Below, piece by piece: positions 1 to 64,000 of a stretch of DNA of 64,000 nucleotides. How positions within the stretch are numbered: the stretch's first letter is position 1; the number at the start of each line of letters is the position of its first letter. The notes below the pieces were generated by a model, which did no database searches, was not told the origin of the DNA, and was given only the letters and a program-made list of their open reading frames with translations. This DNA is from Lysobacter firmicutimachus (GTDB lineage: Bacteria; Pseudomonadota; Gammaproteobacteria; Xanthomonadales; Xanthomonadaceae): assembly GCF_037027445.1 (NCBI RefSeq), contig NZ_JBANDL010000002.1:3782001-3846000 (forward strand), given 5' to 3'. Both the position numbers and the translations under genes were made by a program.

Positions 1-108
1 GAACGCGCCTTCGGCCTGGGCGCGATCGCCCTCGACCCGCTGCGCGCCGGCCGCGAAGCTCGCCAGCAGCAGCGCTGCGATCGTCCAACCTCGGATTGCC
101 TTACCCAT
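1..108 (-). CDS. DUF2066 domain-containing exported protein (5' end only)
   Basis: Only the first 36 codons lie in the window. Reading leftward from ATG at 108 gives a short basic N-terminus (MGKAIRG), a hydrophobic core rich in Ala and Leu, and an Ala-X-Ala-like end before QRVEGDRAQAEGA. That is a Sec signal peptide followed by the usual opening of DUF2066 proteins. An in-frame ATG at 120 would add four residues (MGWS). The divergent position next to purM matches the conserved DUF2066/purM arrangement in gammaproteobacteria, which supports the call; function is unknown. The family assignment rests on the signal-peptide region and the neighbour, so it is moderately sure. Confidence 0.55.
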   Translation of the reverse strand, partial: MGKAIRGWTIAALLLASFAAGAQRVEGDRAQAEGAF

Positions 109-391
109 CGACCAGCCCATCGCTGTCCCTAATTCGTCTGTGGAGCGGGCTTCCCGCCCGCGTTGCGAGCCGCCGGCCCGGCCCGGAGACCGGCCGCCGC
201 AGCGGATCCGGACGACGGCGTTCAAGGTCCGAAATGGTGCCGCAGGCGGGGCGGCGAGTCCATTGCGGGGCTGAATGGGCCGGAGGTGGACTACAGCGGA
301 GCGGCGTCGGGAGACAGCGAAATGCCCGGCCGGCTTGGCTTTCGCGGTCTCATGGCAGCTATCGGCTCACGCTCGCCCCGCCCCAGCCTGC

Positions 392-397
392 TAAAAT
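392..397 (+). promoter_or_regulatory. Candidate -10 element (TAAAAT) for purM
   Basis: TAAAAT lies 35 nt upstream of the purM GTG and would give a leader of about 30 nt. No convincing -35 hexamer is visible at the expected spacing. The same TAAAAT hexamer precedes purN at 5394-5399. Confidence 0.4.
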
Positions 398-432
398 CGC
401 GGGCTTCCCTCCGCGACCACCCCGGGGCCGCC

Positions 433-1497
433 GTGACCGCTTCCTCCTCCGACACCTCTCCCAAGCCGCTGACCTACCGCGATGCGGGCGTCGACATCGA
501 CGCCGGCAACGAGGTCGTCGAACGCATCAAGCCGTTGGTCAAGCGCAGCTTCCGTCCCGAGGTGATGGGCGGCCTGGGCGGCTTCGGCGCCCTGTTCGAC
601 CTGTCGGGCAAGTACCGCGAGCCGGTGCTGGTGTCCGGCACCGACGGCGTCGGCACCAAACTCAAGCTGGCCCAACAGCTCAACCGCCACGACACCATCG
701 GCATCGACCTGGTCGGCATGTGCGTCAACGACGTGCTGGTGCAGGGCGCCGAGCCGCTGTTCTTCCTCGACTACTTCGCCACCGGCAAGCTCGACGTCGA
801 CACCACCGTGGCCGTGGTCGGCGGCATCGCCAAGGGCTGCGAACTGGCCGGCTGCGCGCTGATCGGCGGCGAAACCGCGGAAATGCCCGACATGTACCCG
901 CCGGGCGAGTACGACCTGGCCGGCTTCACCGTCGGCGCAGTGGAAAAGTCGCAGCTGCTCGACGGCGCGCGCGTGCGCAAGGGCGACGTGCTGATCGGCA
1001 TCGCCTCCAGCGGCCCGCACTCCAACGGCTATTCGCTGATCCGCCGGATCTTCGACCGCGCCGGCCGCCCGGGCGACATCGCCGTCGGCGGCGTGCGCCT
1101 GATCGATGCGCTGATGGCGCCCACCGCGCTGTACGTGAAGCCGGTGCTGGAACTGCTGCGCGCCAACGGCGGCGAGCATTCGATCCACGCCATGGCCCAC
1201 ATCACCGGCGGCGGCCTGACCGAGAACATCATCCGGGTGATTCCGGACGGCCTCGGCCTGGACATCCGCACCGCCACCTGGACCCTGCCGCCGGTGTTCG
1301 ACTGGCTGCAGCGCGAGGGCGCGGTGCCGCGCGAGGAGATGTGGCGCACCTTCAACTGCGGCATCGGCTTCGTGCTGGTGGTGCCGGACGAAGCGGTCGC
1401 CGCGACCGAGGCCGACCTGGCCCGCCTGGGCCTGACGCACTGGCGCATCGGCGAAGTGGTCGCCCATACCGGCGGCGAACGCGTGCACATCGGCTGA
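433..1497 (+). CDS. purM: Phosphoribosylformylglycinamidine cyclo-ligase (AIR synthetase)
   Basis: PurM converts FGAM and ATP to aminoimidazole ribotide, step five of purine synthesis, in the cytoplasm. The protein (354 aa) shows the conserved opening [20 protein letters not shown], the glycine-rich [12 protein letters not shown] segment, [12 protein letters not shown], the ATP-binding [11 protein letters not shown] region, [13 protein letters not shown] and [11 protein letters not shown]. The open frame extends upstream to 163, but homology begins at the GTG at 433 and the resulting length fits the family (about 345-350 aa). No clear Shine-Dalgarno precedes this GTG. purN, its usual partner, is 3.9 kb downstream with two unrelated genes between them. 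The gene ends at a strong intrinsic terminator. Confidence 0.97.
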
Positions 1498-1521
1498 TCG
1501 CGCGCGATTCGTGGCGAGAGA

Positions 1522-1551
1522 GCGGCGGGCTTCGGCCCGCCGTTTTCGTTT
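1522..1551 (+). terminator. Intrinsic terminator after purM
   Basis: GGCGGGC, loop TTCG, GCCCGCC (stem extendable by one C-G pair) is followed by GTTTTCGTTT. It is a textbook rho-independent terminator 25 bp after the purM stop. Confidence 0.9.
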
Positions 1552-1647
1552 GCCGCGCCAACCCCGCTCGCCGGGCGCGCACGGGGCACGCAGCCCCCAA
1601 ACGGAGCGCAGGGAATTAAGCTCACTCGATCCCTTCCGTCCCTGTCG

Positions 1648-2265
1648 GTGCGCATGAGTCTCGTCAAGAAATCGGCCCTGGCCGTGGTGCTGTTGGTATT
1701 CGCGCTGACCTGGATCGCCCCGACCAGCCCGTTCGAACAGGGCATGCACAGCGTGCTGACCGTGGTCGGCCTGTTCTGGCTGTGGCGCCACGACCGCCGT
1801 TGGCCGCTGCGCGACGGGCACTTCCTGGCGATCTGCGGCTTCATGCTCACCCACTGCATCGCCGCGCGCTGGTTGTATTCCTATGTGCCCTACGACCGCT
1901 GGATCCAATGGCTGACCGGTGGCTGGTCGCTGGACCGCGCCCTCGGCTTCCAGCGCAATCACTTCGACCGGCTGATCCATCTCCTCTACGGACTGTGCTT
2001 CGCCCCGGCGGTGCGCGAGTACTTCCGCCAGCGCTGGCCGGCGCTGAGCGCGCGCCAGGCCTTCGCGCTCGCGGTCGCCGCGGTCATGTGCACCAGCCTG
2101 ATCTACGAATGGATCGAATGGGCGATCGCCCTGACCATGTCGCCGCAGGACGCCGAGTCCTACAACGGTCAGCAGGGCGACGTCTGGGATGCGCACACCG
2201 ATATGTTCCTGGCCACTCTGGGCGCGCTGGCGGCCTGGCCGCGCGGCAAGCGCGGCGCACGCTAA
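1648..2265 (+). CDS. DUF2238 (YjdF-type) inner-membrane protein
   Basis: A 205-aa multi-pass membrane protein of the DUF2238/YjdF family. Hydrophobic segments lie near residues 7-25, 33-47, 58-75, 106-122, 131-150 and 190-200. Family hallmarks are FQRNHFDRLIHLLYG, the acidic YEWIEWA segment in a membrane helix and the C-terminal YNGQQGDVWDAHTDM motif, whose conserved acidic and His residues suggest a polar or metal site; the function is unknown. Two starts are possible: GTG at 1648 (MRMSLVKK) and ATG at 1654 (MSLVKK), the latter more conventional. It stands alone between the purM terminator and a long non-coding stretch. Confidence 0.85.
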   Translation: MRMSLVKKSALAVVLLVFALTWIAPTSPFEQGMHSVLTVVGLFWLWRHDRRWPLRDGHFLAICGFMLTHCIAARWLYSYVPYDRWIQWLTGGWSLDRALGFQRNHFDRLIHLLYGLCFAPAVREYFRQRWPALSARQAFALAVAAVMCTSLIYEWIEWAIALTMSPQDAESYNGQQGDVWDAHTDMFLATLGALAAWPRGKRGAR

Positions 2266-2267
2266 CG

Positions 2268-2285
2268 GCCGGCGCACTCGCCGGC
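2268..2285 (+). terminator. Hairpin after the DUF2238 gene
   Basis: GCCGGCG, loop CACT, CGCCGGC begins 2 nt after the stop codon. There is no U-tract, so termination is uncertain. Confidence 0.35.
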
Positions 2286-2965
2286 GTCGCGCAGCGCCGG
2301 CGGATCGGTCGGGTCGATTCGTCCGCCGCGTGGAGATCCGCGCTCCGCGGTCCAACGGGATCGGATCGGGCCGGCCCGCGGCCGGCCGCATCCATCGACG
2401 GGCCATGGCGGCGTCGTTCCGCCATGGCCCGCCTCGCCGAATCCGGTGTCTCCCCGCCGGACCGGCCACTCCCCGCAGCGTCGTTGGACACCTGACCGCA
2501 GCAGCTTCCTGCCGTCGCGGCGCGGGTGGTACGTCCCTGTACCTTCGAAGACCGCGGCCCGGCGCCCTGCCGGTGTCCGTGACGGCCCGCAGGCCGCACC
2601 GGCCGGCGCACCGACCGCGTTCTTCGTTGTCGTGTTCTTCGTTGTCGTGTCCGTTGCCGGTCGCCGACGGCCGCCGCCCCCCTCTCCCGCCGTGAGGCGG
2701 GTCCCCTGGTCGCGGCGACCGTCGACTCGCGACCGTCCCGGCCGCAGACGATCGAACCCGGCAGCGATTCGATCGTCCTGAAGTCCCGTCGGCGCCCGCC
2801 CTCCTGGCAGGTCCGTCCGGCTCCGGTCGGACCGCCCTCGCCGTGGCGTCGGCGTTGTTCGGCCCAGCACATTTCTACCCCCGCCGACCACCCCTGGCGA
2901 GGAACGAGCCGGGATCGAATCGGGACGCAGCGGGTATGTTTGGCCTGTAAGTGGTTGGCCGTGCT
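2286..2965. other. Long non-coding stretch with a 12-bp hairpin and a 15-bp tandem repeat
   Basis: No reading frame here has homology-like content; the open frames are GC-driven. It contains a perfect 12-bp stem at 2400-2430 (GGGCCATGGCGG / CCGCCATGGCCC, 7-nt loop) and two exact copies of GTTCTTCGTTGTCGT at 2619-2633 and 2634-2648. A structured RNA is possible but nothing here proves transcription. Confidence 0.5.
2619..2648. repeat. 15-bp tandem duplication
   Basis: Two head-to-tail exact copies of GTTCTTCGTTGTCGT inside a non-coding stretch, followed by a degraded partial unit. Confidence 0.85.
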
Positions 2966-3050
2966 GGGGATTAGGGATTGGGGATTAGGGACTCGGATGA
3001 AAGCGCCTTTGCCTTGCCAATCCCGAATCCCCAATCCCTACTCCCGACCC
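2966..3050. repeat. GGGATT-family intergenic inverted repeat, copy 1
   Basis: The left arm (2966-2996) is built of GGGATTA/GGGATTG units and the right arm (3016-3050) is the complementary series ending in ACTCCCGACCCC. The spacer is about 20 nt. The right arm ends 1 nt before the last base of the stop codon of the minus-strand TPR gene. Three further copies occur in this window. Confidence 0.85.
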
Positions 3051-3051
3051 C

Positions 3052-5208
3052 TCACACCAAGGCATGCCGCCGCGTATAGGTCAGCACCGCGTCGACATGG
3101 CGCTGCAACTCGCTGCGCACCGCCTCTTCCAGCGGACACTCGGCCAGCACGTAGTAGCCCGAGCGCAGCACGTCGCGCCAGCGCGGCTGGCGCGGCAGCT
3201 TGGCCAGGCTGAGGTAACGCTCCATCGCCCGCGCCCGCAGCCGACCGTCGTCGACCGTGACCCGCCAGATCCGGCTCTTCTCGGCCAGTTCCAGCCGGCC
3301 CTGGCCGGTGCTGCGCTCCCAGGCCTCGACCACCGCCAGCATCAGCTCGACCAGGGCTCGCCGGAACGAGGAACGCATTTCCTCGTCGCCAGCATCGTGT
3401 TCGACCTCGATCGGCGCCGGCGCCGGCGCCGGATCGGCAGCGGCCGCCTCCGCCGCCAACGGCTGCAGGCCCAGCACCACCGAGCCCTCGCCCTGCCCGG
3501 TCTCGCTGAGCCGCGCCTGCAACCGCTCGCCGTCGCGCGGGCGGAATTCGAACCGCTGCGGCGCCGAAGACTCCTCCAGTCGCGCCAGCGCCTGGGCCAG
3601 GGCCGCCGCCGCCGGCTCGTCCAACAGCTCGCCTAAGGCGCGCCCGGGCAACGCGCCATCGGCGCCGCCGGTCTGGCCGAGCAAGCGGCCGGCACTGCGG
3701 TTGGCCGCGACCACCTGGCCGCCGGCGTCGAGAATCAGCACCGCGTCCTCGCGGCTGTCCAAGGCCGCCTGCAGCCGGGTGCGGTCGACCCCGAGGTCGG
3801 CCGCGGCGCGGCGGTAGTAATCCACTTCCTCGGCCAGCCGCGCCTGCCGCGCCGCCTCGGCCAGCCGCGCGCGCTGCTGGCGGCGCAGGAAGAACACGAT
3901 CAGGCCCAGCACCGCCGCCACGGCGGAGACCGCGGTCAGCCACAGCGCCAGGGTGCGCTGGCGCAGGCTGGCCGCGCGCAAACGGTTCTCGGCGGCGAGC
4001 GCGGCGATGGTGCGATCGCGTTCGGCGGTTTCGAAGCGCAGCTGCATCCATTTCATCTCGCGGTCGTAACGCGCTTCGCGCAGACGGCGCGCGGCGTTCT
4101 CCGATTCGCGCAGTGCGGCCAGGGCCTGCGGCCATTCGCCCAGCGCCTCGTGATCGGCGGCCAGTTCGGCCAGCAACGCCGGACGATCGCTGTCCTGGGC
4201 CGGCAACTGCGCCAAGGCGTCCTTGACCCGGACCAGCGCGGCGCGCGGCTCGCCGAGCAGGCGCGCGGCGCGCGCGGCCTGCAATTGCAACGGCGCCGGC
4301 GGCCGAGCGCCGGCGGCGGCGGCCAGGGCCAGGCCGCGCTCGCTCCAGCGCCGCGCCTTGACCGCGTCGTCGCGGGCCAACGCGACCCGTGCCAGTTCGG
4401 CGTGCAGGCGCAGCTGATACGTTCGCTCGCCGCCTTCGACATAGTCGGCCAGGGCCTGCTCGAGCAGGCGTTCGGCGCCGGCGGGATCGCCCGCCTCCAG
4501 CGCCAGCGCGCCCAGGCTCTGCAGCACGTGCGCGGCCTCGATCTTGTTGCCGATCCGACGGAACTCGCTCAGCGCCTGCTGGTAATGGCGCTCGGCGTTG
4601 CCGGTGTCGCCGAGGTCGCGGTAGATGTCGGCGATGTTGTTGAGCACCGGTCCGAGCGCCGGGTCCCGCGCATCGCGCTGCACCCGCAGGCTGGCGAGGA
4701 AGGCCTGCAGCGCGCCGCGGTAATCGCCGAGCCGGCGCAACGCCGAGCCGACGTTGTTCCAGCTCTTGGCCTCCGCGGCGCGGTCCTCGTGGCGCTGCGC
4801 CAGGTGCAGCGCGCGGCGGAACCGGGTCAGCGCCTCGGCGGTGCATTCGCGGTAGTAGTCGAGCACGCCCCGGCGGCGCACCAGTTCGTAGTCGGTCGGC
4901 CAGCCGACCGCGGCGCCAGCGACCGCCTGGGCGCAGTCCAACGCGTCCCCGGCGCCGTCGAGATCGCCGCCGCTGCGCTTGGCGTCGGCGGCCCGATACA
5001 GGGTTTGCAGATCGGATTCGCGCACGCCCTGCAGGAGGTAACGGCGCCGGCACGCCTGCGGGTCGGCGCGCACCGTCGGCGCGTCGACCGGCTTGCACGC
5101 CGGTGCGAGGTCCGTCGCCTGCGCCAGGGCCGGAGCCGGCAGCCAGCCACCGCACATCGCGACCCAAACCGCCGCCCGACGCCACGGGCTGCCCCTGTCC
5201 TCCGCCAC
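3052..5208 (-). CDS. TPR-repeat membrane protein with a PAS-like domain (kinase-less sensor-like)
   Basis: About 718 aa from GTG at 5208 (VAEDRGSP); the frame is open back to 5292, but the signal-peptide-like stretch AAVWVAMCGG...APALAQA fits the GTG start best. In order: signal peptide, tetratricopeptide repeats over roughly residues 60-380 (motifs such as WNNVGSALRRLGDYRGAL and LNNIADIYRDLGDTGNAERHY), a coiled-coil-like linker, one transmembrane helix (ALWLTAVSAVAAVLGLIVFF, about residue 430), a PAS-like fold (LDSREDAVLILDAGGQVVAANRSAGRLLG) and a conserved-looking C-terminal region (ALVELMLAVVEAWERSTGQ ... RLRARAMERYLSL). No histidine-kinase, GGDEF or HTH motif is recognisable, so the output is unknown. 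It is convergent with nothing and stands alone, upstream of and divergent from purN. Confidence 0.8.
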   Translation of the reverse strand: MAEDRGSPWRRAAVWVAMCGGWLPAPALAQATDLAPACKPVDAPTVRADPQACRRRYLLQGVRESDLQTLYRAADAKRSGGDLDGAGDALDCAQAVAGAAVGWPTDYELVRRRGVLDYYRECTAEALTRFRRALHLAQRHEDRAAEAKSWNNVGSALRRLGDYRGALQAFLASLRVQRDARDPALGPVLNNIADIYRDLGDTGNAERHYQQALSEFRRIGNKIEAAHVLQSLGALALEAGDPAGAERLLEQALADYVEGGERTYQLRLHAELARVALARDDAVKARRWSERGLALAAAAGARPPAPLQLQAARAARLLGEPRAALVRVKDALAQLPAQDSDRPALLAELAADHEALGEWPQALAALRESENAARRLREARYDREMKWMQLRFETAERDRTIAALAAENRLRAASLRQRTLALWLTAVSAVAAVLGLIVFFLRRQQRARLAEAARQARLAEEVDYYRRAAADLGVDRTRLQAALDSREDAVLILDAGGQVVAANRSAGRLLGQTGGADGALPGRALGELLDEPAAAALAQALARLEESSAPQRFEFRPRDGERLQARLSETGQGEGSVVLGLQPLAAEAAAADPAPAPAPIEVEHDAGDEEMRSSFRRALVELMLAVVEAWERSTGQGRLELAEKSRIWRVTVDDGRLRARAMERYLSLAKLPRQPRWRDVLRSGYYVLAECPLEEAVRSELQRHVDAVLTYTRRHALV

Positions 5209-5393
5209 GCTGCGCTCCCTGTCCGCTGGCCGCAGCTTTGCCGATCCGCGGCCGCAGCGGAAGCGACCGCGGCGGGCCGGCCGCCGCCGCATGCCGTCTT
5301 CGGCGACTGCGTCACAGTCGTGCGTTCAGCTTCGCCGTCACCGCCCAGGCCGGGCGGGCCGCAGTGCGCCGGTCGCGAGCGGGCCGGATCGCC

Positions 5394-5399
5394 TAAAAT
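5394..5399 (+). promoter_or_regulatory. Candidate -10 element (TAAAAT) for purN
   Basis: TAAAAT lies 28 nt before the purN ATG, giving a leader of roughly 21 nt. No good -35 is visible. It matches the hexamer upstream of purM. Confidence 0.4.
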
Positions 5400-5427
5400 A
5401 CGGCTCCGCTCCCGCCTCGCCGCCGCA

Positions 5428-6111
5428 ATGACCCAGCCGCTTCCCCGGATCGCCGTCCTCGCTTCGGGCCGCGGCAGCAACCTGCAGGCGGTGCTCGACG
5501 CGATCGCCGCCGGCGCGCTGGCCGGCGAGGTGGTCGGGGTATTTTCCGACAAGCCCTCCGCGCCCGCGCTGCAGCGCGTGCCGCAGGCGCTGCGCTGGTC
5601 GGCGGCGGCCAAGACCTACTCCGATCGCGACGCCTTCGACGCCGATCTCGCCGCCGCGGTCGCCGCCGTGCGGCCGGACTGGGTGCTGTGCGCCGGCTAC
5701 ATGCGCATTCTCGGCGGCGCCTTCGTCGAGCGCTTCCGCGGCCGCATGATCAACATCCACCCCTCGCTGCTGCCCAAGTACCGCGGCTTGCACACCCATG
5801 CGCGCGCGCTCGCCGACGGCGAAAGCGAGCACGGCTGCAGCGTGCACTTCGTCATTCCCGAGCTCGACGCCGGCGCGGTGATCGCCCAAGCGGTGGTGCC
5901 GGTCCGCGGCGGCGACGACGCCGAGGCCCTGGCCGCGCGCGTGCTGGCGGTGGAGCATCCGCTGTTGCTGGCGGTGATGAGACTCGCGGTCGGCGGCCGC
6001 CTGGCTGAACACGGCGCAACCGTCACCCTCGACGGTCATCCGCTATTTACGCCGCTGCGTTTAGATTTCGCCGGCGATCTGACCCATCCGGCCACCGGCC
6101 TCGCGGCCTGA
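5428..6111 (+). CDS. purN: Phosphoribosylglycinamide formyltransferase 1
   Basis: PurN transfers a formyl group from 10-formyltetrahydrofolate to GAR in step three of purine synthesis. The 227-aa protein has the N-terminal phosphate-binding loop LASGRGSNLQ, the catalytic INIHPSLLPKYRGLHTH motif (Asn109 and His111) and Asp147 in PELDAGAVIAQ, the three residues equivalent to Asn106, His108 and Asp144 in E. coli. The ATG at 5428 is the only start that gives the correct N-terminus, although the same frame is open far upstream through the antisense of the TPR gene. The C-terminal extension after the fold is slightly longer than in E. coli (212 aa). Confidence 0.97.
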   Translation: MTQPLPRIAVLASGRGSNLQAVLDAIAAGALAGEVVGVFSDKPSAPALQRVPQALRWSAAAKTYSDRDAFDADLAAAVAAVRPDWVLCAGYMRILGGAFVERFRGRMINIHPSLLPKYRGLHTHARALADGESEHGCSVHFVIPELDAGAVIAQAVVPVRGGDDAEALAARVLAVEHPLLLAVMRLAVGGRLAEHGATVTLDGHPLFTPLRLDFAGDLTHPATGLAA

Positions 6112-6195
6112 CCCATCGCCCGGCCGCAACCTCGCGTGTCGCCCGACACGCATCCTTGCGCAGCATTCACGAGAGCCCAGGATCTCCGCGCCGTC

Positions 6196-6912
6196 ATGAA
6201 GTCGCTACTGCCCCTGCTCACGGCCGCGCTGCTCGGCGCCGCTTCGCCCGCCGGCGCTTCCGCGCTGGAGCCGTTCGTCGCCCACTATGAAGTGTTCAAC
6301 GGCGGCAAGGCGCTGGGCGACGCGACCATGCAGGTCAAGCCCGAGGGCGGCCATTGGCGCATCGATCTCGACATCCGCGCCGAGCACGGCATGATGAGCC
6401 TGGCCGGCGCGGCCGCGCAGCAGAGCACGCTGTTCGACGCCGTCGGCGACGCCTACCGGCCGCTGAGCCAGACCCTGGTGCGCAAGGTGCTGTTCTCCAA
6501 GCGTGTGATCAACGGCGTGTACGACTGGAACAAGCGCAGCGCGCAGTGGAGCGGCGACGTCAAGGACCATCGCCGCAAGCCCATCGCGCTGCAGGACGGC
6601 GACATGAGCGGCCTGCTGATCAATCTGGCGGTGGTGCGCGATGCGCAGCCCGGCAAGACGCTGAGTTACCGTTTCGTCGATTCCGGCCGCGCCCGTCCGC
6701 ACCAATACGTGGTGGCGCAGGAACTGGAAGGGGTCAAGGTCGACGACATGAGTTTCAACGCGATGCGCGTCAACCGGGTGCAGAGCGGCAACGAGGAAAC
6801 CTCGATCTGGGTGGTCGACGGCGTGCCCACGCCGGTGCGCATCCTGCAACGCGAGAACGGCCAGGACACCTACGATCTGCGCTTGGTCGAATACAAAGGA
6901 GCCAACGAATGA
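6196..6912 (+). CDS. DUF3108 exported protein, first of a tandem pair
   Basis: A 238-aa protein with a signal peptide (MKSLLPLLTAALLGAASPAGASA) and a DUF3108 domain filling the mature part. The family is periplasmic and beta-rich, of unknown function. Typical features are FVAHYEVFNGGKALG near the mature N-terminus, VYDWNKRSAQWSGDVK in the middle and the terminal VPTPVRILQRENGQDTYDL block. Start ATG 6196 was chosen for the signal peptide; the frame is open to 6136. Its stop overlaps the start of the next gene as ATGA, so the two are translationally coupled. It lies 84 bp after purN on the same strand. Confidence 0.88.
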   Translation: MKSLLPLLTAALLGAASPAGASALEPFVAHYEVFNGGKALGDATMQVKPEGGHWRIDLDIRAEHGMMSLAGAAAQQSTLFDAVGDAYRPLSQTLVRKVLFSKRVINGVYDWNKRSAQWSGDVKDHRRKPIALQDGDMSGLLINLAVVRDAQPGKTLSYRFVDSGRARPHQYVVAQELEGVKVDDMSFNAMRVNRVQSGNEETSIWVVDGVPTPVRILQRENGQDTYDLRLVEYKGANE

Positions 6913-7595
6913 CGATCCGCACCACCACGCTGCGCGGCCTGCTGCTGACCGCCGCGCTGACCGCGGTCAGCGCCCCCGCGTCGGCGGCCAAGCCGTTCAG
7001 CGCCGACTACTCGGCCAGCTACATGGGCATGCAGGGCGCCGGACGCATGACCGTCGCCCCGGCCGACGGCAACCGCTGGAAGTACGATCTGTCGATCTCC
7101 AGCCCGCTGGCCGAGCTGCGCCAATCGACCACCTTCGAAGACAACGGCGGCAAGCTGCGCCCGATCAGCGGCAGCGACTCGAGCAAGGTGCTGACCAAGA
7201 AGAAGAACACCGCCGCGACCTACGACTGGTCGCGCGGCGTCGCCACCTGGACCGGCGACGTCAAGGCCGACCGCGCCGGCCCGATCAAGCTGCAGGCCGG
7301 CGACCTCGACGCCCTGCTGGTCAACCTGGCGATCGTGCGCGACGCCGCCGCCGGCAAGCCGATGAGCTACCGCATGGTCGAAGGCGGCCGGGTCAAGCAG
7401 CTGACCTATACCGTGGTCGGCAAGGAAGCGGTCAACGTCGGCGGCAAATCGCAGCAGGCAACCAAGGTGTCGAGCAAGAACGGCGACAAGGAAACCATCG
7501 CCTGGGTGGTGCCGAGCGTGCCGGTCCCGGTGCGCATCCTGCAGCGCGAGAACGGCAGCGACGCGATCGACTTGCGGGTGCAGGCGGTGCGCTGA
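6909..7595 (+). CDS. DUF3108 exported protein, second of a tandem pair
   Basis: A 228-aa paralogue of the preceding gene, overlapping it by 4 nt (ATGA). It has a signal peptide ending at SAPASAAKPF, then the DUF3108 pattern: FSADYSASYMGMQGAGRM, TYDWSRGVATWTGDVK, LDALLVNLAIVRDA and the terminal VPVPVRILQRENGSDAIDLR. Alignment by eye with its neighbour is continuous, so the pair arose by tandem duplication. Function is unknown; an envelope role is inferred from export and from the downstream murA/LPS gene cluster. A strong terminator follows within 35 bp. Confidence 0.9.
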   Translation: MTIRTTTLRGLLLTAALTAVSAPASAAKPFSADYSASYMGMQGAGRMTVAPADGNRWKYDLSISSPLAELRQSTTFEDNGGKLRPISGSDSSKVLTKKKNTAATYDWSRGVATWTGDVKADRAGPIKLQAGDLDALLVNLAIVRDAAAGKPMSYRMVEGGRVKQLTYTVVGKEAVNVGGKSQQATKVSSKNGDKETIAWVVPSVPVPVRILQRENGSDAIDLRVQAVR

Positions 7596-7625
7596 CTGCC
7601 GCGGCGCCGGCCACGCGCATCAACG

Positions 7626-7656
7626 AAAAGCCCCGCTTCGGCGGGGCTTTGCTTTA
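7626..7656 (+). terminator. Intrinsic (bidirectional) terminator after the DUF3108 pair
   Basis: AAAGCCCCGC, loop TTCG, GCGGGGCTTT forms a 10-bp stem with A-tract and T-tract flanks. It should work on both strands. Confidence 0.93.
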
Positions 7657-7712
7657 CCTGGATGCTCCGATGGCGGCCATCCGGCCAGGTTGCCGTCGCA
7701 GTCATGTTGGCT

Positions 7713-7860
7713 GCCCCCTGTTTGATAAGGGGCCAGGCGGGGTTTGCTCTCGCTCCGCCACGTCGCCGCGACCACCCGCAAATCCCCGCGCCAGCCGGCT
7801 CATCGGAAAACCCGATCCGCCCACGGCGCAACCCCCTTTTGCGAAGGGGGCGAGTCATCT
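7713..7860. repeat. CCCCCT/AGGGGG intergenic repeat element
   Basis: The 298-bp gap between the terminator and murA contains GCCCCCTGTTTGATAAGGGG (7713-7732) and ACCCCCTTTTGCGAAGGGGG (7831-7850), each a short hairpin, separated by a spacer with CAAATCCCCGC. The spacing and repetition look like one dispersed intergenic element rather than coding sequence. Confidence 0.5.
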
Positions 7861-7893
7861 CGAGCGTTTGCCGCCAGGAAGCGGCAGCGCCCC

Positions 7894-9305
<1,412 letters not shown>

Positions 9306-9317
<12 letters not shown>

Positions 9318-9539
9318 CTCTTCCGGCGTCAACGTCTTCAGCGCCAAGGCATGGATCTCGCCGCCCATGCGTTCGCCCAGGGTCGCGTAAACCAGGCGGT
9401 GGCGGGCCAACGGCAGCTTGCCGCGGAAGGCCTCGGCGATCACGGTGGCTTCGAAGTGGACCCCGTCGTCGCCGCGCACCTGCGCTTGCGCGCCGGGCAG
9501 GCCTTGTTCGATCAGGGTGCGGATGATGTCGGCGTTCAC
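9306..9539 (-). CDS. ibaG: BolA-family protein IbaG (YrbA)
   Basis: A 77-aa BolA-family protein. These proteins form [2Fe-2S] complexes with monothiol glutaredoxins, and IbaG is linked to acid stress and envelope homeostasis. The sequence has the DDGVHFEATVIAEAFRGKLPLARHRLVYATLGERM core and the conserved C-terminal His in EIHALALKT. It lies upstream of murA on the same strand, the conserved gammaproteobacterial arrangement. Its last residues (Gly-Ile-stop) fall within a GGGATT repeat arm, so its C-terminus appears to have been remodelled by the repeat. Confidence 0.93.
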
Positions 9540-9737
9540 GGCAGGAACCTCTGGTGGTGGGGGACGGCCGGGCGGGCCGCAGCGATGCGGCGCCGCCGGT
9601 GACGCATCGCTGCGCGACCGGGCCGGCTGAATGCGGGGTGGCCGCCGCCCGGCGGCCGCGGCCGTGGGGGCCGGCGCTAGGCGGGCGAACCGCTTAGAAT
9701 TGACGGATTAGCCTAGCGGAAAGCCCTGCGATCCGGA
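9540..9737. other. Divergent ibaG/kdsD intergenic region
   Basis: About 200 bp between divergent genes. On the plus strand TAGAAT (9695-9700) and an overlapping TTGACG (9700-9705) are promoter-like, but no pair with correct spacing to the kdsD start is certain. Confidence 0.4.
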
Positions 9738-10793
9738 ATGGCGACCACAGAAACGGCCTTTCCCATGACCCCCACCGCCCGCCCCGCGCCCGACCTCCGT
9801 CCGCATCCGTCCGCCGGCGTCTCCGACGCCAGCCTGGCCGCCAGCGGCCGGCGCGTGTTCGAGATCGAGGGTCGGGCGCTGGACGCGGTGGCCGAGCGCA
9901 TCGACGGCGATTTCGCCGCCGCCTGCCAGCTGATCTTGGCCGCGCAGGGCCGGGTGGTCTGCACCGGCATGGGCAAATCCGGCCACATCGCGCGCAAGAT
10001 CGCCGCGACCCTGGCTTCGACCGGCACCCCGGCCTTCTATGTCCACCCGGGCGAAGCCGGCCACGGCGACCTGGGCATGATCACCGACGCCGACGTGGTC
10101 CTGGCCTTGTCCTACTCGGGCGAAAGCGACGAAGTGCTGATGCTGCTGCCGGTGCTCAAGCGCCAGGGCAATCGCCTGATCGCCATGACCGGCCGCCCGC
10201 AGTCCACCCTGGCGCGCGAGTCCGACGTGCATCTGGACGTCAGCGTGCCGGTGGAAGCCTGCCCGCTGGATCTGGCGCCGACCTCCAGCACCACCGCGTC
10301 GCTGGCGATGGGCGACGCGATCGCGGTCGCCCTGCTCGACGCACGCGGCTTCACCGCCGACGATTTCGCCCGCTCGCACCCGGCCGGCGCGCTCGGGCGG
10401 CGCCTGCTGCTGCACATCACCGACATCATGCACGCCGGCGAAGACGTGCCGCGGGTGTCGGCCGACGCCAGCGTCAGCGAGGCCCTGGTCGAGATGAGCC
10501 ACAAGCGGCTGGGCATGACCGCGGTGGTCGATGCCGACGACCGCCTGATCGGCCTGTACACCGACGGCGACCTGCGCCGCACTCTCGACGACGCCGGCGT
10601 CGATCTGCGCTCGACCCGGATCGCCGAAGTCATGACCCGTTCGCCCAAGACCATCGGCGCCGACGCGCTCGCAGTCGAAGCCGCCCAGCTGATGGAAACC
10701 CACAAAATCAGCGGTCTGCTGGTCGTCGACACTGAACGCCGCGTGGTCGGCGCGCTGAATATTCACGACTTGTTGCGCGCTCGGGTGGTTTAA
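9738..10793 (+). CDS. kdsD: D-arabinose 5-phosphate isomerase (SIS + CBS domains)
   Basis: KdsD interconverts ribulose 5-phosphate and arabinose 5-phosphate, the first step towards Kdo for lipid A-core. The 351-aa protein has an N-terminal sugar-isomerase (SIS) domain with VVCTGMGKSGHIARKIAATLASTG, the GEAGHGDLGMI loop and SYSGESDEVL, followed by SSTTASLAMGDA, and then two CBS domains (TDIMHAGEDVPRVSADAS ... and IAEVMTRSPKTIGADALAVE). The N-terminus is about 25 residues longer than in E. coli; an internal ATG at 9765 (MTPTARPA) is an alternative start. It heads the kdsD-kdsC-lptCAB cluster; a GGGATT repeat intervenes before kdsC. Confidence 0.96.
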   Translation: MATTETAFPMTPTARPAPDLRPHPSAGVSDASLAASGRRVFEIEGRALDAVAERIDGDFAAACQLILAAQGRVVCTGMGKSGHIARKIAATLASTGTPAFYVHPGEAGHGDLGMITDADVVLALSYSGESDEVLMLLPVLKRQGNRLIAMTGRPQSTLARESDVHLDVSVPVEACPLDLAPTSSTTASLAMGDAIAVALLDARGFTADDFARSHPAGALGRRLLLHITDIMHAGEDVPRVSADASVSEALVEMSHKRLGMTAVVDADDRLIGLYTDGDLRRTLDDAGVDLRSTRIAEVMTRSPKTIGADALAVEAAQLMETHKISGLLVVDTERRVVGALNIHDLLRARVV

Positions 10794-10797
10794 CGAG

Positions 10798-10895
10798 CCG
10801 GGATTGGGGATTCGAGATTCGGGATTCGCACTAGCGCATCCTCGCTCGGTCCGCCTTTCCAGACTGCCAATCCCAAATCCCGAATCCCCATTCCC
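10798..10895. repeat. GGGATT-family intergenic inverted repeat, copy 3
   Basis: The left arm (10798-10828) begins 5 nt after the kdsD stop and the right arm (10864-10895) ends exactly at the base before the kdsC GTG. The arms are built of GGGATTN units and their complements with a spacer of about 35 nt. The element fills the whole kdsD-kdsC gap. Confidence 0.9.
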
Positions 10896-11444
10896 GTGCC
10901 CTACAGCCACCTCAACGACTACCCCGCCGAAATCCGCGAACGCGCGGCGCGCGTGCGCCTGGCTTGCTTCGACGTCGACGGCACGCTGACCGACGGGCGG
11001 CTGATCTACGACAGCGAAGGCCGCGAGTCGAAGTGCTTCCACGTGCAGGACGGCCAGGGCCTGGCGCTGTTGCGCCGGTTCGGCCTCGCGGTGCATTTCG
11101 TCACCGCGCGCGGCGGCGCGATCGCCGCCCAGCGCGCGGCCGAACTGGGCGCGAGCGCGCACGGCGATGTGGCCGACAAGCTGGCTTGCGTGCGCGAGAT
11201 CGCCGCCGGCCTGGGCCTGACGCTGGACCAGGTCGCCTTCATGGGCGACGACCTCGCCGACCTGCGCGTGCTGCCGCACGTGGGCCTGTCGGTGGCGCCG
11301 GCCAACGCCCACCCCTGGGTGCGCGAGCGCGTGCACTGGCGCACCGTCGCCCGCGGCGGCGAAGGCGCGGCGCGCGAGCTGTGCGATCTGTTGCTGGGCG
11401 CGCAAGGCCATGCCGAACAGGCACTGGCGGGGGCGCTGGGATGA
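10896..11444 (+). CDS. kdsC: 3-deoxy-D-manno-octulosonate 8-phosphate phosphatase
   Basis: KdsC dephosphorylates Kdo-8-phosphate. The 182-aa protein is a C0-type HAD phosphatase with the nucleophile motif FDVDGTLTDG, the RGGAIAAQRAAELG region and the acidic motif FMGDDLADL. The GTG start abuts the GGGATT repeat, so no Shine-Dalgarno is visible. The N-terminal MPYSHLNDYP is the expected family beginning, which supports the GTG. Translation may depend on the element or occur by another route. The stop overlaps the lptC ATG (ATGA). Confidence 0.96.
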   Translation: MPYSHLNDYPAEIRERAARVRLACFDVDGTLTDGRLIYDSEGRESKCFHVQDGQGLALLRRFGLAVHFVTARGGAIAAQRAAELGASAHGDVADKLACVREIAAGLGLTLDQVAFMGDDLADLRVLPHVGLSVAPANAHPWVRERVHWRTVARGGEGAARELCDLLLGAQGHAEQALAGALG

Positions 11445-12004
11445 GCTGGCGCGGGATGCTGATCCTGATCCTCATGGCGGCGGCCGCGCTCAGCGGCTGG
11501 GCGCTGTGGTCGCAGCGCGACAAGCCGCGCAGCGCCGGCGGCGACGCGCGCCCGGACTACGTGCTCAACGATTTCGAAGTGGTCGTGCTCGACAAACAGG
11601 GCAAGGAATCCTTCACCGTGCGCGCGCCCAAGCTGGAACGCGACCCGAATCAGAAGACCATGGACATCGCCACTCCGCTGTTCCTGGTGCCGGCGCGCGC
11701 CGGCGGCAACGGCGGGCCGTGGGAGGTGCGTTCGCAGCGCGGCTGGGTCAGCGCCGAGGGCGACGAAGTGCGCCTGCGCGGCCAGGTCAAGGCCGACAGC
11801 ACCAACGCCGACGGCAAGCCGATGAACATCGCCACCGAGGAGCTGAACGTGTTCCCCGACACCAACAAGGCCACCTCGGCCGTTCCGGTCAGGTTGGTTC
11901 AGCCCGGCACTATAATCACCGGCTCGGGACTGCAAGCCGATCTCGAAACCAAGAACGTCATCATCCCCAACGTCAAGGTCCGCTATGAAGCGAAAGCCCG
12001 CTAA
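11441..12004 (+). CDS. lptC: LPS export ABC transporter periplasmic protein LptC
   Basis: LptC is the bitopic inner-membrane subunit that receives LPS from LptB2FG and passes it to LptA. The 187-aa protein has one N-terminal transmembrane helix (MLILILMAAAALSGWALW) and a periplasmic beta-jellyroll with YVLNDFEVVVLDKQGKESF and LRGQVKAD...IATEELNVFPD. It overlaps kdsC by 4 nt and lptA by 20 nt, implying coupled translation. Confidence 0.94.
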   Translation: MSWRGMLILILMAAAALSGWALWSQRDKPRSAGGDARPDYVLNDFEVVVLDKQGKESFTVRAPKLERDPNQKTMDIATPLFLVPARAGGNGGPWEVRSQRGWVSAEGDEVRLRGQVKADSTNADGKPMNIATEELNVFPDTNKATSAVPVRLVQPGTIITGSGLQADLETKNVIIPNVKVRYEAKAR

Positions 12005-12511
12005 CTGGCCGGCGCTGTGCCTGGTCGCCCTCCTGCTGGCGCCGGCGGCCGCGCTCGCCCGCTCGTCGGACCGCAACCAACCCATGGATGCCGGCGCCGA
12101 CAGCAGCAATTGTTCGATCAGCAACGATTCCGGCCCTTGCGTGCTCACCGGCGACGTCAAGATCACCCAAGGCACGCTGATCATCAATGCCGCGAAGGCC
12201 GACATCAAGCGCGCCGGCGGCGAACCCAGCTTCGTCACCCTGACCGGCTCGCAGGCGACCCTGAAGCAGGAGCTCGACGACGGCTCGCCGTTCAACGGCC
12301 GCGCCAACAAGATCGAGTACGACATACCCAAGGACACCATCGTCCTGACCGGCAACGCCTACGTCGACAAGAACGGCGACACCATCAAGAGCGAGCGCAT
12401 CGTCTACAACTCCAAGACCGGCCAGGTCGAGAGCGGCGGCACCGGCGGCCGCGTCAACATGCGCCTGCAGCCCAAGAAAAAGACCGCCGAACCGGCCAAG
12501 GGAGGCGGCTG

Positions 12512-12512
<1 letters not shown>
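11985..12512 (+). CDS. lptA: LPS transport periplasmic protein LptA
   Basis: LptA forms the periplasmic bridge carrying LPS from LptC to LptD. The 175-aa protein has a signal peptide ([16 protein letters not shown]) and the OstA-like jellyroll: [53 protein letters not shown]. The C-terminus is Lys-rich ([12 protein letters not shown]). The start lies inside lptC and the stop shares a base with the lptB ATG. Confidence 0.95.
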
Positions 12513-13231
<719 letters not shown>

Positions 13232-13307
13232 CCTAGCGGTTGCCGGGCGCGAAACGACGCCCGAGGCGTGCGAACCGGCCTGACGCCAATCGCACCAGCC
13301 CAAGATC

Positions 13308-14726
13308 ATGAAGCCCCGCCTCCAAGCCGCACTCGGACAACAGCTGGTAATGACGCCGCAACTGCGGCAGGCGATCCGCCTGTTGCAATTGTCGGCCATG
13401 GAGCTGGAAGCCGAGCTGGCGACGGCGGTGGAGAGCAATCCCCTGCTCGATTGGACCGAACCTTCCGCCGGCGGCGAAGACGAGCCGCGTCCGGCCGCCG
13501 GCGCCGAAGACGGCGGCGAAGCGCCGACGCCCGAGCCGGAATGGACCATGGACGACGGCGAGACCTGGTATGAACGGGTCGGCCCGGCCGACAGCGACGA
13601 CGAAACCCCGGCCGCCGAGCAGGTCGCCAACGCCGAGACCCTGCAGGACCACCTGCTGTGGCAGCTGCACTTGAGTCCGCTGTCGCCGCGCGACCGCAGC
13701 ATCGGCGTGGCCCTGATCGAGGCCATCGACGACGACGGCTACCTGCGCGAGCCGATGGACTCCCTCGTCGCCTCGCTCGCGGCGGAGCTGAATCCGCCTC
13801 CGGGCGAGGACGAAGTGGTCACTGTGTTGCATCAGGTGCAGCGCTTCGATCCGGTCGGCACCGGCGCGCGCTCCCTGGCCGAATGCCTGAACCTGCAACT
13901 CAGCACATTGTCCGACGACACCCCGGGCAAGGCCCTGGCCCAGCAGATCGCCCATGGTCCGCTGGAGCGCCTGCCGCGCATCGGCCCGGCCGGCATCGCC
14001 GCCGAACTCAAGCTCGACGTCGCCGACGTCGAAGTGGCCGTGCAGTTGCTGCGCTCGCTGGACCCGCGGCCGGGTTCGCAGATGGGCGCGATCTCCAGCG
14101 ATACCTACGTCACTCCGGACGTGGTGATCTGGCGCCAGAACGGCCTGTGGCGGGTCGCCCTGGCCGAATCGATGCGGCCGCGGATCAGCATCCACCGCGG
14201 CTACGAGAGCATGATCCGCCACGCCAGCGCGTCCGACGCCAGCTACCTGCGCGGCCATCTGCAGGAAGCGCGCTGGCTGCTCAAGAGCCTGGAAGCGCGC
14301 GGCGACACCTTGCTCAAGGTGGCCCGCTGCCTGCTCAAGCAACAGGCCGGCTTCCTCGAATTCGGCGACAGCGCGCTGCGCCCGCTGACCCTGCGCGAGG
14401 TCGCCAACGAAGTCGGACTGCACGAATCCACGGTCTCGCGCGCGATCGCGCGCAAGTACGCGCGCACCCCGCGCGGGACCCTGCCGCTGCGCGCGTTCTT
14501 CGCTTCCGGCATCGACACCGGCGCCGGCGGCGAAGCCTCCAGCACCGCGATCCAGGCCATGATCCGGCGCCTGATCGAGGCCGAGAATCCGCGCAAACCC
14601 TTGTCCGACGCGCGCCTGGCCGAAACCCTCAAAGCCACCGGCGTACCGGTGGCCCGGCGCACCGTGGCCAAGTACCGCGAGGCGATGAGCATCCCGTCCT
14701 CGCAGGACCGGGTCCGGATCGGCTAG
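13308..14726 (+). CDS. rpoN: RNA polymerase sigma-54 factor
   Basis: RpoN directs transcription from -24/-12 promoters with AAA+ activators. The 472-aa protein contains region I (Gln- and Leu-rich: QQLVMTPQLRQAIRLLQLSAMELEAEL), the acidic region II (about residues 50-110), the core-binding domain and the C-terminal DNA-binding domain with the HTH (LREVANEVGLHESTVSRAIARKY, shown here only in part) and the RpoN box ARRTVAKYREAM. It follows lptB and precedes hpf and ptsN, the standard proteobacterial order. Confidence 0.98.
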   Translation: MKPRLQAALGQQLVMTPQLRQAIRLLQLSAMELEAELATAVESNPLLDWTEPSAGGEDEPRPAAGAEDGGEAPTPEPEWTMDDGETWYERVGPADSDDETPAAEQVANAETLQDHLLWQLHLSPLSPRDRSIGVALIEAIDDDGYLREPMDSLVASLAAELNPPPGEDEVVTVLHQVQRFDPVGTGARSLAECLNLQLSTLSDDTPGKALAQQIAHGPLERLPRIGPAGIAAELKLDVADVEVAVQLLRSLDPRPGSQMGAISSDTYVTPDVVIWRQNGLWRVALAESMRPRISIHRGYESMIRHASASDASYLRGHLQEARWLLKSLEARGDTLLKVARCLLKQQAGFLEFGDSALRPLTLREVANEVGLHESTVSRAIARKYARTPRGTLPLRAFFASGIDTGAGGEASSTAIQAMIRRLIEAENPRKPLSDARLAETLKATGVPVARRTVAKYREAMSIPSSQDRVRIG

Positions 14727-14816
14727 ACCGGCCGGGCCGCCACACCCGGCAAACCCGCCGCGTTCGAAAAAACCCTTGCGAATCAATCGCCCGGCCCCGG
14801 CTACGACCAAGGTGCT

Positions 14817-14831
14817 AGGCCGGCCCCTTGC
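14817..14831 (+). promoter_or_regulatory. Weak candidate sigma-54 (-24/-12) site upstream of hpf
   Basis: AGGCCG-GCCCC-TTGC has GG and GC at the correct 12-nt spacing of the sigma-54 consensus, but the first base and the two bases after GGC deviate. Being just downstream of rpoN it could reflect autoregulation; the match is only partial. Confidence 0.25.
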
Positions 14832-14860
14832 GCCTGCGGCTCAGAGTGAGATGCTGGACA

Positions 14861-14908
14861 CCCTGGCTCCGGCCAGGGCGTGAGCCAGGCTCCGGAGCGA
14901 TCGCTCCG
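14861..14908 (+). promoter_or_regulatory. Structured leader of hpf: hairpin plus 16-bp palindrome
   Basis: CCCTGGC-TCCG-GCCAGGG (14861-14878) forms a hairpin, and CGGAGCGATCGCTCCG (14893-14908) is a perfect palindrome. Both lie between rpoN and the hpf Shine-Dalgarno (AAGGAGGT at 14949-14956). They may be an rpoN terminator or attenuator, or a regulator site. Confidence 0.4.
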
Positions 14909-14961
14909 CGATCCGATCCTGAGCCTGTCTGCATTCATCCGCGACGTGAAGGAGGTCCCCG

Positions 14962-15288
14962 ATGCGCATCGAAACCTACGGCCAGCAGATCGAAGTCACC
15001 AACGCTCTGCGCGATTACGTGGAAAGCAAGCTGGCCCGTCTGCAACGCCATTACGACCAACCCTTCGACGTGCGTACCCAGCTCAGTCTGGACAAGCCCG
15101 ACCACCGGGCCGAGGCCACCGTTTCGCTCGCCGGCCGCACCCTGCATTGCGATGCCGCCGCGATCGACATGTACGCCGCGATCGATCTGCTCGCCGACAA
15201 GCTCGACCGCCTGCTGATGAAGCACAAGAGCAAGCTGGTCGATCACCATCGCGGCGAAAGCCTGGCCCGCAACGGCGAACTCGCCTGA
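14962..15288 (+). CDS. hpf: Ribosome hibernation-promoting factor, short form (HPF/RaiA family)
   Basis: HPF binds the 30S decoding region and promotes 100S ribosome dimers in stationary phase. The 108-aa protein has the S30AE fold: MRIETYGQQIEVTNALRDYVESKL, the beta strand before AEATVSLAGRTL and the terminal basic helix DLLADKLDRLLMKHKSKL. A very strong Shine-Dalgarno (AAGGAGGT) lies 5 nt before the ATG. The gene sits between rpoN and ptsN as in most gammaproteobacteria. Confidence 0.95.
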   Translation: MRIETYGQQIEVTNALRDYVESKLARLQRHYDQPFDVRTQLSLDKPDHRAEATVSLAGRTLHCDAAAIDMYAAIDLLADKLDRLLMKHKSKLVDHHRGESLARNGELA

Positions 15289-15343
15289 GCCCGTAACCGC
15301 TTCGCCACAGGCAACGCTTACCGCGTCACCCATCCACGCCGTC

Positions 15344-15808
15344 ATGCCGCTTTACGATTTGCTGAGCGCGCAGCGGGTCGCGATCCTCGACCGAACCGGC
15401 GATCGCGATGCCGTGCTCGACCGGGCCGCGCACCTGCTCGCCGACGGCCACGCCTCCGCCGCGCTCGCCCTGCGCACCAGCCTGGGCGAGCGCGAGCGGC
15501 TCGCCAGCACCGCGATCGGCCACGGCGTGGCCATCCCGCACGCACGCACCGCCCTGGTCGAGACCAGCCGCGCCGCGTTCCTGCGCCTGGACGCACCGGT
15601 CGATTTCGCCGCCGCCGACGGGCAGCCGGTCGACCTGGTACTGGCGATGGCCATTCCCGAGCATCATGTCCAACAGCATCTGCTGTTGTTGGCCGAGCTC
15701 GCCGAGCGCTTCGCCGACGCCGGTTTTCGCGAACGCCTGCGCCACGCGGCCGGGCAAGCGGAGCTGGCCGGCTGCCTGCTCGATTACTGCCGGCGCAGCG
15801 CGGCCTGA
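15344..15808 (+). CDS. ptsN: Nitrogen-regulatory PTS enzyme IIA
   Basis: EIIA-Ntr is a phosphoacceptor that couples carbon/nitrogen status to targets such as potassium transport and sensor kinases. The 154-aa protein has the family motif [15 protein letters not shown] with the phosphorylatable His66. Length and position after rpoN-hpf are canonical. Phosphate would come from the HPr and EI encoded 4 kb downstream. Confidence 0.95.
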
Positions 15809-15888
15809 GCCTCCCGCGCACGGTTGCGGCATCGGTCGCGCCGCGTCCGTGACCGCGGTCGGGCTGCGACACGGCCGCGCTTTGCTCG

Positions 15889-15894
15889 TACACT
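15889..15894 (+). promoter_or_regulatory. -10-like hexamer (TACACT) directly before hprK
   Basis: TACACT lies 8 nt before the hprK ATG, which would place transcription initiation within 1-2 nt of the start codon (leaderless). Confidence 0.3.
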
Positions 15895-15902
15895 GCCGCC
15901 CC

Positions 15903-16853
15903 ATGAGCAAGAGCATCCGCGCAGGCGATCTGTTCGAACAACAGCGCGACCGACTCGGCCTGCGCTGGATCGCCGGCCAGCGCGGCGACGCGCGCGTGGT
16001 CGAAGCGGTCAACACGGTGGCCCGGCGGCCTTCGCTGGCCGGGTATCTCAACGCGATCTACCCGAACAAGGTGCAGATCCTCGGCACCGAGGAACTGACC
16101 TGGCTCGACGGCCTGGACTCGCGGCTGCGCTGGGAAACCATCGAGAAGATCATCCAGTTCCGCCCGCTGGCGCTGGTGATCAGCAAGGACCAGCCCTGCC
16201 CCGAAGACCTGCGCCTGGCCGCGGAGGAAAGCGACACCCCGCTGTGGGTCTCGCCGCGGCGCGGCCACGAGTTGCTCAACCATCTGCAATACCATCTGGC
16301 CCGCGCGCTGGCGCCGCAGATCACCCTGCACGGGGTGTTCATGGAGATCTATTCGATCGGCGTGCTGATCACCGGCGAATCCGGCTCGGGCAAGAGCGAG
16401 CTGGCGCTGGAGCTGGTCACCCGCGGCCATCGCCTGGTCGCCGACGACGCCCCGGAATTCACCCAGATCGCGCCGGACGTGCTCGACGGCACCTGCCCGG
16501 ACATGCTGCAGGACCTGCTGGAAGTGCGCGGCCTGGGGGTGCTCAACATCCGCCAGATGTTCGGCGACACCGCGGTCAAGAACAACAAGTACCTGCGCCT
16601 GATCGTGCACCTGACCCGGCCGATGAGCGAGCCGCAGCCGTCCGGCATCGAACGCTTGACCGGCGACACCGGCATCCGCCGGGTGCTCGACCTGGACGTG
16701 CCGATGATCACCCTGCCGGTCATGCCCGGCCGCAACCTCGCCGTGCTCACCGAAGCGGCGACGCGCTTGCACAGCCTGCGCATGAAGGGCCTGGACCCGG
16801 CCGCGGCGTTCATCGCCCGGCACAGCAATTTCCTGGAGCGTGGCGAATCGTGA
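15903..16853 (+). CDS. hprK: HPr kinase/phosphorylase
   Basis: HprK phosphorylates and dephosphorylates HPr on Ser46, separate from the EI-dependent His15 site. The 316-aa protein has His143 in TLHGV, the P-loop GESGSGKS (158-165), the DDAPEF region and the signature [16 protein letters not shown]. In proteobacteria it occurs in lineages with a regulatory PTS. It follows ptsN and overlaps rapZ by 4 nt (GTGA), so the two are coupled. Confidence 0.97.
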
Positions 16854-17767
16854 GCCCCGAGGTCGAATCCAACCCCGCCGCGGACGCGCCGGAACCGAGT
16901 CTGTTCACCCTGGTCATCGTCAGCGGCATGTCCGGCTCGGGCAAGTCGGTGGCGCTGCATACGCTCGAAGACTTGGGCTTCTACTGCGTCGACAACCTGC
17001 CTGCCGAGTTGCTGCCGCAGTTCGTGCAGAACGTGATCCGCGCCGAAGACGACATGCCGACCAAGCTCGCGGTCAGCATCGACGTGCGCAACCGCCACAG
17101 CGACCTGGCCAACATCCCCGAATGGCTGTCGGCGGTGGGCGCGCTCGGCGCCGACCCGCGCCTGGTGTTCTTCGAATCCGGCGACGCGGTCCTGCTCAAA
17201 CGCTATGCCGACACCCGCCGGCGCCATCCGCTGAGCCAGTTCGGCCTGGCCCTGGCCGACGCGATTTCGCTCGAACGCCAGGTGCTCAAGCCGCTGCGCC
17301 AGATCGCCGACACGGTGATCGATACCAGCGAGTTCAACATCCACCAGCTGCGCCGCCACGTCATCACCGAGTTCGGCCTCGGCAGCGACGCGGGCATGTC
17401 GCTGCTGTTCGAATCCTTCGCCTACCGGCGCGGCGTGCCGGCCGATGCCGACTTCGTATTCGACGCGCGCGGCCTGCCCAATCCGCACTGGAATCCGGCG
17501 CTGCGACCGCTGTCCGGCCGCGACGGCGGAGTGCGCGAGTACTTGGAGGCGCAGGAGGACGTGAACCTCTACGTTTCCCAGATCAGCCAGTTCCTCGACA
17601 CCTGGCTGCCGCGACTGCAGGCCGACAGCACCCGCAGCTACGCCACCGTCGCCTTCGGCTGCACCGGCGGCCGCCATCGCTCGGTGTACCTGGCCGAACG
17701 CATGGCCGAGCACGCGCGCTTGCGCGGCTGGAACGAAGTGGCCGTGCACCATCGCGAACTCGACTGA
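16850..17767 (+). CDS. rapZ: RNase adapter protein RapZ
   Basis: RapZ is a P-loop protein that binds small RNAs and recruits RNase E, controlling GlmS in E. coli. The 305-aa protein has Walker A GMSGSGKS (about residues 26-33), [13 protein letters not shown], the VFFES segment and the C-terminal domain ending [17 protein letters not shown], which holds the RNA-binding face. It starts with GTG overlapping the hprK stop. The N-terminus has about 18 extra acidic and Pro residues. Confidence 0.96.
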
Positions 17768-17929
17768 GCCGCGTCGGCCTGAACGCGCTCTGAGCCGATA
17801 CCGGAACGGCGTCATGCGCTCACGAAATTTTCGCGCCTTTGTGGCGCGACGCTTGCACCCGCGCACGTAGCGTCGAATCGCGCCGGTGCCCTCGCGCCGG
17901 CGCGTCCGTCCCGCTACGGAGCCGCGAGC

Positions 17930-18289
17930 ATGAACGCCCTTCTTCCGATCCGCCGCTGCGCGCCGCTGTTGCTCGGCCTGAGCGCACTGGCCCTGGCCCC
18001 GGCCGTCGTCGCCCAGGAACGCACGCCGCCGGCCCACGAAATGCAACGCACCGAGCCGCCGGTCAACGACCAGCGCGGCGACGCGCGGCGGCCGCCGCCG
18101 GTCGACACCGCGGTGCCGCCGGCCTTCGCCGAGGTCGACAGCAACGGCGACGGCGCGATCAGCCGCGATGAAGCGGCGCTGGATGCCCGCTTGGCGGCGA
18201 ACTTCTCCAGCCACGACCTCGATGGCGACGGCCGCCTGTCGATCGCCGAATTCCAGGCCGGCCACGGCCAACGCAGCGGCGACAAGTAA
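17930..18289 (+). CDS. Exported EF-hand calcium-binding protein
   Basis: A 119-aa protein with a signal peptide (LLLGLSALALAPAVVAQ) and two canonical EF-hand loops, DSNGDGAISRDE (70-81) and DLDGDGRLSIAE (96-107), each with Asp at position 1 and Glu at position 12. This makes a periplasmic calcium-binding protein of unknown role likely. The 160-bp upstream gap has a hairpin TCGCGCC-TTTGT-GGCGCGA (17831-17849). It lies in the middle of the PTS cluster without an evident functional link. Confidence 0.85.
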   Translation: MNALLPIRRCAPLLLGLSALALAPAVVAQERTPPAHEMQRTEPPVNDQRGDARRPPPVDTAVPPAFAEVDSNGDGAISRDEAALDARLAANFSSHDLDGDGRLSIAEFQAGHGQRSGDK

Positions 18290-18428
18290 GCCGCGCCCGA
18301 CGCGCCCCGCTCGCCGCCGCGCGGCGTTTGCCCTGTTGGGACGCATGCGGTCGAAGCTACTTCGGCCGCGGCCGCCGCCCGGCCTCCATCGCCAACCCGC
18401 GAACTCGTCCGCGAACAAGGAGCCTGCC

Positions 18429-18767
18429 ATGATCCCCGTCCCCCGTCGTCCGACCCCATACCGCCTGGCCGTCGCACTCGGCGCCCTGCTGGGCGCCGCC
18501 GCGCTCAGCGCCTGCCAGCGTCCGGAACCGACACCGCCGGCCGAGCCGGCGGCGACCGCACCGGCGTCCACCGAGCCGGCCGCACCGCCGGCCGCCCCGA
18601 ACGCAGCGACCGGCGACGCCACCGCGCCCGCGCAGTTGCCGCCGCCGGCCGAAACCCCGCCCAGCGACGCACCGCCCAGCGACACGCCGCCGGCCGTGCC
18701 GACCCCGACCGATCCGAGCACCCCGCCGCCTCCGGCGGAAGACAAATCCGCGCCGCCTCAGACCTGA
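18429..18767 (+). CDS. Small Pro/Ala-rich lipoprotein
   Basis: A 112-aa protein with an AAGGAG Shine-Dalgarno, a signal peptide and the lipobox LSAC (LGAAALSAC, lipidated Cys about residue 29). The mature part is low-complexity Pro/Ala/Glu/Thr sequence with PPSDTPPAVP-like repeats. It is probably a disordered lipid-anchored protein. No domain is recognisable, and coding is supported by the lipobox and ribosome-binding site. Confidence 0.72.
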   Translation: MIPVPRRPTPYRLAVALGALLGAAALSACQRPEPTPPAEPAATAPASTEPAAPPAAPNAATGDATAPAQLPPPAETPPSDAPPSDTPPAVPTPTDPSTPPPPAEDKSAPPQT

Positions 18768-18940
18768 GCGCGACGCGTCGGGGCAGGCCGCGATCGCCTC
18801 CCCGACGATGCCGCGACCGGCTCCGTGCCGGCCGCGGCACAGGCCCCGGCCGTGGGATTGGCCGCGGTTCGGCGCAGCTCGCCGCCGCTCGCCGCATTTG
18901 GCGCTTCCGGCCTGTCACCCCGCTCTGCTAAGTTGACGCC

Positions 18941-19333
18941 ATGTCCGTAGGCGTCCTTCTCATCACTCACACCGGTATCGGCAGCGCGCTCGTCGCGGTG
19001 GCCAACCGTTTGCTCAATCCCCTGCCGCTGCGCACCGAGGCCTTCGAAGTGCCGTTCGACGCCGATCTGGACGCGCTGCTGCCGCAGGCCAGTGCGGCCC
19101 TGCGCCGGGTCGACGACGGCGATGGCGTGCTGGTGCTGACCGACTTGTACGGCGCTTCGCCGAGCAACCTGGCTGCGCGCGTGGCCCACCTCGGCACGCC
19201 GGTGCGGCGGGTCTCGGCCTTGAACCTGCCGATGTTGCTGCGGGTGATGAACTACGCCGAACTCGAACTCGACCAACTGCCGGTGATCGCCGCCGCCGGC
19301 GCCCGCAACGGCGTCATCCAGGACGATGCCTGA
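18941..19333 (+). CDS. PTS mannose-type EIIA domain protein
   Basis: A 130-aa single-domain EIIA of the mannose/sorbose family. The phosphoacceptor is His10 in LLITHTGIG, and VLVLTDLYGASPSNLA is the conserved second loop. No EIIB or EIIC is present anywhere nearby, so it is likely a regulatory phosphoacceptor in this incomplete PTS, fed by HPr from the next gene. A -10-like TAAGTT lies 6 nt before the ATG. Confidence 0.93.
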   Translation: MSVGVLLITHTGIGSALVAVANRLLNPLPLRTEAFEVPFDADLDALLPQASAALRRVDDGDGVLVLTDLYGASPSNLAARVAHLGTPVRRVSALNLPMLLRVMNYAELELDQLPVIAAAGARNGVIQDDA

Positions 19334-19413
19334 CCGCATGACGCACCCCGCATTTCCGCTTACGACATCCCCCGTTTCGAACATCGCGTTGACCATTGCC
19401 TGAGGACCCCGAC

Positions 19414-19683
19414 ATGATCGAACGCGAACTCACCGTTTCCAATCGTCTCGGCCTGCACGCCCGCGCCACCGCCAAGCTGGTGCAGGTGCTGTCGGCCTTC
19501 CGCAGCAACGCCACGCTCACCGCCAAGGGCCGCGAGGTCAACGCCAAGAGCATCATGGGCGTGATGCTCTTGGCCGCCGGGCAAGGCACTCCGGTCAAAT
19601 TGCGGGTCGAGGGCGAGGACGAAGCCCACGCGGCCGACGCCGTGATCGCCCTGTTCGACCGCCGTTTCGACGAAGACAGCTGA
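19414..19683 (+). CDS. ptsH: Phosphocarrier protein HPr
   Basis: An 89-aa HPr with His15 in NRLGLHARATA (phosphorylated by EI) and Ser46 in KSIMGVM (target of HprK), so both modification sites are intact. It lies 80 bp after the EIIA gene and 10 bp before ptsI, forming the EIIA-HPr-EI operon. Confidence 0.97.
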   Translation: MIERELTVSNRLGLHARATAKLVQVLSAFRSNATLTAKGREVNAKSIMGVMLLAAGQGTPVKLRVEGEDEAHAADAVIALFDRRFDEDS

Positions 19684-19693
19684 GGAGGCGCGG

Positions 19694-21403
19694 ATGCGGC
19701 AGGAATTCCAGGGTCACGGCGCCTCCCGCGGCAGCGCGCTCGGCCGCGCCCGGGTCCGCCTGCCGCACGCGCTGGAAGTCGCCGAAGAACGCATCGCTCA
19801 ACACCAGGTCGAGGCCGAGCTGGGCCGGCTGCACGCCGCGATCGACAGCGTGCGCCAGGAAATGCACGCCCTGCGCGAGCGCCTGCACGGCGCCCTGGCC
19901 CACGAGGTCGGCGAATTCCTCGATCTGCACACCCTGCTGCTCGACGACCCCGAGCTGCTGCAGGGCCTGGACGAACTGATCCGCACCGGCCATTACGCCG
20001 CCGACTACGCTCTGCGCCTGCAGCGCGACCGCATCGCCTCGGTGTTCGAGGCGATGGACGACGCCTATTTCCGCAGCCGCGTGGACGACATCGACCAGGT
20101 GATCGGGCGCATCCACGCCGCCCTGCACCGGCGCGACCACGACACCCAGGGCGTGGCCGGCGAGATCCTGGTCACCGACAACGTCGCCCCGGCCGAACTG
20201 GCGCAACTGCAGGCGCAGGGGGTGATGGCGATCGTGACCGCGGCCGGCAGCGCGCTCTCGCACAGCGCGATCCTGGCCCGCAGCCTGCATCTGCCGCTGG
20301 TGGTCGGCGCCGCCCAGGCCCTGCTGAAGATCAACGACGGCGATGCGCTGGTGGTCGACGGCAACACCGGCGCGGTGATCCTGGAGCCCGATGCCGCCGA
20401 TCTGCGCGCGCACCGCGCGCGGGTGCGCGAGCTGGCGCGCGAGCGCAAGCAGTTGCACCGCCTGCGGCGCGAACCCACCCGCACCACCGACGGGGTCGAC
20501 ATCAAGCTCTACGCCAACGCCGAATCGCGCGACGACGTGGCCGAGGCGCACGCGCTGGGCGCGGCCGGGGTCGGCCTGTACCGCACCGAGTTCCTGTTCC
20601 TGCAGCGCAACGAGCTGCCCGACGAGGACGAGCAGTTCCGCGCCTACCGCGATGTGGTCCTGGGCATGACCGGCCGCAGCGTCACCATCCGCACCCTCGA
20701 CCTGGGCGCGGACAAGGCCGACAAGACCGGCCTGGCCTTGCGCGACGAGCCCAACCCGGCCCTGGGCGTGCGCGGCGTGCGCCTGTCGATGGCGCGCGAC
20801 GGCCTGCTCGAGACCCAGTTGCGCGCGATCCTGCGCGCCTCCGGCTACGGCCCGGTGCGGGTGCTGGTACCGATGATCAGCTGCGCCGAGGAAATCCGCA
20901 CCGTGCGCCGGTTGATGCAGCAGGTCGCCGCCGACCTGCGCAAGCAAGGCCACGAGGTCGCCGACAAGATTCCGCTCGGCGCGATGATCGAAGTGCCGGC
21001 CGCGGCGATCGCCCTGCCCGGCTTCATCCATGCCGTCGACTTCCTGTCGATCGGCACCAACGACCTGGTCCAGTACCTGCTCGCCGTCGACCGCAACAAC
21101 GAAGCGCTCGGCAACTTGTACACGCCGCTGCACCCGGCGGTGCTGCGGGTGATCCGCGACGTGATCCGGTTGGCCCGCGCGCGCGGCAAGCCGGTCGCGG
21201 TATGCGGCGAAATGGCCGGCGATGCCGCCTTCGCGCCGCTGCTGCTGGCATTGGGGCTGGAGGAATTCAGCCTGCACCCGGCGACCTTGCTGGAAGTGCG
21301 CCGCGCGATCCGCGGCCTGCATCTGGACAGCCTGCGCAAGCGCGCACCGGCGCTGATGCGCGCACGCGACCGCGCCGGCATCGAGGCCTGGCTGAACGCC
21401 TGA
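19694..21403 (+). CDS. ptsI: PTS enzyme I (phosphoenolpyruvate-protein phosphotransferase)
   Basis: EI transfers phosphate from PEP to HPr. The 569-aa protein has the phosphohistidine domain with His190 in GSALSHSAILARSL, the PEP-binding barrel with LYRTEFLFL, RTLDLGADK and MIEVPAAA, and the catalytic Cys in VCGEMAGD. There is no GAF domain, so it is the sugar-type EI rather than PtsP. No permease genes accompany it, which supports a purely regulatory PTS acting through the two EIIA proteins and HprK. Confidence 0.97.
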   Translation: MRQEFQGHGASRGSALGRARVRLPHALEVAEERIAQHQVEAELGRLHAAIDSVRQEMHALRERLHGALAHEVGEFLDLHTLLLDDPELLQGLDELIRTGHYAADYALRLQRDRIASVFEAMDDAYFRSRVDDIDQVIGRIHAALHRRDHDTQGVAGEILVTDNVAPAELAQLQAQGVMAIVTAAGSALSHSAILARSLHLPLVVGAAQALLKINDGDALVVDGNTGAVILEPDAADLRAHRARVRELARERKQLHRLRREPTRTTDGVDIKLYANAESRDDVAEAHALGAAGVGLYRTEFLFLQRNELPDEDEQFRAYRDVVLGMTGRSVTIRTLDLGADKADKTGLALRDEPNPALGVRGVRLSMARDGLLETQLRAILRASGYGPVRVLVPMISCAEEIRTVRRLMQQVAADLRKQGHEVADKIPLGAMIEVPAAAIALPGFIHAVDFLSIGTNDLVQYLLAVDRNNEALGNLYTPLHPAVLRVIRDVIRLARARGKPVAVCGEMAGDAAFAPLLLALGLEEFSLHPATLLEVRRAIRGLHLDSLRKRAPALMRARDRAGIEAWLNA

Positions 21404-21452
21404 GCGCCGCGGCCGCTCCGGCCCGACGCGCCTTGCCGCGGCCGCGCGCTCG

Positions 21453-21480
21453 ACGGCGGACGGCGGACGGCGGACGGCAG
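21453..21480. repeat. 7-bp tandem repeat (ACGGCGG x3 + variant)
   Basis: Three exact ACGGCGG units and a fourth ACGGCAG lie between ptsI and the mgtE promoter-like hexamer. A heptamer array can vary in number by slippage. Confidence 0.7.
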
Positions 21481-21529
21481 AGACTGGACCGCGGCCCGAT
21501 CCGGGCTGGGCTTTATCGGCACGAGGGGC

Positions 21530-21553
21530 GATAATCCACGCATGAACGTCTGA
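21530..21553 (+). promoter_or_regulatory. GATAAT hexamer and 3-codon mini-ORF in the mgtE leader
   Basis: GATAAT (21530-21535) lies 6 nt before ATG AAC GTC TGA (21542-21553), a complete three-codon frame, 48 nt upstream of the mgtE start. If real, transcription starts at the mini-ORF ATG. It may be a leader peptide or chance. Confidence 0.3.
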
Positions 21554-21601
21554 CTTTCGCCGGCTTCGTGGCCGCGTCCGTCACCTGCGAGGAAGTACCG
21601 C

Positions 21602-22963
21602 ATGGCCGAAGCCGTCCGCCACGACAAGACCGCGCGTCAGCTGCGCCTGCTGTCCGATGCGCTCGACAGCGGCCGCCTCGGACCGGTGCGCCGCCTGGTC
21701 AACACCTTGTCGCCGGCCGAGATCGGCAACCTGCTCGAATCGCTGCCCCCCGGCAAGCGCGTGGTGGTGTGGGGCCTGGTCGACCCCGAGGACGACGGCG
21801 AGGTGCTGGTCCACGTCGGCGACGAAGTGCGCGAAAGCCTGCTCGCGGACATGGACACCGACGAGATCGTCGCCGCGGTCGAAGACCTCGACATCGACGA
21901 CCTCGCCGACCTGGTCGAAGACCTGCCCGACACGGTCATCGACGAAGTCCTCAAGTCGATGGACCGTGAGAACCGCGAGCGCCTGGAGCAGGTGCTGTCC
22001 TACCCGGAGGACACCGCCGGCCGCCTGATGAACCCCGACGTGGTGACGGTGCGCGCCGACACCACCATCGAGGTGGTGCTGCGCTACCTGCGCCTGCGCG
22101 GCGAATTGCCCGAGCACACCGATCACCTGTACGTGGTCAGCCGCCGCCACCAGTACCTGGGCCGGATCGCCCTGGCCGCGCTGCTGACCCACGAGCCCGG
22201 CACGCCGATCAACAAGCTGGTCGACGACGAGCAGCCCGCGATCGACGTCGGCGAGACCGCCGGCGAAGTCGCGCGTCAGTTCTCCGACCACGACTGGATC
22301 AGCGCGCCGGTGGTCGACGACAACAACATCCTGCTCGGCCGCATCACCATCGACGACGTGGTCGACATCATCCGCGAAGAGGCCGAACACCAGGCCCTGA
22401 GCGCGGCAGGTCTGGACGAGGACGAGGATCTGTTCAGCCCGGTGCGGCGCGCGTTCCGGCGCCGCCTGATCTGGTTGTCGGTGAATCTGTGCACCGCCTT
22501 CCTCGCCGCCAGCGTGGTCGGCCAGTTCGAGGACTCCATCGCCCAGTTGGTGGCGCTGGCCGCGCTGATGCCGATCGTCGCCGGCATGGGCGGCAACGCC
22601 GGCACCCAGGTGCTGGCGCTGATGATCCGCGGCCTGGCCCTGGGACAGATCGGCGCGTCCAACGTCTGGACCCTGCTGCGCAAGGAGTTGTCGGTGGCCC
22701 TGATCAACGGCCTCTGCCTCGGCGTCGGCCTGGGCCTGATCGTGCTGCTGTGGTTCCGCCAGCCCGGCCTGTCGCTGGTGATCGGCACCGCGCTGACCAT
22801 CAACCTGCTGACCGCCGCCGCCGGCGGCGTGCTGGTGCCGCTAACCCTCAAGCGCCTGGGCTTCGACCCGGCCCTGGCCGGCGGCGTGATCCTGACCACC
22901 CTGACCGACGTCATGGGCTTCCTCAGCTTCCTCGGCCTGGCGACGCTGATTCTGCTGCGCTGA
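21602..22963 (+). CDS. mgtE: Magnesium transporter MgtE
   Basis: A 453-aa MgtE channel. In order: an N-terminal superhelical domain rich in Asp/Glu (LADMDTDEIVAAVEDLDIDDLADLVEDL in segments), two CBS domains (RLMNPDVVTVRADTTI and PINKLVDDEQPAIDVGETA) that sense cytosolic magnesium, and five transmembrane helices with the pore motif PIVAGMGGNAGTQ. Mg2+ uptake is gated by magnesium binding between the cytosolic domains. It follows ptsI by about 200 bp with its own promoter-like hexamer. Confidence 0.96.
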   Translation: MAEAVRHDKTARQLRLLSDALDSGRLGPVRRLVNTLSPAEIGNLLESLPPGKRVVVWGLVDPEDDGEVLVHVGDEVRESLLADMDTDEIVAAVEDLDIDDLADLVEDLPDTVIDEVLKSMDRENRERLEQVLSYPEDTAGRLMNPDVVTVRADTTIEVVLRYLRLRGELPEHTDHLYVVSRRHQYLGRIALAALLTHEPGTPINKLVDDEQPAIDVGETAGEVARQFSDHDWISAPVVDDNNILLGRITIDDVVDIIREEAEHQALSAAGLDEDEDLFSPVRRAFRRRLIWLSVNLCTAFLAASVVGQFEDSIAQLVALAALMPIVAGMGGNAGTQVLALMIRGLALGQIGASNVWTLLRKELSVALINGLCLGVGLGLIVLLWFRQPGLSLVIGTALTINLLTAAAGGVLVPLTLKRLGFDPALAGGVILTTLTDVMGFLSFLGLATLILLR

Positions 22964-23103
22964 GGCGACCGCGTTCGCCGCGACCGATTGCTGCGGCATC
23001 GCCGTTGGGCGACCCGTGCCGCGCCGATCTCGTCCTGCCGAAGCGCTCGCGCCGTCCTGCCTTCGTGCGATTCGAGGGCGACGCCCGCGCACACCGCTTC
23101 GCC

Positions 23104-23242
23104 GTCGCGGCTCGCGCCGCTCCTACAGGGCGGCACCGCTTCTTGTAGGAGCGGCGTGAGCTGCGACCGCCGAAGCGACACCCTTCCATGCCACCGTCAA
23201 CGCTCCCGAAGCCATGGGAGTAGGAACGACGCAAGTCGCGAC
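23104..23242. repeat. REP-like GTAGGAGCGGCG(T/C)GAG element cluster
   Basis: Arm 23104-23128 and arm 23144-23167 (TGTAGGAGCGGCGTGAGC core) are near-perfect inverted copies separated by 15 nt. A third, degenerate direct copy lies at 23219-23242. This matches the dispersed palindromic repeats common in Xanthomonadaceae and pseudomonads. It fills most of the 456-bp gap between mgtE and the hydrolase gene; nothing else was recognised in that gap. Confidence 0.8.
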
Positions 23243-23419
23243 CGCGCCGCGTCGAACCGCCACGCACGCGGCATGAGCCGGCGCTGCGCCAGCCCGCCCC
23301 CTCCAAGCCGCGACCCACGTCCTTGAACGCGGCCGCGAAACGTGCCGATCATGCTTCCAGGCAAGTTCCGGAGCGCGCCGATAGCGCCGTGTCGGCTGCC
23401 TCCGTCCACGAGTGCCGCC

Positions 23420-24151
23420 ATGCCCGATCTTCGCGAACACGGCTGTTTCCTGGAACGCGAACTGCCGCTCGCCGACGGCGCGCTGCATCGCTATCAGGTG
23501 TTCGTGCCCTCGCGCCGTGCCGGCGGCGAGCGGCCGCCGCTGATCCTGTTCCTGCACGGCTCCGGCGAACGCGGCGACGACAACCGGCGCCAGCTCGAGG
23601 TGGGCCTGGGCCCGGTGATCCGCGCCCGCATGGACGAGTTCCCGGCGATCGCGGTGTTTCCGCAAATGCACGCCGACCGCGACGACCCCGGCCACTACGC
23701 TTTCACCGCCCTGGCGATCCTCGAGCACGCTCAGGCCGAGTTCGCTCCCGATCCGCAACGCATCCTGCTGACCGGCCTGTCGATGGGCGGATTTCTCAGC
23801 TACGAGTTGGCGCTGATGCAGCCGGAGCGGTTCGCGGCGATCGCGCCGATCTGCGGCGGCTTCGACCCGCCGCATGGCTGGAACCCTCGCCGCATCGCCG
23901 CGCTCGGCGGCGTCACGACGCTGGACGATGCGGCGCGGCGGCTGGCGTCGACGCCGCTGTGGATCTTCCACGGCGCCCGCGACGACATCGTGCTGCCGGA
24001 ACGCTCGCGCGAAATGATCGCGGCGCTGCGCCGCGCCGGCTCGAACGCCCGTTACACCGAGTTCGCCGACGTCGGCCACAACGCCTGGGATCGCGCCTAT
24101 GCGATGGCCGAGCTGTGGGATTGGTTGTGGATGCGGCGGCGGGATTGGTGA
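23420..24151 (+). CDS. Alpha/beta hydrolase (carboxylesterase/phospholipase type)
   Basis: A 243-aa cytosolic serine hydrolase resembling PHB-depolymerase-like esterases. Visible are the oxyanion-hole segment LILFLHGSGERGDDN, the nucleophile elbow GLSMGG, an Asp in HGARDDIVLP and the catalytic His in DVGHNAWDRAY. The start ATG 23420 (MPDLREHG) was chosen because homology-like sequence begins there; the frame is open to 23342. The last codons, Arg-Asp-Trp-stop, are encoded by the left arm of a GGGATT repeat, so the C-terminus was probably altered by the element. The substrate is unknown. Confidence 0.88.
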   Translation: MPDLREHGCFLERELPLADGALHRYQVFVPSRRAGGERPPLILFLHGSGERGDDNRRQLEVGLGPVIRARMDEFPAIAVFPQMHADRDDPGHYAFTALAILEHAQAEFAPDPQRILLTGLSMGGFLSYELALMQPERFAAIAPICGGFDPPHGWNPRRIAALGGVTTLDDAARRLASTPLWIFHGARDDIVLPERSREMIAALRRAGSNARYTEFADVGHNAWDRAYAMAELWDWLWMRRRDW

Positions 24152-24267
24152 TTCGGGATTGGGGATTCGCAAAAGCGGATTCGGAATTGCGAACCCTATC
24201 CAGCGCAAGCTCACGCCACCGCGCCAGCGCTCAACCAATCCCGAATCCCGAATCCCCAATCCCGGCC
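24141..24267. repeat. GGGATT-family intergenic inverted repeat, copy 4
   Basis: The left arm (24141-24169) supplies the stop codon of the hydrolase gene. The right arm (24235-24267) ends 2 nt before the stop of phnA on the opposite strand. The spacer is about 65 nt and begins with a GCAAAAGCGGA motif. It therefore sits exactly between two convergent 3' ends. Confidence 0.9.
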
Positions 24268-24269
24268 AC

Positions 24270-24482
24270 TCAGGCCTTCTTGACGAACTCGGTGCGCAGC
24301 ACCAGGCCCTTGACCTTGTCGACGTTGCACTCGATCAGCTCTTCGTCGTCGGTCAGGCGGATGTTCTTGCACAAGGTGCCGCGCTTGAGCGTCACCGAAG
24401 TGCCCTTGACCTTGAGGTCCTTGATCACCAGTACCGAATCGCCGTCGGCGAGTGCCGTGCCGTTGCTGTCTTTCACGATCAT
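24270..24482 (-). CDS. PhnA/YjdM-type protein, C-terminal domain only
   Basis: A 70-aa protein matching the C-terminal SH3-like domain of PhnA (YjdM): MIVKDSNGTALADGDSVLVI, DLKVKGTSVTLKRGT and IRLTDDEELIECNVDKVKGLVL. E. coli YjdM is about 111 aa with an N-terminal zinc ribbon; that ribbon is absent here, and no start upstream could add it. The physiological function of this family is unclear despite the historic phosphonate name. A Shine-Dalgarno GAAGGAGAG precedes the ATG. Confidence 0.88.
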   Translation of the reverse strand: MIVKDSNGTALADGDSVLVIKDLKVKGTSVTLKRGTLCKNIRLTDDEELIECNVDKVKGLVLRTEFVKKA

Positions 24483-24500
24483 TGCGCTCTCCTTCGAGCT

Positions 24501-24532
24501 AAAACGACGCGGCCGCGCAAAGCGCGGCCGCG
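24501..24532 (-). terminator. Intrinsic terminator after pyrB
   Basis: On the minus strand CGCGGCCGCGC, loop TTT, GCGCGGCCGCG is followed by TCGTTTT. It ends the algH-ruvX-pyrB operon just before phnA. Confidence 0.8.
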
Positions 24533-24553
24533 ACGGAAAAACGGTGCCGCGGC

Positions 24554-25489
24554 TCAGCCCTTGAGCAGGGCTTCGAGCACGGCCATGCGCACGGCGACGC
24601 CGTTGGCGACCTGGGTCAGGATCAGCGACTGCGGGCCGTCGGCGACTTCGTCGGTGATTTCCACGCCGCGGTTCATCGGCCCGGGATGCATCACCACCGC
24701 ATCGGCAGCGGCGCGCTTGAGGCGGGTCGCGGTCAGGCCGTAGTCGCGATGGTAGTCGTCGAGCGAGGACACCAGCCCTTCTTCCATGCGTTCGCGCTGC
24801 AGGCGCAACATCATCGCCGCGTCCACGCCTTCCAGCGCCGCATCGAGGTCGTGGGTGACGATGCAGCCGTCCAGAGTGCCGTCGTCGGGCAGCAGCGAAG
24901 CCGGTCCGCAGACCCGGATCTCGCCGGCACCGAGCGCTCGCAGCGCCTGCAGGTCGGAGCGGGCCACACGCGAGTGCTTGACGTCGCCGACCATGGCCAC
25001 GCGCAGTTGCGAGAAATCGCGGCCCTTGGCCTGGCGCAGGGTCAGCATGTCGAGCAGGCCCTGGGTCGGGTGCGCGCTGCGGCCGTCGCCGGCGTTGACC
25101 AGGCAGCTGCCGGGCCGCGCCTGCTGCGCCAGCGCGGCGACCGCGCCGTCTTCGCGATGACGGATCACGAAGCCGCGCACGCCCATCGCTTCGATGTTCT
25201 TGAACGTGTCGAGCGCGGTCTCGCCCTTGCTGGTCGAGGAGGTCGAGGCGTCGAAGTTGAGCACGTGCGCGCCGAGCTGCTGCGCGGCCAACTGGAAGCT
25301 CAGCCGGGTCCGGGTCGAGGGCTCGAAAAACAGGGTGCAGACCGCGATGCCGGCCAGGGCGCGGCTGTCGTAATGGCCTTCGGCGAAGGCCTGGGCGCGG
25401 ATCAGCAGCGCCTCCAGCGATTCGCGCGTGGCGTCGGCCAGGCTCAGCAAGTGGCGCGAGCCGAGGGTAGCGTGGGCGGTCGTGTTCAT
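24554..25489 (-). CDS. pyrB: Aspartate carbamoyltransferase catalytic subunit
   Basis: PyrB condenses carbamoyl phosphate and aspartate, the committed pyrimidine step. The 311-aa protein has the carbamoyl-phosphate motif FFEPSTRTRLSF, TSKGETALDT, HPTQGLLDML, GDVKHSRVARS and the C-terminal HPGPMNRGVEI. Length is normal. It overlaps ruvX by 4 nt (ATGA) as the last gene of the algH-ruvX-pyrB operon, a conserved order in pseudomonads and xanthomonads. No pyrC-like subunit follows. Confidence 0.97.
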   Translation of the reverse strand: MNTTAHATLGSRHLLSLADATRESLEALLIRAQAFAEGHYDSRALAGIAVCTLFFEPSTRTRLSFQLAAQQLGAHVLNFDASTSSTSKGETALDTFKNIEAMGVRGFVIRHREDGAVAALAQQARPGSCLVNAGDGRSAHPTQGLLDMLTLRQAKGRDFSQLRVAMVGDVKHSRVARSDLQALRALGAGEIRVCGPASLLPDDGTLDGCIVTHDLDAALEGVDAAMMLRLQRERMEEGLVSSLDDYHRDYGLTATRLKRAAADAVVMHPGPMNRGVEITDEVADGPQSLILTQVANGVAVRMAVLEALLKG

Positions 25490-25965
25490 GCGTTGGAAAC
25501 GTGTTCGATGTCGGTGGCGTCGTCGGGAGCGGCCAGCCAGCGCTCGACGATGACCGCGGCGGCCACCGCGTCCAGCGCTTCGGCGTCGCGGCGGCGCTTG
25601 CGTCCCTCGGCGCGGTCGGCGGCGAAGCGATGCGCCGCTTCGATCGAACTGGAGCGTTCGTCGACCAGCACCACCGGCAGGCGGTAGCGGGCGCGGAGCT
25701 GACGGGCGAAGGCGTGAGCGCGGGCGCGGGCCGGCTGGTCGCCGCCCTCCAGGGTCATCGGGTCGCCGACGATCAGACCGTCGGGACGCCATTCCTTGTG
25801 CAGGCGGTCGATCGCGCTCCAGTCCGGGCCGGCGCCGTGGACGTCGATCACCGCCAGCGCGCGCGCGCCGTGGCCGAACGCGCTGGCCACCGCGACGCCG
25901 ATGCGTCGCGCGCCTACATCGAAACCCAGGACGGTGCCGTCTCGTCGAATCGCCGCCGGACTCAT
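25486..25965 (-). CDS. ruvX: Holliday-junction resolvase-like protein RuvX (YqgF)
   Basis: RuvX is an RNase H-fold nuclease implicated in 16S rRNA 5' maturation and possibly junction resolution. The 159-aa protein shows [15 protein letters not shown] (first catalytic Asp), [18 protein letters not shown] (catalytic Glu) and [12 protein letters not shown] (last Asp). Both ends overlap neighbours by 4 nt, with algH before and pyrB after. Confidence 0.95.
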
Positions 25966-26528
25966 GCGTGCCCGGCGTAGTCGGCCAGGTGGGCGAAATC
26001 GACGCCGATGCGGCCTGCCGCGGCGTGCCAGCGCGCGTCCAGCGGCAGTTGGAACAGCAGTTCGGCATCGGCCGGCGCGGTCAGCCAGTCGTTTTCGGTG
26101 ATTTCGTGCTCGAGCTGGCCCGAACCCCAGCCGGCGCAACCCAGCGCGACGATCGCGTTGGACGGGCCTTCTCCCTTGGCCATCGCTTCGAGGATGTCGC
26201 GCGAAGTGGTCAGGAACAGGTCGTTGCCGATGACCAGGGTCGAATCCCAGCGCGTGCCGCCGTCGTGGAGGACGAAGCCGCGCTCGGGATGCACCGGGCC
26301 GCCGGCCAGGACGATCTGCGCGCGCAGTCGCTCGTCGCCGCCGTCCACGCCCATCTGCCCGAACACCTCGCCGAGGGTGTACTCGGAGGGGCGGTTGACG
26401 ACGATGCCCATGGCGCCGTCGTTGTCGTGCTGGCAGATCAGCGCCACGCTGCGCGAGAAGTTGGTGTCGGCCAACGCGGGCAGCGCGATCAGGACCTGGT
26501 TCGCGAGGGGTGTGGGCATGGCGGACAT
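25962..26528 (-). CDS. algH: AlgH/YqgE-family protein
   Basis: A 188-aa UPF0301 protein of unknown biochemical role, linked to alginate regulation in Pseudomonas only by name. It has [40 protein letters not shown] and [16 protein letters not shown]. Three ATGs are possible: 26537, 26528 (MSAMPTP) and 26519 (MPTP). I chose 26528 because TAGAAT at 26536-26541 (minus strand) lies 7 nt before it, so an mRNA would begin at or near that ATG. It heads the algH-ruvX-pyrB operon. Confidence 0.93.
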
Positions 26529-26535
26529 GGGTCGC

Positions 26536-26541
26536 ATTCTA
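26536..26541 (-). promoter_or_regulatory. -10-like TAGAAT directly before algH
   Basis: TAGAAT on the minus strand, 7 nt before the ATG at 26528, predicts a leaderless transcript. No -35 consensus is obvious. Confidence 0.4.
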
Positions 26542-26712
26542 GCCTGCCCGGCGTGAATTCGGCGCCGGTCCGCGCACGTTTCGTCGATCCGGGGCGTCCC
26601 CGCGGGCCGCGGACCGCCCTGCCCGGCCGTCGCCCCCCGACCCCGCCGTACGGCCCTGGATTCGATGTGCGCGGCGCACGACAATCCAGGGCCGCGCTCT
26701 CTCGAGGTCCCC

Positions 26713-27327
26713 ATGTCGGGCTATTGCGACATCGCTCCGGGTCACCCGGTCCACGGCCATTACCACGATCACGAATACGGCTTCCCGCAGCGCGAGGAAA
26801 CTGACCTGTTCGAGCGCCTGATCCTGGAAATCAACCAGGCCGGGCTGAGCTGGGAGACCATCCTGCGCAAGCGCGAAGGCTTCCGCCGCGCCTACCACGG
26901 TTTCGACGTCGATCGCGTCGCCGGCTACGGCGAGGCCGACCGTCTGCGCCTGCTCGAAGACGCCGGCATCATCCGCAACCGGCTCAAGGTCGACGCAGCG
27001 ATCCACAATGCCGGGGTCGTGCAGGGCCTGCGCGACAGCCACGGCGGCTTCGCCGCGTGGCTGGACGCGCACCAGTTGCTCGACGGCAAGCCTCGCGACA
27101 AGGCCGGCTGGGTCAAGCTGTTCAAACGCACGTTTCGTTTCACTGGCGGCGAGATCACCGGTGAGTTCCTGATGAGCCTGAGTTATCTGCCGGGCGCGCA
27201 CCGCGAAAGCTGCCCGGCCTACCGCCGGATCGAGGCCGTCGGCCCGTATTGGCGTCGCGCGCAGGCGCTGGCCGGCGGCCCCCGGGTGGCCTCGGCCAAG
27301 ACCCCGCGCCGGGGGACGGCCAGGTGA
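26713..27327 (+). CDS. tag: DNA-3-methyladenine glycosylase I
   Basis: Tag excises 3-methyladenine from alkylated DNA. The 204-aa protein keeps the zinc-snap ligands: Cys5 near the N-terminus, His18 in YHDHEYG, and the C-terminal His and Cys in GAHRESCP. The helix-hairpin-helix-like core has [18 protein letters not shown]. The C-terminus carries about 20 extra basic residues. The start ATG 26713 matches the family; the frame is open to 26665. The stop overlaps the next gene's GTG. Confidence 0.95.
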
Positions 27328-28442
27328 GCGCCGGCCCGGTCGGGCGCGGTGCGGCCAGGGCGGCCGCATGGATCGCCGCAGGCGCCCTCGCCGGCCCCGC
27401 GCCTGCCGCCCCGCCGACCGACGCGCACACCCTGCTCGAACGCCTGGCCGACCGGATCGCCGCCCTGCCCGCCGACGAGCCGATGCCGGTCGACCGAACG
27501 CTGGAGCGTTACCTCGACCGCAGCGGGATCGCGCTGCGGGTCGAACAGGACGACGACGCCCGTACACTCCAGCGCAAGCGCCCGCCGGGCCTGTCCGATG
27601 CGGAATGGCGGGCCTTCGTCGAGGCCTGGAGCGCCGGCGCGATCGCGGTCGAATCGGAGAGCGGCGGCGCCGCCCTGACCTTCCTGGACTTGGACGAAGA
27701 CGGCCGACGCGACCTGATCCTGGATCAGTACGTCGGCGGCACCGGCTTGTATTCGTACCTTTCGACCCTGCGCAACGACCCGGCAACGGGGTACACCGAC
27801 GGCGGCGCGACGTTCTCGATCAACGGCCGCGGCGGCGACCAGGCGGTGTATTGGCTGCGCATCGACGGTCGCAGTTACGTCGCTTACCGCGACAGCGTGT
27901 ACGGGCGCGATACGCTGACCTTGCAGCGGCCGATGACGCCGGCGCCGGCCGCGGCCGCGACGCGGCCGGCGCTGGTGGTGCGTTACCGCTATCGTCATCG
28001 GGTCCTGCCAGCGACCGCGGACGCGCGCCGCGACGATGCCGTGCAGACGGCGCTCGACGCCGATGCGGATTTCGCCGCCGCCGCCGATGGCGCCTTGGCC
28101 GAGGTACGACTGCATCGCGACGGCAGCCAGCGTCTGCCCGACCCCGAAGCGCGTTGCCCGGCGCCGCCGGGCACGCCGGCCGACGAGGACGTCTGGCCCT
28201 GGCACGGCGCCGGCCATTACAGCTTCGACTTCGCCGCGATCACGCGCGTGCGCACGCCCCGCGCCTGCTACGCGGCGATAGTCATCGCCTTTCGCAGCAG
28301 CTATCTGAAGTCCCACGCCGACTGTTGCATGCTGTGGGTGCAGACCGCGCCCGGCGACGCCATCGCCGAGCGTCCGCTGCACACGCAGCGCTGGCGCGAG
28401 GAGATCGCGGTCGAATGGGTCGATGCGGGCGGCGGGGAATAG
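27324..28442 (+). CDS. Hypothetical exported protein
   Basis: A 372-aa protein starting at a GTG that overlaps the tag stop (GTGA), so it is translationally coupled. The N-terminus is signal-peptide-like (AAAWIAAGALAGPAPAAPP). The middle has a calcium-loop-like stretch, FLDLDEDGRRDLILDQYVGG, reminiscent of FG-GAP/VCBS or EF-hand loops, followed by beta-rich sequence. Several Cys (CYAAI, CCMLW) could form disulphides in the periplasm. I do not recognise a family. Codon use matches its neighbours. Confidence 0.7.
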   Translation: MSAGPVGRGAARAAAWIAAGALAGPAPAAPPTDAHTLLERLADRIAALPADEPMPVDRTLERYLDRSGIALRVEQDDDARTLQRKRPPGLSDAEWRAFVEAWSAGAIAVESESGGAALTFLDLDEDGRRDLILDQYVGGTGLYSYLSTLRNDPATGYTDGGATFSINGRGGDQAVYWLRIDGRSYVAYRDSVYGRDTLTLQRPMTPAPAAAATRPALVVRYRYRHRVLPATADARRDDAVQTALDADADFAAAADGALAEVRLHRDGSQRLPDPEARCPAPPGTPADEDVWPWHGAGHYSFDFAAITRVRTPRACYAAIVIAFRSSYLKSHADCCMLWVQTAPGDAIAERPLHTQRWREEIAVEWVDAGGGE

Positions 28443-28753
28443 GCGCCGACGGGCGATCTCCGCTTCGCCAGCCACCCGCCTCCGCTCCGATCGCTGCCGA
28501 CAGGCCTCGCCCCCGCAGCTCGCCGCCCGTCGGCAAAGCAGCTCGAGGTTCTGTCCCACGGTGAAAAGGGGGCATGGCGATTTGCTGGTGTTCCGCCCAT
28601 CATCCCCCGCCCCAGGCCGTTCGCCCCTGCTGCGCGGAGAAGTTCGGAACCCGAACTGATCTACCATGGCCGGGCACGTCATGGACGACATCGCGACCGC
28701 GCCTTCCGGGCCGGCGCACCGGTGCGTCGTCCGCGCCACCGCCAGGATCCAGG
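28443..28753. other. 311-bp gap upstream of the DUF4153 gene
   Basis: Contains a degenerate AAAGGGGGC ... CATCCCCCGCC pair (28566-28613) resembling the CCCCCT/AGGGGG element at 7.7-7.86 kb. No gene is seen. Confidence 0.4.
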
Positions 28754-30577
28754 ATGCTCCCGTCGCCCGCACTGCCCCGCTCCACCCGCTGGTTCATCGT
28801 CGCCGTCGCCGCGCTGCAAGGCCTGGCCCTGTACGCCACCGGCAAATACGCCGCGGCACTCGGCGGCAGCGGCTTGCCGATCGCCTTGTATGCGTTGCTG
28901 CTGGCGGTACCCGGCGCGATGCTGCTGAGCGTGCAGCGACTGCGCGACCCGCGCTTCTGGCAACACGCCGTCGGCCTGAGCCTGATCATCGCCGTACTCG
29001 GCGCCTGGGCCGCCTGGAGCGCCACCGGCGCGCCGCAGCTAGAAACCGACACCGTGCTGGCGCCGTTCGCGGTCAGCCTCGCCATCGCCTGGTTCGTCGC
29101 CCTGCCCTATCTGCAATGCCGGATCGAACACGGGCGCTGGTGCGCCCCGTATCCGGCATTGTTCGAGCACGGCTGGCAGAACGCCCTGACCCTGGCTCTG
29201 ACCGGCGTTTTCGTCACCATCTGCTGGGGCGTACTCGGGCTGTGCGCGATGCTGTTCAAGCTGATCGGCATCAACGTGTTCGCCGAGTTGTTCTCGCAGC
29301 CGGGCTTCGCCTGGCCGGTCAGCGGCCTGATGGCCGGCCTCGGCCTGCTCGTCGGCCGCACCCAGCAAAAGCCGGTGCAGATCGCGCGCCAGGTGCTGTT
29401 CGCGATCTTCAAGGGCCTGCTGCCGCTGCTGGCCCTGGTCGCGGTGCTGTTCGTGCTGAGCCTGCCGTTCACCGGCCTGGAAGCGCTGTGGCGCACGCGC
29501 GCGGCGACGCTGATCCTGATGTGCGTGATCGCACTGCTGGTGCTGTTCGTCAATGCCGTGTTCCAGGACGGCAGCGGCGAGCCGCCCTATCCGCGCGCGC
29601 TGCGCCGGGTGGTCGACGCCGCGTTGCTGAGCCTGCCGATCTACGCCGGGTTGGGCCTGTATGCGCTCGGGCTGCGCATCGTCCAGTACGGCTGGACCGG
29701 CGACCGCTTCTGGGCCCTGCTGGCCTCGGTGCTGCTGGCCGCCTACGCCTGCGGCTACGCCTGGGCCGCGCTGCGCCCGCGACGCGGCTGGCTGCACGGC
29801 ATCGCCCGGGTCAACGTGATCGTTTCGCTGATCGCGCTGGCGCTGGCGGTCGCGGCCAATTCGTTGCTGCTGGACCCGCACCGGCTCAGCGTCGGCGACC
29901 AGCTCGCGCGCCTGCGCGACGGCCGCGCCACGGTCGTCGATTTCGACCTCAAGCATCTGCGTTTCTACAGCGGCCGCCGCGGCTACCAGGCCTTGCTCGC
30001 GCTGCGTCGCGAGCCGAAGTTCGCCGCCCCGGCCGCGCGCGATGCGCTCGCCGAGGCGATCGCGACGGAGAGCCCCTGGTACAGCCCCGCGGACCGGCGC
30101 GAACAGGCGCCGCGCACCGCCGCCAACGCCTTGCGAAGGATCGCGCGCGCGCCCGGCATCGACCCGGTCGAACCGGTCTGGCTGCAAGCGGTGCTGGAGC
30201 GCAAGCTGTCCGCGCCCGACTGCCTGCGCGAGGACGCGCGCTGCGTGCTGATGGCGCCGGACCTGGACCGCGACGGCGTGCGCGAATACCTGCTGTGCGA
30301 AATCGAGGAATACGGCTCGACCTGCACCCTCTACGCCCTCGACGGCGGGCGCTGGGGCGTGGCCGCGCGCAGCTTCATCGGCACCCGCGAGCGCGGAACC
30401 GAGGCGCTGGAAGCGGCGATGCGGGCCGGCAAGGTCGAGGCGGTGCCGCCGCGCTGGCCGGAACTGCGCTTCGGCGACGGCAAGCCGTTCTCGCTGAACG
30501 AAGACACCTCGCCCCAACGCAGCGAACCGATCGATCAGGCCGCGCTGCAGCGTTTGCGGGAGGTCCCGCGCCGCTGA
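28754..30577 (+). CDS. DUF4153 multi-pass membrane protein
   Basis: A 607-aa inner-membrane protein with about 10-11 predicted helices in residues 10-380 (for example ALYALLLAVPGAMLLSV, ALTLALTGVFVTICWGVLGL, GLLPLLALVAVLFVLSLPF). The segment YGWTGDRFWALLASVLLAAYACGYAW is typical of DUF4153. The last about 220 residues are soluble and include a CASK-like LMAPDLDRDGVREYLLCEIEEYGS stretch with an EF-hand-like acidic loop. Start ATG 28754 (MLPSPALPRS) puts the first helix at the usual distance. The function of the family is unknown. It is convergent with the Rieske gene, only 13 bp apart. Confidence 0.82.
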   Translation: MLPSPALPRSTRWFIVAVAALQGLALYATGKYAAALGGSGLPIALYALLLAVPGAMLLSVQRLRDPRFWQHAVGLSLIIAVLGAWAAWSATGAPQLETDTVLAPFAVSLAIAWFVALPYLQCRIEHGRWCAPYPALFEHGWQNALTLALTGVFVTICWGVLGLCAMLFKLIGINVFAELFSQPGFAWPVSGLMAGLGLLVGRTQQKPVQIARQVLFAIFKGLLPLLALVAVLFVLSLPFTGLEALWRTRAATLILMCVIALLVLFVNAVFQDGSGEPPYPRALRRVVDAALLSLPIYAGLGLYALGLRIVQYGWTGDRFWALLASVLLAAYACGYAWAALRPRRGWLHGIARVNVIVSLIALALAVAANSLLLDPHRLSVGDQLARLRDGRATVVDFDLKHLRFYSGRRGYQALLALRREPKFAAPAARDALAEAIATESPWYSPADRREQAPRTAANALRRIARAPGIDPVEPVWLQAVLERKLSAPDCLREDARCVLMAPDLDRDGVREYLLCEIEEYGSTCTLYALDGGRWGVAARSFIGTRERGTEALEAAMRAGKVEAVPPRWPELRFGDGKPFSLNEDTSPQRSEPIDQAALQRLREVPRR

Positions 30578-30590
30578 ACCCGCGGCGCGG

Positions 30591-31601
30591 TCACAACCGC
30601 ATCCGCACCTCGCGCGGCGCCGCCGGCGGCGCCGCGCCGTCGTTCCAGAACGCTTCGACCCAGGGCCGCACCAGGTCGAGCTCGGTCGAGGCGCCGCGCA
30701 CGCCGGGAAAGCGGCGCAGATTGGCCGACTGCAAACCGAGCACGCGCGCGTCCTGGTCGTTGACCCGTTTCAGAAACGGCCACACCAGCCGCCGCACCAG
30801 CCAGGCCGGCGCCCAGCGGTTCTCCACGTGCAGGCTGGCGAACACCGCCGTGGACGCCGCGCTTTCCGGGCTGAAATGCAGGCTGATCCGCACCGTGCCG
30901 CCGTTGCGGTAGCGATACTCGATCTGCGCGCTGCCGGGCGCGTCGAAGCGTGCCCGTTCGCTGTCGCGCGGCGACTCGAACAGCCGGTACAGCAATCCCG
31001 ACTGCTGCGGCTGGCCGTGATAGCCCACCTCGAACCCGTCCGCGTTCGGCATGAATCGCGCCAGCACCTCGCTGCGCGCACCGCCGCGACGGACCAGGCC
31101 GGGATGGATCCAGTGCGTGTGCAACGGGTCGAGGAAGTTCTCGATCGCATCGACCACGTGCGCCGGCCAGCGGGTCTGCCACAGGAAGCGCCGCGAATCC
31201 GGGCCGAACTCCCGCACCAGCGGCGCCAGCTCGCCCTCGTCGCGGCCGTCCAGGCGCAACCAGATCAGGCCGTCGTGCTCGCGCACGGCGATGCGGCGCA
31301 CGCGCACCGACGGCAACGCGGCCTCGGGCGACAGGCCGGGGATCTCGCACAAGCGGCCGTCGCGGTCGAAGCGCCAGCCGTGATACGGGCAGGCCAGCCC
31401 GTCGCCGGTCGCGCACCCGGCCGACAGCGGCGCGTGCCGGTGCGGGCAGCGGTCTTCCAGGGCGAAGGCCCGGCCATCGCCGGTGCGCGCCAGCACCACC
31501 GGCCGGTCGAGCAAGCGCACCGCGACCGGCGTGCGCCGCAGCCGCTCGGCGCACAGCGCGGCGAACCAGCGCGAGGCATGGCTGGGGTGCCAGTCGATCA
31601 T
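30591..31601 (-). CDS. Rieske [2Fe-2S] non-heme iron oxygenase, alpha-subunit type
   Basis: A 336-aa Rieske oxygenase. The [2Fe-2S] ligands are Cys52/His54 and Cys71/His74 (RCPHRHAPLSAGC and ACPYHGW). The mononuclear iron site is ENFLDPLHTHWIHPG with Asn155, Asp158, His161 and His166. Enzymes of this architecture hydroxylate, desaturate or demethylate small molecules using a separate reductase; none is encoded nearby. The substrate cannot be read from sequence. It begins 16 bp after the acyltransferase gene, as the last member of a three-gene operon (ATP-grasp, acyltransferase, Rieske), which suggests that it oxidises the product of the first two enzymes. Confidence 0.9.
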   Translation of the reverse strand: MIDWHPSHASRWFAALCAERLRRTPVAVRLLDRPVVLARTGDGRAFALEDRCPHRHAPLSAGCATGDGLACPYHGWRFDRDGRLCEIPGLSPEAALPSVRVRRIAVREHDGLIWLRLDGRDEGELAPLVREFGPDSRRFLWQTRWPAHVVDAIENFLDPLHTHWIHPGLVRRGGARSEVLARFMPNADGFEVGYHGQPQQSGLLYRLFESPRDSERARFDAPGSAQIEYRYRNGGTVRISLHFSPESAASTAVFASLHVENRWAPAWLVRRLVWPFLKRVNDQDARVLGLQSANLRRFPGVRGASTELDLVRPWVEAFWNDGAAPPAAPREVRMRL

Positions 31602-31617
31602 CGCGCGCCCTCGCCGC

Positions 31618-32730
31618 TCACAGCGCGAACCGACGCATGATCGGCACGCCGATGTGCTGCGTCGCCGCGGCCAGGAAGGCGATCGCGCGCCGGGTCGCGC
31701 GCGGCAGGTGCCGCGCATACACCGCGCTGTACTCGATCGCCGGCTCGCCGCCGCGCAAACGCTTGAAATGCGCCGCGCCGGCGCTGAAATTGATCGTCTC
31801 GCCGCTGCGCAGCGCGTGCTCGAAGGTGCAGGCGGTGGCCAGCCGATACAGCCCCTCGCGCCGCGGCCGGCCGGTGTCGTAGCCCACGATCGGCGTGGTC
31901 AGACAGCCGCCGAGACGGAACTGCCCGGCCACGCACAGCAGTTGCCCGTCCCGGTCGCGGAAGCCGTCGAAATGCAGCAGTCCCTGGCGGTGCCATTGGC
32001 GCATGAACTCGGCGCGATAGTGCGGGTTGCAGGCCGAATACTTGTCCAGGTACAGGCGCCGGTACAAGTGGGCGATGCGTTCGTAATCGGCCTCGCCGAT
32101 CTCGCCGTTGCCGGCGCGTCCCGGATGCTTGGCCGCCAGGCGCAAGTCCATCGCCAGGTTGTGGCGCCGCCGCGCCAGGCTAGCCACGTCGCGGTACAGA
32201 TACACCTGGCGGCTGCCGATCAGTTCGAAGCCCAGCGCTTGCAACTGCGCCAGCCAGTCGCCGTGCTCGCGCTCGTTGAGCGAGCGCAGCCACAGCGCAT
32301 GCTGCGGCCAGCGCTGGCGCGCGGCGTCGAGCAGTTGTCGCAGCGGCGTCGCCGCCAGCGGCGGATACAGATTGGTCGACAGCAGCCAGTTGTTGATGGC
32401 GACGGCTCGGTCGATCCGCGCCCGCTGCAGACGCCGTGCGCCGAACCGACCCAGTGCGCGCAACGCCGGCGCGGCCCAGGACGGCGCGTAGCGCACCGCC
32501 TCTTCGGCAGCGTAGTCGGCATAGGCGGTGCGCGGCGAGCAGACCCAGGCATTGCCCGGCTCGTCTTCGTTGATCGTCGCCGGCAGGCTCAGCTCGCCCA
32601 CATTCAACATCTCGACCCGAGTGGCGAGATTGGCGATATAACGCTGCGAGTCGCTGCCGACGTGCAACTGCGCGAACGCCGCCGACGCGCGATTGAACTC
32701 ATCCACCGCGCTCGTCGTCGCCGCGCTCAT
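31618..32730 (-). CDS. FemAB/GNAT-like acyltransferase
   Basis: A 370-aa protein with an N-terminal region of unknown fold (includes INEDEPGNAWVCSPRTAY) and a C-terminal GNAT/FemAB-like half: HLYRRLYLDKYSACNPHY, LLCVAGQFRLGGCLTTPIVGYD and ETINFSAGAAHFKRLRGG. Proteins of this type transfer acyl or aminoacyl groups to amines. The start ATG overlaps the stop of the ATP-grasp gene by 4 nt (ATGA), a strong sign of a shared pathway. The donor and acceptor are unknown. The family call is by pattern only. Confidence 0.75.
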   Translation of the reverse strand: MSAATTSAVDEFNRASAAFAQLHVGSDSQRYIANLATRVEMLNVGELSLPATINEDEPGNAWVCSPRTAYADYAAEEAVRYAPSWAAPALRALGRFGARRLQRARIDRAVAINNWLLSTNLYPPLAATPLRQLLDAARQRWPQHALWLRSLNEREHGDWLAQLQALGFELIGSRQVYLYRDVASLARRRHNLAMDLRLAAKHPGRAGNGEIGEADYERIAHLYRRLYLDKYSACNPHYRAEFMRQWHRQGLLHFDGFRDRDGQLLCVAGQFRLGGCLTTPIVGYDTGRPRREGLYRLATACTFEHALRSGETINFSAGAAHFKRLRGGEPAIEYSAVYARHLPRATRRAIAFLAAATQHIGVPIMRRFAL

Positions 32731-33884
32731 AGCTCGGGCAGGTCCTCGCCGTCCCATTCGATGTCGCGCGTCGCCGCCTCGCGCAGGCTGCAGCCGCGGC
32801 GCAGGGCGATGCCGGCATAGGCCGCCACGTCGACCAGCGCGCCCAGGGGCGGCGCGGGGTCGCCGCGCACCGACAGCACGTCCTCGGCGCGCGCCCAGTC
32901 GCGCCGCCACTGCGCACCGCGGCCGTCGCGCAACGCCTGCGCCAGCCCGGGCCCGAGCATGATCGGCGCAATCATCCGCGCCCGGCCCGCGCCCGCATCC
33001 ACGCAGGCCATGTCCGCACCCATCAGCGCCGCCGGCAGCGGCGCACCGGGCACGAACACATGCACGCCGCTGACCGCGCGCGGATTGCATTCCAGCACGG
33101 TCGGCACGCCGTCTTCGCCGACGATCCAGTCGAAGGAAATCTGCCCGCTGAAACCCAGCTTGGCGACAAAGCGCTCGACGAACGCGCGGATCGCCGCGGT
33201 CGGCTGCGGATCGAAATAGAAGCTGGAACTGCGCGCCAGCCGGTACGCCGGCCGATACACCGCGTGCGCCAGCAGCCGGCCACGGTCCGCAATGCCGTAG
33301 GAACACAGTTCGGTGCCGGCGTGGAAACGCTGCGCGACCCAGGTCTGGTCCAGCCCCAGCGGCGCGGCATCGGCCGGCAACCCGTCCGGGTGCAGACGCA
33401 CGTGCACGCCGAAGCGCGAATACTCTGGCTTCAGCACCAGCGGCCGGTCGCCGGCCCATTCTCGCGCCTGCTCCAGGCTCGTCACCGCGACGCTGTCCGG
33501 CACGCGCGCGCCGCAGTCCCGCGCCAGTTCGAGAAACCGCCGTTTGCTGTGCAAGGCGCGCAGGGTTTCGAAGTCCTCGGCCAGCACCCGCACCGAGCGC
33601 GGCAACGCCTGGCGGTAACGCGAGACGGTGAACACCTCCTCGCAGGTCGGCACGATCAGGTCGATGCGCTCAGCCGCGGCGATGCGCGACAGCGCGGCGA
33701 CGAAACCGGCCGCGTCCGCGCGCGGCGACGGCAACCGGTGCGCCCGGAACACCGCGTTCGACCAGGCCCCGAGCCGGCACGACACGCTGTCGGCGACATG
33801 CACCGTCCACGCCGCATGAGCGAAGCTGCGCGCCAGTTCCAGAGCCGCCGGGGCACGCGGCCCCAGGATCAATACATTCGCCAT
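32727..33884 (-). CDS. ATP-grasp carboxylate-amine/thiol ligase
   Basis: A 385-aa ATP-grasp enzyme. It has a Rossmann-like preATP-grasp domain (ANVLILGPRAPAALELARSF), ATP-binding Lys in LVLKPEYSRFG, and the Mg-ATP site in FDWIVGEDGVPTVLECNPRA. Such enzymes form an acyl phosphate and join a carboxylate to a nucleophile, usually an amine. It resembles the stand-alone ligases of natural-product pathways rather than purine or peptidoglycan enzymes. It heads the operon followed by the acyltransferase and Rieske genes. An upstream in-frame start (MGDSERPA) would lengthen it by 15 residues. Confidence 0.88.
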   Translation of the reverse strand: MANVLILGPRAPAALELARSFAHAAWTVHVADSVSCRLGAWSNAVFRAHRLPSPRADAAGFVAALSRIAAAERIDLIVPTCEEVFTVSRYRQALPRSVRVLAEDFETLRALHSKRRFLELARDCGARVPDSVAVTSLEQAREWAGDRPLVLKPEYSRFGVHVRLHPDGLPADAAPLGLDQTWVAQRFHAGTELCSYGIADRGRLLAHAVYRPAYRLARSSSFYFDPQPTAAIRAFVERFVAKLGFSGQISFDWIVGEDGVPTVLECNPRAVSGVHVFVPGAPLPAALMGADMACVDAGAGRARMIAPIMLGPGLAQALRDGRGAQWRRDWARAEDVLSVRGDPAPPLGALVDVAAYAGIALRRGCSLREAATRDIEWDGEDLPEL

Positions 33885-34157
33885 CGTCCATCCCGGCCGG
33901 CACGGCGCCGGTCGTTCGCTATCGCCCATCGCCGGCGTCCCGCGCGGCAGGTGCATTAGGCAACAGGCCGGCGCAAATGGGAACGCGGGTGCGGGCCGCG
34001 CGCCGGTGTCGGGACGGTCCGAGCCATCGCGGCAAAACCGGACCGGCGCCCCACCGCGGCCGCGACGGCCCGCCCGGCATGGCCGGGAAGGCCCGCTGCG
34101 CCTAGGGTCCGCCCCAGATACCCGGCGCCCGCTTCCGGGCGTAGCCTCTAAATTGAC
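33885..34157. other. Divergent upstream region of the ATP-grasp operon
   Basis: GC-rich, without recognisable genes. It must hold the promoter of the leftward ATP-grasp operon and, at its right end, the control region of the 304-aa unknown protein. Confidence 0.4.
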
Positions 34158-34171
34158 TGAAAACGTTTTCA
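34158..34171. promoter_or_regulatory. Perfect palindrome TGAAAACGTTTTCA, LacI-family operator-like
   Basis: A 14-bp perfect palindrome with central CG, the hallmark of LacI/GalR-family operators (compare cre-type sites). A TTGACT hexamer (34153-34158) overlaps its left edge, so a bound regulator would block a -35 element. It lies 51 nt upstream of the ATG at 34222. No LacI-type regulator gene is in the window. Confidence 0.6.
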
Positions 34172-34221
34172 TGCACGGCATTGCCGGCGCAGGGCCGGCC
34201 CCATCCAGGGAGGAACCGCTC

Positions 34222-35136
34222 ATGGCAGACGCAAGTTCGGGCGTATCGGGCTCTTCGGCGAGGGATTCGGCCAGTTCAGCGAATTCGGCGCAACACAGCC
34301 AGGCCGCCAACGAAGTCGCCGAATCGCAGCTGGCCGAGACCATCTCCGCGCTGGGCGCGGTGCCAACGCCCTCGCTAGTCGAAGCCGCCCCGGTCGACCT
34401 CAGCGTCGCGGTGAGCGCGCTGGCGCAGCTCAACACGATGGCGGTCGACGCGCCGGCCCTGGACTTCTCATCCTTGAACGCTTTGGGCGGCGTGGTCTCG
34501 ACCCCGGCCAACTACGCCGAAGTCGCGCAAAGCCTGCCGGCCGCGCCCGCGGTCGGAGAATTCAACGCCTTCTCGCCCAGCTTCGCCATCACCGGTTTCG
34601 ACCCGGCCGACATCGCCAACGCCGACATCAACGCCATCGGCCTGGAACTCGGCCTGAGCTACGACGGCAACCTCACCGGCGCCCTGTCCGCGACCTATGC
34701 CCCGGCCCCGGGCACGGTGACCGTGCAAGGCCACATCGGCGTCGCCGACGCCTTCGACTCGGCCCGCTTCGGCTTCACCGCCGGCCCCTTCGGCAACGGC
34801 GCCACGCCCAGCCTGGGCCTCAACGCCGCCGCCCACCTCGACCTAGGCACGGTCAACGCCTTCGACCTCGACGCCGCCGTCAACTTCGACCCCAACGGCC
34901 TGCGCGACGCCAACGTCAACGCGACGCTGACCCACGAAGTCGACGACGCCCTCGACGCCTACGCCCAAGGCAGCCTCAACTTCGACCGCGACGGCTTGCA
35001 GAGCCTCAGCGGCGGCACCGGCCTGCGCTTCGACCAGGGCGGCGTGTCCTGGAGCCTGGGCGGGTTTGGGCGGGTGGATACGCGGACGGGGGATGCTACG
35101 GGGGGAGTTCGGTTTGATGCGCGGATCAGGTTCTGA
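34222..35136 (+). CDS. Unknown protein with beta-strand-rich C-terminal half
   Basis: A 304-aa protein of no recognised family. GGGAGG lies 8 nt before ATG 34222 (MADASSG); an in-frame ATG at 34171 would overlap the palindrome. The first about 60 residues are Ser/Ala/Gln-rich and helical, without a Sec signal. From about residue 125 it is a run of alternating hydrophobic strands with Gly and Asn turns (GLELGLSYDGNLTGALSATY, AYAQGSLNFDRDGLQSLSG, VSWSLGGFGRVDTRTGDA) ending in RFDARIRF. The terminal Phe and strand pattern recall outer-membrane barrels, but export by Sec is not evident. A secreted or surface role is a guess. Confidence 0.7.
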   Translation: MADASSGVSGSSARDSASSANSAQHSQAANEVAESQLAETISALGAVPTPSLVEAAPVDLSVAVSALAQLNTMAVDAPALDFSSLNALGGVVSTPANYAEVAQSLPAAPAVGEFNAFSPSFAITGFDPADIANADINAIGLELGLSYDGNLTGALSATYAPAPGTVTVQGHIGVADAFDSARFGFTAGPFGNGATPSLGLNAAAHLDLGTVNAFDLDAAVNFDPNGLRDANVNATLTHEVDDALDAYAQGSLNFDRDGLQSLSGGTGLRFDQGGVSWSLGGFGRVDTRTGDATGGVRFDARIRF

Positions 35137-35227
35137 TCGAAGCTGATGGTCATCCACTCAAGCGCGAGCTGGCGGACATGCCGCAAAAGCGTCGAGCGCG
35201 ATTGACCGCGTCCGACCGGGCCATGCC

Positions 35228-35473
35228 CTACTGCGCTTCCGGATGCTCCGCCTTATATTCCGCCGCGATACGCTCAGGCCCCTTCGTCTTCCATTCCCAC
35301 GCCTGCTCGATCGTTAGAAGACGAATGCCGCTCATGTAGAGATCGGTTTCTCGAGGGTAGCTTCCGTCGATCAGGGAGATTCCCCAGACAACGCCGGTCT
35401 CGTCGACTCCCAGGCATAAGCAGGGGTGGAAGGACACGTCTTCGTAAATATCCCCAGGCTTGACGGCCACCAC
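35228..35473 (-). CDS. Small hypothetical protein near the RHS locus
   Basis: An 81-aa protein starting at GTG 35473 (or the adjacent GTG 35470), with GGAGAG upstream. The sequence is hydrophilic and compact: PGDIYEDVSFHPCLCLGVDET, VWGISLIDGSYPRETDLYMSG, RLLTIEQAWEWKT. No signal peptide or membrane segment is present. Small acidic cytosolic proteins in this position downstream of RHS genes are often immunity proteins or orphans of earlier cassettes, but that is inference from context. Confidence 0.6.
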   Translation of the reverse strand: MVAVKPGDIYEDVSFHPCLCLGVDETGVVWGISLIDGSYPRETDLYMSGIRLLTIEQAWEWKTKGPERIAAEYKAEHPEAQ

Positions 35474-35574
35474 TCACTCTCCAAATCAGTACTCACCAAG
35501 TTGACGATACGTCTTCGGCCTCGCACGAGTCGGAGCGTTCGAAAACCAGGGTATGCCGTCCACGCATAAAAGTA

Positions 35575-35667
35575 GCTCTGACCCGGTTTTGTAAACCGCC
35601 TTCATCAGCAAAGCATGAGGAATGGGCTCGACGGAGCGGAGCTTTTCGAGGGCTCTGATCCGGTTTT
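35575..35667. repeat. Pair of GCTCTGA(C/T)CCGGTTTT direct repeats
   Basis: GCTCTGACCCGGTTTT at 35575-35590 and GCTCTGATCCGGTTTT at 35652-35667, 77 bp apart, differ at one base. Such CTCTGACCC-type sequences accompany remnants of mobile or REP-type elements in related genomes. Here they lie between the two small genes downstream of RHS. Confidence 0.5.
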
Positions 35668-35752
35668 TTGCTCCATTCCGCCTTACATGCGACAGGCACT
35701 CATGCTAGAAACGAGCGAAACGCCAATCATCGAAAATATCTTTACACAACCT

Positions 35753-36193
35753 CTAAAGACCGAATAGAAAGCTTGACTCACCCTCACCTGCCAAAGCCAA
35801 AGATCTGAGCCCCTTGGCAAGCTCTTCCGCTTCAGAATAATAAATAGCTATCCGAGCCATAGCATAACGCTGCAACACACCCCTCCCTTCTGCAGGAGGA
35901 ACACCAAGTGAAACGGAGAGCTCTAATTGCCCTTGATTTCCCGAGGGAACAACAGACAGGCGAACATGTTCCTGCTGTACAGCAAGACCGTCACTACTCC
36001 AATAACCACCTATCAACAAAGGCAATGCATCTGGAGCAATTGGATAACTCTCAAGAGACTCACAGAACTCAAGCAACTGAGAAAGGGCAAACCAAGCACT
36101 GGCCCCAGCCAGAAAACCGTCGTCCTGAAATCTAAATAAAACCTCAAGACCAACATCTTCGTCAATAATTTTTATATCCAACTTGGCGGCCAC
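35753..36193 (-). CDS. Putative immunity protein of the RHS toxin
   Basis: A 146-aa acidic cytosolic protein starting 15 bp after the RHS stop on the same strand. GTG 36193 (VAAKLDIKII) follows GGAGGGGG; a TTG at 36205 is also open. Visible are an N-terminal beta-rich part (DVGLEVLFRFQDDGF), an amphipathic central helix (FALSQLLEFCESLESY) and a C-terminal helix with EAEELAKGLRSLAL. No family is recognised. It is far AT-richer than the window average, like the RHS tip. Position, size and composition fit a cognate immunity gene, which is inference. Confidence 0.65.
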   Translation of the reverse strand: MAAKLDIKIIDEDVGLEVLFRFQDDGFLAGASAWFALSQLLEFCESLESYPIAPDALPLLIGGYWSSDGLAVQQEHVRLSVVPSGNQGQLELSVSLGVPPAEGRGVLQRYAMARIAIYYSEAEELAKGLRSLALAGEGESSFLFGL

Positions 36194-36208
36194 AACCCCC
36201 TCCAAAAT

Positions 36209-39200
36209 CTACTTGAATTTAAGCTCAACGTTGCCACCCCTCATGTTCGAGAAATAATGAATAACAATCTTACGCGGTGCAGGCCCATGACAAATGCGGG
36301 TATGCTGCATTTTCACCCAGGGCCCTGGACCGTAATGAGCCACCAGCCTTGGCTCATCATTCATGGCCCCCATGATAGCTTCTCCAGCGCCAGCCTTAGC
36401 TTCCGCCAGAGCTAGTTGTTCGCATAGATCACGACCTTGCACGTCCGGAATTGCGGGTTTACAAATCTTTTCCGAATCTGAACCAGACTCGCTTTTTGAA
36501 TCGCCATCAGAGTTCTCATTGGCGGCCCATATAATACCGCCAGCTATTGCAGCGCCTACCGCATATCCCGCCCACTTAGGCCACGCAACATCACTTGGCT
36601 CCGGAATGGCCATGTCTGCTGCAATGAAACCCAAGACACCCTTGGCTCCGTTAACTACCAAACCACTTCGCCCATCCGGATCGATGACGCCAAGCGGATT
36701 CCCATTAACATACGAATAGGTATTAATTCCTCCTAACAGTCCTATTGGATCGGACTCTAGGTACCGGCCACCAACTGCTTCATAGTCTCTGAAGTAGTTA
36801 TAACTGATCTCGCCAGCAGCGTCGTATCGCTGCCCTGGGAATCGCATATCAAACACGAACGCGGTGCCGTCCTGGTCCGAATCCTGATGCGGGATGTCGT
36901 TGCCGAAAGCCTCGCCCTTCGCATTCCAAGACCAAATGGCGACATTGCGGGTCGCGTCGATTACCGTGCGTGGGGTGCCTAGATGATCTGGTTGGACGTA
37001 GTGCAGTTTCTGCGCGGTGCCCACACCAGAAAGGACGCCGACCGGCGAATCGCCCAGCCACAACGCTTGCTGCTTGGTCGCGCCGCTGGCGTCGTAATCG
37101 CCGATCCAGTGCCCAGCTTCGTCGTACAGCGTATAAACCGCGACCGGGCCGCTAGCGCCGTTGCTCGCAGCGACACGCTCGCCCTTGGCGTTGTAGCGGT
37201 AGCTACGCGCGACCACCCCACCCAACTTCACCTGACTCATCCGGTCATTAGCGTTGTAAACGAACTCCTTCGCCGCGCCGCCGATGCTGGTGGTGTTGCC
37301 GACTGCGTCGTAGCCGCGAGCGATGCCGCCCACATCGGTCAGGCGGTGACTGGTGGCCGGGTAGCTGTAGGTCGTGGTCGCGCCCGCGCGCAGCAGGCTG
37401 GTGCGGTTGCCGGTGGCGTCATAACCGTAGGTTTCCAGCGGCGTGCCGGTGGGGCCGTCGCGGGTGATCTTCAGCCGCCCCAGGGCGTCGTAGTCGTACT
37501 TGGCCAGGAACGCGCTCTGCAGGCCGTCCTTGAGTTCGGTCAGCTCGCCGGCTGCGTTGTAGCCGTAGCCCAGCGACAGGCCGCCGGCGGCCGGGTCGAA
37601 GATCGTCTTGGCGCGGTAGTCCAGGTCGTAGGTCCGGCTCAGGCTGCGGCCGTTGCCGTAGGTCCAGCCCGTGGCCGGGCCGAACGGCAGGTAGCCGACG
37701 TTGTTCAGCAGCACGCTGCGCACGCCGCCGGCCGGGGTGACGCCGATCTCGACGATGCGGCTCTGGGCGTCGCGCACGTAGTCGGCGACTGCGCCGTCCG
37801 GGTAGGTCAACGCGCTCAGTTCGCCGGCCGGGGTGTAGGCGTAGCGCAGGGTGAAGGACTGCGCGTCGACCGACTGCACCTTGCGCACCACCCGGCCGAA
37901 GCGGTCGTAGCAGTACTTCAGCTCGGTGCCTTCGGTGCGCATCGCGGTGACCCGGCCGACGGCGAAGGTTTCGCCGGTGGCGCAGGCGGCGTTGACCGTG
38001 TCGTAGTCGTATTCGACGTCGTTGCTACCCGAGCCATAGGACACGGTCTTCGGCCGGCCCAGCGCGTCGTAGGTGTAGGTGTGCGGGTTGGCGTCGTTGG
38101 CGTCCTGCTTGGTCGCCACCTGGCCGGCGGCATTGAAGGTGCGGGTGGTGACGCCGGTGTCCGGGCTCGACAGCTGGACCTGGTCGCCGAAGCCGTTGTA
38201 GCCGTAGGTCGTGCTCAGCCCCTTCGGGTCGTTGACCTGGGTCAGGCGGTCGAGCGCGTCGTACTGGTACTCGATCTTGGCGTTGATGCCGCCGACGTCC
38301 TGCAGGGTCTTGGCCAGGCGGTTCAGCGGGTCGTAGTCGCTATCGGTCTTGCGGTTCAACGCATCGGTGGTCAGGTCGGCGTTGCCGGCCACGTCGTAGG
38401 TGAACGCAGTCGGATGGCCGTCCGCGGTCTTGGCGGTCTTGAGCTGGCCGAGCTGGTTGTAGATCCGCGACAGGGTGCGCTTGAGCGCGCCGTTGGCGTC
38501 GCGGGTGTCTTCCTGGGTGCGGTTGCCGGCGGCATCGACGGTGTAGTGGATGCGGTTGCCGGCGTTGTCGTAGATGTCGCTCAGCCGGTGCGCCGCGTCG
38601 TAGTCGTAGCGGACGAAGGCGCCGTCGGGTTGGATCACCTTCTTGACCTGGCCGATCAGGTCGTACTCGTAGCGGGTGATCACGTCGTCGGCTTCGGACG
38701 CCGCGTTGGTACCACGCACCTTGCTGGCCTTGAGCCAGCCGCGCGGGTAGTACTCCAGGTCGGTGACCACGCCGTTGGCGTCCTTGCTCGACAACAGGCG
38801 GCCGCTGGCGTCGTAGCGCAAGTATTCGGTGACGTGGCCGAGCGCGTCGGCAACCTTCCACAGGTCGCCCTTGCGATAGGCGCAGGTCGCCGGCGCGCTC
38901 ACGCAGGCCGGGTCGTCGCTGGCGTAGTAGGTGTAGCGGGCGACGTCGGCCACGTCGCTGCGCGGGCCGTCGACCGACTTGAGCAGGCCGACGATCGGGC
39001 AGGCCCCGGCGGTCACGTCCGCGGCTTCGCAGTAGCTGGTCGTGGTGGTGCGCTCGGCATTGGTGGCCGGGTCGACCTGGGTCGAGGTCAGGCGCTGGCC
39101 GCGGTCGTTGTAGGTCCATTTGGACTTGGCGACCAGGGCGTTAGCGTTGTTGAGGGTGCGGCGCTCGGTCGGCAGCGTATAACCCGGGTTCCAGTCGGTC

Positions 39201-41098
39201 TGGATCGTGCGGGTGACCGGGGTGACGCCCTTTCCGGAGGTGCGGCCCTCGATGCGCACGGTTTCCTGGAATGCATCGTGCTCGTAATCGGTGCGGTAGC
39301 TGCGCTCGTTCTGGCGCGACGAGATACGATTGTTCAGGTATTGCGCCGTAGAAGTGCCGGCATTCGAACCATCCGTAGCCGACAACGCGATGCGAGTCGG
39401 CTGACGGAACGCTTCCGAGGAGAAGTCGTATGTCTTGCTCGAACCGGTCGGCAGTGTGACCGTCACCGAGCCCGAGCTGTTGTAGGTATGGGTGACCTTG
39501 CCGGCCCCAAGCGCATGGTCGCTGATGGTGGTCCGACCCAGCTCGTCGTAGCTGTAAGTGGCATAACGTTGCCCGGCTTCGTCAATGACGCCGGTGAGCT
39601 TGTTGCCCCATAGGGCCGGGTCGCAGCCAGCGATCGCCTGTCCCGCGGCATTGCGGCAGACCCGGTCACTTTCCCCGTATAGATATTCCATGCCCTCACC
39701 GGCCACGGCGCCGCCCTTGCTGGCGTGGGTCAAGCGGCCAGAGGTGTCGTAGGCATACTCCACCAACCAGGCGCCTGCACTGCCGATGCGAGAGAGGCGC
39801 AAACCATCGTCGCCCGGCTTGGCGGCAAGGACTGCCGCATACTGGAAGTTCAGCTCGCGGCCGGACGGACTGCGCACGCGCAGCAGCTTGCCTGCAGCGA
39901 GGCAGCTGCCCGCCTGCACATCGGCCTGGGTGCAGTAGTCCAGGCGGTATAACCGCCCGCCGACTTCGTAGGCGCTGAGCCGACCGGAATCGTCGAACCA
40001 CTCCAGCGAAGAGAAGGTCGACAGACGCCAGCGCCCCTTGTCCGTAGCTACCGCATCGGGCTCGCGGATCATGATTACGCCGGGGCGATTGACCGAGCGA
40101 TAGGAAGTGTCGCTTACCTTGCCCATCAGCTCGTAGTAGCCATCGGAGCGCAGCAAGGTGTTGGGCAGCCCCTGGCGCAGGATCACTCGCGCCGAATACG
40201 AATGCGCCCAATGATCGGTCAGCCCAGAACCCAACTCGAAGTCCCCGACCGAGTTATAGGTCCTGGTGAACGCCTGGCCCTCCCAATCGAAATCTTCCTC
40301 GCGATACTCCTTGTTGCCGGTGGCCGCGACCACGGGGTTGCCATCCTTGCAACAGGAATCGAATTGCTTGGACCGCACAACGATCTGCGCATATACGTCG
40401 TTGAAACAGACGTTAGGCCAGTTGACGCCCGGATTCGGCCATCCCGCGTAGAACAGCATCGGGCACTCGTACCAGTCGCGACGAGCGAAATGCCACTGAT
40501 GAGTCACCGACGGTGTCGGGTTGATGATCAGAAAACGCGCGTTGGCGTCGTTCGGCGAATAGTTTCGCGTCTGAAACAAGAACCGGCCTTCCGGCCCCCA
40601 ACCGGCCGGAGTACCCTCGTAGTACGAGCCCGTGAACTGGCCCGGCGGCGGCGGCGTGGAATAGAGGCTCGATTTGTAGACGTCGACTTCCATCGCCTCC
40701 TCGTCCTTGCACCAGATCTCGCCGTTCGGCGCTGTCTCGCCACCGATCGAGTCTTCAGAACTGCACCCACGCGCACGAGCACCGGCGGTCGACGCTCTGT
40801 AAAAATCGCCCACGTATGTCGGCGCACGCGGTTTGACCCTGTAATCCCGGTTGTAGACGCCTTCAGCCATCGCCCATTCAGCGTTCTTCTCGAGGAACGC
40901 GTTTCCGCGCGGCGTCGCCGGTTCGGTGCGGATATAGCTTTCAGCCTCGCTGAGCGTGTTGAAACACATGCGCTCTTGCGCCGGCATATAGCGCGTAGCG
41001 CAGTACTCATCGGCAGCGCGCGCCCCTCCCGGCACCAGCCAAGCGGCCAGCAGCAAGGAAACCAAGGCGGACAAACGAAGGGCGAAGCTGGCAGGCAT
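36209..41098 (-). CDS. Sec-exported RHS/YD-repeat protein with variable C-terminal toxin-like tip
   Basis: A 1629-aa protein from ATG 41098; a signal peptide (LSALVSLLLAAWLVPGGARA) follows. The N-terminal about 240 residues are Cys-rich and unknown. GNPVVAATGNKEYREEDFDW marks a DUF6531-type entry to the RHS shell. YD repeats (for example YEYDLIGQVKKV, YTYDALGRPKTV) run to the core end RYLESDPIGLLGG ... GNPLGVIDPDG. The last about 153 residues are a distinct tip with a Gly-zipper hydrophobic helix (AGYAVGAAIAGGIIWAA), a Ser/Asp linker and a terminal WVKMQHTRICHGPAP ... IHYFSNMRGG domain of unknown activity. The tip is AT-rich. No VgrG, PAAR or T6SS gene is near, so a secreted WapA-like toxin is likelier. 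Confidence 0.88.
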   Translation of the reverse strand: MPASFALRLSALVSLLLAAWLVPGGARAADEYCATRYMPAQERMCFNTLSEAESYIRTEPATPRGNAFLEKNAEWAMAEGVYNRDYRVKPRAPTYVGDFYRASTAGARARGCSSEDSIGGETAPNGEIWCKDEEAMEVDVYKSSLYSTPPPPGQFTGSYYEGTPAGWGPEGRFLFQTRNYSPNDANARFLIINPTPSVTHQWHFARRDWYECPMLFYAGWPNPGVNWPNVCFNDVYAQIVVRSKQFDSCCKDGNPVVAATGNKEYREEDFDWEGQAFTRTYNSVGDFELGSGLTDHWAHSYSARVILRQGLPNTLLRSDGYYELMGKVSDTSYRSVNRPGVIMIREPDAVATDKGRWRLSTFSSLEWFDDSGRLSAYEVGGRLYRLDYCTQADVQAGSCLAAGKLLRVRSPSGRELNFQYAAVLAAKPGDDGLRLSRIGSAGAWLVEYAYDTSGRLTHASKGGAVAGEGMEYLYGESDRVCRNAAGQAIAGCDPALWGNKLTGVIDEAGQRYATYSYDELGRTTISDHALGAGKVTHTYNSSGSVTVTLPTGSSKTYDFSSEAFRQPTRIALSATDGSNAGTSTAQYLNNRISSRQNERSYRTDYEHDAFQETVRIEGRTSGKGVTPVTRTIQTDWNPGYTLPTERRTLNNANALVAKSKWTYNDRGQRLTSTQVDPATNAERTTTTSYCEAADVTAGACPIVGLLKSVDGPRSDVADVARYTYYASDDPACVSAPATCAYRKGDLWKVADALGHVTEYLRYDASGRLLSSKDANGVVTDLEYYPRGWLKASKVRGTNAASEADDVITRYEYDLIGQVKKVIQPDGAFVRYDYDAAHRLSDIYDNAGNRIHYTVDAAGNRTQEDTRDANGALKRTLSRIYNQLGQLKTAKTADGHPTAFTYDVAGNADLTTDALNRKTDSDYDPLNRLAKTLQDVGGINAKIEYQYDALDRLTQVNDPKGLSTTYGYNGFGDQVQLSSPDTGVTTRTFNAAGQVATKQDANDANPHTYTYDALGRPKTVSYGSGSNDVEYDYDTVNAACATGETFAVGRVTAMRTEGTELKYCYDRFGRVVRKVQSVDAQSFTLRYAYTPAGELSALTYPDGAVADYVRDAQSRIVEIGVTPAGGVRSVLLNNVGYLPFGPATGWTYGNGRSLSRTYDLDYRAKTIFDPAAGGLSLGYGYNAAGELTELKDGLQSAFLAKYDYDALGRLKITRDGPTGTPLETYGYDATGNRTSLLRAGATTTYSYPATSHRLTDVGGIARGYDAVGNTTSIGGAAKEFVYNANDRMSQVKLGGVVARSYRYNAKGERVAASNGASGPVAVYTLYDEAGHWIGDYDASGATKQQALWLGDSPVGVLSGVGTAQKLHYVQPDHLGTPRTVIDATRNVAIWSWNAKGEAFGNDIPHQDSDQDGTAFVFDMRFPGQRYDAAGEISYNYFRDYEAVGGRYLESDPIGLLGGINTYSYVNGNPLGVIDPDGRSGLVVNGAKGVLGFIAADMAIPEPSDVAWPKWAGYAVGAAIAGGIIWAANENSDGDSKSESGSDSEKICKPAIPDVQGRDLCEQLALAEAKAGAGEAIMGAMNDEPRLVAHYGPGPWVKMQHTRICHGPAPRKIVIHYFSNMRGGNVELKFK

Positions 41099-41128
41099 GA
41101 CGGTGTTCTTCCGATGAAAGCGCCGCAA

Positions 41129-41325
41129 CAGCGGCCGGACATCCTGGGTCCTGTACGTACGATGGCGAAGTGTCGGCGTCGTCGAACGGGCGACCGGAGG
41201 GGACGAGTCCCGCGGCGATGATCCAAGACGGCCGTCGCAAAAATTAAGGCACCGTAAGCACTTTTAGCTAGTCACATTTCGTCGACAGATCCGGCCCAAC
41301 TCGGCACACAACGGTCGGCGCGCAA
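41129..41325. other. Upstream region of the RHS gene
   Basis: Moderately AT-rich (TTAAGG, TTTTAGCTAG). It should contain the leftward RHS promoter; no confident -35/-10 pair was picked. Confidence 0.35.
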
Positions 41326-41351
41326 AGAAAAACCCGGCCGAAGCCGGGTTT
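41326..41351 (-). terminator. Intrinsic terminator of the pilT-pilU operon
   Basis: AAACCCGGC, loop, GCCGGGTTT with TTTTTCTTT on the minus-strand 3' side. It ends pilU transcription. Confidence 0.9.
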
Positions 41352-41378
41352 CCCGTTCCTAACGATACTGCAGATACC

Positions 41379-42548
41379 TTAACGCACTTCGGCCACTTCG
41401 ACGCCATCCAACCCCTGCGACAGCGTCCGCGCATCGCCGCCCTGGGCCAGCTTGATGCGCAGGCGCACTTCGTTCTGCGAGTCGGCGTAGCGCAGCGCGT
41501 CCTCGTAGCTGATCTCGCCGGCCTGGTACAGCTCGAACAGGCTCTGGTCGAAGGTCTTCATGCCCAACTGCACGGAGTCCTTCATCAGTTCCTTGAGCTT
41601 GTGGATCTCGCCGTCGCGGATGTAGTCCTGGGCCAGCGGGGTGCCGAGCAGGATTTCCATCGCCACGCGCCGGCCCTTGCCGTCCGGAGTCGGGATCAGC
41701 TGCTGCGCGACCACGCCCTTGAGGTTCAGCGACAGGTCCATCAGCAACTGGCCGCGACGGTCTTCGGGGAAGAAGTTGATGATGCGGTCCATCGCCTGGT
41801 TGGCGTTGTTGGCGTGCAGGGTGCACAGCACGAGGTGGCCGGTTTCGGCGAAGGCGATGGCGTGGTCCATGCCCTCGCGGGTACGCACCTCGCCGATCAT
41901 GATCACGTCCGGCGCCTGGCGCAGGGTGTTCTTCAGCGCCGCGTCCCAGCTGTCGGTGTCGATGCCGACTTCGCGCTGGGTGATGATGCAGCCCTCGTGG
42001 CGGTGCACGAATTCGATCGGGTCTTCGATGGTGATGATGTGTCCGGTCGAATTCTGGTTGCGGTAGCCGATCATCGCCGCCAGCGAAGTCGACTTGCCGG
42101 TACCGGTGGCGCCGACGAAGATGATGATGCCGCGCTTGGTCATCGCCAGCGTCTTGATGATCGGCGGCAGGTTCAGCTCTTCGACGGTCGGGATCTTGGT
42201 TTCGATCCGGCGCAGCACCATGCCGACCTGGTTGCGCTGATAGAAGCAGCTGACGCGGAAGCGGCCGACGCCGGTCACGCCGATGGCGAAGTTGCACTCG
42301 TGGGTTTTTTCGAACTCTTCGCGCTGCTGCGGATTCATCACGTTCAGCACGAGATCGCGGCTCTGCTGCGGCGTCAGCGGGTTCTGGGTGATCGGGCTGA
42401 TCTTGCCGTGCACCTTCATCGACGGCGGCATGCCGGCGGTGATGAACAAGTCCGAGGCGCGCTGGTGCGCCATCAGCTTGAGGAAGGAGGTGAAGTCGAT
42501 GGCGCCGGTCGCAGGGCTGGCCGGAGCGTTGGGTGCGGGGTTGTTCAT
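41379..42548 (-). CDS. pilU: Type IV pilus retraction ATPase accessory motor
   Basis: PilU assists PilT in pilus retraction. The 389-aa hexameric ATPase has Walker A FVGATGTGKSTSL, Asp box ITIEDPIEF, Walker B RQAPDVIMIGEVR and the His box HLVLCTLHANN. It lacks the AIRNLIRE motif that defines PilT, as expected for PilU, and has a C-terminal extension (LAQGGDARTLSQGLDG). It follows pilT by 118 bp on the same strand. Confidence 0.96.
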   Translation of the reverse strand: MNNPAPNAPASPATGAIDFTSFLKLMAHQRASDLFITAGMPPSMKVHGKISPITQNPLTPQQSRDLVLNVMNPQQREEFEKTHECNFAIGVTGVGRFRVSCFYQRNQVGMVLRRIETKIPTVEELNLPPIIKTLAMTKRGIIIFVGATGTGKSTSLAAMIGYRNQNSTGHIITIEDPIEFVHRHEGCIITQREVGIDTDSWDAALKNTLRQAPDVIMIGEVRTREGMDHAIAFAETGHLVLCTLHANNANQAMDRIINFFPEDRRGQLLMDLSLNLKGVVAQQLIPTPDGKGRRVAMEILLGTPLAQDYIRDGEIHKLKELMKDSVQLGMKTFDQSLFELYQAGEISYEDALRYADSQNEVRLRIKLAQGGDARTLSQGLDGVEVAEVR

Positions 42549-42666
42549 GTGACGACCTCCTCGGGAGGTGTAAAGCCGTGAAGAATTCGTGGGTGCCGGC
42601 CTTGGCGGGTCGCGTCCTGCCGATCGCGGCGGCCGGCGGCGCGAACGGCGCCGCCGGCCTGCGCGG

Positions 42667-43704
42667 TCAATCGAACAAGCGCTTGTCCTTGGCGTACTCG
42701 CGCGCCTGCGGGCGCAGGATCATGCCGCGCTTGACCAGGTCCTGCAGATGCTGGTCGAGGGTCATCATGCCGTAGGCCTGGCCGGTCTGGATCGCCGAGT
42801 ACATCTGCGCGACCTTGTCCTCGCGGATCAGGTTGCGGATGGCCGGGATGCCGACCATGATTTCCCAGGCCGCGGTACGGCCGCCGCCGACCTTCTTCAG
42901 CAGCGCTTGCGAGATCACCGCGCGCAGCGATTCGGACAGCATCGAACGCACCATCGGCTTTTCGCCCGAGGGGAACACGTCGATGATGCGGTCGATGGTC
43001 TTGGCCGCCGAGGACGTGTGCAGGGTGCCGAACACCAGGTGGCCGGTTTCCGCGGCGGTCAGCGCCAGGCGGATGGTCTCCAGGTCGCGCAACTCGCCGA
43101 CCAGGATGTAGTCGGGGTCTTCGCGCAGCGCCGAGCGCAAGGCCTCGTTGAAGCCGTGGGTGTCGCGGTGGACCTCGCGCTGATTGATCAGGCACTTCTG
43201 CGAGGTGTGCACGAATTCGATCGGGTCCTCGACCGAGAGGATGTGCGCGTACTCGTTCTTGTTGATGTGGTCGATCATCGCCGCGAGCGTGGTCGACTTG
43301 CCCGAGCCGGTCGGCCCGGTCACCAGGATCAGGCCCTGCGGTTGTTCGATCAGCTGGCGGAAGATCGGCGGGCAGCCCAGGTCTTCCAGGCTCAGCACTT
43401 CCGAAGGAATGGTACGGAACACCGCGCCGGCGCCGCGGTTCTGATTGAAGGCATTGACGCGGAAGCGCGCCAGGCCCGGGATCTCGAACGAGAAGTCGAC
43501 CTCGAGGAATTCTTCGAAGTCGCGACGCTGCTTGTCCGACATGATGTCGTAGACCAGCGCGTGGACCTGCTTGTGGTCCAGGGCCGGGATGTTGATCCGG
43601 CGCACGTCGCCGTCGACCCGGATCATCGGCGGCAGGCCCGCCGACAGATGCAAGTCGGATGCTTTGTTCTTGACCGAAAACGCCAGAAGTTCGGCGATAT
43701 CCAT
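42667..43704 (-). CDS. pilT: Type IV pilus twitching motility ATPase
   Basis: PilT powers pilus retraction and twitching. The 345-aa protein has an N-terminal PAS-like domain (ASDLHLSAGLPPMIRVDG), Walker A VTGPTGSGKSTTL, Asp box LSVEDPIEF, Walker B PDYILVGELRD, His box HLVFGTLHTSSA and the diagnostic AIRNLIRE motif in the C-terminal domain. Length equals the family norm. It is divergent from yggS. On the minus strand TATACT at 43809-43814 is a -10 candidate. Confidence 0.98.
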   Translation of the reverse strand: MDIAELLAFSVKNKASDLHLSAGLPPMIRVDGDVRRINIPALDHKQVHALVYDIMSDKQRRDFEEFLEVDFSFEIPGLARFRVNAFNQNRGAGAVFRTIPSEVLSLEDLGCPPIFRQLIEQPQGLILVTGPTGSGKSTTLAAMIDHINKNEYAHILSVEDPIEFVHTSQKCLINQREVHRDTHGFNEALRSALREDPDYILVGELRDLETIRLALTAAETGHLVFGTLHTSSAAKTIDRIIDVFPSGEKPMVRSMLSESLRAVISQALLKKVGGGRTAAWEIMVGIPAIRNLIREDKVAQMYSAIQTGQAYGMMTLDQHLQDLVKRGMILRPQAREYAKDKRLFD

Positions 43705-43863
43705 GAGTGCTCCCCGCACTGCAGCGACCCGTTTGGCGGATCGGTGAAAAGCCAGCCCCAGGGGCCCGATTGCAACTTCGAGCTGGAACCGGACCACCCC
43801 TGAGAGGCAGTATAGCCCTCCAACGGCGTCATCGATCCAGCCCTTTCGAAACAGGAACCCCAC

Positions 43864-44556
43864 GTGCACGAGCACGTACTGCACGACATCTTGCAACAGT
43901 TGGCGCGAGCGGCGCATGACGCCGGCCGGCCGGTACCTCGATTGCTTGCGGTCAGTAAGACCCAGGGTGAGACGGCGGTCGCGAATCTGGCCCGGCAGGG
44001 ACAGGTCGCGTTCGGCGAGAACTACGTCCAGGAAGCCCTGGCCAAGCAAGCGGCCCTGGCCGCCAGCGCCCCCGACCTGCGCCTGGAGTGGCACCTGATC
44101 GGGCACCTGCAGTCGAACAAGGCCGCCGACGCCGCCGCGCATTTCGACTGGGTGCATACGGTGGACCGCCCCAAGCTGGTGGCCGCGCTGGCGCGCCATC
44201 GCAGTGTCGAACAGGCGCCCCTTAGCGTGCTGATCCAGGTCAATATCGACGACGAAGCCAGCAAACACGGCTGTCGGCCGGACGACGTGCCGGCGCTGGC
44301 GGAAGCGATCGCGGCGCAACCGGCGCTGCGCTTGCGCGGGCTGATGGTGATCCCGACCCCGCATCCGGATCCGGAACAGCGGCGTCCGGCGTTCCGCCGC
44401 AGCAAGGCGCTGTTCGATTCGCTCACCCGCGCTCACCGCGACATCGACACGCTGTCGATGGGCATGAGCGACGACTTCGCGGTCGCCATCGCCGAGGGCG
44501 CGACCCTGGTGCGGATCGGCACGGCCCTGTTCGGCGCGCGGCCGCGGCCGGCCTGA
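43864..44556 (+). CDS. yggS: YggS-family PLP homeostasis protein
   Basis: A 230-aa single-domain TIM-barrel PLP-binding protein (PLPBP) that buffers pyridoxal phosphate and affects amino acid pools. The Schiff-base lysine is Lys32 in LLAVSKTQ. FGENYVQEALAK, WHLIGHLQSNKA and LSMGMSDDFAVAIAEGATLVRIGTALFG are conserved. The start is GTG at 43864. It lies upstream of proC, the standard pair, and opposite pilT, also the common arrangement. Confidence 0.95.
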   Translation: MHEHVLHDILQQLARAAHDAGRPVPRLLAVSKTQGETAVANLARQGQVAFGENYVQEALAKQAALAASAPDLRLEWHLIGHLQSNKAADAAAHFDWVHTVDRPKLVAALARHRSVEQAPLSVLIQVNIDDEASKHGCRPDDVPALAEAIAAQPALRLRGLMVIPTPHPDPEQRRPAFRRSKALFDSLTRAHRDIDTLSMGMSDDFAVAIAEGATLVRIGTALFGARPRPA

Positions 44557-44577
44557 GCCGGCTCCCGGCCGCGGCCG
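44539..44577 (+). terminator. Long GC hairpin at the end of yggS
   Basis: A perfect 13-bp stem, CGGCCGCGGCCGG / CCGGCCGCGGCCG, with a 13-nt loop holding the yggS stop codon. There is no adjacent U-tract; it may be a weak terminator or mRNA stabiliser between yggS and proC. Confidence 0.4.
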
Positions 44578-44698
44578 CCACGGCCGGTTTCGTTGCGCAA
44601 ATGCAACCTGCCCGGAGCCGGCACGAACGCGTTTTCGGGCCCGCGCGGCGGGTGCCCGCGGTTGCTATCCTGCCGGCGGTTTCCCGCACGGTTCGCTC

Positions 44699-45535
44699 AT
44701 GACCCACCCGTCTTCCCCCCTCCCCGGCCCGGTCGCCTTCATCGGCGGCGGCAACATGGCGCGCAGCCTGATCGGCGGCCTGGTCGCCCGCGGCGTCCCG
44801 GCCGACCGGATCCGCGTCGCCGAGCCGGTCGCTGCACTGCGCGAGGCCTTGCAGCGCGATTTCGGCGTCCACGTCCACGAACGCGCCGAGGCCGCGGCCG
44901 ACGGCGCGGCGGTCTGGCTGCTCGCGGTCAAGCCGCAGGTGATGCGCGAGGTCTGCGCCGGCCTGGCCGCACTGGCCGGCGCACAGGCGCCGCTGGCGGT
45001 GTCGATCGCCGCCGGCATCACCGCCGGCCAACTCGACCGCTGGCTCGGCGGCGGGGTCGCGGTGGTGCGCGCCATGCCCAATACGCCGGCGCTGCTCGGC
45101 GCCGGCATCACCGGCCTGTACGCCAACGCCGCCGCGGTCGCGCGCCTGGACCAGGCGGACGATCTGCTGCAGGCGGTCGGCCCGACCGTGCGCATCGCCG
45201 ACGAGGCGCAGATGGATGCGGTTACGGCGGTGTCGGGCAGCGGTCCGGCCTATGTGTTCCTGCTCGCCGAGGCGATGCAGCAGGCCGGTCAGGCACAGGG
45301 CCTCAGTGCCGAGGCCGCGCGCGCCCTGGTCGGGCAGACCCTGCTCGGCGCGGCCACCATGCTGATCCGCAGCGACGAATCCGCCGAGGTGCTGCGCGCT
45401 CGAGTGACCTCGCCCGGCGGGACCACCCAGGCCGCGATCGAAACGTTCGAGGCCGGCGGTTTCCGCGGCTTGGTCGACCGGGCGATCGCCGCCGCGACCG
45501 AACGCGGCCGGCAGTTGTCGGCGGCGAACGAATGA
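44699..45535 (+). CDS. proC: Pyrroline-5-carboxylate reductase
   Basis: ProC reduces P5C to proline with NAD(P)H. The 278-aa protein has the Rossmann motif VAFIGGGNMARSLIGGL, WLLAVKPQVM, RAMPNTPALLGAGI, the substrate-binding AVSGSGPAYVFLLAEAM and the terminal TSPGGTTQAAIETFEAGG. Its stop overlaps the next start as ATGA. Confidence 0.97.
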   Translation: MTHPSSPLPGPVAFIGGGNMARSLIGGLVARGVPADRIRVAEPVAALREALQRDFGVHVHERAEAAADGAAVWLLAVKPQVMREVCAGLAALAGAQAPLAVSIAAGITAGQLDRWLGGGVAVVRAMPNTPALLGAGITGLYANAAAVARLDQADDLLQAVGPTVRIADEAQMDAVTAVSGSGPAYVFLLAEAMQQAGQAQGLSAEAARALVGQTLLGAATMLIRSDESAEVLRARVTSPGGTTQAAIETFEAGGFRGLVDRAIAAATERGRQLSAANE

Positions 45536-46002
45536 AGCGCAGCGCCGGCGCATTGGCATTGGCGCTGGTGTTGCTGGCCGGCTGCGGCCGCGAGCCGTCT
45601 TCGCGCACGGCGCCGGACGCGAACGCTGCCCGCGCCGACGAGGTGGCGCGCGACGGCGACATCGCCCTGCGCGCCAGCGCGATCCAGACCCGGCGGTTGT
45701 CGCCGGCGATCGCGCAACGCTACGGCGCGCCCCACGACGAACGCACCGTGCTGGTGGTGGTGTCGCTGCGCCAGGGCGACGACGCCACCTCGGTGTCGTT
45801 GCCGGCGCGGATCACCGTCGTCGCCAGCGACCTGCTCGGCCGCGAGCAACGCCTGCCCATGCGCGAGATGCGCGACGGCGAATTGCTGGACTACATCGGC
45901 GTGGCGGCCATTTCGCCGCCGGAGACCCTGCGCTTCGAAGTGATCGCGATACGCGCCGACGGGCGGCGACAGGTGCTGCGGTTCCATCGCGATTTTTTCT
46001 GA
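45532..46002 (+). CDS. DUF4426 lipoprotein
   Basis: A 156-aa protein with a lipobox (VLLAGC, Cys about residue 18) and a DUF4426-type beta-sandwich: AIQTRRLSPAIAQRYG, RTVLVVVSLRQGDDATSV, EMRDGELLDYIGV. The family is often encoded after proC. It overlaps proC by 4 nt and is cotranscribed with it. Function is unknown; an envelope location is inferred from the lipobox. Confidence 0.85.
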   Translation: MKRSAGALALALVLLAGCGREPSSRTAPDANAARADEVARDGDIALRASAIQTRRLSPAIAQRYGAPHDERTVLVVVSLRQGDDATSVSLPARITVVASDLLGREQRLPMREMRDGELLDYIGVAAISPPETLRFEVIAIRADGRRQVLRFHRDFF

Positions 46003-46032
46003 ATTCGAGGATTCGCGCGGCGGCACCGCAGC

Positions 46033-46194
46033 GCAGGAGCGGCATAAGCCGCGGCCGCGGGATCGACGATCGAAGAGCGCTGGCCGCAGTCCAGGCCCGC
46101 GGGACCGCCCGGCCGCCCATAGCCCGAGCCCGGCCCTTGGGCAAAACGCTCGTACACGCCGCTTCGAGGGTCGCGGCTCACGCCGCTCCTACCC
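46033..46194. repeat. REP-like GTAGGAGCGGC element, inverted pair
   Basis: GCAGGAGCGGCATAAGCCGC (from 46033) and the inverted arm ending CGGCTCACGCCGCTCCTACC (to 46194) flank a 113-nt GC-rich spacer. It is the same family as the 23.1-kb cluster. The element lies between the DUF4426 gene and the next gene. Confidence 0.75.
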
Positions 46195-46256
46195 GGGCGA
46201 AGCGGCGCCCCTGCGAATTGCCGGATAATGGGCCACGCACCGCCATCGGACCGCCC

Positions 46257-47051
46257 ATGGGCCCGCAACGCATCGTCTGCCTGACCGAAGAACCGACCGA
46301 GACCCTGTATCTGCTGGGCGAGCAGGACCGCATCGTCGGCATCAGCGGCTTCACCGTGCGTCCGCCCGAGGCGCGCAAGCACAAGCCCAAGGTCAGCGCT
46401 TTCACCAGCGCCAAGATCGGCGAGATCCTCAAGCTGCGTCCGGATTTCGTGATCGGCTTTTCCGACATTCAGGCCGAAATCGCCGCCGAGCTGATCAAGC
46501 ACGGGGTCGAGGTGTGGATCAGCAATCACCGCAGCGTCGACGGCGTCCTCGATTACATCCGCCGCCTCGGCGCGCTGGTCGGCGCCGGCGATCGCGCCGA
46601 CGCGCTGGCGTCCGGCTACGAGCGCGGCATCGCCGCCGCGCGCGAGCGCGCGCAGACGCTGGCGCGCCGGCCCGGGGTGTATTTCGAGGAATGGGACACC
46701 CCGCAGATCACCGGCATCCGCTGGGTCTCGGAGCTGATCGCCATCGCCGGCGGCGACGACGTGTTCCCCGAGCATGCGGCGATGCCGCTGGCGCGCGACC
46801 GCATCCTCGCCGACCCGCTCGAGGTCGTACGGCGAGCGCCGGATCTGATCCTCGGCAGTTGGTGCGGCAAAAAATTCCGCCCCGAGCAAGTCGCGGCGCG
46901 CTCGGGCTGGGAGCGGATACCGGCCGTGCGCGACGGCGAGCTGCACGAGATCAAGTCACCGATCATTCTGCAACCCGGCCCCGCGGCCTTGAGCGCGGGC
47001 CTGGAAGCCCTGGTCGCGCTGATCCACGGCTGGGCCGAGCGCCACGGCTGA
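46257..47051 (+). CDS. Cobalamin-binding-like (BtuF-type) substrate-binding domain without a signal peptide
   Basis: A 264-aa protein of the helical-backbone metal/cobalamin-binding fold: QRIVCLTEEPTETLYLLGEQDRIVGISGF, EILKLRPDFVIGFSDIQAEIA, GVYFEEWDTPQITGIRWVSELIAIAGGDDVFP and DLILGSWCGKKFRPE. From ATG 46257 (MGPQRIV) no signal peptide is present, and the upstream extension to 46137 is not one either. BtuF proteins are normally periplasmic and paired with BtuCD, which are missing. GATAAT at 46224-46229 is a possible -10. The role is uncertain: possibly a cytosolic sensor or enzyme derived from a binding protein. Confidence 0.8.
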   Translation: MGPQRIVCLTEEPTETLYLLGEQDRIVGISGFTVRPPEARKHKPKVSAFTSAKIGEILKLRPDFVIGFSDIQAEIAAELIKHGVEVWISNHRSVDGVLDYIRRLGALVGAGDRADALASGYERGIAAARERAQTLARRPGVYFEEWDTPQITGIRWVSELIAIAGGDDVFPEHAAMPLARDRILADPLEVVRRAPDLILGSWCGKKFRPEQVAARSGWERIPAVRDGELHEIKSPIILQPGPAALSAGLEALVALIHGWAERHG

Positions 47052-47364
47052 AACCGAACGGCGGCCCCGCTCCCTGCGACAGCGGAACCCGCCGCCATCG
47101 CGAGCACGAGGCGAACACGGCCGCACGACTGCCCGTCCATGCCCGCATCATTCGCCAGCGGCGATTCGGCGGCATGGCTGTGCCTCCGTGGCCTTCTCTC
47201 GCGCGTCTTGCCGGCGCAAAGGGAGGCGCGCTCGTCGGGGCGTGACGCGCACGCCCCGGCTTTCGGTCGCTGATACAGCAACCACGGCGTACGGGAACTG
47301 CAACCCTTCGCGGCTCGGCGGCTTGCGGACGAAATCGCGGCCGGTCCGCGCTGGTCGCAGCGAT
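47052..47364. other. 313-bp gap downstream of the cobalamin-binding-like gene
   Basis: No gene, repeat or terminator with confidence. It probably includes decayed DNA 3' of the lectin pseudogene. Confidence 0.4.
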
Positions 47365-47939
47365 CTATCTACGCAGCCACTGCTGATTGGTTGCGCCGTG
47401 GCAGTCCCACAGAATGATGCCGGTACCCGATGAGGTACGAGCATCCTTCACGTCGACGCACATGCCCGAGGCGGTATGGCGCAGGGCGCCGGTCGGGGTT
47501 CGCGCGAAGGCTTGCTCGGTGCCGCCCGTGCACGGGCCGACTTCAAGCACGGTCCCGCGCGCGAGCGAGCCGGCGCGAGGACGAACGCACTTGAGGCCGC
47601 CGAACGTGGCCAGCGCTCCGTTTTCGTAAGCGTCGTCGAAATCGTCGCCCTACTGGCGCCGGTACTGAGCAAGGCGACGGCGCGATCGCCGTTCGCCAAG
47701 GGCCACGTCAGGACCTCGAGGCCGGAAGCATTCGCGATCCGCGTCGCCGCGACTCCCAGCGAATCCTGGCCGATCGCGATGATCGCCGGGTTGCCCACGA
47801 TCCACTCGGTCTCGGCCGTGCTGGTAGTCACATCGTTTCCGAGCACCGGCAGCGCCGCCAGCAGCGCCTCCGCCCAGGACGCAGGGTCGATCGATGGCGC
47901 CGTTATTGCCGGCTTTGCGCGCTCTTGGTCGCGGTTCAT
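47365..47939 (-). pseudogene. Remnant of a GH27-type alpha-galactosidase with a ricin-B lectin domain
   Basis: The minus strand from ATG 47939 encodes ALPVLGNDVTTSTAETEWIV, NPAIIAIGQDSLGVAATRIA and LEVLTWPLANGDRAVALLS, the C-terminal barrel end and beta-sandwich of family 27 glycosidases. Near 47640 the frame shifts: the continuation ENGALATFGGLKCVRPRAG, VLEVGPCTGGTEQAFA and the QxW ending VDVKDARTSSGTGIILW ... TNQQWLRR to a TAG stop at 47365-47367 is a ricin-B lectin, in another frame. The catalytic N-terminal domain is absent. The gene is thus truncated and frameshifted. Family identification is by motif recognition. Confidence 0.7.
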
Positions 47940-47970
47940 GCCGCGGCGACAAAAAACCGGAGACGCGGGC

Positions 47971-48432
47971 TCAGTCCACCAGGCGCTTGCGGAAATACAC
48001 CACCCGCTCGGTTTCGGCGAAACCGCAGGCGGCGTGGGCGGCATGGCTGTCGCGGCGGTCGAGTTCGGCGTCGGAGGCCAATTCGCTGCACCCCCGTTCG
48101 CGGGTCCAGGCTTCGACCGCCTCGATCAGGGCCCGGCCGTAACCCCGGCCGCGCTGCTGCGGCGCCACGTACCAACCTTCGAGAAAGCCGACCGGCGAGG
48201 TCTCGGTACCGTTGACGTAATCGCTGCGCAGGCTGGCCTCGGCGAAGCCCTGCACGCGCCCGTCTTCGTCCTCGATCAGGAACGCGGCCAGGCGCTGCGG
48301 CTGCGCCAACAACTCGGGAAGTTCGGCGGCATGTTGTTGCGCCGTGGCCTGCGGCCACAGCGCGTGACGCAGTCGCGACCAGGCGGCGGTGTCGGCCGCG
48401 GTCGCGGCGCGCACCCGCCGCGGGGCGCTCAC
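47971..48432 (-). CDS. AAC(6')-type aminoglycoside N-acetyltransferase-like GNAT protein
   Basis: A 153-aa GNAT acetyltransferase resembling chromosomal aminoglycoside 6'-N-acetyltransferases: [75 protein letters not shown] with the acetyl-CoA loop QQRGRGYG, and [22 protein letters not shown] ... VVYFRKRL. It starts with a GTG overlapping the pdxH stop (GTGA), so it is cotranscribed with pdxH. Composition equals its neighbours and no integron or IS is near, so it looks intrinsic. Substrate specificity is inferred. Confidence 0.75.
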
Positions 48433-49034
48433 GGATACAGCATCCGCTTGCTCCAGCCGCCGGCGCGGTCGGCTTCGTAGTACCAGCGCTCGTGCAGACG
48501 GAAGTCGGCGCCGTACCAGAATTCGATTCGCTCCGGCCGCACCCGCAGCCCGGTCCAGCGCGGCGGCCGCGCCACGTCGCGGCCTTCGAATTGCGCCTCG
48601 GCCTGAGCCAGGCGTTGTTCGAAGGTGTCGCGGTCCGGCAAGGTTTCCGACTGCTTCGACGCCCACGCGCCGAGCTGGCTGCCGCGCGGACGGCTGGCGA
48701 AGTAGGCGTCGGCCTCGGCGTCGGCGACGATCTCCACCGGGCCCTCGATCCGCACCTGCACGCCGTGGCGCACGCGCGGCCAGTGGAACAGCAGCGCCGC
48801 ATGCGGGTTGGCCTGCAGTTCGCGGCCTTTGCGGCCGTCGAGGTGGGTGTAGAACACGAAGCCGCGCTCGTCGTGCGCCTTCAGCAGCACCGTGCGCGCC
48901 GAGGGGCGGGCGTCGAGCGTGGCGGTGGCGACGGTCATCGCGGTCGGATCGGGCTCGCCGGCGGCGTGCGCCTCGGCGAACAGCGCATCGAAGCTGGCGA
49001 GGGCTTCGGTCAGCAGGGCGTCGGTCTGGCTCAT
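48429..49034 (-). CDS. pdxH: Pyridoxamine 5'-phosphate oxidase
   Basis: PdxH is the FMN-dependent oxidase that makes PLP from PNP/PMP. The 201-aa protein has [69 protein letters not shown] and the C-terminal RLHERWYYE and W..RMLYP signature. A CACAAT hexamer on the minus strand lies 6 nt before the ATG, suggesting a leaderless mRNA. The divergent kinase start is only 17 bp away, so promoters must overlap coding sequence. Confidence 0.97.
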
Positions 49035-49051
49035 TGCGCTATTGTGAGCCC

Positions 49052-50125
49052 ATGTCGCCGCGCCTGCACCCGCCTGGGTCAATCGGTCCACCGCTGTCGG
49101 CCGCAAGCGCTCGGGCCGGCGGTCTGGCGCGGACCGCTCCGGCCGGTGCAGACTCGATCGATGCCGCATCGGCAAGTGCCGCCCCGGATCGTGTCGACGC
49201 AGATCGCACAGGCGCAGAACGCCCCGGATCGAGCCGGGCCCGTCCGGATCGGCCCCGATCGAATCGGCCCGCTTCGAAACCACCCGGCTTCGACCACGAC
49301 TTCGTCGCCGCCGCGCTCGACGAAGCGCTCGCCGCTCGAGCCCGCGTCTACGCCGTCTGCGGCCTGCAAGGCAGCGGCAAGTCGACCCTGGCGGCGCAGA
49401 TCGCCGCACTCGCGCAGCAGCGCGGGCTGCGCTGCGCCGTGCTGTCGATCGACGATTTCTATTTAGGCCGGCGCGAACGCTTGCGCCTGGGGCGCCAGGT
49501 CCACCCGTTGCTGGCCACGCGCGGCCCGCCGGGCACCCACGACGTCGCCCTGGCCTGTTCGGTGCTGGACAGGCTGCGCGACGGCGCGCCGGTGCGCTGG
49601 CCGCGCTTCGACAAACTGCGCGACACGCGCCTGCCGCCGTCGCGCTGGGCGCAGCAGGCCACAGCGGCCGACCTGGTCCTGTTCGAAGGCTGGTTTCTCA
49701 AGACCCCGCCCCAGGACGCCGCGGCGCTCGCGCAGCCGGTCAATGCGCTGGAACGCGACGAGGACCCGCACGGGGTCTGGCGCGACTACTGCAATCGCGC
49801 CCTCGCCGGGGACTATCCCTCGCTGTGGGCGCGCCTGGACCGGATGCTGTTCCTGCAACCGCCGGGTTTCGAGGTGGTCGCGCAGTGGCGCTGGCAGCAG
49901 GAACAGGCGATGCAGCGCCGGCGCCCGCAACGGCGGGCGATGAGCCAGGCCCAGGTCGAACGTTTCGTGAGCCTGTTCGAGCGGGTCAGCCGGCAAGCGC
50001 TGGCGCGCCTGCCCGATCTGGCCGAGCGCTGCGTGCGCCTGGACGCGGCGCGGCGGCCTTTGGCCGGGCCCGCGCCGTCGTCCGGGCCCGGATTCACACC
50101 ACGACGAAGGTCACCTTCAGATTGA
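49052..50125 (+). CDS. P-loop kinase, D-glycerate 3-kinase-like
   Basis: A 357-aa protein from ATG 49052. The first about 80 residues are low-complexity Ala/Pro/Arg/Asp sequence with repeated CCGGATCG-like DNA, so the true start may be later. Then follow [20 protein letters not shown] (Walker A), [40 protein letters not shown] and [11 protein letters not shown], the pattern of plant-type D-glycerate 3-kinases and related uridine-kinase-like proteins. The last 11 codons overlap dodecin on the other strand by 32 nt. Glycerate as substrate is an inference. Confidence 0.8.
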
Positions 50126-50297
50126 CCCGCCACTCGGTGACGTTGCCGGAGGCATCGGTCACCACCTTGATGTCGTTGATCCAGGCGCCCTGGATGTTCT
50201 TCACCGACTCGGCACACTTAGCCAGGCCGGTCTTGACCGCATCTTCGATGCCGTTCTTGGAAGAGCTGTTGAGTTCGATGACTTTGGCGACCGCCAT
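50094..50297 (-). CDS. Dodecin
   Basis: A 67-aa flavin-binding dodecamer-forming protein: MAVAKVIELNSSSKNGIEDA, KCAESVKNIQGAWINDIKVV and the terminal [12 protein letters not shown]. The Trp in the QGAW segment is the flavin-stacking residue of the family. Dodecins store or buffer flavins. A GGAGACAC Shine-Dalgarno precedes the ATG. Its 3' end overlaps the convergent kinase gene by 32 nt. Confidence 0.94.
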   Translation of the reverse strand: MAVAKVIELNSSSKNGIEDAVKTGLAKCAESVKNIQGAWINDIKVVTDASGNVTEWRVNLKVTFVVV

Positions 50298-50399
50298 GAC
50301 CGTGTCTCCTGAAGGGTGGGCCGGCACCGTGCGGCGCCGGATTTCCGAGCCTAGGCCCGCGGTCGTGAAAAGCGCGCAAGCGCCCCGCCCCGGCTGTCC

Positions 50400-50405
50400 T
50401 ACAAT
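50400..50405 (+). promoter_or_regulatory. -10-like TACAAT directly before aroK
   Basis: TACAAT lies 6 nt before the aroK ATG, so the transcript would start at the initiation codon. No Shine-Dalgarno is visible, consistent with leaderless translation. Confidence 0.5.
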
Positions 50406-50411
50406 CACGTC

Positions 50412-50984
50412 ATGAACCCCGCTAGCAATCTGATCCTGGTCGGCCCGATGGGCGCAGGCAAAACCTGCATCGGCCGGCGCCTGGCCGAACGTTTCGGCCT
50501 GCGCCTGGTCGATGCCGATCGCGAGATCGAGCTGCGCGCCGGCACCAGCGTGGCGACCCTTTTCGAATTGGAAGGCGAAGCCGGCTTCCGCGCCCGCGAG
50601 AGCGCCGTGCTGGCCGAACTGCTGCGGGACGACGGTTTGTTGCTGGCCACCGGCGGCGGCGCGGTGCTGGCCGAGGACAACCGCCGTCTGCTGCGCGAAC
50701 GCGGCTTCGTGGTCCAACTGCTGGTCACGGTGGAACAACAGCTCGAACGCCTGGCGCAAGACCGCAGCCGGCCGTTGCTGGCGCGCGGCGATCGCGAGCA
50801 GGTGCTGCGCGAGTTGGCGCAACGGCGTGCGCCGCTGTACGCCGAAGTCGCCGACCTGCGCTACGACACCGGTTCGCTGGGTTCGGCCGAAGCCGCGGCC
50901 GGGCTGGCCGCGGCGCTGGACCGGCATTGGCGGCGCCCTGCCGGCGCGCCCTCTTCCTCCCCCGTTTCCGGAGCCGATGCATGA
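50412..50984 (+). CDS. aroK: Shikimate kinase
   Basis: AroK phosphorylates shikimate. The 190-aa protein has Walker [31 protein letters not shown] (shikimate-binding Asp), [21 protein letters not shown] and the lid RSRPLL. It overlaps aroB by 4 nt (ATGA), the universal aroKB operon. Confidence 0.97.
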
Positions 50985-52084
50985 ACGCCATCCGCAAGGT
51001 CGAAGTCGGCGGCGACGCCGCCTATGCCATCGAGATCGGCCCCGGCCTGCTCGACGACGGCGCGCGCCTGAGCCGCGCGCTGCGCGGCCGCCATGCCCTG
51101 ATCGTCAGCGACGGCAACGTCGCTCCGCTGTATCTGCAACGGGTCGAAGCCAGCCTGCACGCGGCCCGCCCCGACCTGTCGGTGGGCCGGTTCGTGATCC
51201 CGCCCGGCGAACACGAAAAGACCCTGGCGCGCTTCGGCCAGTGCCTGGACGCGCTGGCCGCGCTCGGCGCCACCCGCGACGCCTGCGTGATCGCGCTGGG
51301 CGGCGGCGTGGTCGGCGACCTCGCCGGTTTCGCCTCGGCCTGCTGGATGCGCGGAATCGACTGCGTGCAGGTGCCGACCACCTTGCTGGCGATGGTCGAT
51401 TCCTCGGTCGGCGGCAAGACCGCGGTCGACCTGCCCAGCGGCAAGAACCTGGTCGGCGCCTTCCATCCGCCGCGCGCGGTGATCGCCGACACCGCCGCGC
51501 TGCGCAGCCTGCCCGACCGCGAGCTGCGCGCCGGCCTGGCCGAGGTGGTCAAGTACGGCGCGATCTTCGATGCGACCTTCCTCGACTGGCTGGAAGCGCA
51601 CGCCGAGGCGCTGCTCGCCCGCAACGACGACGCCCTGGCCGAGGCGATCGCGCGCAGCTGCCGCTACAAGGCCGAAGTGGTGGCGCGCGACCCGTTCGAG
51701 CGCGGCGACCGCGCCATGCTCAATTTCGGCCACACCTTCGGCCATGCGATCGAGACCGAACAGGGCTATGCCGGCACCACCGGGGACGGCCTCAACCACG
51801 GCGAGGCGGTCGCGGTCGGCATGGTGCTGGCGGCGCGCCTGTCGAGCGCGCTCGGCCGCGCGCCGGCTGCGGACGCCGAACGTCTGCAGCGCCTGCTCGA
51901 ACGCTTCGGCCTGCCGACCGCGATCCCGCCCGGGCTGGACCCGCAGGCGCTGTTGGCCCGCATGCGCCTGGACAAGAAGGCCGATGCGGCGGGCCTGCGC
52001 TTCATCCTGTGGGACAAGGCCGGCGCGGCGCGGATCGTGTCCGGCATCGGCGACGACGCGGTGCTGGCGACGCTGGTCGCCTGA
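50981..52084 (+). CDS. aroB: 3-dehydroquinate synthase
   Basis: AroB cyclises DAHP to 3-dehydroquinate using NAD+ and a divalent metal. The 367-aa protein has [47 protein letters not shown], the metal ligand region KYGAIFD, and [12 protein letters not shown] with metal-binding His. Length is normal. It is coupled to aroK and ends at a strong hairpin. Confidence 0.98.
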
Positions 52085-52136
52085 GCGCTGCGACGGCGGA
52101 CCGCCCAGGATCGGTCACGGCCGATCGGCGATTGCC

Positions 52137-52173
52137 GCGGCGGGTGCGGCCCTGCGGCTGCCGCACCCGCCGC
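52137..52173 (+). terminator. 14-bp hairpin between aroB and a convergent gene
   Basis: GCGGCGGGTGCGGC, 9-nt loop, GCCGCACCCGCCGC, followed by TTCCCCT. A strong stem with a poor U-tract; a likely terminator for aroB and perhaps for the leftward gene. Confidence 0.6.
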
Positions 52174-52189
52174 TTCCCCTCGCGCCGGC

Positions 52190-52864
52190 TCAGGGCCAGC
52201 CGGTGGCGTGGCGCAAGTAGTCGATGTGGCCCTCCAGCAGGCCGGTGATGAAGACCGTGGTCAGAATGGCGTGGTCGCCCCAGGCATTCGGGGTCCGCGT
52301 CTTGACCGGCTGCTCGGGATAGCGCTGCGCATACTGAAACGGCGGGTTGCCCGGCGCGCCGACGTTGTTGGCCAGGCCCAGCGCCCAATGCTCCCAGGTG
52401 CGATAGCCGTCGGAGGCCATGACGATGGAATACCGCGTCGGCGTGGTGCCGTTGTTGGCCGACAGGGCCAAGCCGCTGAGGATCATGCACAGCCTCGCCA
52501 ACGCACCGGTGATCGCCTGCCTGGCCGCCGCGTTGCCGGGCGCGGCGTCGTTCGCGGCGGTGACGGCGTTGTCGGCCACTACCTGCGCCTGGGCGGTGGC
52601 GTCCGGGTTGTCGAAGGTGTTGCGCACCCACTCGACGAAGCCGGGGTTGTACACGAACTCTTCCTCTTCGGCGTCGTAGACCCAGGCCTGGTCGTAGATC
52701 GAGGGCGGCGTGTTGTCGGCATGGCCGCCGGGACCGCCGAACAGGGCGAAGCCCCAGCACGGCGCGTCGGGATAGGGATCGGGCCAGGCCGGGTTGAGTT
52801 CGGTGCCGGCGCCTAGGTTGGCGCTGGCGAGCCCTTGCAGTTGGCCATCGGTGAGTTGCGGCAT
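52190..52864 (-). CDS. Unknown protein, divergent partner A
   Basis: A 224-aa protein without signal peptide. It is Asn-, Ala- and aromatic-rich: AWPDPYPDAPCWGFALFGGPGGHADN, NPGFVEWVRNTFDNPDATAQ, RYSIVMASDGYRTWEHWALGL and AWGDHAILTTVFITGLLEGHIDYLRHATGW. Several His, Asp and Trp residues might form an active site, but no family is recognised. It is divergent from another unknown protein at 53158, with about 290 bp between starts. Codon use is native. Confidence 0.7.
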   Translation of the reverse strand: MPQLTDGQLQGLASANLGAGTELNPAWPDPYPDAPCWGFALFGGPGGHADNTPPSIYDQAWVYDAEEEEFVYNPGFVEWVRNTFDNPDATAQAQVVADNAVTAANDAAPGNAAARQAITGALARLCMILSGLALSANNGTTPTRYSIVMASDGYRTWEHWALGLANNVGAPGNPPFQYAQRYPEQPVKTRTPNAWGDHAILTTVFITGLLEGHIDYLRHATGWP

Positions 52865-53157
52865 GGACCGGCTCCTGGTCGGTGTGGCGATGGCGGCGCG
52901 CCCTTCCCCTTGAAGGACATCGCCCCGTCGCCGACAACAACGCTGCGCGGGCGCCGATGTGAACCGGCTTCACGCGCGGCGCGTCCTCGCGTTCTCTGCC
53001 TTGTACTCGCGCACAGAACCGGCTCCGCATGGCCCTCAACACGCTCGAACTGCTGCTGTTGCTGCTCGGCCTGTCGCGCCCGTCGCCCTCGACGCCGCGT
53101 CCAGGCGCCGCCCCTACCGCCACCACGCTGCCCGCCGCCAAGTCCCAGGAGCCGCCC
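52865..53157. other. Divergent region between two unknown genes
   Basis: 293 bp. The frame of the right-hand gene is open back to an ATG at 53029 (hydrophobic N-terminus with a run of Leu), so part of this may be coding. No clear promoter or repeat is seen. Confidence 0.4.
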
Positions 53158-53613
53158 ATGCCCAACCAATTCGAATTCCTCGACAAGCACTACGACCCGA
53201 CCGACATCCCCGAGGTGGCCGCGCAGACCGCTTACGAACGCTTCGGCAACTATCCCAACGCCCACACCAGCACGGTGATCTTCAACGTCACCTGGTCGGC
53301 GCTGACCGACGCGATCAGCCGCGCGGTGCTGACCTACGTCAACGGCGGCGTCGCCAGCGGCTCGGCCGCGGCGACCCTGAGCGCCGACGGCCGGCAGTGG
53401 AACATTGTCCTCACCGGCCTGCAGTACGTGAACGCCACCCGCACCGTGGTCCAGGGCCGTTCGGAGTATTCGATCGCCGAGTACAACAACGGCTGCGTGT
53501 TCGTGAACGCCGAAGCGATCGGCGGCCAGCTGCTCGGCGAGGTCGTGCACCTGAGCAACGGCTTCGGCACCTGGGTGCAGGACGTGAAACTGAAGAATCC
53601 GCCGGCGTTCTGA
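53158..53613 (+). CDS. Unknown protein, divergent partner B
   Basis: A 151-aa protein from ATG 53158 (MPNQFEFLDKHYDP) with AGGAG 7 nt upstream. An ATG at 53029 would add 43 residues beginning MALNTLELLLLLLGLS, which could be a signal or anchor but lacks a ribosome-binding site. The protein is beta-rich with many Asn and Tyr (VIFNVTWSALTDAISRAVLTYVNGG, QGRSEYSIAEYNNGCVFVNAE, GFGTWVQDVKLKNPPAF). No family is recognised. It ends at a 10-bp hairpin. Confidence 0.7.
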   Translation: MPNQFEFLDKHYDPTDIPEVAAQTAYERFGNYPNAHTSTVIFNVTWSALTDAISRAVLTYVNGGVASGSAAATLSADGRQWNIVLTGLQYVNATRTVVQGRSEYSIAEYNNGCVFVNAEAIGGQLLGEVVHLSNGFGTWVQDVKLKNPPAF

Positions 53614-53624
53614 GCCGGATGCGA

Positions 53625-53650
53625 CGCAGCCCCGCCGGAGCGGGGCTGCG
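53625..53650 (+). terminator. Hairpin after unknown protein B
   Basis: CGCAGCCCCG, loop CCGGAG, CGGGGCTGCG. There is no U-tract. It probably terminates or stabilises the message. Confidence 0.55.
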
Positions 53651-53748
53651 CTGGTCGGGCCGGACTTGCAATTCGAGCGCGCAGTCCAAGCGCGCAGTCC
53701 GGGCTCGCAACTCTGCGCGCGGTTCCGGCGCGCGGGACGGCGCTGCGC

Positions 53749-54387
53749 TCAGGCCGCCTGCCGGCGGGCGCGGGCGCGTTGGTTGGACGCGTGCGGATTG
53801 TCGATCGGCAGGCTGCGGCCGTGCCGGACCGCGTCGATCCACTCGTCGGTGCCGGTCACCGCGGCGAAGCGGCTCTGGAACACCACGCTGAACACCCGGT
53901 GGATCTCCTCGGCGCTGGCGTGCCCGGCGCTGTTTTCGTACGACAGCGAACCGCTGGCGTCGTGCAGGAACTCGACGTGGTAGCCCAGGTGCGCGGCCTC
54001 GAACACGGTCGACGCGTCGCAGTTATGAGTCATGTAGCCGATCACGCTGATCGTGTCGATGCCGCGCGCCTGCAGCCAGGAGTGGAAATCGGTGCCGGCG
54101 AACACGCTCGGCAGTTCCTTCTCGATGTAGTGGTCGCGCGGACGGCCGGCGACGACTTCGTTGAGCTCCCACCCTGGGGTGCCCTTGTCGAACACCGGCG
54201 TACCGGCGGGCGCGGTGTTCTGCACCACCACCACCGGCACCCCGGCGGCGCGGGCGGCGTCCATGGCGCGGCCGATATTGGGCAGGGTGCGCGCGACCGA
54301 CGGGTACTCGATGGGCAGGCCGTCGGCGAAGTAATCGTTCTGGACATCGATGACGACCAGGGCGCGCTGGCGGGTTTCGTGGTTCAT
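53749..54387 (-). CDS. Isochorismatase-like cysteine hydrolase
   Basis: A 212-aa hydrolase of the isochorismatase superfamily (nicotinamidase, ureidoacrylate and N-carbamoyl hydrolases). The catalytic triad reads as Asp14 (VVIDVQNDYF), Lys90 (YIEKELPSVF) and Cys123 (GYMTHNCDAST). The substrate is unknown. It is divergent from a GlxA-type regulator whose N-terminal domain is itself amidase-like, a frequent pairing in which the regulator controls the hydrolase. The C-terminal tail is basic (NQRARARRQAA). Confidence 0.88.
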   Translation of the reverse strand: MNHETRQRALVVIDVQNDYFADGLPIEYPSVARTLPNIGRAMDAARAAGVPVVVVQNTAPAGTPVFDKGTPGWELNEVVAGRPRDHYIEKELPSVFAGTDFHSWLQARGIDTISVIGYMTHNCDASTVFEAAHLGYHVEFLHDASGSLSYENSAGHASAEEIHRVFSVVFQSRFAAVTGTDEWIDAVRHGRSLPIDNPHASNQRARARRQAA

Positions 54388-54471
54388 GTCCGGCTCCTTG
54401 AATGAGTGGGTTCGAAGCGGTGGAAGCGAGTGGCGCTCATTCTCGGCTCGCCCGGCCTTCGGCGTGAGTGG

Positions 54472-54500
54472 CCCGATTGCCAATATTCGATAGAATCGGG
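54472..54500. promoter_or_regulatory. Inverted repeat CCCGATT-N15-AATCGGG overlapping a TAGAAT -10
   Basis: A 7-bp inverted repeat, 22 bp centre to centre, spans the -10-like TAGAAT (54491-54496), which is 6 nt before the ATG of the GlxA-type gene. It is well placed as an autoregulatory operator; the transcript would be leaderless. Confidence 0.45.
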
Positions 54501-54502
54501 CC

Positions 54503-55528
54503 ATGACCGCCGCCCGCGTTTCCGCCCGGCCCGTCCCGGCCCGCCCGTCCCTCGGCGGCACGACGCCGGCCATCTCCGATCCGCTGGCCCGCATCGCCGT
54601 GATCGCCTTCGAAGACGTCAGCCCGTTCCACCTGTCGGTGCCCTGCCTGGTGTTCGAACCGCGCGACCGGCCCGGACTGCCGGATTTCGAGCTGCGCGTG
54701 TGCGCGGCCGAGCCCGGTCCGCTGCGCAGCCGGGCCGGTTTCGACATCGGTACCCGCCATGGCCTCAAGAGCCTGGACTGGGCCGATACGGTGATCGTCC
54801 CGTCCTGGCGCGACGCCGACGAAGCCCCGCCGCCGGCGCTGCTGAAGGCGTTGCGGCGCGCGCACGGGCGCGGCGCGCGGATCGTCGGCCTGTGCCTGGG
54901 CGCCTACGTGGTCGCCGCGGCCGGCCTGCTCGACGGCCGCCGCGCCACCACCCACTGGCACTGGAGCGAGCACTTCGCCGCCCGCTTCCCGCGCGTAGCC
55001 CTGCAACCCGACGTGCTCTACGTCGACGACGGCCGCATCACCACTTCGGCCGGCACCGCCGCGGCGCTGGACTGCTGCCTGCACCTGCTGCGCCGCGTCC
55101 ACGGCGCCGAAGCCGCCAACCGGGTCGCCCGCCGGCTGGTGCTGGCGCCGCACCGCCAGGGCGGCCAGGCCCAATACATCGAGCATCCCCTGCCGGCCTC
55201 GCCGCAGGACGATCGGCTGGCCGGCGTGCTGGACTGGGCCCTGGCCCACCTGGACCGGCCGCTGAGCCTGGACGCGCTGGCCGAGCGCGCACTGATGAGC
55301 CGGCGCACCTTCACCCGCCGTTTCCGCGACAGCACCGGCACCACCGTCGGCCAGTGGCTGGCCGGGCAGCGCCTGGCCCGCGCCCAGCGCCTGCTTGAGA
55401 CCACCGAACTGGGCCTGGACGCGATCGCCGCGCAAACCGGCTTCGGCAGTGCGGTCTCGCTGCGCCAGCATTTCGCCGGCCAGCTGGGCACCTCGCCGTC
55501 GGCGTACCGGCGGGGCTTCCGGGGCTAG
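54503..55528 (+). CDS. GlxA-family AraC-type transcriptional regulator
   Basis: A 341-aa regulator with an N-terminal DJ-1/PfpI-like domain (AVIAFEDVSPFHLSVPCLVFE; Cys in VGLCLGAYVVAAAG) and a C-terminal AraC HTH pair (LDALAERALMSRRTFTRRF and LGLDAIAAQTGFGSAVSLRQHF ... GTSPSAYRRGF). The N-terminal about 25 residues are Pro/Ala-rich. It likely controls the divergent isochorismatase-like gene and itself. The ligand is unknown. Confidence 0.92.
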   Translation: MTAARVSARPVPARPSLGGTTPAISDPLARIAVIAFEDVSPFHLSVPCLVFEPRDRPGLPDFELRVCAAEPGPLRSRAGFDIGTRHGLKSLDWADTVIVPSWRDADEAPPPALLKALRRAHGRGARIVGLCLGAYVVAAAGLLDGRRATTHWHWSEHFAARFPRVALQPDVLYVDDGRITTSAGTAAALDCCLHLLRRVHGAEAANRVARRLVLAPHRQGGQAQYIEHPLPASPQDDRLAGVLDWALAHLDRPLSLDALAERALMSRRTFTRRFRDSTGTTVGQWLAGQRLARAQRLLETTELGLDAIAAQTGFGSAVSLRQHFAGQLGTSPSAYRRGFRG

Positions 55529-55688
55529 GCCGGCATCGGCCGCCGACCGCAACGGGGCGCGGGAAGCGCGGGCTGGCGACCACCGGGGGCGACCCTCCCC
55601 AGTCGTGACCTCGGCCAAGGCGCGGCCGGAACCGGGACTCGTTCCCGCTTCCCCCGCATCCGCTCCTCGCCCCGCACCGCGCGGCCGC

Positions 55689-55694
55689 TACAAT
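55689..55694 (+). promoter_or_regulatory. -10-like TACAAT directly before the WGR gene
   Basis: TACAAT lies 6 nt before GTG 55701, the same spacing as at aroK, suggesting a leaderless transcript. Confidence 0.45.
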
Positions 55695-55700
55695 CGCCCG

Positions 55701-55955
55701 GTGCGCCTACTCCTCCAACAACGCCCGGACGGCCGCGAAGCCCCCCGCTTCGTGCAACTGATGCTCGAGCCGGATCTGCTCGGCGGCTGGACCCTGGTCC
55801 GCGAGACCGGCCAGATCGGCGGCCGCAGCACGGTCCGGCGCGAGCAATTCCTCGATCGCGACGCCGCCTTCGCCGCGCTGGAGCAAGCGCGCGACCAGCA
55901 GCTCAAGCGCGGCTTCCAGCTGATGTTCACCCAGGGCGCCGAAGCGCCGCGATGA
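55701..55955 (+). CDS. Stand-alone WGR-domain protein
   Basis: An 84-aa protein that is little more than a WGR domain: W30-TLVRETGQIG-GRSTV, then FLDRDAAFAALEQARDQQLKRGFQLMF. WGR domains occur in PARPs and in MolR-like bacterial proteins and can bind nucleic acid. The start GTG 55701 was chosen from the TACAAT hexamer 6 nt upstream and the domain boundary. No partner gene is evident. Confidence 0.8.
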   Translation: MRLLLQQRPDGREAPRFVQLMLEPDLLGGWTLVRETGQIGGRSTVRREQFLDRDAAFAALEQARDQQLKRGFQLMFTQGAEAPR

Positions 55956-56092
55956 TGCGCCGGCCGGCCTCGCCCGGCGCTGCGCGCGCGACGCCGCGCG
56001 ACGCCGCGACAAACCGACGCAGCGCGGCCGCGCGCCGGCGCCGCACACTTCGCCTCTTTCCTTAAACCGCACCTCCTCGCCACGACGCCCCC

Positions 56093-57199
56093 ATGTCCCA
56101 GCCCAGCCCGCTCGCTTCCCCTTCGTCCCTGCCCGGCCTCGCCAACGACCGCTTCCTGCGCGCGCTGCGCCGCCAACCCGTGGACCGCACCCCGGTGTGG
56201 CTGATGCGCCAGGCCGGCCGCTACCTGCCCGAGTACCGCGCCACGCGCGCCCAGGCCGGCAGCTTCCTCAACCTGGCCAAGAACCCGGAACTGGCCTGCG
56301 AAGTCACCCTGCAGCCGCTGCGCCGCTTCCCGCTCGACGCGGCGATCCTGTTCTCCGACATTCTCACCGTGCCCGACGCGATGGGCCTGGGCCTGTATTT
56401 CGCCGACGGCGAGGGCCCGAAGTTCGAACGCCCGATCCGCAGCGCCGCCGACATCGAGCGCCTGGCCGTGCCGGACATGGAAACCGAGCTGCGCTACGTG
56501 ATGGACGCGGTGCGCACCATCCGCCGCGAATTGAACGGCTCGGTGCCGCTGATCGGTTTCTCCGGCAGCCCCTGGACCATCGCCTGCTACATGGTCGAAG
56601 GCGGCGGCAGCGACAACTATTCGCGGATCAAGTCACTGGCGCTCAACGAACCGGCGGCGATGCACCGGCTGCTGAGCGTGGTCACCGACGCGGTGATCGA
56701 ATACCTCAAGGCCCAGCGCGCCGCCGGCGCGCAGGCGCTGCAGGTGTTCGACACCTGGGGCGGCGTGCTGTCGCCGCGCATGTATCGCGAATTCTCGCTG
56801 CGCTACATGCAGCGCATCGCGGCCGAGCTGGAGCGCGGCGACGGCGACCAGCGCACGCCGCTGATCCTGTTCGGCAAGGGCAACGATCCCTATCTGGAAG
56901 ACTTGGCCGGCAGCGGCGCCGAGGCGGTCGGAGTCGACTGGACGGTCGGCCTGGACGAGGCCGCGCGCCGCATCGGCGGCCGGGTCGCGGTGCAGGGCAA
57001 TCTCGATCCGGTCACCCTGTACGCTTCGCCGGACGCGATCCGCGCCGAAGTCGGCCTGGCCCTGGACGCCTACCGCGACGGCAACGGCGGCTCGCGCGAA
57101 GGCCACGTGTTCAACCTCGGCCACGGCCTGTCGCCGGACATGTCGCCCGATCACGTCGCCGCGCTGGTCGCGGCGGTGCACGAGCTCAGCGCGCGCTGA
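56093..57199 (+). CDS. hemE: Uroporphyrinogen decarboxylase
   Basis: HemE decarboxylates the four acetate side chains of uroporphyrinogen III in haem synthesis. The 368-aa protein has [20 protein letters not shown] followed by [50 protein letters not shown] and the terminal [16 protein letters not shown]. Residues such as Asp in FSDIL and Tyr in CYMVEG match the active site. About 10 extra Ser/Pro residues lie at the N-terminus. Confidence 0.98.
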
Positions 57200-57205
57200 G
57201 CCGGC

Positions 57206-57224
57206 GGCCGCGCAGCGCGCGGCC
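57206..57224. terminator. Hairpin between convergent hemE and the sensor kinase
   Basis: GGCCGCG, loop CAGCG, CGCGGCC lies 6 nt after the hemE stop, without a U-tract. Confidence 0.4.
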
Positions 57225-57251
57225 TGGTTCGAACGACGCTGCCGCCGCCGC

Positions 57252-60200
57252 TCAGGCGCGCGGCGGCGCGCACAGCTCGGCGATCGCCTCGGCCAGCATC
57301 GCCCCGGTCACCGGCTTGCGCAGGAAGCGGTCGAACCCGGCCGCGATCGCCTGCGGCTCGGCCTCCGCGTCGGCGCGCGCGGTCACCGCCACCAACGGTT
57401 GCACGAAGCCCTGCGCGCGCAACTGCCGGGCCAGATCCAGGCCGTTGATGCCGGGCAGGTCCAGATCGAGCAAGGCCATGTCGAAGCGCGCGATCGTCGC
57501 TTCGGCCAACGCCGCCAGACCGTTGGGCACATGGGTCACGCGATGCCCCTGCGCGCGCAGCAGCCCGGCGATGACTTCGGCGACGGTGGCGTCGTCCTCG
57601 ACCAGCAGCAAGGCGCGCGGCCCGGCCGCCGCGTCGGCGGCCGCGACCGGCGTGCGCGGCCGCGCCGCCGGCGTTTCGGCGGCGGGCAGCGGCAGGTCGA
57701 ACACGAAGCGCGCGCCGCGGCCGGGTTCGCTGTCGACGCGGATATGGCCGTCCATCGCCGCCGCCAGTTCCTGGCTGATCGCCAGGCCCAGGCCGCTGCC
57801 GCCGTAGCGTGCGCTGGTACGCGCCCCCTCGGCCTGTTCGAAGCGGCGGAACAGACGCGCCTTCTGTTCTTCGTTGAGGCCGGGACCGGTATCGACGACT
57901 TCGAAGCGCACGCCCTGCGGCCGCAGCGGTTCGACCCGCAGGCCGACCCGGCCGACCTCGGTGAACTTGATCGCGTTGCCGAGCAGGTTGAGCAGGATCT
58001 GGCACACGCGGCTGGAATCGCCGCGCAGACCGGCCGGCACCGCCGGGTCGACCTCGACCAGAAACTCCAGCCCGCGCTGCCGCGCCAGCGGCGCCATCAG
58101 ATCGCCGGCTTCGGCGACCAGGGCGCGCAGGTCGAAAGCCTCGTCGGCCAACTCGAGCCTGCCCGATTCGATCCGGGCCAGGTCCAGGGCGTCGTTGACC
58201 AAGCGCAACAGGTGTTCGCCCGCGCGCCGGATGGACTGGGTGTACTCGCGCTGTTTCTGATCCAGCGGGGTGTCCAGCAGCAACTCGCTCATGCCCAGTA
58301 CGCCGGTCATCGGCGTGCGGACCTCGTGGCCGAGCGTGGCCAGGAAGCGGGTCTTGGCCAGCGAAGCCTGCTTGGCCACTTCGCGTTCGTGTTCGGCGCG
58401 CTGCCAGGCCAGGCGCCGCTGCAAACGGCGCCGGTGCGCGGCGAGCACCCAACCCAACAGCAACAGCGCCAGGGCGACGAAACCGAGCAAGGCCCAGCCG
58501 CTCCACCACCACGGCGCATCGACATGCAGTTCCACCGTCTGCACCGGCGACCACACGTTGTCGGCGGTCTTGGCCTTGACCTGCAGCCGGTAATCGCCCG
58601 GCGGCAATTGCGAAAAGATCCGCTCGCCGCTGCTGCCGCCGTCGACCCAACCCGGGTCGTACCCGTCCAGGCGGAAACGGTAACGATTGCTCGGCGCGTT
58701 GTTGAACGAAAGCAGGCGGGCGACGATGCGCAGATCGCGGTCGCCGTCGGCCAGGCGAATGGCGGGCATCGGTTGCGCGCCGCCGGCGGCGACCTGGCCG
58801 GCGGCATCGGTGGCGAAGGTCAGCCGTTCGTTGCCGCGCCGCACTTCGACGGTTTCCACGATCAGCGGCGGCGCCTGCTCCACCGGACGCACCACCGCCG
58901 GATCGAACAGCACCAGTCCTTCCGGACTGCCGACCAGGATGCGGCCGTCGGCCGGACGCGGCACCGGGCGGCCGGAGAACTCCTGGCTGGGCAGGCCGTC
59001 CTTGACCCCGTAGACGCGCGCCGAACGCGTCTGCGGGTCGACCCGCACCAGGCCGCGCGTGCTGGTCATCCACACCCGGCCGGCGCTGTCCACGGTCAGG
59101 CCCTGGGCCTCGCTCATCGGCAGGCCGGCGCGCGCGCCGAGTTCGAACTCGGGCTGCAGGCGCAGCCCGTCCCAGCGGTACGCAGCGAGATTGCCGAAGC
59201 CGCCCAGCCACACCCGGCCGTCGTTGCCGAACGCGAAAGAGTTCACCGCCTGCGCCGGCGCGCCGGGCACCGGCGCGAATCGCTGCGCCGCCGGCTGCCA
59301 GCGCCACAGGCTGCGCGCGCCGGCCAGCCACAGCGAACCGTCCGGGCCCTTGCCGGCGTATTCCAGCGACATGTCCTTGGGCAGGCCGCGCTCGCCGAAC
59401 CCGAACGCCTCCAACACCCGCCCCTGCGGATCGCGCCGCTGCAGGTCGCCGTCGCTGCCGACCACCCAGATCGCGCCGTCGCTTTCGATCACCTCGGCGG
59501 TGCCGGAAACCGCCGCATCGCGGCCGTCGTCCATGCCCCAGTGGCGGCGCGCGCCGCTGGCCGGATCGATCCGGGTCAGGCCGCCGTAGTTGCTGACCCA
59601 GACCATGCCGCGGCTGTCTTCCAGCACCCGGTCCAGGCCGATGCCGTCGCTGAAATCGCGGGCGACGTGGGTCACCCGACCGGTTTCCGGATCCAGCCGG
59701 TCGAGCACGCCGCCGGTGCCGACCAGCCACATGTCGCCGCCGCGCGCCGGCGCGATGCCGAGCACGCCGGCATTGGACAGGCTGCTGTCGTCGCCGAGCC
59801 GGCGCATCAGCACCGAGAACTGGCGCCAGTTCGGCGGCAGGTACCACAACCCGTGACCGGTGCTGGCGAACCACAACCCGCCTTCGCGGTCTTCGTAGGC
59901 GTGCGACCAGCTCGGCCGCACCAGGCCCTGGCTGGTGCTGCTGAACAAGGGCACGACTTCGATCCCATCGGCGCCGCCGATGCCCAGTCCCTGCGGCAGG
60001 TCGAACCAATACTGGCCGGAGCGGTCGCGGCGCAGCACGTCGACGACTTTCAAATTCGGCGCGACCGCCGCCCACGGGTGCGCCTCGTAGCGGCCGTCGG
60101 GCCGGCGCACGCCGACCCCATGCGGATTGCCGAACCAGGCCGTGCCGTCGGCCTCGAAGGTGACCGCGTTGACGATGGTCGAACTCAGCGCCTTGTCCGG

Positions 60201-60836
60201 CACGCGCTCGAAATCGTGCCCGGTCCAGCGCGCCGCGCCGGCCAGGGTGCTGATCCACAAGGTGCCGTCCGGCGACACCGACAGATTGGCGATGCCTTCG
60301 CTGGGCAGGCTGCGCGGGTCGCCCTCGCGCGGCAGGAAGCGGTCGACCTTGCCGTCCGGGCCGAGCCGGTGCAGGCCGCCGTGGGCGGTGCCGAACCACA
60401 ACGCGCCGTCGGGCGTGGAGGCGATCGACCAGACATTGTCGTCGCCCATCTGCGGGGTGTTGCCGCGGTTGTAGTAGCGGAACGTCTTGCGGTCGGCGTC
60501 GAGCATCGCCAGGCCGGCCTGGCTGGTGCCCATCCAGACCCGGTTGCGGGCATCGACGTGCACCGTCCACAGATAGTTGTCGCGCAAGCCCTGCTCGCGC
60601 CGCCAGACCCGATAGCCGAGGCCGTCGTAGCGCGCCAGGCCCTCGCTGGTGGCGATCCACAGATAACCGTGGCGGTCTTCGACCACCCGGTTGACGGTGT
60701 TGGAAGGCAGGCCGTCGGCGACGGTGAGTTGCCGCGGCCGCGGCGTCTCGGGCAGGCCGGCCACGGCGACCGTCGCGGCGGCCAGGCACATCGCTGCGGC
60801 GCTCAGCGCGAACAGCCGTCGAATTGTGCGCCGCAT
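57252..60836 (-). CDS. Hybrid sensor histidine kinase with two-component propeller (HTCS-like), paralogue 1
   Basis: A 1194-aa sensor from ATG 60836 (MRRTIRRLFAL), giving a signal peptide; ATG 60902 is also open. The periplasmic part is a Reg_prop beta-propeller with repeated blocks such as VNRVVEDRHGYLWIATSEGLARYDG, then a Y_Y_Y domain, one transmembrane helix (ALLGFVALALLLLGWVLAAH), a HisKA domain with LGHEVRTPMTGVLGMSELLL (His near nt 58330), HATPase (NAIKFTEVGRVGL, DTGPGL, GGSGLGLAIS) and a C-terminal receiver (MALLDLDLPGINGLDLARQL, Asp near nt 57465). There is no DNA-binding output domain. It probably senses an extracellular ligand. Confidence 0.92.
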   Translation of the reverse strand: MRRTIRRLFALSAAAMCLAAATVAVAGLPETPRPRQLTVADGLPSNTVNRVVEDRHGYLWIATSEGLARYDGLGYRVWRREQGLRDNYLWTVHVDARNRVWMGTSQAGLAMLDADRKTFRYYNRGNTPQMGDDNVWSIASTPDGALWFGTAHGGLHRLGPDGKVDRFLPREGDPRSLPSEGIANLSVSPDGTLWISTLAGAARWTGHDFERVPDKALSSTIVNAVTFEADGTAWFGNPHGVGVRRPDGRYEAHPWAAVAPNLKVVDVLRRDRSGQYWFDLPQGLGIGGADGIEVVPLFSSTSQGLVRPSWSHAYEDREGGLWFASTGHGLWYLPPNWRQFSVLMRRLGDDSSLSNAGVLGIAPARGGDMWLVGTGGVLDRLDPETGRVTHVARDFSDGIGLDRVLEDSRGMVWVSNYGGLTRIDPASGARRHWGMDDGRDAAVSGTAEVIESDGAIWVVGSDGDLQRRDPQGRVLEAFGFGERGLPKDMSLEYAGKGPDGSLWLAGARSLWRWQPAAQRFAPVPGAPAQAVNSFAFGNDGRVWLGGFGNLAAYRWDGLRLQPEFELGARAGLPMSEAQGLTVDSAGRVWMTSTRGLVRVDPQTRSARVYGVKDGLPSQEFSGRPVPRPADGRILVGSPEGLVLFDPAVVRPVEQAPPLIVETVEVRRGNERLTFATDAAGQVAAGGAQPMPAIRLADGDRDLRIVARLLSFNNAPSNRYRFRLDGYDPGWVDGGSSGERIFSQLPPGDYRLQVKAKTADNVWSPVQTVELHVDAPWWWSGWALLGFVALALLLLGWVLAAHRRRLQRRLAWQRAEHEREVAKQASLAKTRFLATLGHEVRTPMTGVLGMSELLLDTPLDQKQREYTQSIRRAGEHLLRLVNDALDLARIESGRLELADEAFDLRALVAEAGDLMAPLARQRGLEFLVEVDPAVPAGLRGDSSRVCQILLNLLGNAIKFTEVGRVGLRVEPLRPQGVRFEVVDTGPGLNEEQKARLFRRFEQAEGARTSARYGGSGLGLAISQELAAAMDGHIRVDSEPGRGARFVFDLPLPAAETPAARPRTPVAAADAAAGPRALLLVEDDATVAEVIAGLLRAQGHRVTHVPNGLAALAEATIARFDMALLDLDLPGINGLDLARQLRAQGFVQPLVAVTARADAEAEPQAIAAGFDRFLRKPVTGAMLAEAIAELCAPPRA

Positions 60837-60986
60837 TGCCGCTCCCGCGCCGCGAAACGCGCGGCGACGGGGAATCGTCGCAATGTGTGTCGGGTAGCGC
60901 AAGCTCGGCCATGACCGCCGCCGCGGCCGGTCCGAGCGCGGCCGGCCATTCGGCCGCGCGAGCGCAGGCCGCTCAGGCCGCGGCGC

Positions 60987-63900
60987 TCACTCCACGCCTG
61001 CGCGAGCCAACACCGCCTCGATCGCCTCGGCCAGCATCGCCCCGGTCACCGGCTTGCGCAGGAAGCGGTCGAAGCCCGCCGCGCTGGCCTGCGGTTCGGC
61101 GTCGGCGTCGGCGCGCGCGGTCACCGCGATCATCGGCCGGGTGCAGCCCTGCGCGCGCAGCTGCCGGGCCAGGTCGAGGCCGTTGATGCCGGGCAGGTCG
61201 AGGTCGAGCAGCAGCAGGTCGAACTGGGCGGTGGCCACCTCGGCCAGCGCGGCCAGGCCGTTGGCGACGTGGGTGACGCGATGGCCCTGCGCGCGCAGCA
61301 ATCCGGCGATGACTTCGGCCACGGTCGGGTCGTCTTCGACCAGCAGCACCGCGCGCGGGCCGCTGCGCGCCGGCGCTCGCGCGGGCTCGGCGCCACCGCG
61401 CCCGCCCGGCGGCGGTTCCGCGGCCGGCAAAGGCAGTTCGAACACGAAGCGCGCGCCCTGCCCCGGTTCGCTGTGCACCGCGATGTGCCCGTCCATCGCC
61501 ACCGCCAGTTCCTGGCAGATCGCCAGGCCCAGGCCGCTGCCGCCGTAGCGCGCTGCGGTGCGCGCGCCTTCGGCCTGTTCGAAACGGCGGAACAGGCGCG
61601 CCTTCTGCTCTTCGTTGAGGCCGGGGCCGGTGTCGGACACTTCGAAGCGCACGCCTTGCGGCGCCAGCGCATCGACCCGCAATTCGACCCGGCCGGCTTC
61701 GGTGAACTTGATCGCGTTGCCGAGCAGGTTGAGCAGGATCTGGCACACGCGGCTCTGGTCGCCGCGCAGGCCGGCCGGCGCCGAGGCCGCGACGTCGACC
61801 CGGAACTCCAGGCCGCGCTGGCGCGCCAGCGGCTGCATCAGCCCGCTGACCTGGTCGACCAGGGCGCGCAGATCGAAGGGTTCGTCGGCCAGTTCCAACC
61901 GCCCGGATTCGATCCGGGCCAGGTCCAGCGCGTCGTTGACCAGCCGCAGCAGATGCTGGCCGGCACGGCGGATCGATTCCGTGTAGCCGCGCTGCCTGTC
62001 GTCGAGCGGCGTATCGAGCAGCAGTTCGCTCATCCCCAGCACGCCGGTCATCGGCGTGCGCACCTCGTGGCCGAGCGTGGCCAGGAACCGGGTCTTGGCC
62101 TCGGAGGCCTGCTCGGCCAACTCGCGCTTGTGCACCGCCAGTTGCCAGGCGTTGCGCCGGCCGAGCCGGCGCCGATAGGCGACCGCGCCGATCGCCAGCG
62201 CCGCGACCGCGGCCAGGGCGAAGCCGAGTTGGGCCCACACCGTCCGCCACCACGGCGGCTTGACGTGCAGGGTGAAAGCGGCCGCATCCGACCAGATGCC
62301 GTCGGCGCCGGCGGCCTTGACCCGCAGCCGGTACTCGCCGGGTTCCAGGCGCGAGAACACGCGCTCGCCGTTGGCGCGCTGTTCGATCCAGTCCGGGTCG
62401 TAGCCTTCCAGCTTGAAGCGGTAGACATGGGCGCGCGGGTCGAGGAACGACAGCAGGCGCGCGACCACGCGGAAGTCGCGGTCGCCGGACTCCAACTGCA
62501 CCGGGCCGTAGCCGGTTTCCAGGATCTGTTCGTCCTCGCCGCGGCGCACGCTGAGGCTTTCCAGCGACAGCCGCGGCGGGCGGGTACTGGGAAACGGCAT
62601 GTCCAGATCGAACAAGACCGGCCCGTCCACCGACAGGGCCGCCGCGATGCCGTGGCCGCTGCGCTGTGGCGCGGTACGCGCCAGTTCGACGTTGGGAATG
62701 CCGTCGCCGAAACCGAACAGGCGCAGGCGCGCGTCCTGCGGGGAAATCATCAGCAGGCCGCGCGTGGTCGCGGCCCAGACCGTGCCGCGCTCGCTGACGA
62801 TCAGGCCGGCGACGTTGGTGTCGGGGAAGCCGGCGGTGTTGTCGATGCGCTGCTGCAAGGTCAGCCGCTCGCCGTTCCAGCGGTAGGACTCGATCACGCC
62901 GTTGCGCGCCAGCCACAGGCGCTGGCGGCCGGCGAAGGCCATCGCCTGCACGTCGCCGAACCCGCCGCCGGGCACCGGCACGAAGCGCGCGCCGTCCCAG
63001 CGCTGCAGGCCGTCGTTGCCGGCGAACCAGGGCTGGCCGTCGGGCCCGGCGACGAAGGTCGCGGCGCTGGTCAGGAAACCGGCGTTGGCCAGCACCCGCT
63101 CGATCTCGCCGCTGGGCAAACGTTCGCCGTCGGCGCTGTAGCGACGCATGCTGTCGTCGGAAAACCACATCCACAGGCTGCCGTCGGGCAACTCGTGCAG
63201 GAACCACACTGTCGCGCCGAGGTCGCTCTTGCCCTGCGGCCAGGGCTGGGCACGGCCGCTGGCCGGGTCGAACAGGCTCAGGCCGCTGGAATGGCCGATC
63301 CACAGTCGCCCGTCCGGACGCAGGTACAAGGTGTGCAACCACTTCAGGCCGAGCTTGCGGTTGTCGGCGACCGGCTCCAATGCGCGCGCATCGCGGCGCA
63401 GCCGGTACAGGTCGGTGGCCGACAGCACCCAGAAGCCGCCGTCGCCGTCCGGGGCGAGGTCGCGCACGTCGAGGCGGTCGAGCGGGCTGCTGCCGACCGC
63501 GGCGATGGAAGCGAAACGGTTCCAGTCCGGCGGCAAGTACACCAGTCCCTGCGAATAGGTCACGAACCACAGCCCGCCTTCGCCGTCGCGCAGCATCTGC
63601 ATCACGCCGCTGCGATGGTCCCAGACGCCATCGCCCGCCTCGTCCTGCAACAGCCGCACTTCGCCGTTGCGGTCGATCCGGTACAGGCCGGCGGTGGTGC
63701 CGATCCAACGTCCGCCGGAGCGGTCGCCGACCACGATGGCGTTGGCCGCCTCCTCGCCCAGGGCCCACGGTGCAGGGCTCAGGCGGTCGTCGGCGCCGAG
63801 CCGGAACAGGCCGCGCTGGGTGCCGATCCAGATCGTGCCGTCGCCGTCGCGCGACAGTTCGCCGATGCGTTCGCCGGCGGTGGCGTCCTCGCCGACCGGT

Positions 63901-64000
63901 CGAAACCGTTCGCCCTCGAACCGCGCCAGACCGTGCAGGGTGCCGACCAGCAAGCGCCCGCGTTCGTCGACCAGCAAGGCGGTGACCGGCCCAGCGGGCA
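60987..64000 (-). CDS. Hybrid sensor histidine kinase with two-component propeller, paralogue 2 (5' end beyond window)
   Basis: At least 1004 aa; the frame runs off the right edge still inside propeller repeats (AGPVTALLVDERGRLLVGTLHG), so the start is not here. Domain order equals paralogue 1: Reg_prop repeats, Y_Y_Y (YRLRVKAAGADGIWSDAA), transmembrane helix, HisKA (LGHEVRTPMTGVLGMSELLL, His near nt 62065), HATPase and receiver (LLLLDLDLPGINGLDLARQL). It is encoded 150 bp upstream of paralogue 1 on the same strand. Kinase and receiver parts are nearly identical to paralogue 1 while the propellers differ. Confidence 0.93.
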   Translation of the reverse strand, partial: PAGPVTALLVDERGRLLVGTLHGLARFEGERFRPVGEDATAGERIGELSRDGDGTIWIGTQRGLFRLGADDRLSPAPWALGEEAANAIVVGDRSGGRWIGTTAGLYRIDRNGEVRLLQDEAGDGVWDHRSGVMQMLRDGEGGLWFVTYSQGLVYLPPDWNRFASIAAVGSSPLDRLDVRDLAPDGDGGFWVLSATDLYRLRRDARALEPVADNRKLGLKWLHTLYLRPDGRLWIGHSSGLSLFDPASGRAQPWPQGKSDLGATVWFLHELPDGSLWMWFSDDSMRRYSADGERLPSGEIERVLANAGFLTSAATFVAGPDGQPWFAGNDGLQRWDGARFVPVPGGGFGDVQAMAFAGRQRLWLARNGVIESYRWNGERLTLQQRIDNTAGFPDTNVAGLIVSERGTVWAATTRGLLMISPQDARLRLFGFGDGIPNVELARTAPQRSGHGIAAALSVDGPVLFDLDMPFPSTRPPRLSLESLSVRRGEDEQILETGYGPVQLESGDRDFRVVARLLSFLDPRAHVYRFKLEGYDPDWIEQRANGERVFSRLEPGEYRLRVKAAGADGIWSDAAAFTLHVKPPWWRTVWAQLGFALAAVAALAIGAVAYRRRLGRRNAWQLAVHKRELAEQASEAKTRFLATLGHEVRTPMTGVLGMSELLLDTPLDDRQRGYTESIRRAGQHLLRLVNDALDLARIESGRLELADEPFDLRALVDQVSGLMQPLARQRGLEFRVDVAASAPAGLRGDQSRVCQILLNLLGNAIKFTEAGRVELRVDALAPQGVRFEVSDTGPGLNEEQKARLFRRFEQAEGARTAARYGGSGLGLAICQELAVAMDGHIAVHSEPGQGARFVFELPLPAAEPPPGGRGGAEPARAPARSGPRAVLLVEDDPTVAEVIAGLLRAQGHRVTHVANGLAALAEVATAQFDLLLLDLDLPGINGLDLARQLRAQGCTRPMIAVTARADADAEPQASAAGFDRFLRKPVTGAMLAEAIEAVLARAGVE

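What the first reader, a model, noticed from the sequence alone, without database searches (positions are those of the whole stretch)
30591..33884. Three-gene ATP-grasp / acyltransferase / Rieske oxygenase operon of unknown product
Seen: an ATP-grasp ligase, a FemAB/GNAT-like acyltransferase overlapping it by ATGA, and a Rieske oxygenase 16 bp further, all on the minus strand and isolated from neighbours. Known: ATP-grasp enzymes ligate carboxylates to amines, GNAT/FemAB enzymes acylate amines, and Rieske oxygenases hydroxylate or desaturate. Inference: together they build and oxidise a small amide-like metabolite or modify a substrate, a pathway I cannot match to a described cluster. No carrier protein, transporter or reductase is encoded, so housekeeping partners would be used.
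Basis: partly seen in the sequence, partly recalled or inferred. Interest (0 to 1): 0.8.

Follow-up and report, generated by a model that had tools for sequence, protein, structure and literature searches.

The report
Split bacterial lipid-building gene cluster
Three neighbouring genes in a Lysobacter soil bacterium look like one half of a shared but apparently undescribed set of genes that probably builds a fatty molecule and attaches an amino-acid-like head to it.

Summary
The three genes are real and correctly placed: an ATP-grasp ligase, a double-GNAT (FemX/MprF-fold) transferase and a Rieske oxygenase; pairwise dN/dS is 0.10-0.44. They are not a self-contained pathway. In 28 of 34 non-Lysobacter loci read that carry the transferase, the same stretch holds a FabH-type ketosynthase, an OleD-like reductase and an MBL hydrolase; in 10 of the 34 these stand with ATP-grasp, Rieske and an F390-type adenylate-forming enzyme. 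In Lysobacter the cluster looks split: a KAS-SDR-MBL operon lies 175 kb away, and in 20 genomes KAS and trio co-occur (12 both, 1 trio only, 7 neither). That KAS is very divergent and in one genome stands with no trio nearby, so the link is probable, not shown. Elsewhere related KAS genes pair with ceramide-type glycosyltransferases, and DUF3419 (the betaine-lipid family) takes the place of ATP-grasp. This suggests a lipid with exchangeable heads, added here by ATP-grasp and the Fem-like transferase and oxidised by the Rieske enzyme. Product unknown; ten literature searches listed no description. New variant of a known kind; interest 0.6.

The parts
32727..33884 (-). ATP-grasp ligase (385 aa), PylC / GAR-synthetase / L-amino-acid-ligase fold; invariant E265-x-N267-x-R269 motif
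31618..32730 (-). Double-GNAT transferase (370 aa) of the FemX / MprF / Sba18 fold; invariant F322-K323
30591..31601 (-). Rieske non-haem iron oxygenase (336 aa); C52/H54/C71/H74 and E154xxxD158xxH161xxxxH166 plus D284 invariant in 14 of 14 sequences
28574..30577 (+). Convergent DUF4153-like membrane protein; tentative accessory only, beside the trio in 13 of 13 Lysobacter loci and beside the related cluster in L118
33885..34221 (.). Intergenic region between the trio and the divergent gene; holds the presumed promoter

Best explanation
The trio is the head-group and tailoring half of a conserved 6-7 gene pathway that most likely makes an amino-acid-headed fatty metabolite (an aminolipid-like compound). 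Inferred order: the FabH-like ketosynthase (KAS) condenses a fatty acyl thioester into a beta-keto chain; the OleD-like reductase (SDR) reduces the keto group; the MBL hydrolase frees the acid (thioester or lactone hydrolysis); in some lineages an F390-type adenylate-forming enzyme re-activates it; the ATP-grasp enzyme activates a carboxylate as acyl phosphate and joins it to an amine; the Fem-like double GNAT adds a further aminoacyl (from aminoacyl-tRNA) or acyl group; the Rieske enzyme hydroxylates or desaturates the product. SHOWN by computation: the genes, their folds or families, conserved catalytic residues of the ketosynthase, ATP-grasp and Rieske families, co-clustering in Xanthomonadaceae, a second family of the same order, Rhizobiaceae, Paraburkholderia and Paenibacillus, and exchange of partner enzymes around KAS-SDR-MBL genes. 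INFERRED: every reaction, the lipid nature of the product, and that in Lysobacter the remote KAS-SDR-MBL operon supplies the trio.
Confidence: 0.45

Rival explanations
1. A soluble peptide-like secondary metabolite: the ATP-grasp enzyme and the Fem-like transferase successively join amino acids (the second from aminoacyl-tRNA), the KAS-SDR-MBL genes supply only a short acyl starter, and the Rieske enzyme oxidises the product.
For: Fold matches to Sba18/Sbb17 and FemX and to PylC and L-amino-acid ligases. PMC2922099 (passages read) predicts operons with ATP-grasp peptide ligases, an oxygenase-cupin and a Rieske protein. Deinococcus L101/L102 hold, of the cluster genes, only ATP-grasp plus the transferase.
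Against: GT21 and DUF3419 partners point to a lipid acceptor; no peptidase, exporter or amino-acid-modifying enzyme was noticed as a constant member of the loci read, though none was searched for systematically.
Confidence: 0.25
2. In Lysobacter the trio has been uncoupled from the ancestral cluster and decorates a different scaffold; the remote KAS-SDR-MBL operon serves another pathway (perhaps with the divergent PAP2-family gene beside it).
For: Long, unresolved stem of the Lysobacter KAS; KAS-SDR-MBL beside PAP2 without a trio in L143; SDR and MBL kept without KAS in L057 of G005, which has no trio; G006 has the trio without KAS.
Against: 12 of 12 Lysobacter genomes with this KAS also have the trio, read in each; G005 lacks both.
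Confidence: 0.25
3. A degradative or detoxification set in which the Rieske enzyme is a demethylase-like oxygenase and the others are chance neighbours.
For: Rieske sequence matches to N- and O-demethylases NdmA, NdmB and DdmC.
Against: Repeated clustering with ligase, ketosynthase and transferase in distant bacteria and in changed gene orders; no ferredoxin or reductase gene is part of the trio.
Confidence: 0.05

Closest known systems
ATP-grasp / GNAT-fold amidoligase systems for small metabolites (Iyer et al., PMC2922099, passages read)
   Same: ATP-grasp ligases, GNAT-fold ligases and, in one set, a Rieske protein in predicted peptide-making operons
   Different: Those systems centre on methionyl-tRNA-synthetase paralogues or an oxygenase-cupin; the passages read mention no FabH/OleD/MBL module, F390 enzyme or GT21
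FemABX / MprF / Sba18-type aminoacyl-tRNA-dependent transferases
   Different: No PF02388 match reported up to E 1; donor unknown
Ole (olefin) pathway, OleA-OleD
   Same: FabH-family condensing enzyme next to an OleD-like reductase, with an adenylate-forming enzyme in some loci
   Different: SDR far below the OleD cut-off (228.5 and 243 vs 580 bits); KAS scores higher to FabH and CorB chains than to 3fk5/3row/3s21 (that these are OleA is recalled); TIGR02304-type ligase
Aminolipid (ornithine lipid) synthesis, OlsB/OlsA (PMC11631085, passages read)
   Same: Proposed product type: fatty chain plus amino acid
   Different: No PF13444 (OlsB family) match; an ATP-grasp ligase and a dedicated ketosynthase instead
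DUF3419 / BtaA betaine-lipid family (PF11899; the BtaA link is recalled)
   Same: DUF3419 stands in the ATP-grasp position in L100 and pairs with GNAT in L090 and L093
   Different: No DUF3419 match in the part of the window scanned (20001-46000)

Membership tests
Rieske non-haem iron oxygenase (PF00355) | CxH...CxxH cluster ligands and D/E-x3-D-x2-H-x4-H plus Asp iron triad (motif recalled) | tested here: met
   PF00355 73.1 bits vs 20.3; C52, H54, C71, H74, E154, D158, H161, H166, D284 invariant in 14 of 14
ATP-grasp ligase | ATP-grasp fold with conserved ATP/metal residues | tested here: met
NCBIfam PRK06849 (NF005315) | Score over 406 bits | tested here: not met
   302.7 bits
FemABX aminoacyl-tRNA-dependent transferase | PF02388 sequence match | tested here: not met
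   No Pfam match reported up to E 1
FemABX aminoacyl-tRNA-dependent transferase | Double-GNAT fold | tested here: met
FemABX aminoacyl-tRNA-dependent transferase | Catalytic Lys (FemX Lys305) | tested here: inconclusive
   Position inferred only from the ends of the aligned ranges; K323 invariant in 36 of 36
FemABX aminoacyl-tRNA-dependent transferase | Uses aminoacyl-tRNA | not testable with these tools
   Needs an assay
Ole pathway | OleD equivalog score over 580 | tested here: not met
   228.5 (L016) and 243 (L053) bits
Ole pathway | OleB hydrolase and OleC synthetase beside it | not tested
   No dedicated search was run
OlsB-type aminolipid synthesis | PF13444 N-acyltransferase | tested here: not met
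   Transferase has no PF13444 match up to E 1
F390 synthetase-related (TIGR02304), for the extra gene of the long clusters | Score over 251.9 bits | tested here: met
   252.4 bits for the L019 protein, the only one scored
F390 synthetase-related (TIGR02304), in Lysobacter | A gene over the cut-off in the genome | tested here: not met
   0 of 20 Lysobacter genomes over the cut-off; 2 of 20 with weak matches of 42-46 bits

The most novel reading that the evidence does not exclude
KAS-SDR-MBL is a lipid-scaffold module for a bacterial lipid class that my searches did not find described, whose head group is exchanged between lineages: amino acid or peptide (ATP-grasp with a Fem-like transferase, as in this window), homoserine-type (DUF3419) or sugar (GT21 plus UGT-like), with a Rieske enzyme hydroxylating some versions; in Lysobacter the pathway is split into two operons. 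(Lowered from 0.30 to 0.25 on rechecking, because the SDR and MBL of the GT21 loci are much more divergent than their KAS.)
Probability: 0.25. Interest if true: 0.8.

Novelty: new variant of a known kind. Interest (0 to 1): 0.6.

Why it matters
A recurring gene cluster seen in Xanthomonadaceae, Rhizobiaceae plasmids, Paraburkholderia and Paenibacillus, for which ten searches listed no description, implies a shared metabolite in many soil- and plant-associated bacteria. It gives anonymous 'ATP-grasp', 'GNAT' and 'Rieske' annotations a common pathway and links FabH-type condensing enzymes to head-group chemistry. If true it would add a lipid or lipopeptide class and make several genes of unknown function, including 'F390 synthetase-related' ones, testable.

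Tried and rejected
Rejected: (a) the trio as a complete pathway. (b) Plain Ole membership (SDR under cut-off). (c) OlsB-type aminolipid synthesis (no PF13444). (d) Pho-type regulation: a recalled Pho-box-like pattern gave no match in the 420 bp upstream of ATP-grasp in 13 Lysobacter loci. (e) An F390 enzyme elsewhere in Lysobacter: 0 of 20 over the cut-off.

Led nowhere: the ten literature searches (two of them on component families) listed no title or abstract start describing the cluster; only passages of three papers were read. Profile searches of the transferase against solved-structure sequences gave only short, weak matches (miniSOG, ADP-ribosyl cyclase and the like). A FemAB family search of 299 genomes, meant to obtain a sequence for profile comparison, gave 0.

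Errors and limits of mine: the L016 MBL gene was read in a wrong frame (8046-8864); the right frame is 8045-8854, so the MBL_x identities and the L016 MBL rows must be ignored. Gene lists come from a crude GC3/length ORF picker. The plasmid table shows no Rieske gene in L099 but tblastn finds one. One search counts a table retyped. L020 was dropped there because it is the same locus as L087 (contig of 2,634,419 bases in both, overlapping coordinates, identical transferase). The 47 loci are not independent: besides L020/L087, nine further pairs have transferases 95% or more identical, among them L014 and the window. Presence means a tblastn match at 1e-10 within the stretch fetched (5-21 kb; 26 kb of the window); absence there says nothing of the rest of the genome. 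Not opened: plasmid hits H4, H6, H7, H10; of 15 ATP-grasp genomes, three (G000, G113, G228) were in hand, six more were read (G069, G108, G189, G340, G342, G428), six weaker ones were not; of 30 KAS genomes eight stretches were fetched. That G481 lacks the trio genome-wide is inferred from its handle number, which falls among the 198 genomes (these print positives and only some negatives); directly seen is only its 19.9-kb stretch. The KAS tree used 33 of the 41 KAS-bearing loci plus one FabH. The genome search scores only a few first-look candidates per genome, so weak members may be missed.
Full report
The window lies in a Lysobacter genome: the transferase is 99% identical to that of Lysobacter antibioticus HS124 (L014), and the window is G000:C2:3782001-3846000. 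The three genes are present as described, with an ATGA overlap and a 16-bp gap, and are flanked by a convergent gene 13 bp away and a divergent gene starting 337 bp away. GC and GC3 resemble the neighbours' and dN/dS is 0.10-0.44 against four orthologues.

What the proteins are. The Rieske protein has the expected iron-cluster and mononuclear-iron ligands, invariant in 14 of 14 homologues, and is nearest by sequence to N- and O-demethylases such as NdmA and DdmC among solved structures and, over the Rieske domain, to a sterol monooxygenase model. The ATP-grasp protein has the ExNxR motif (15 of 15), a confident model (pLDDT 92.2) and the fold of GAR synthetase, PylC and L-amino-acid ligases. 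The transferase has no sequence family but a very confident model (pLDDT 95.1) whose best matches are the aminoacyl-tRNA-dependent peptide synthases Sbb17/Sba18, FemX and the MprF soluble domain. A review (PMC12945691, passages read) describes catalytic Lys305 in FemX and the essential Lys329, with a contribution of Phe328, in DhpH-C; the family here has an invariant Phe322-Lys323, which falls at that place (322-324) if the ends of the structural alignments are extrapolated. That is suggestive only.

The trio is half of something. Transferase homologues were sought in 60 relatives (13 positive), 198 family members (19 positive), 398 genomes of the phylum (4 positive), the GTDB contig set (7 loci) and plasmids (12 records, 8 opened). 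I read 47 transferase-bearing loci with one uniform tblastn table; they include close relatives. ATP-grasp is in 42, ATP-grasp or DUF3419 in 45, Rieske in 38, the full trio in 37. In the 13 Lysobacter loci only the trio is present. In 28 of the 34 others the stretch also holds a FabH-type ketosynthase, an OleD-like SDR and an MBL hydrolase; 24 hold those with ATP-grasp and Rieske; 10 also hold an F390-type adenylate-forming enzyme. In L146, L147, L149 and L099 the order is KAS-SDR-MBL-F390-ATP-grasp-transferase-Rieske, all on one strand. Gene order differs elsewhere (ATP-grasp on the opposite strand in L019, L080, L081, L096, L097, L103; second gene in Paenibacillus L098), so the grouping has survived rearrangement. 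Misses: L084, L091, L098 and L100 have no detected Rieske gene; L095 has a partial transferase with Rieske only; L101 and L102 have ATP-grasp and transferase only; L090 and L093 DUF3419 and transferase only, on short contigs; L082 the transferase alone.

The family comparison agrees: of 198 genomes, 19 have the transferase and 17 the ATP-grasp family, 16 both; the exceptions are two DUF3419-transferase pairs (G549, G563), a partial transferase (G613) and one ATP-grasp cluster without transferase in an 86%-complete genome (G511). In the wider phylum sample ATP-grasp (15 of 398) is commoner than the transferase (4 of 398); of six further ATP-grasp loci read, three (L117-L119) carry KAS-SDR-MBL-F390-ATP-grasp-Rieske without the transferase and three hold no other cluster gene. 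The transferase and the Rieske enzyme are therefore each optional; KAS-SDR-MBL plus a ligase-like step is the commoner core.

Lysobacter. The genome of the window has a separate KAS-SDR-MBL operon (L053) 175 kb from the trio, beside a divergent PAP2-family gene (Pfam match in the L054 and L143 copies, tblastn match in L053). Over 20 Lysobacter genomes KAS was found in 12 and ATP-grasp in 13; both in 12, only the trio in one draft genome (G006), neither in 7. G005 retains SDR and MBL but has neither this KAS nor the trio. Fisher p is 1e-4, but the species are related, two genomes are of one species, and positives are mostly the larger genomes, so this overstates the evidence. Against it, the Lysobacter KAS is divergent, on a stem of length 1.68 with no resolved position, and G481 has a 69% identical operon with no trio in its 19.9-kb stretch. 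I therefore treat the split-cluster reading as probable (about 0.65), not shown.

How it may work. KAS keeps the Cys-His-Asn triad (10 of 10 including a FabH; triad recalled) and is closest among solved chains to 4v2p (recalled as MxnB) and CorB, then FabH. The SDR resembles OleD, a 2-alkyl-3-oxoalkanoate reductase, at less than half the family cut-off. The Lysobacter MBL protein resembles acyl-homoserine lactonases. Three kinds of partner are seen with KAS, SDR and MBL genes: ATP-grasp (with or without the transferase), DUF3419 (L100), and a GT21 plus UGT-like pair (L144, L145, L148). The L148 ketosynthase groups with those of L146, L147 and L149 (99/97), so the partner changed while the condensing enzyme stayed; but the SDR (34-37%) and MBL (37-44%) of the GT21 loci are much further from the cluster forms than the KAS is (54-62%), so the module there may be a mosaic. 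GT21 includes ceramide glucosyltransferases and DUF3419 the betaine-lipid enzyme BtaA (both recalled), which act on lipid acceptors; MprF, a fold relative of the transferase, also loads amino acids onto lipid (PMC2922099). Together this favours a lipid scaffold with an exchangeable head. All reactions remain inferred.

Comparison with the known. PMC2922099 (passages) predicts operons combining ATP-grasp peptide ligases with a Rieske protein, and GNAT-fold ligases in related systems, but around other core enzymes. PMC11631085 (passages) reviews aminolipids; its pathways use OlsB (PF13444), which the transferase does not match. None of ten searches listed a paper that describes this cluster; the library lacks most subscription papers, so absence there is weak evidence.

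Verdict. Observation confirmed; interpretation partly supported; likely missing partners found. New variant of a known kind (a ligase-based biosynthetic cluster; no NRPS or modular PKS gene was noticed beside it), interest 0.6.

Noticed in passing
window 36209-41128 (-) and 35753-36205 (-): A 1639-aa RHS-repeat protein (PF05593, DUF6531) followed at 3 bp by a 150-aa ORF without Pfam match, in a stretch of lower GC (0.60-0.66): looks like an RHS/YD polymorphic protein with a possible immunity partner.
   Followed up: partly
window 34102-34117 and 34159-34170: An imperfect inverted repeat CTGGGGCGGACCCTAG and a perfect palindrome GAAAACGTTTTC lie between the trio and the divergent gene. The exact palindrome was matched in 2 of 13 Lysobacter upstream stretches; variants of both motifs are seen by eye in most of the others. 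Possibly operators of the divergent gene.
   Followed up: partly
window 28574-30577 (+) and L118:11803-13614 (-): A DUF4153-like membrane protein is convergent with the Rieske gene in 13 of 13 Lysobacter loci and, at 33-35% identity, in the same place next to the cluster of a genome of another family of the same class.
   Followed up: partly
L144, L145, L148: KAS-MBL-SDR followed by GT21-family and GT28/UGT-like genes and an unassigned ORF: an apparently related glycolipid-type cluster in an unnamed genus (g17) of the same family and in family f12.
   Followed up: partly
   Followed up: no
L096, L103: Agmatine deiminase and polyamine ABC-transporter genes lie near the cluster on two plasmids; could hint at a polyamine substrate or be chance.
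   Followed up: no
L116, L120: Relatives of the ATP-grasp enzyme stand beside B12-binding radical-SAM-type and polysaccharide-type genes (L116) or phytoene-synthase/P450/desaturase-type genes (L120), so this ligase family may serve other pathways too (gene names by eye).
   Followed up: no
L015, L017, L032, L085, L087, L089, L092, L094: A GGDEF protein gene is inserted between the transferase and the Rieske gene in these Xanthomonas-type loci.
   Followed up: no
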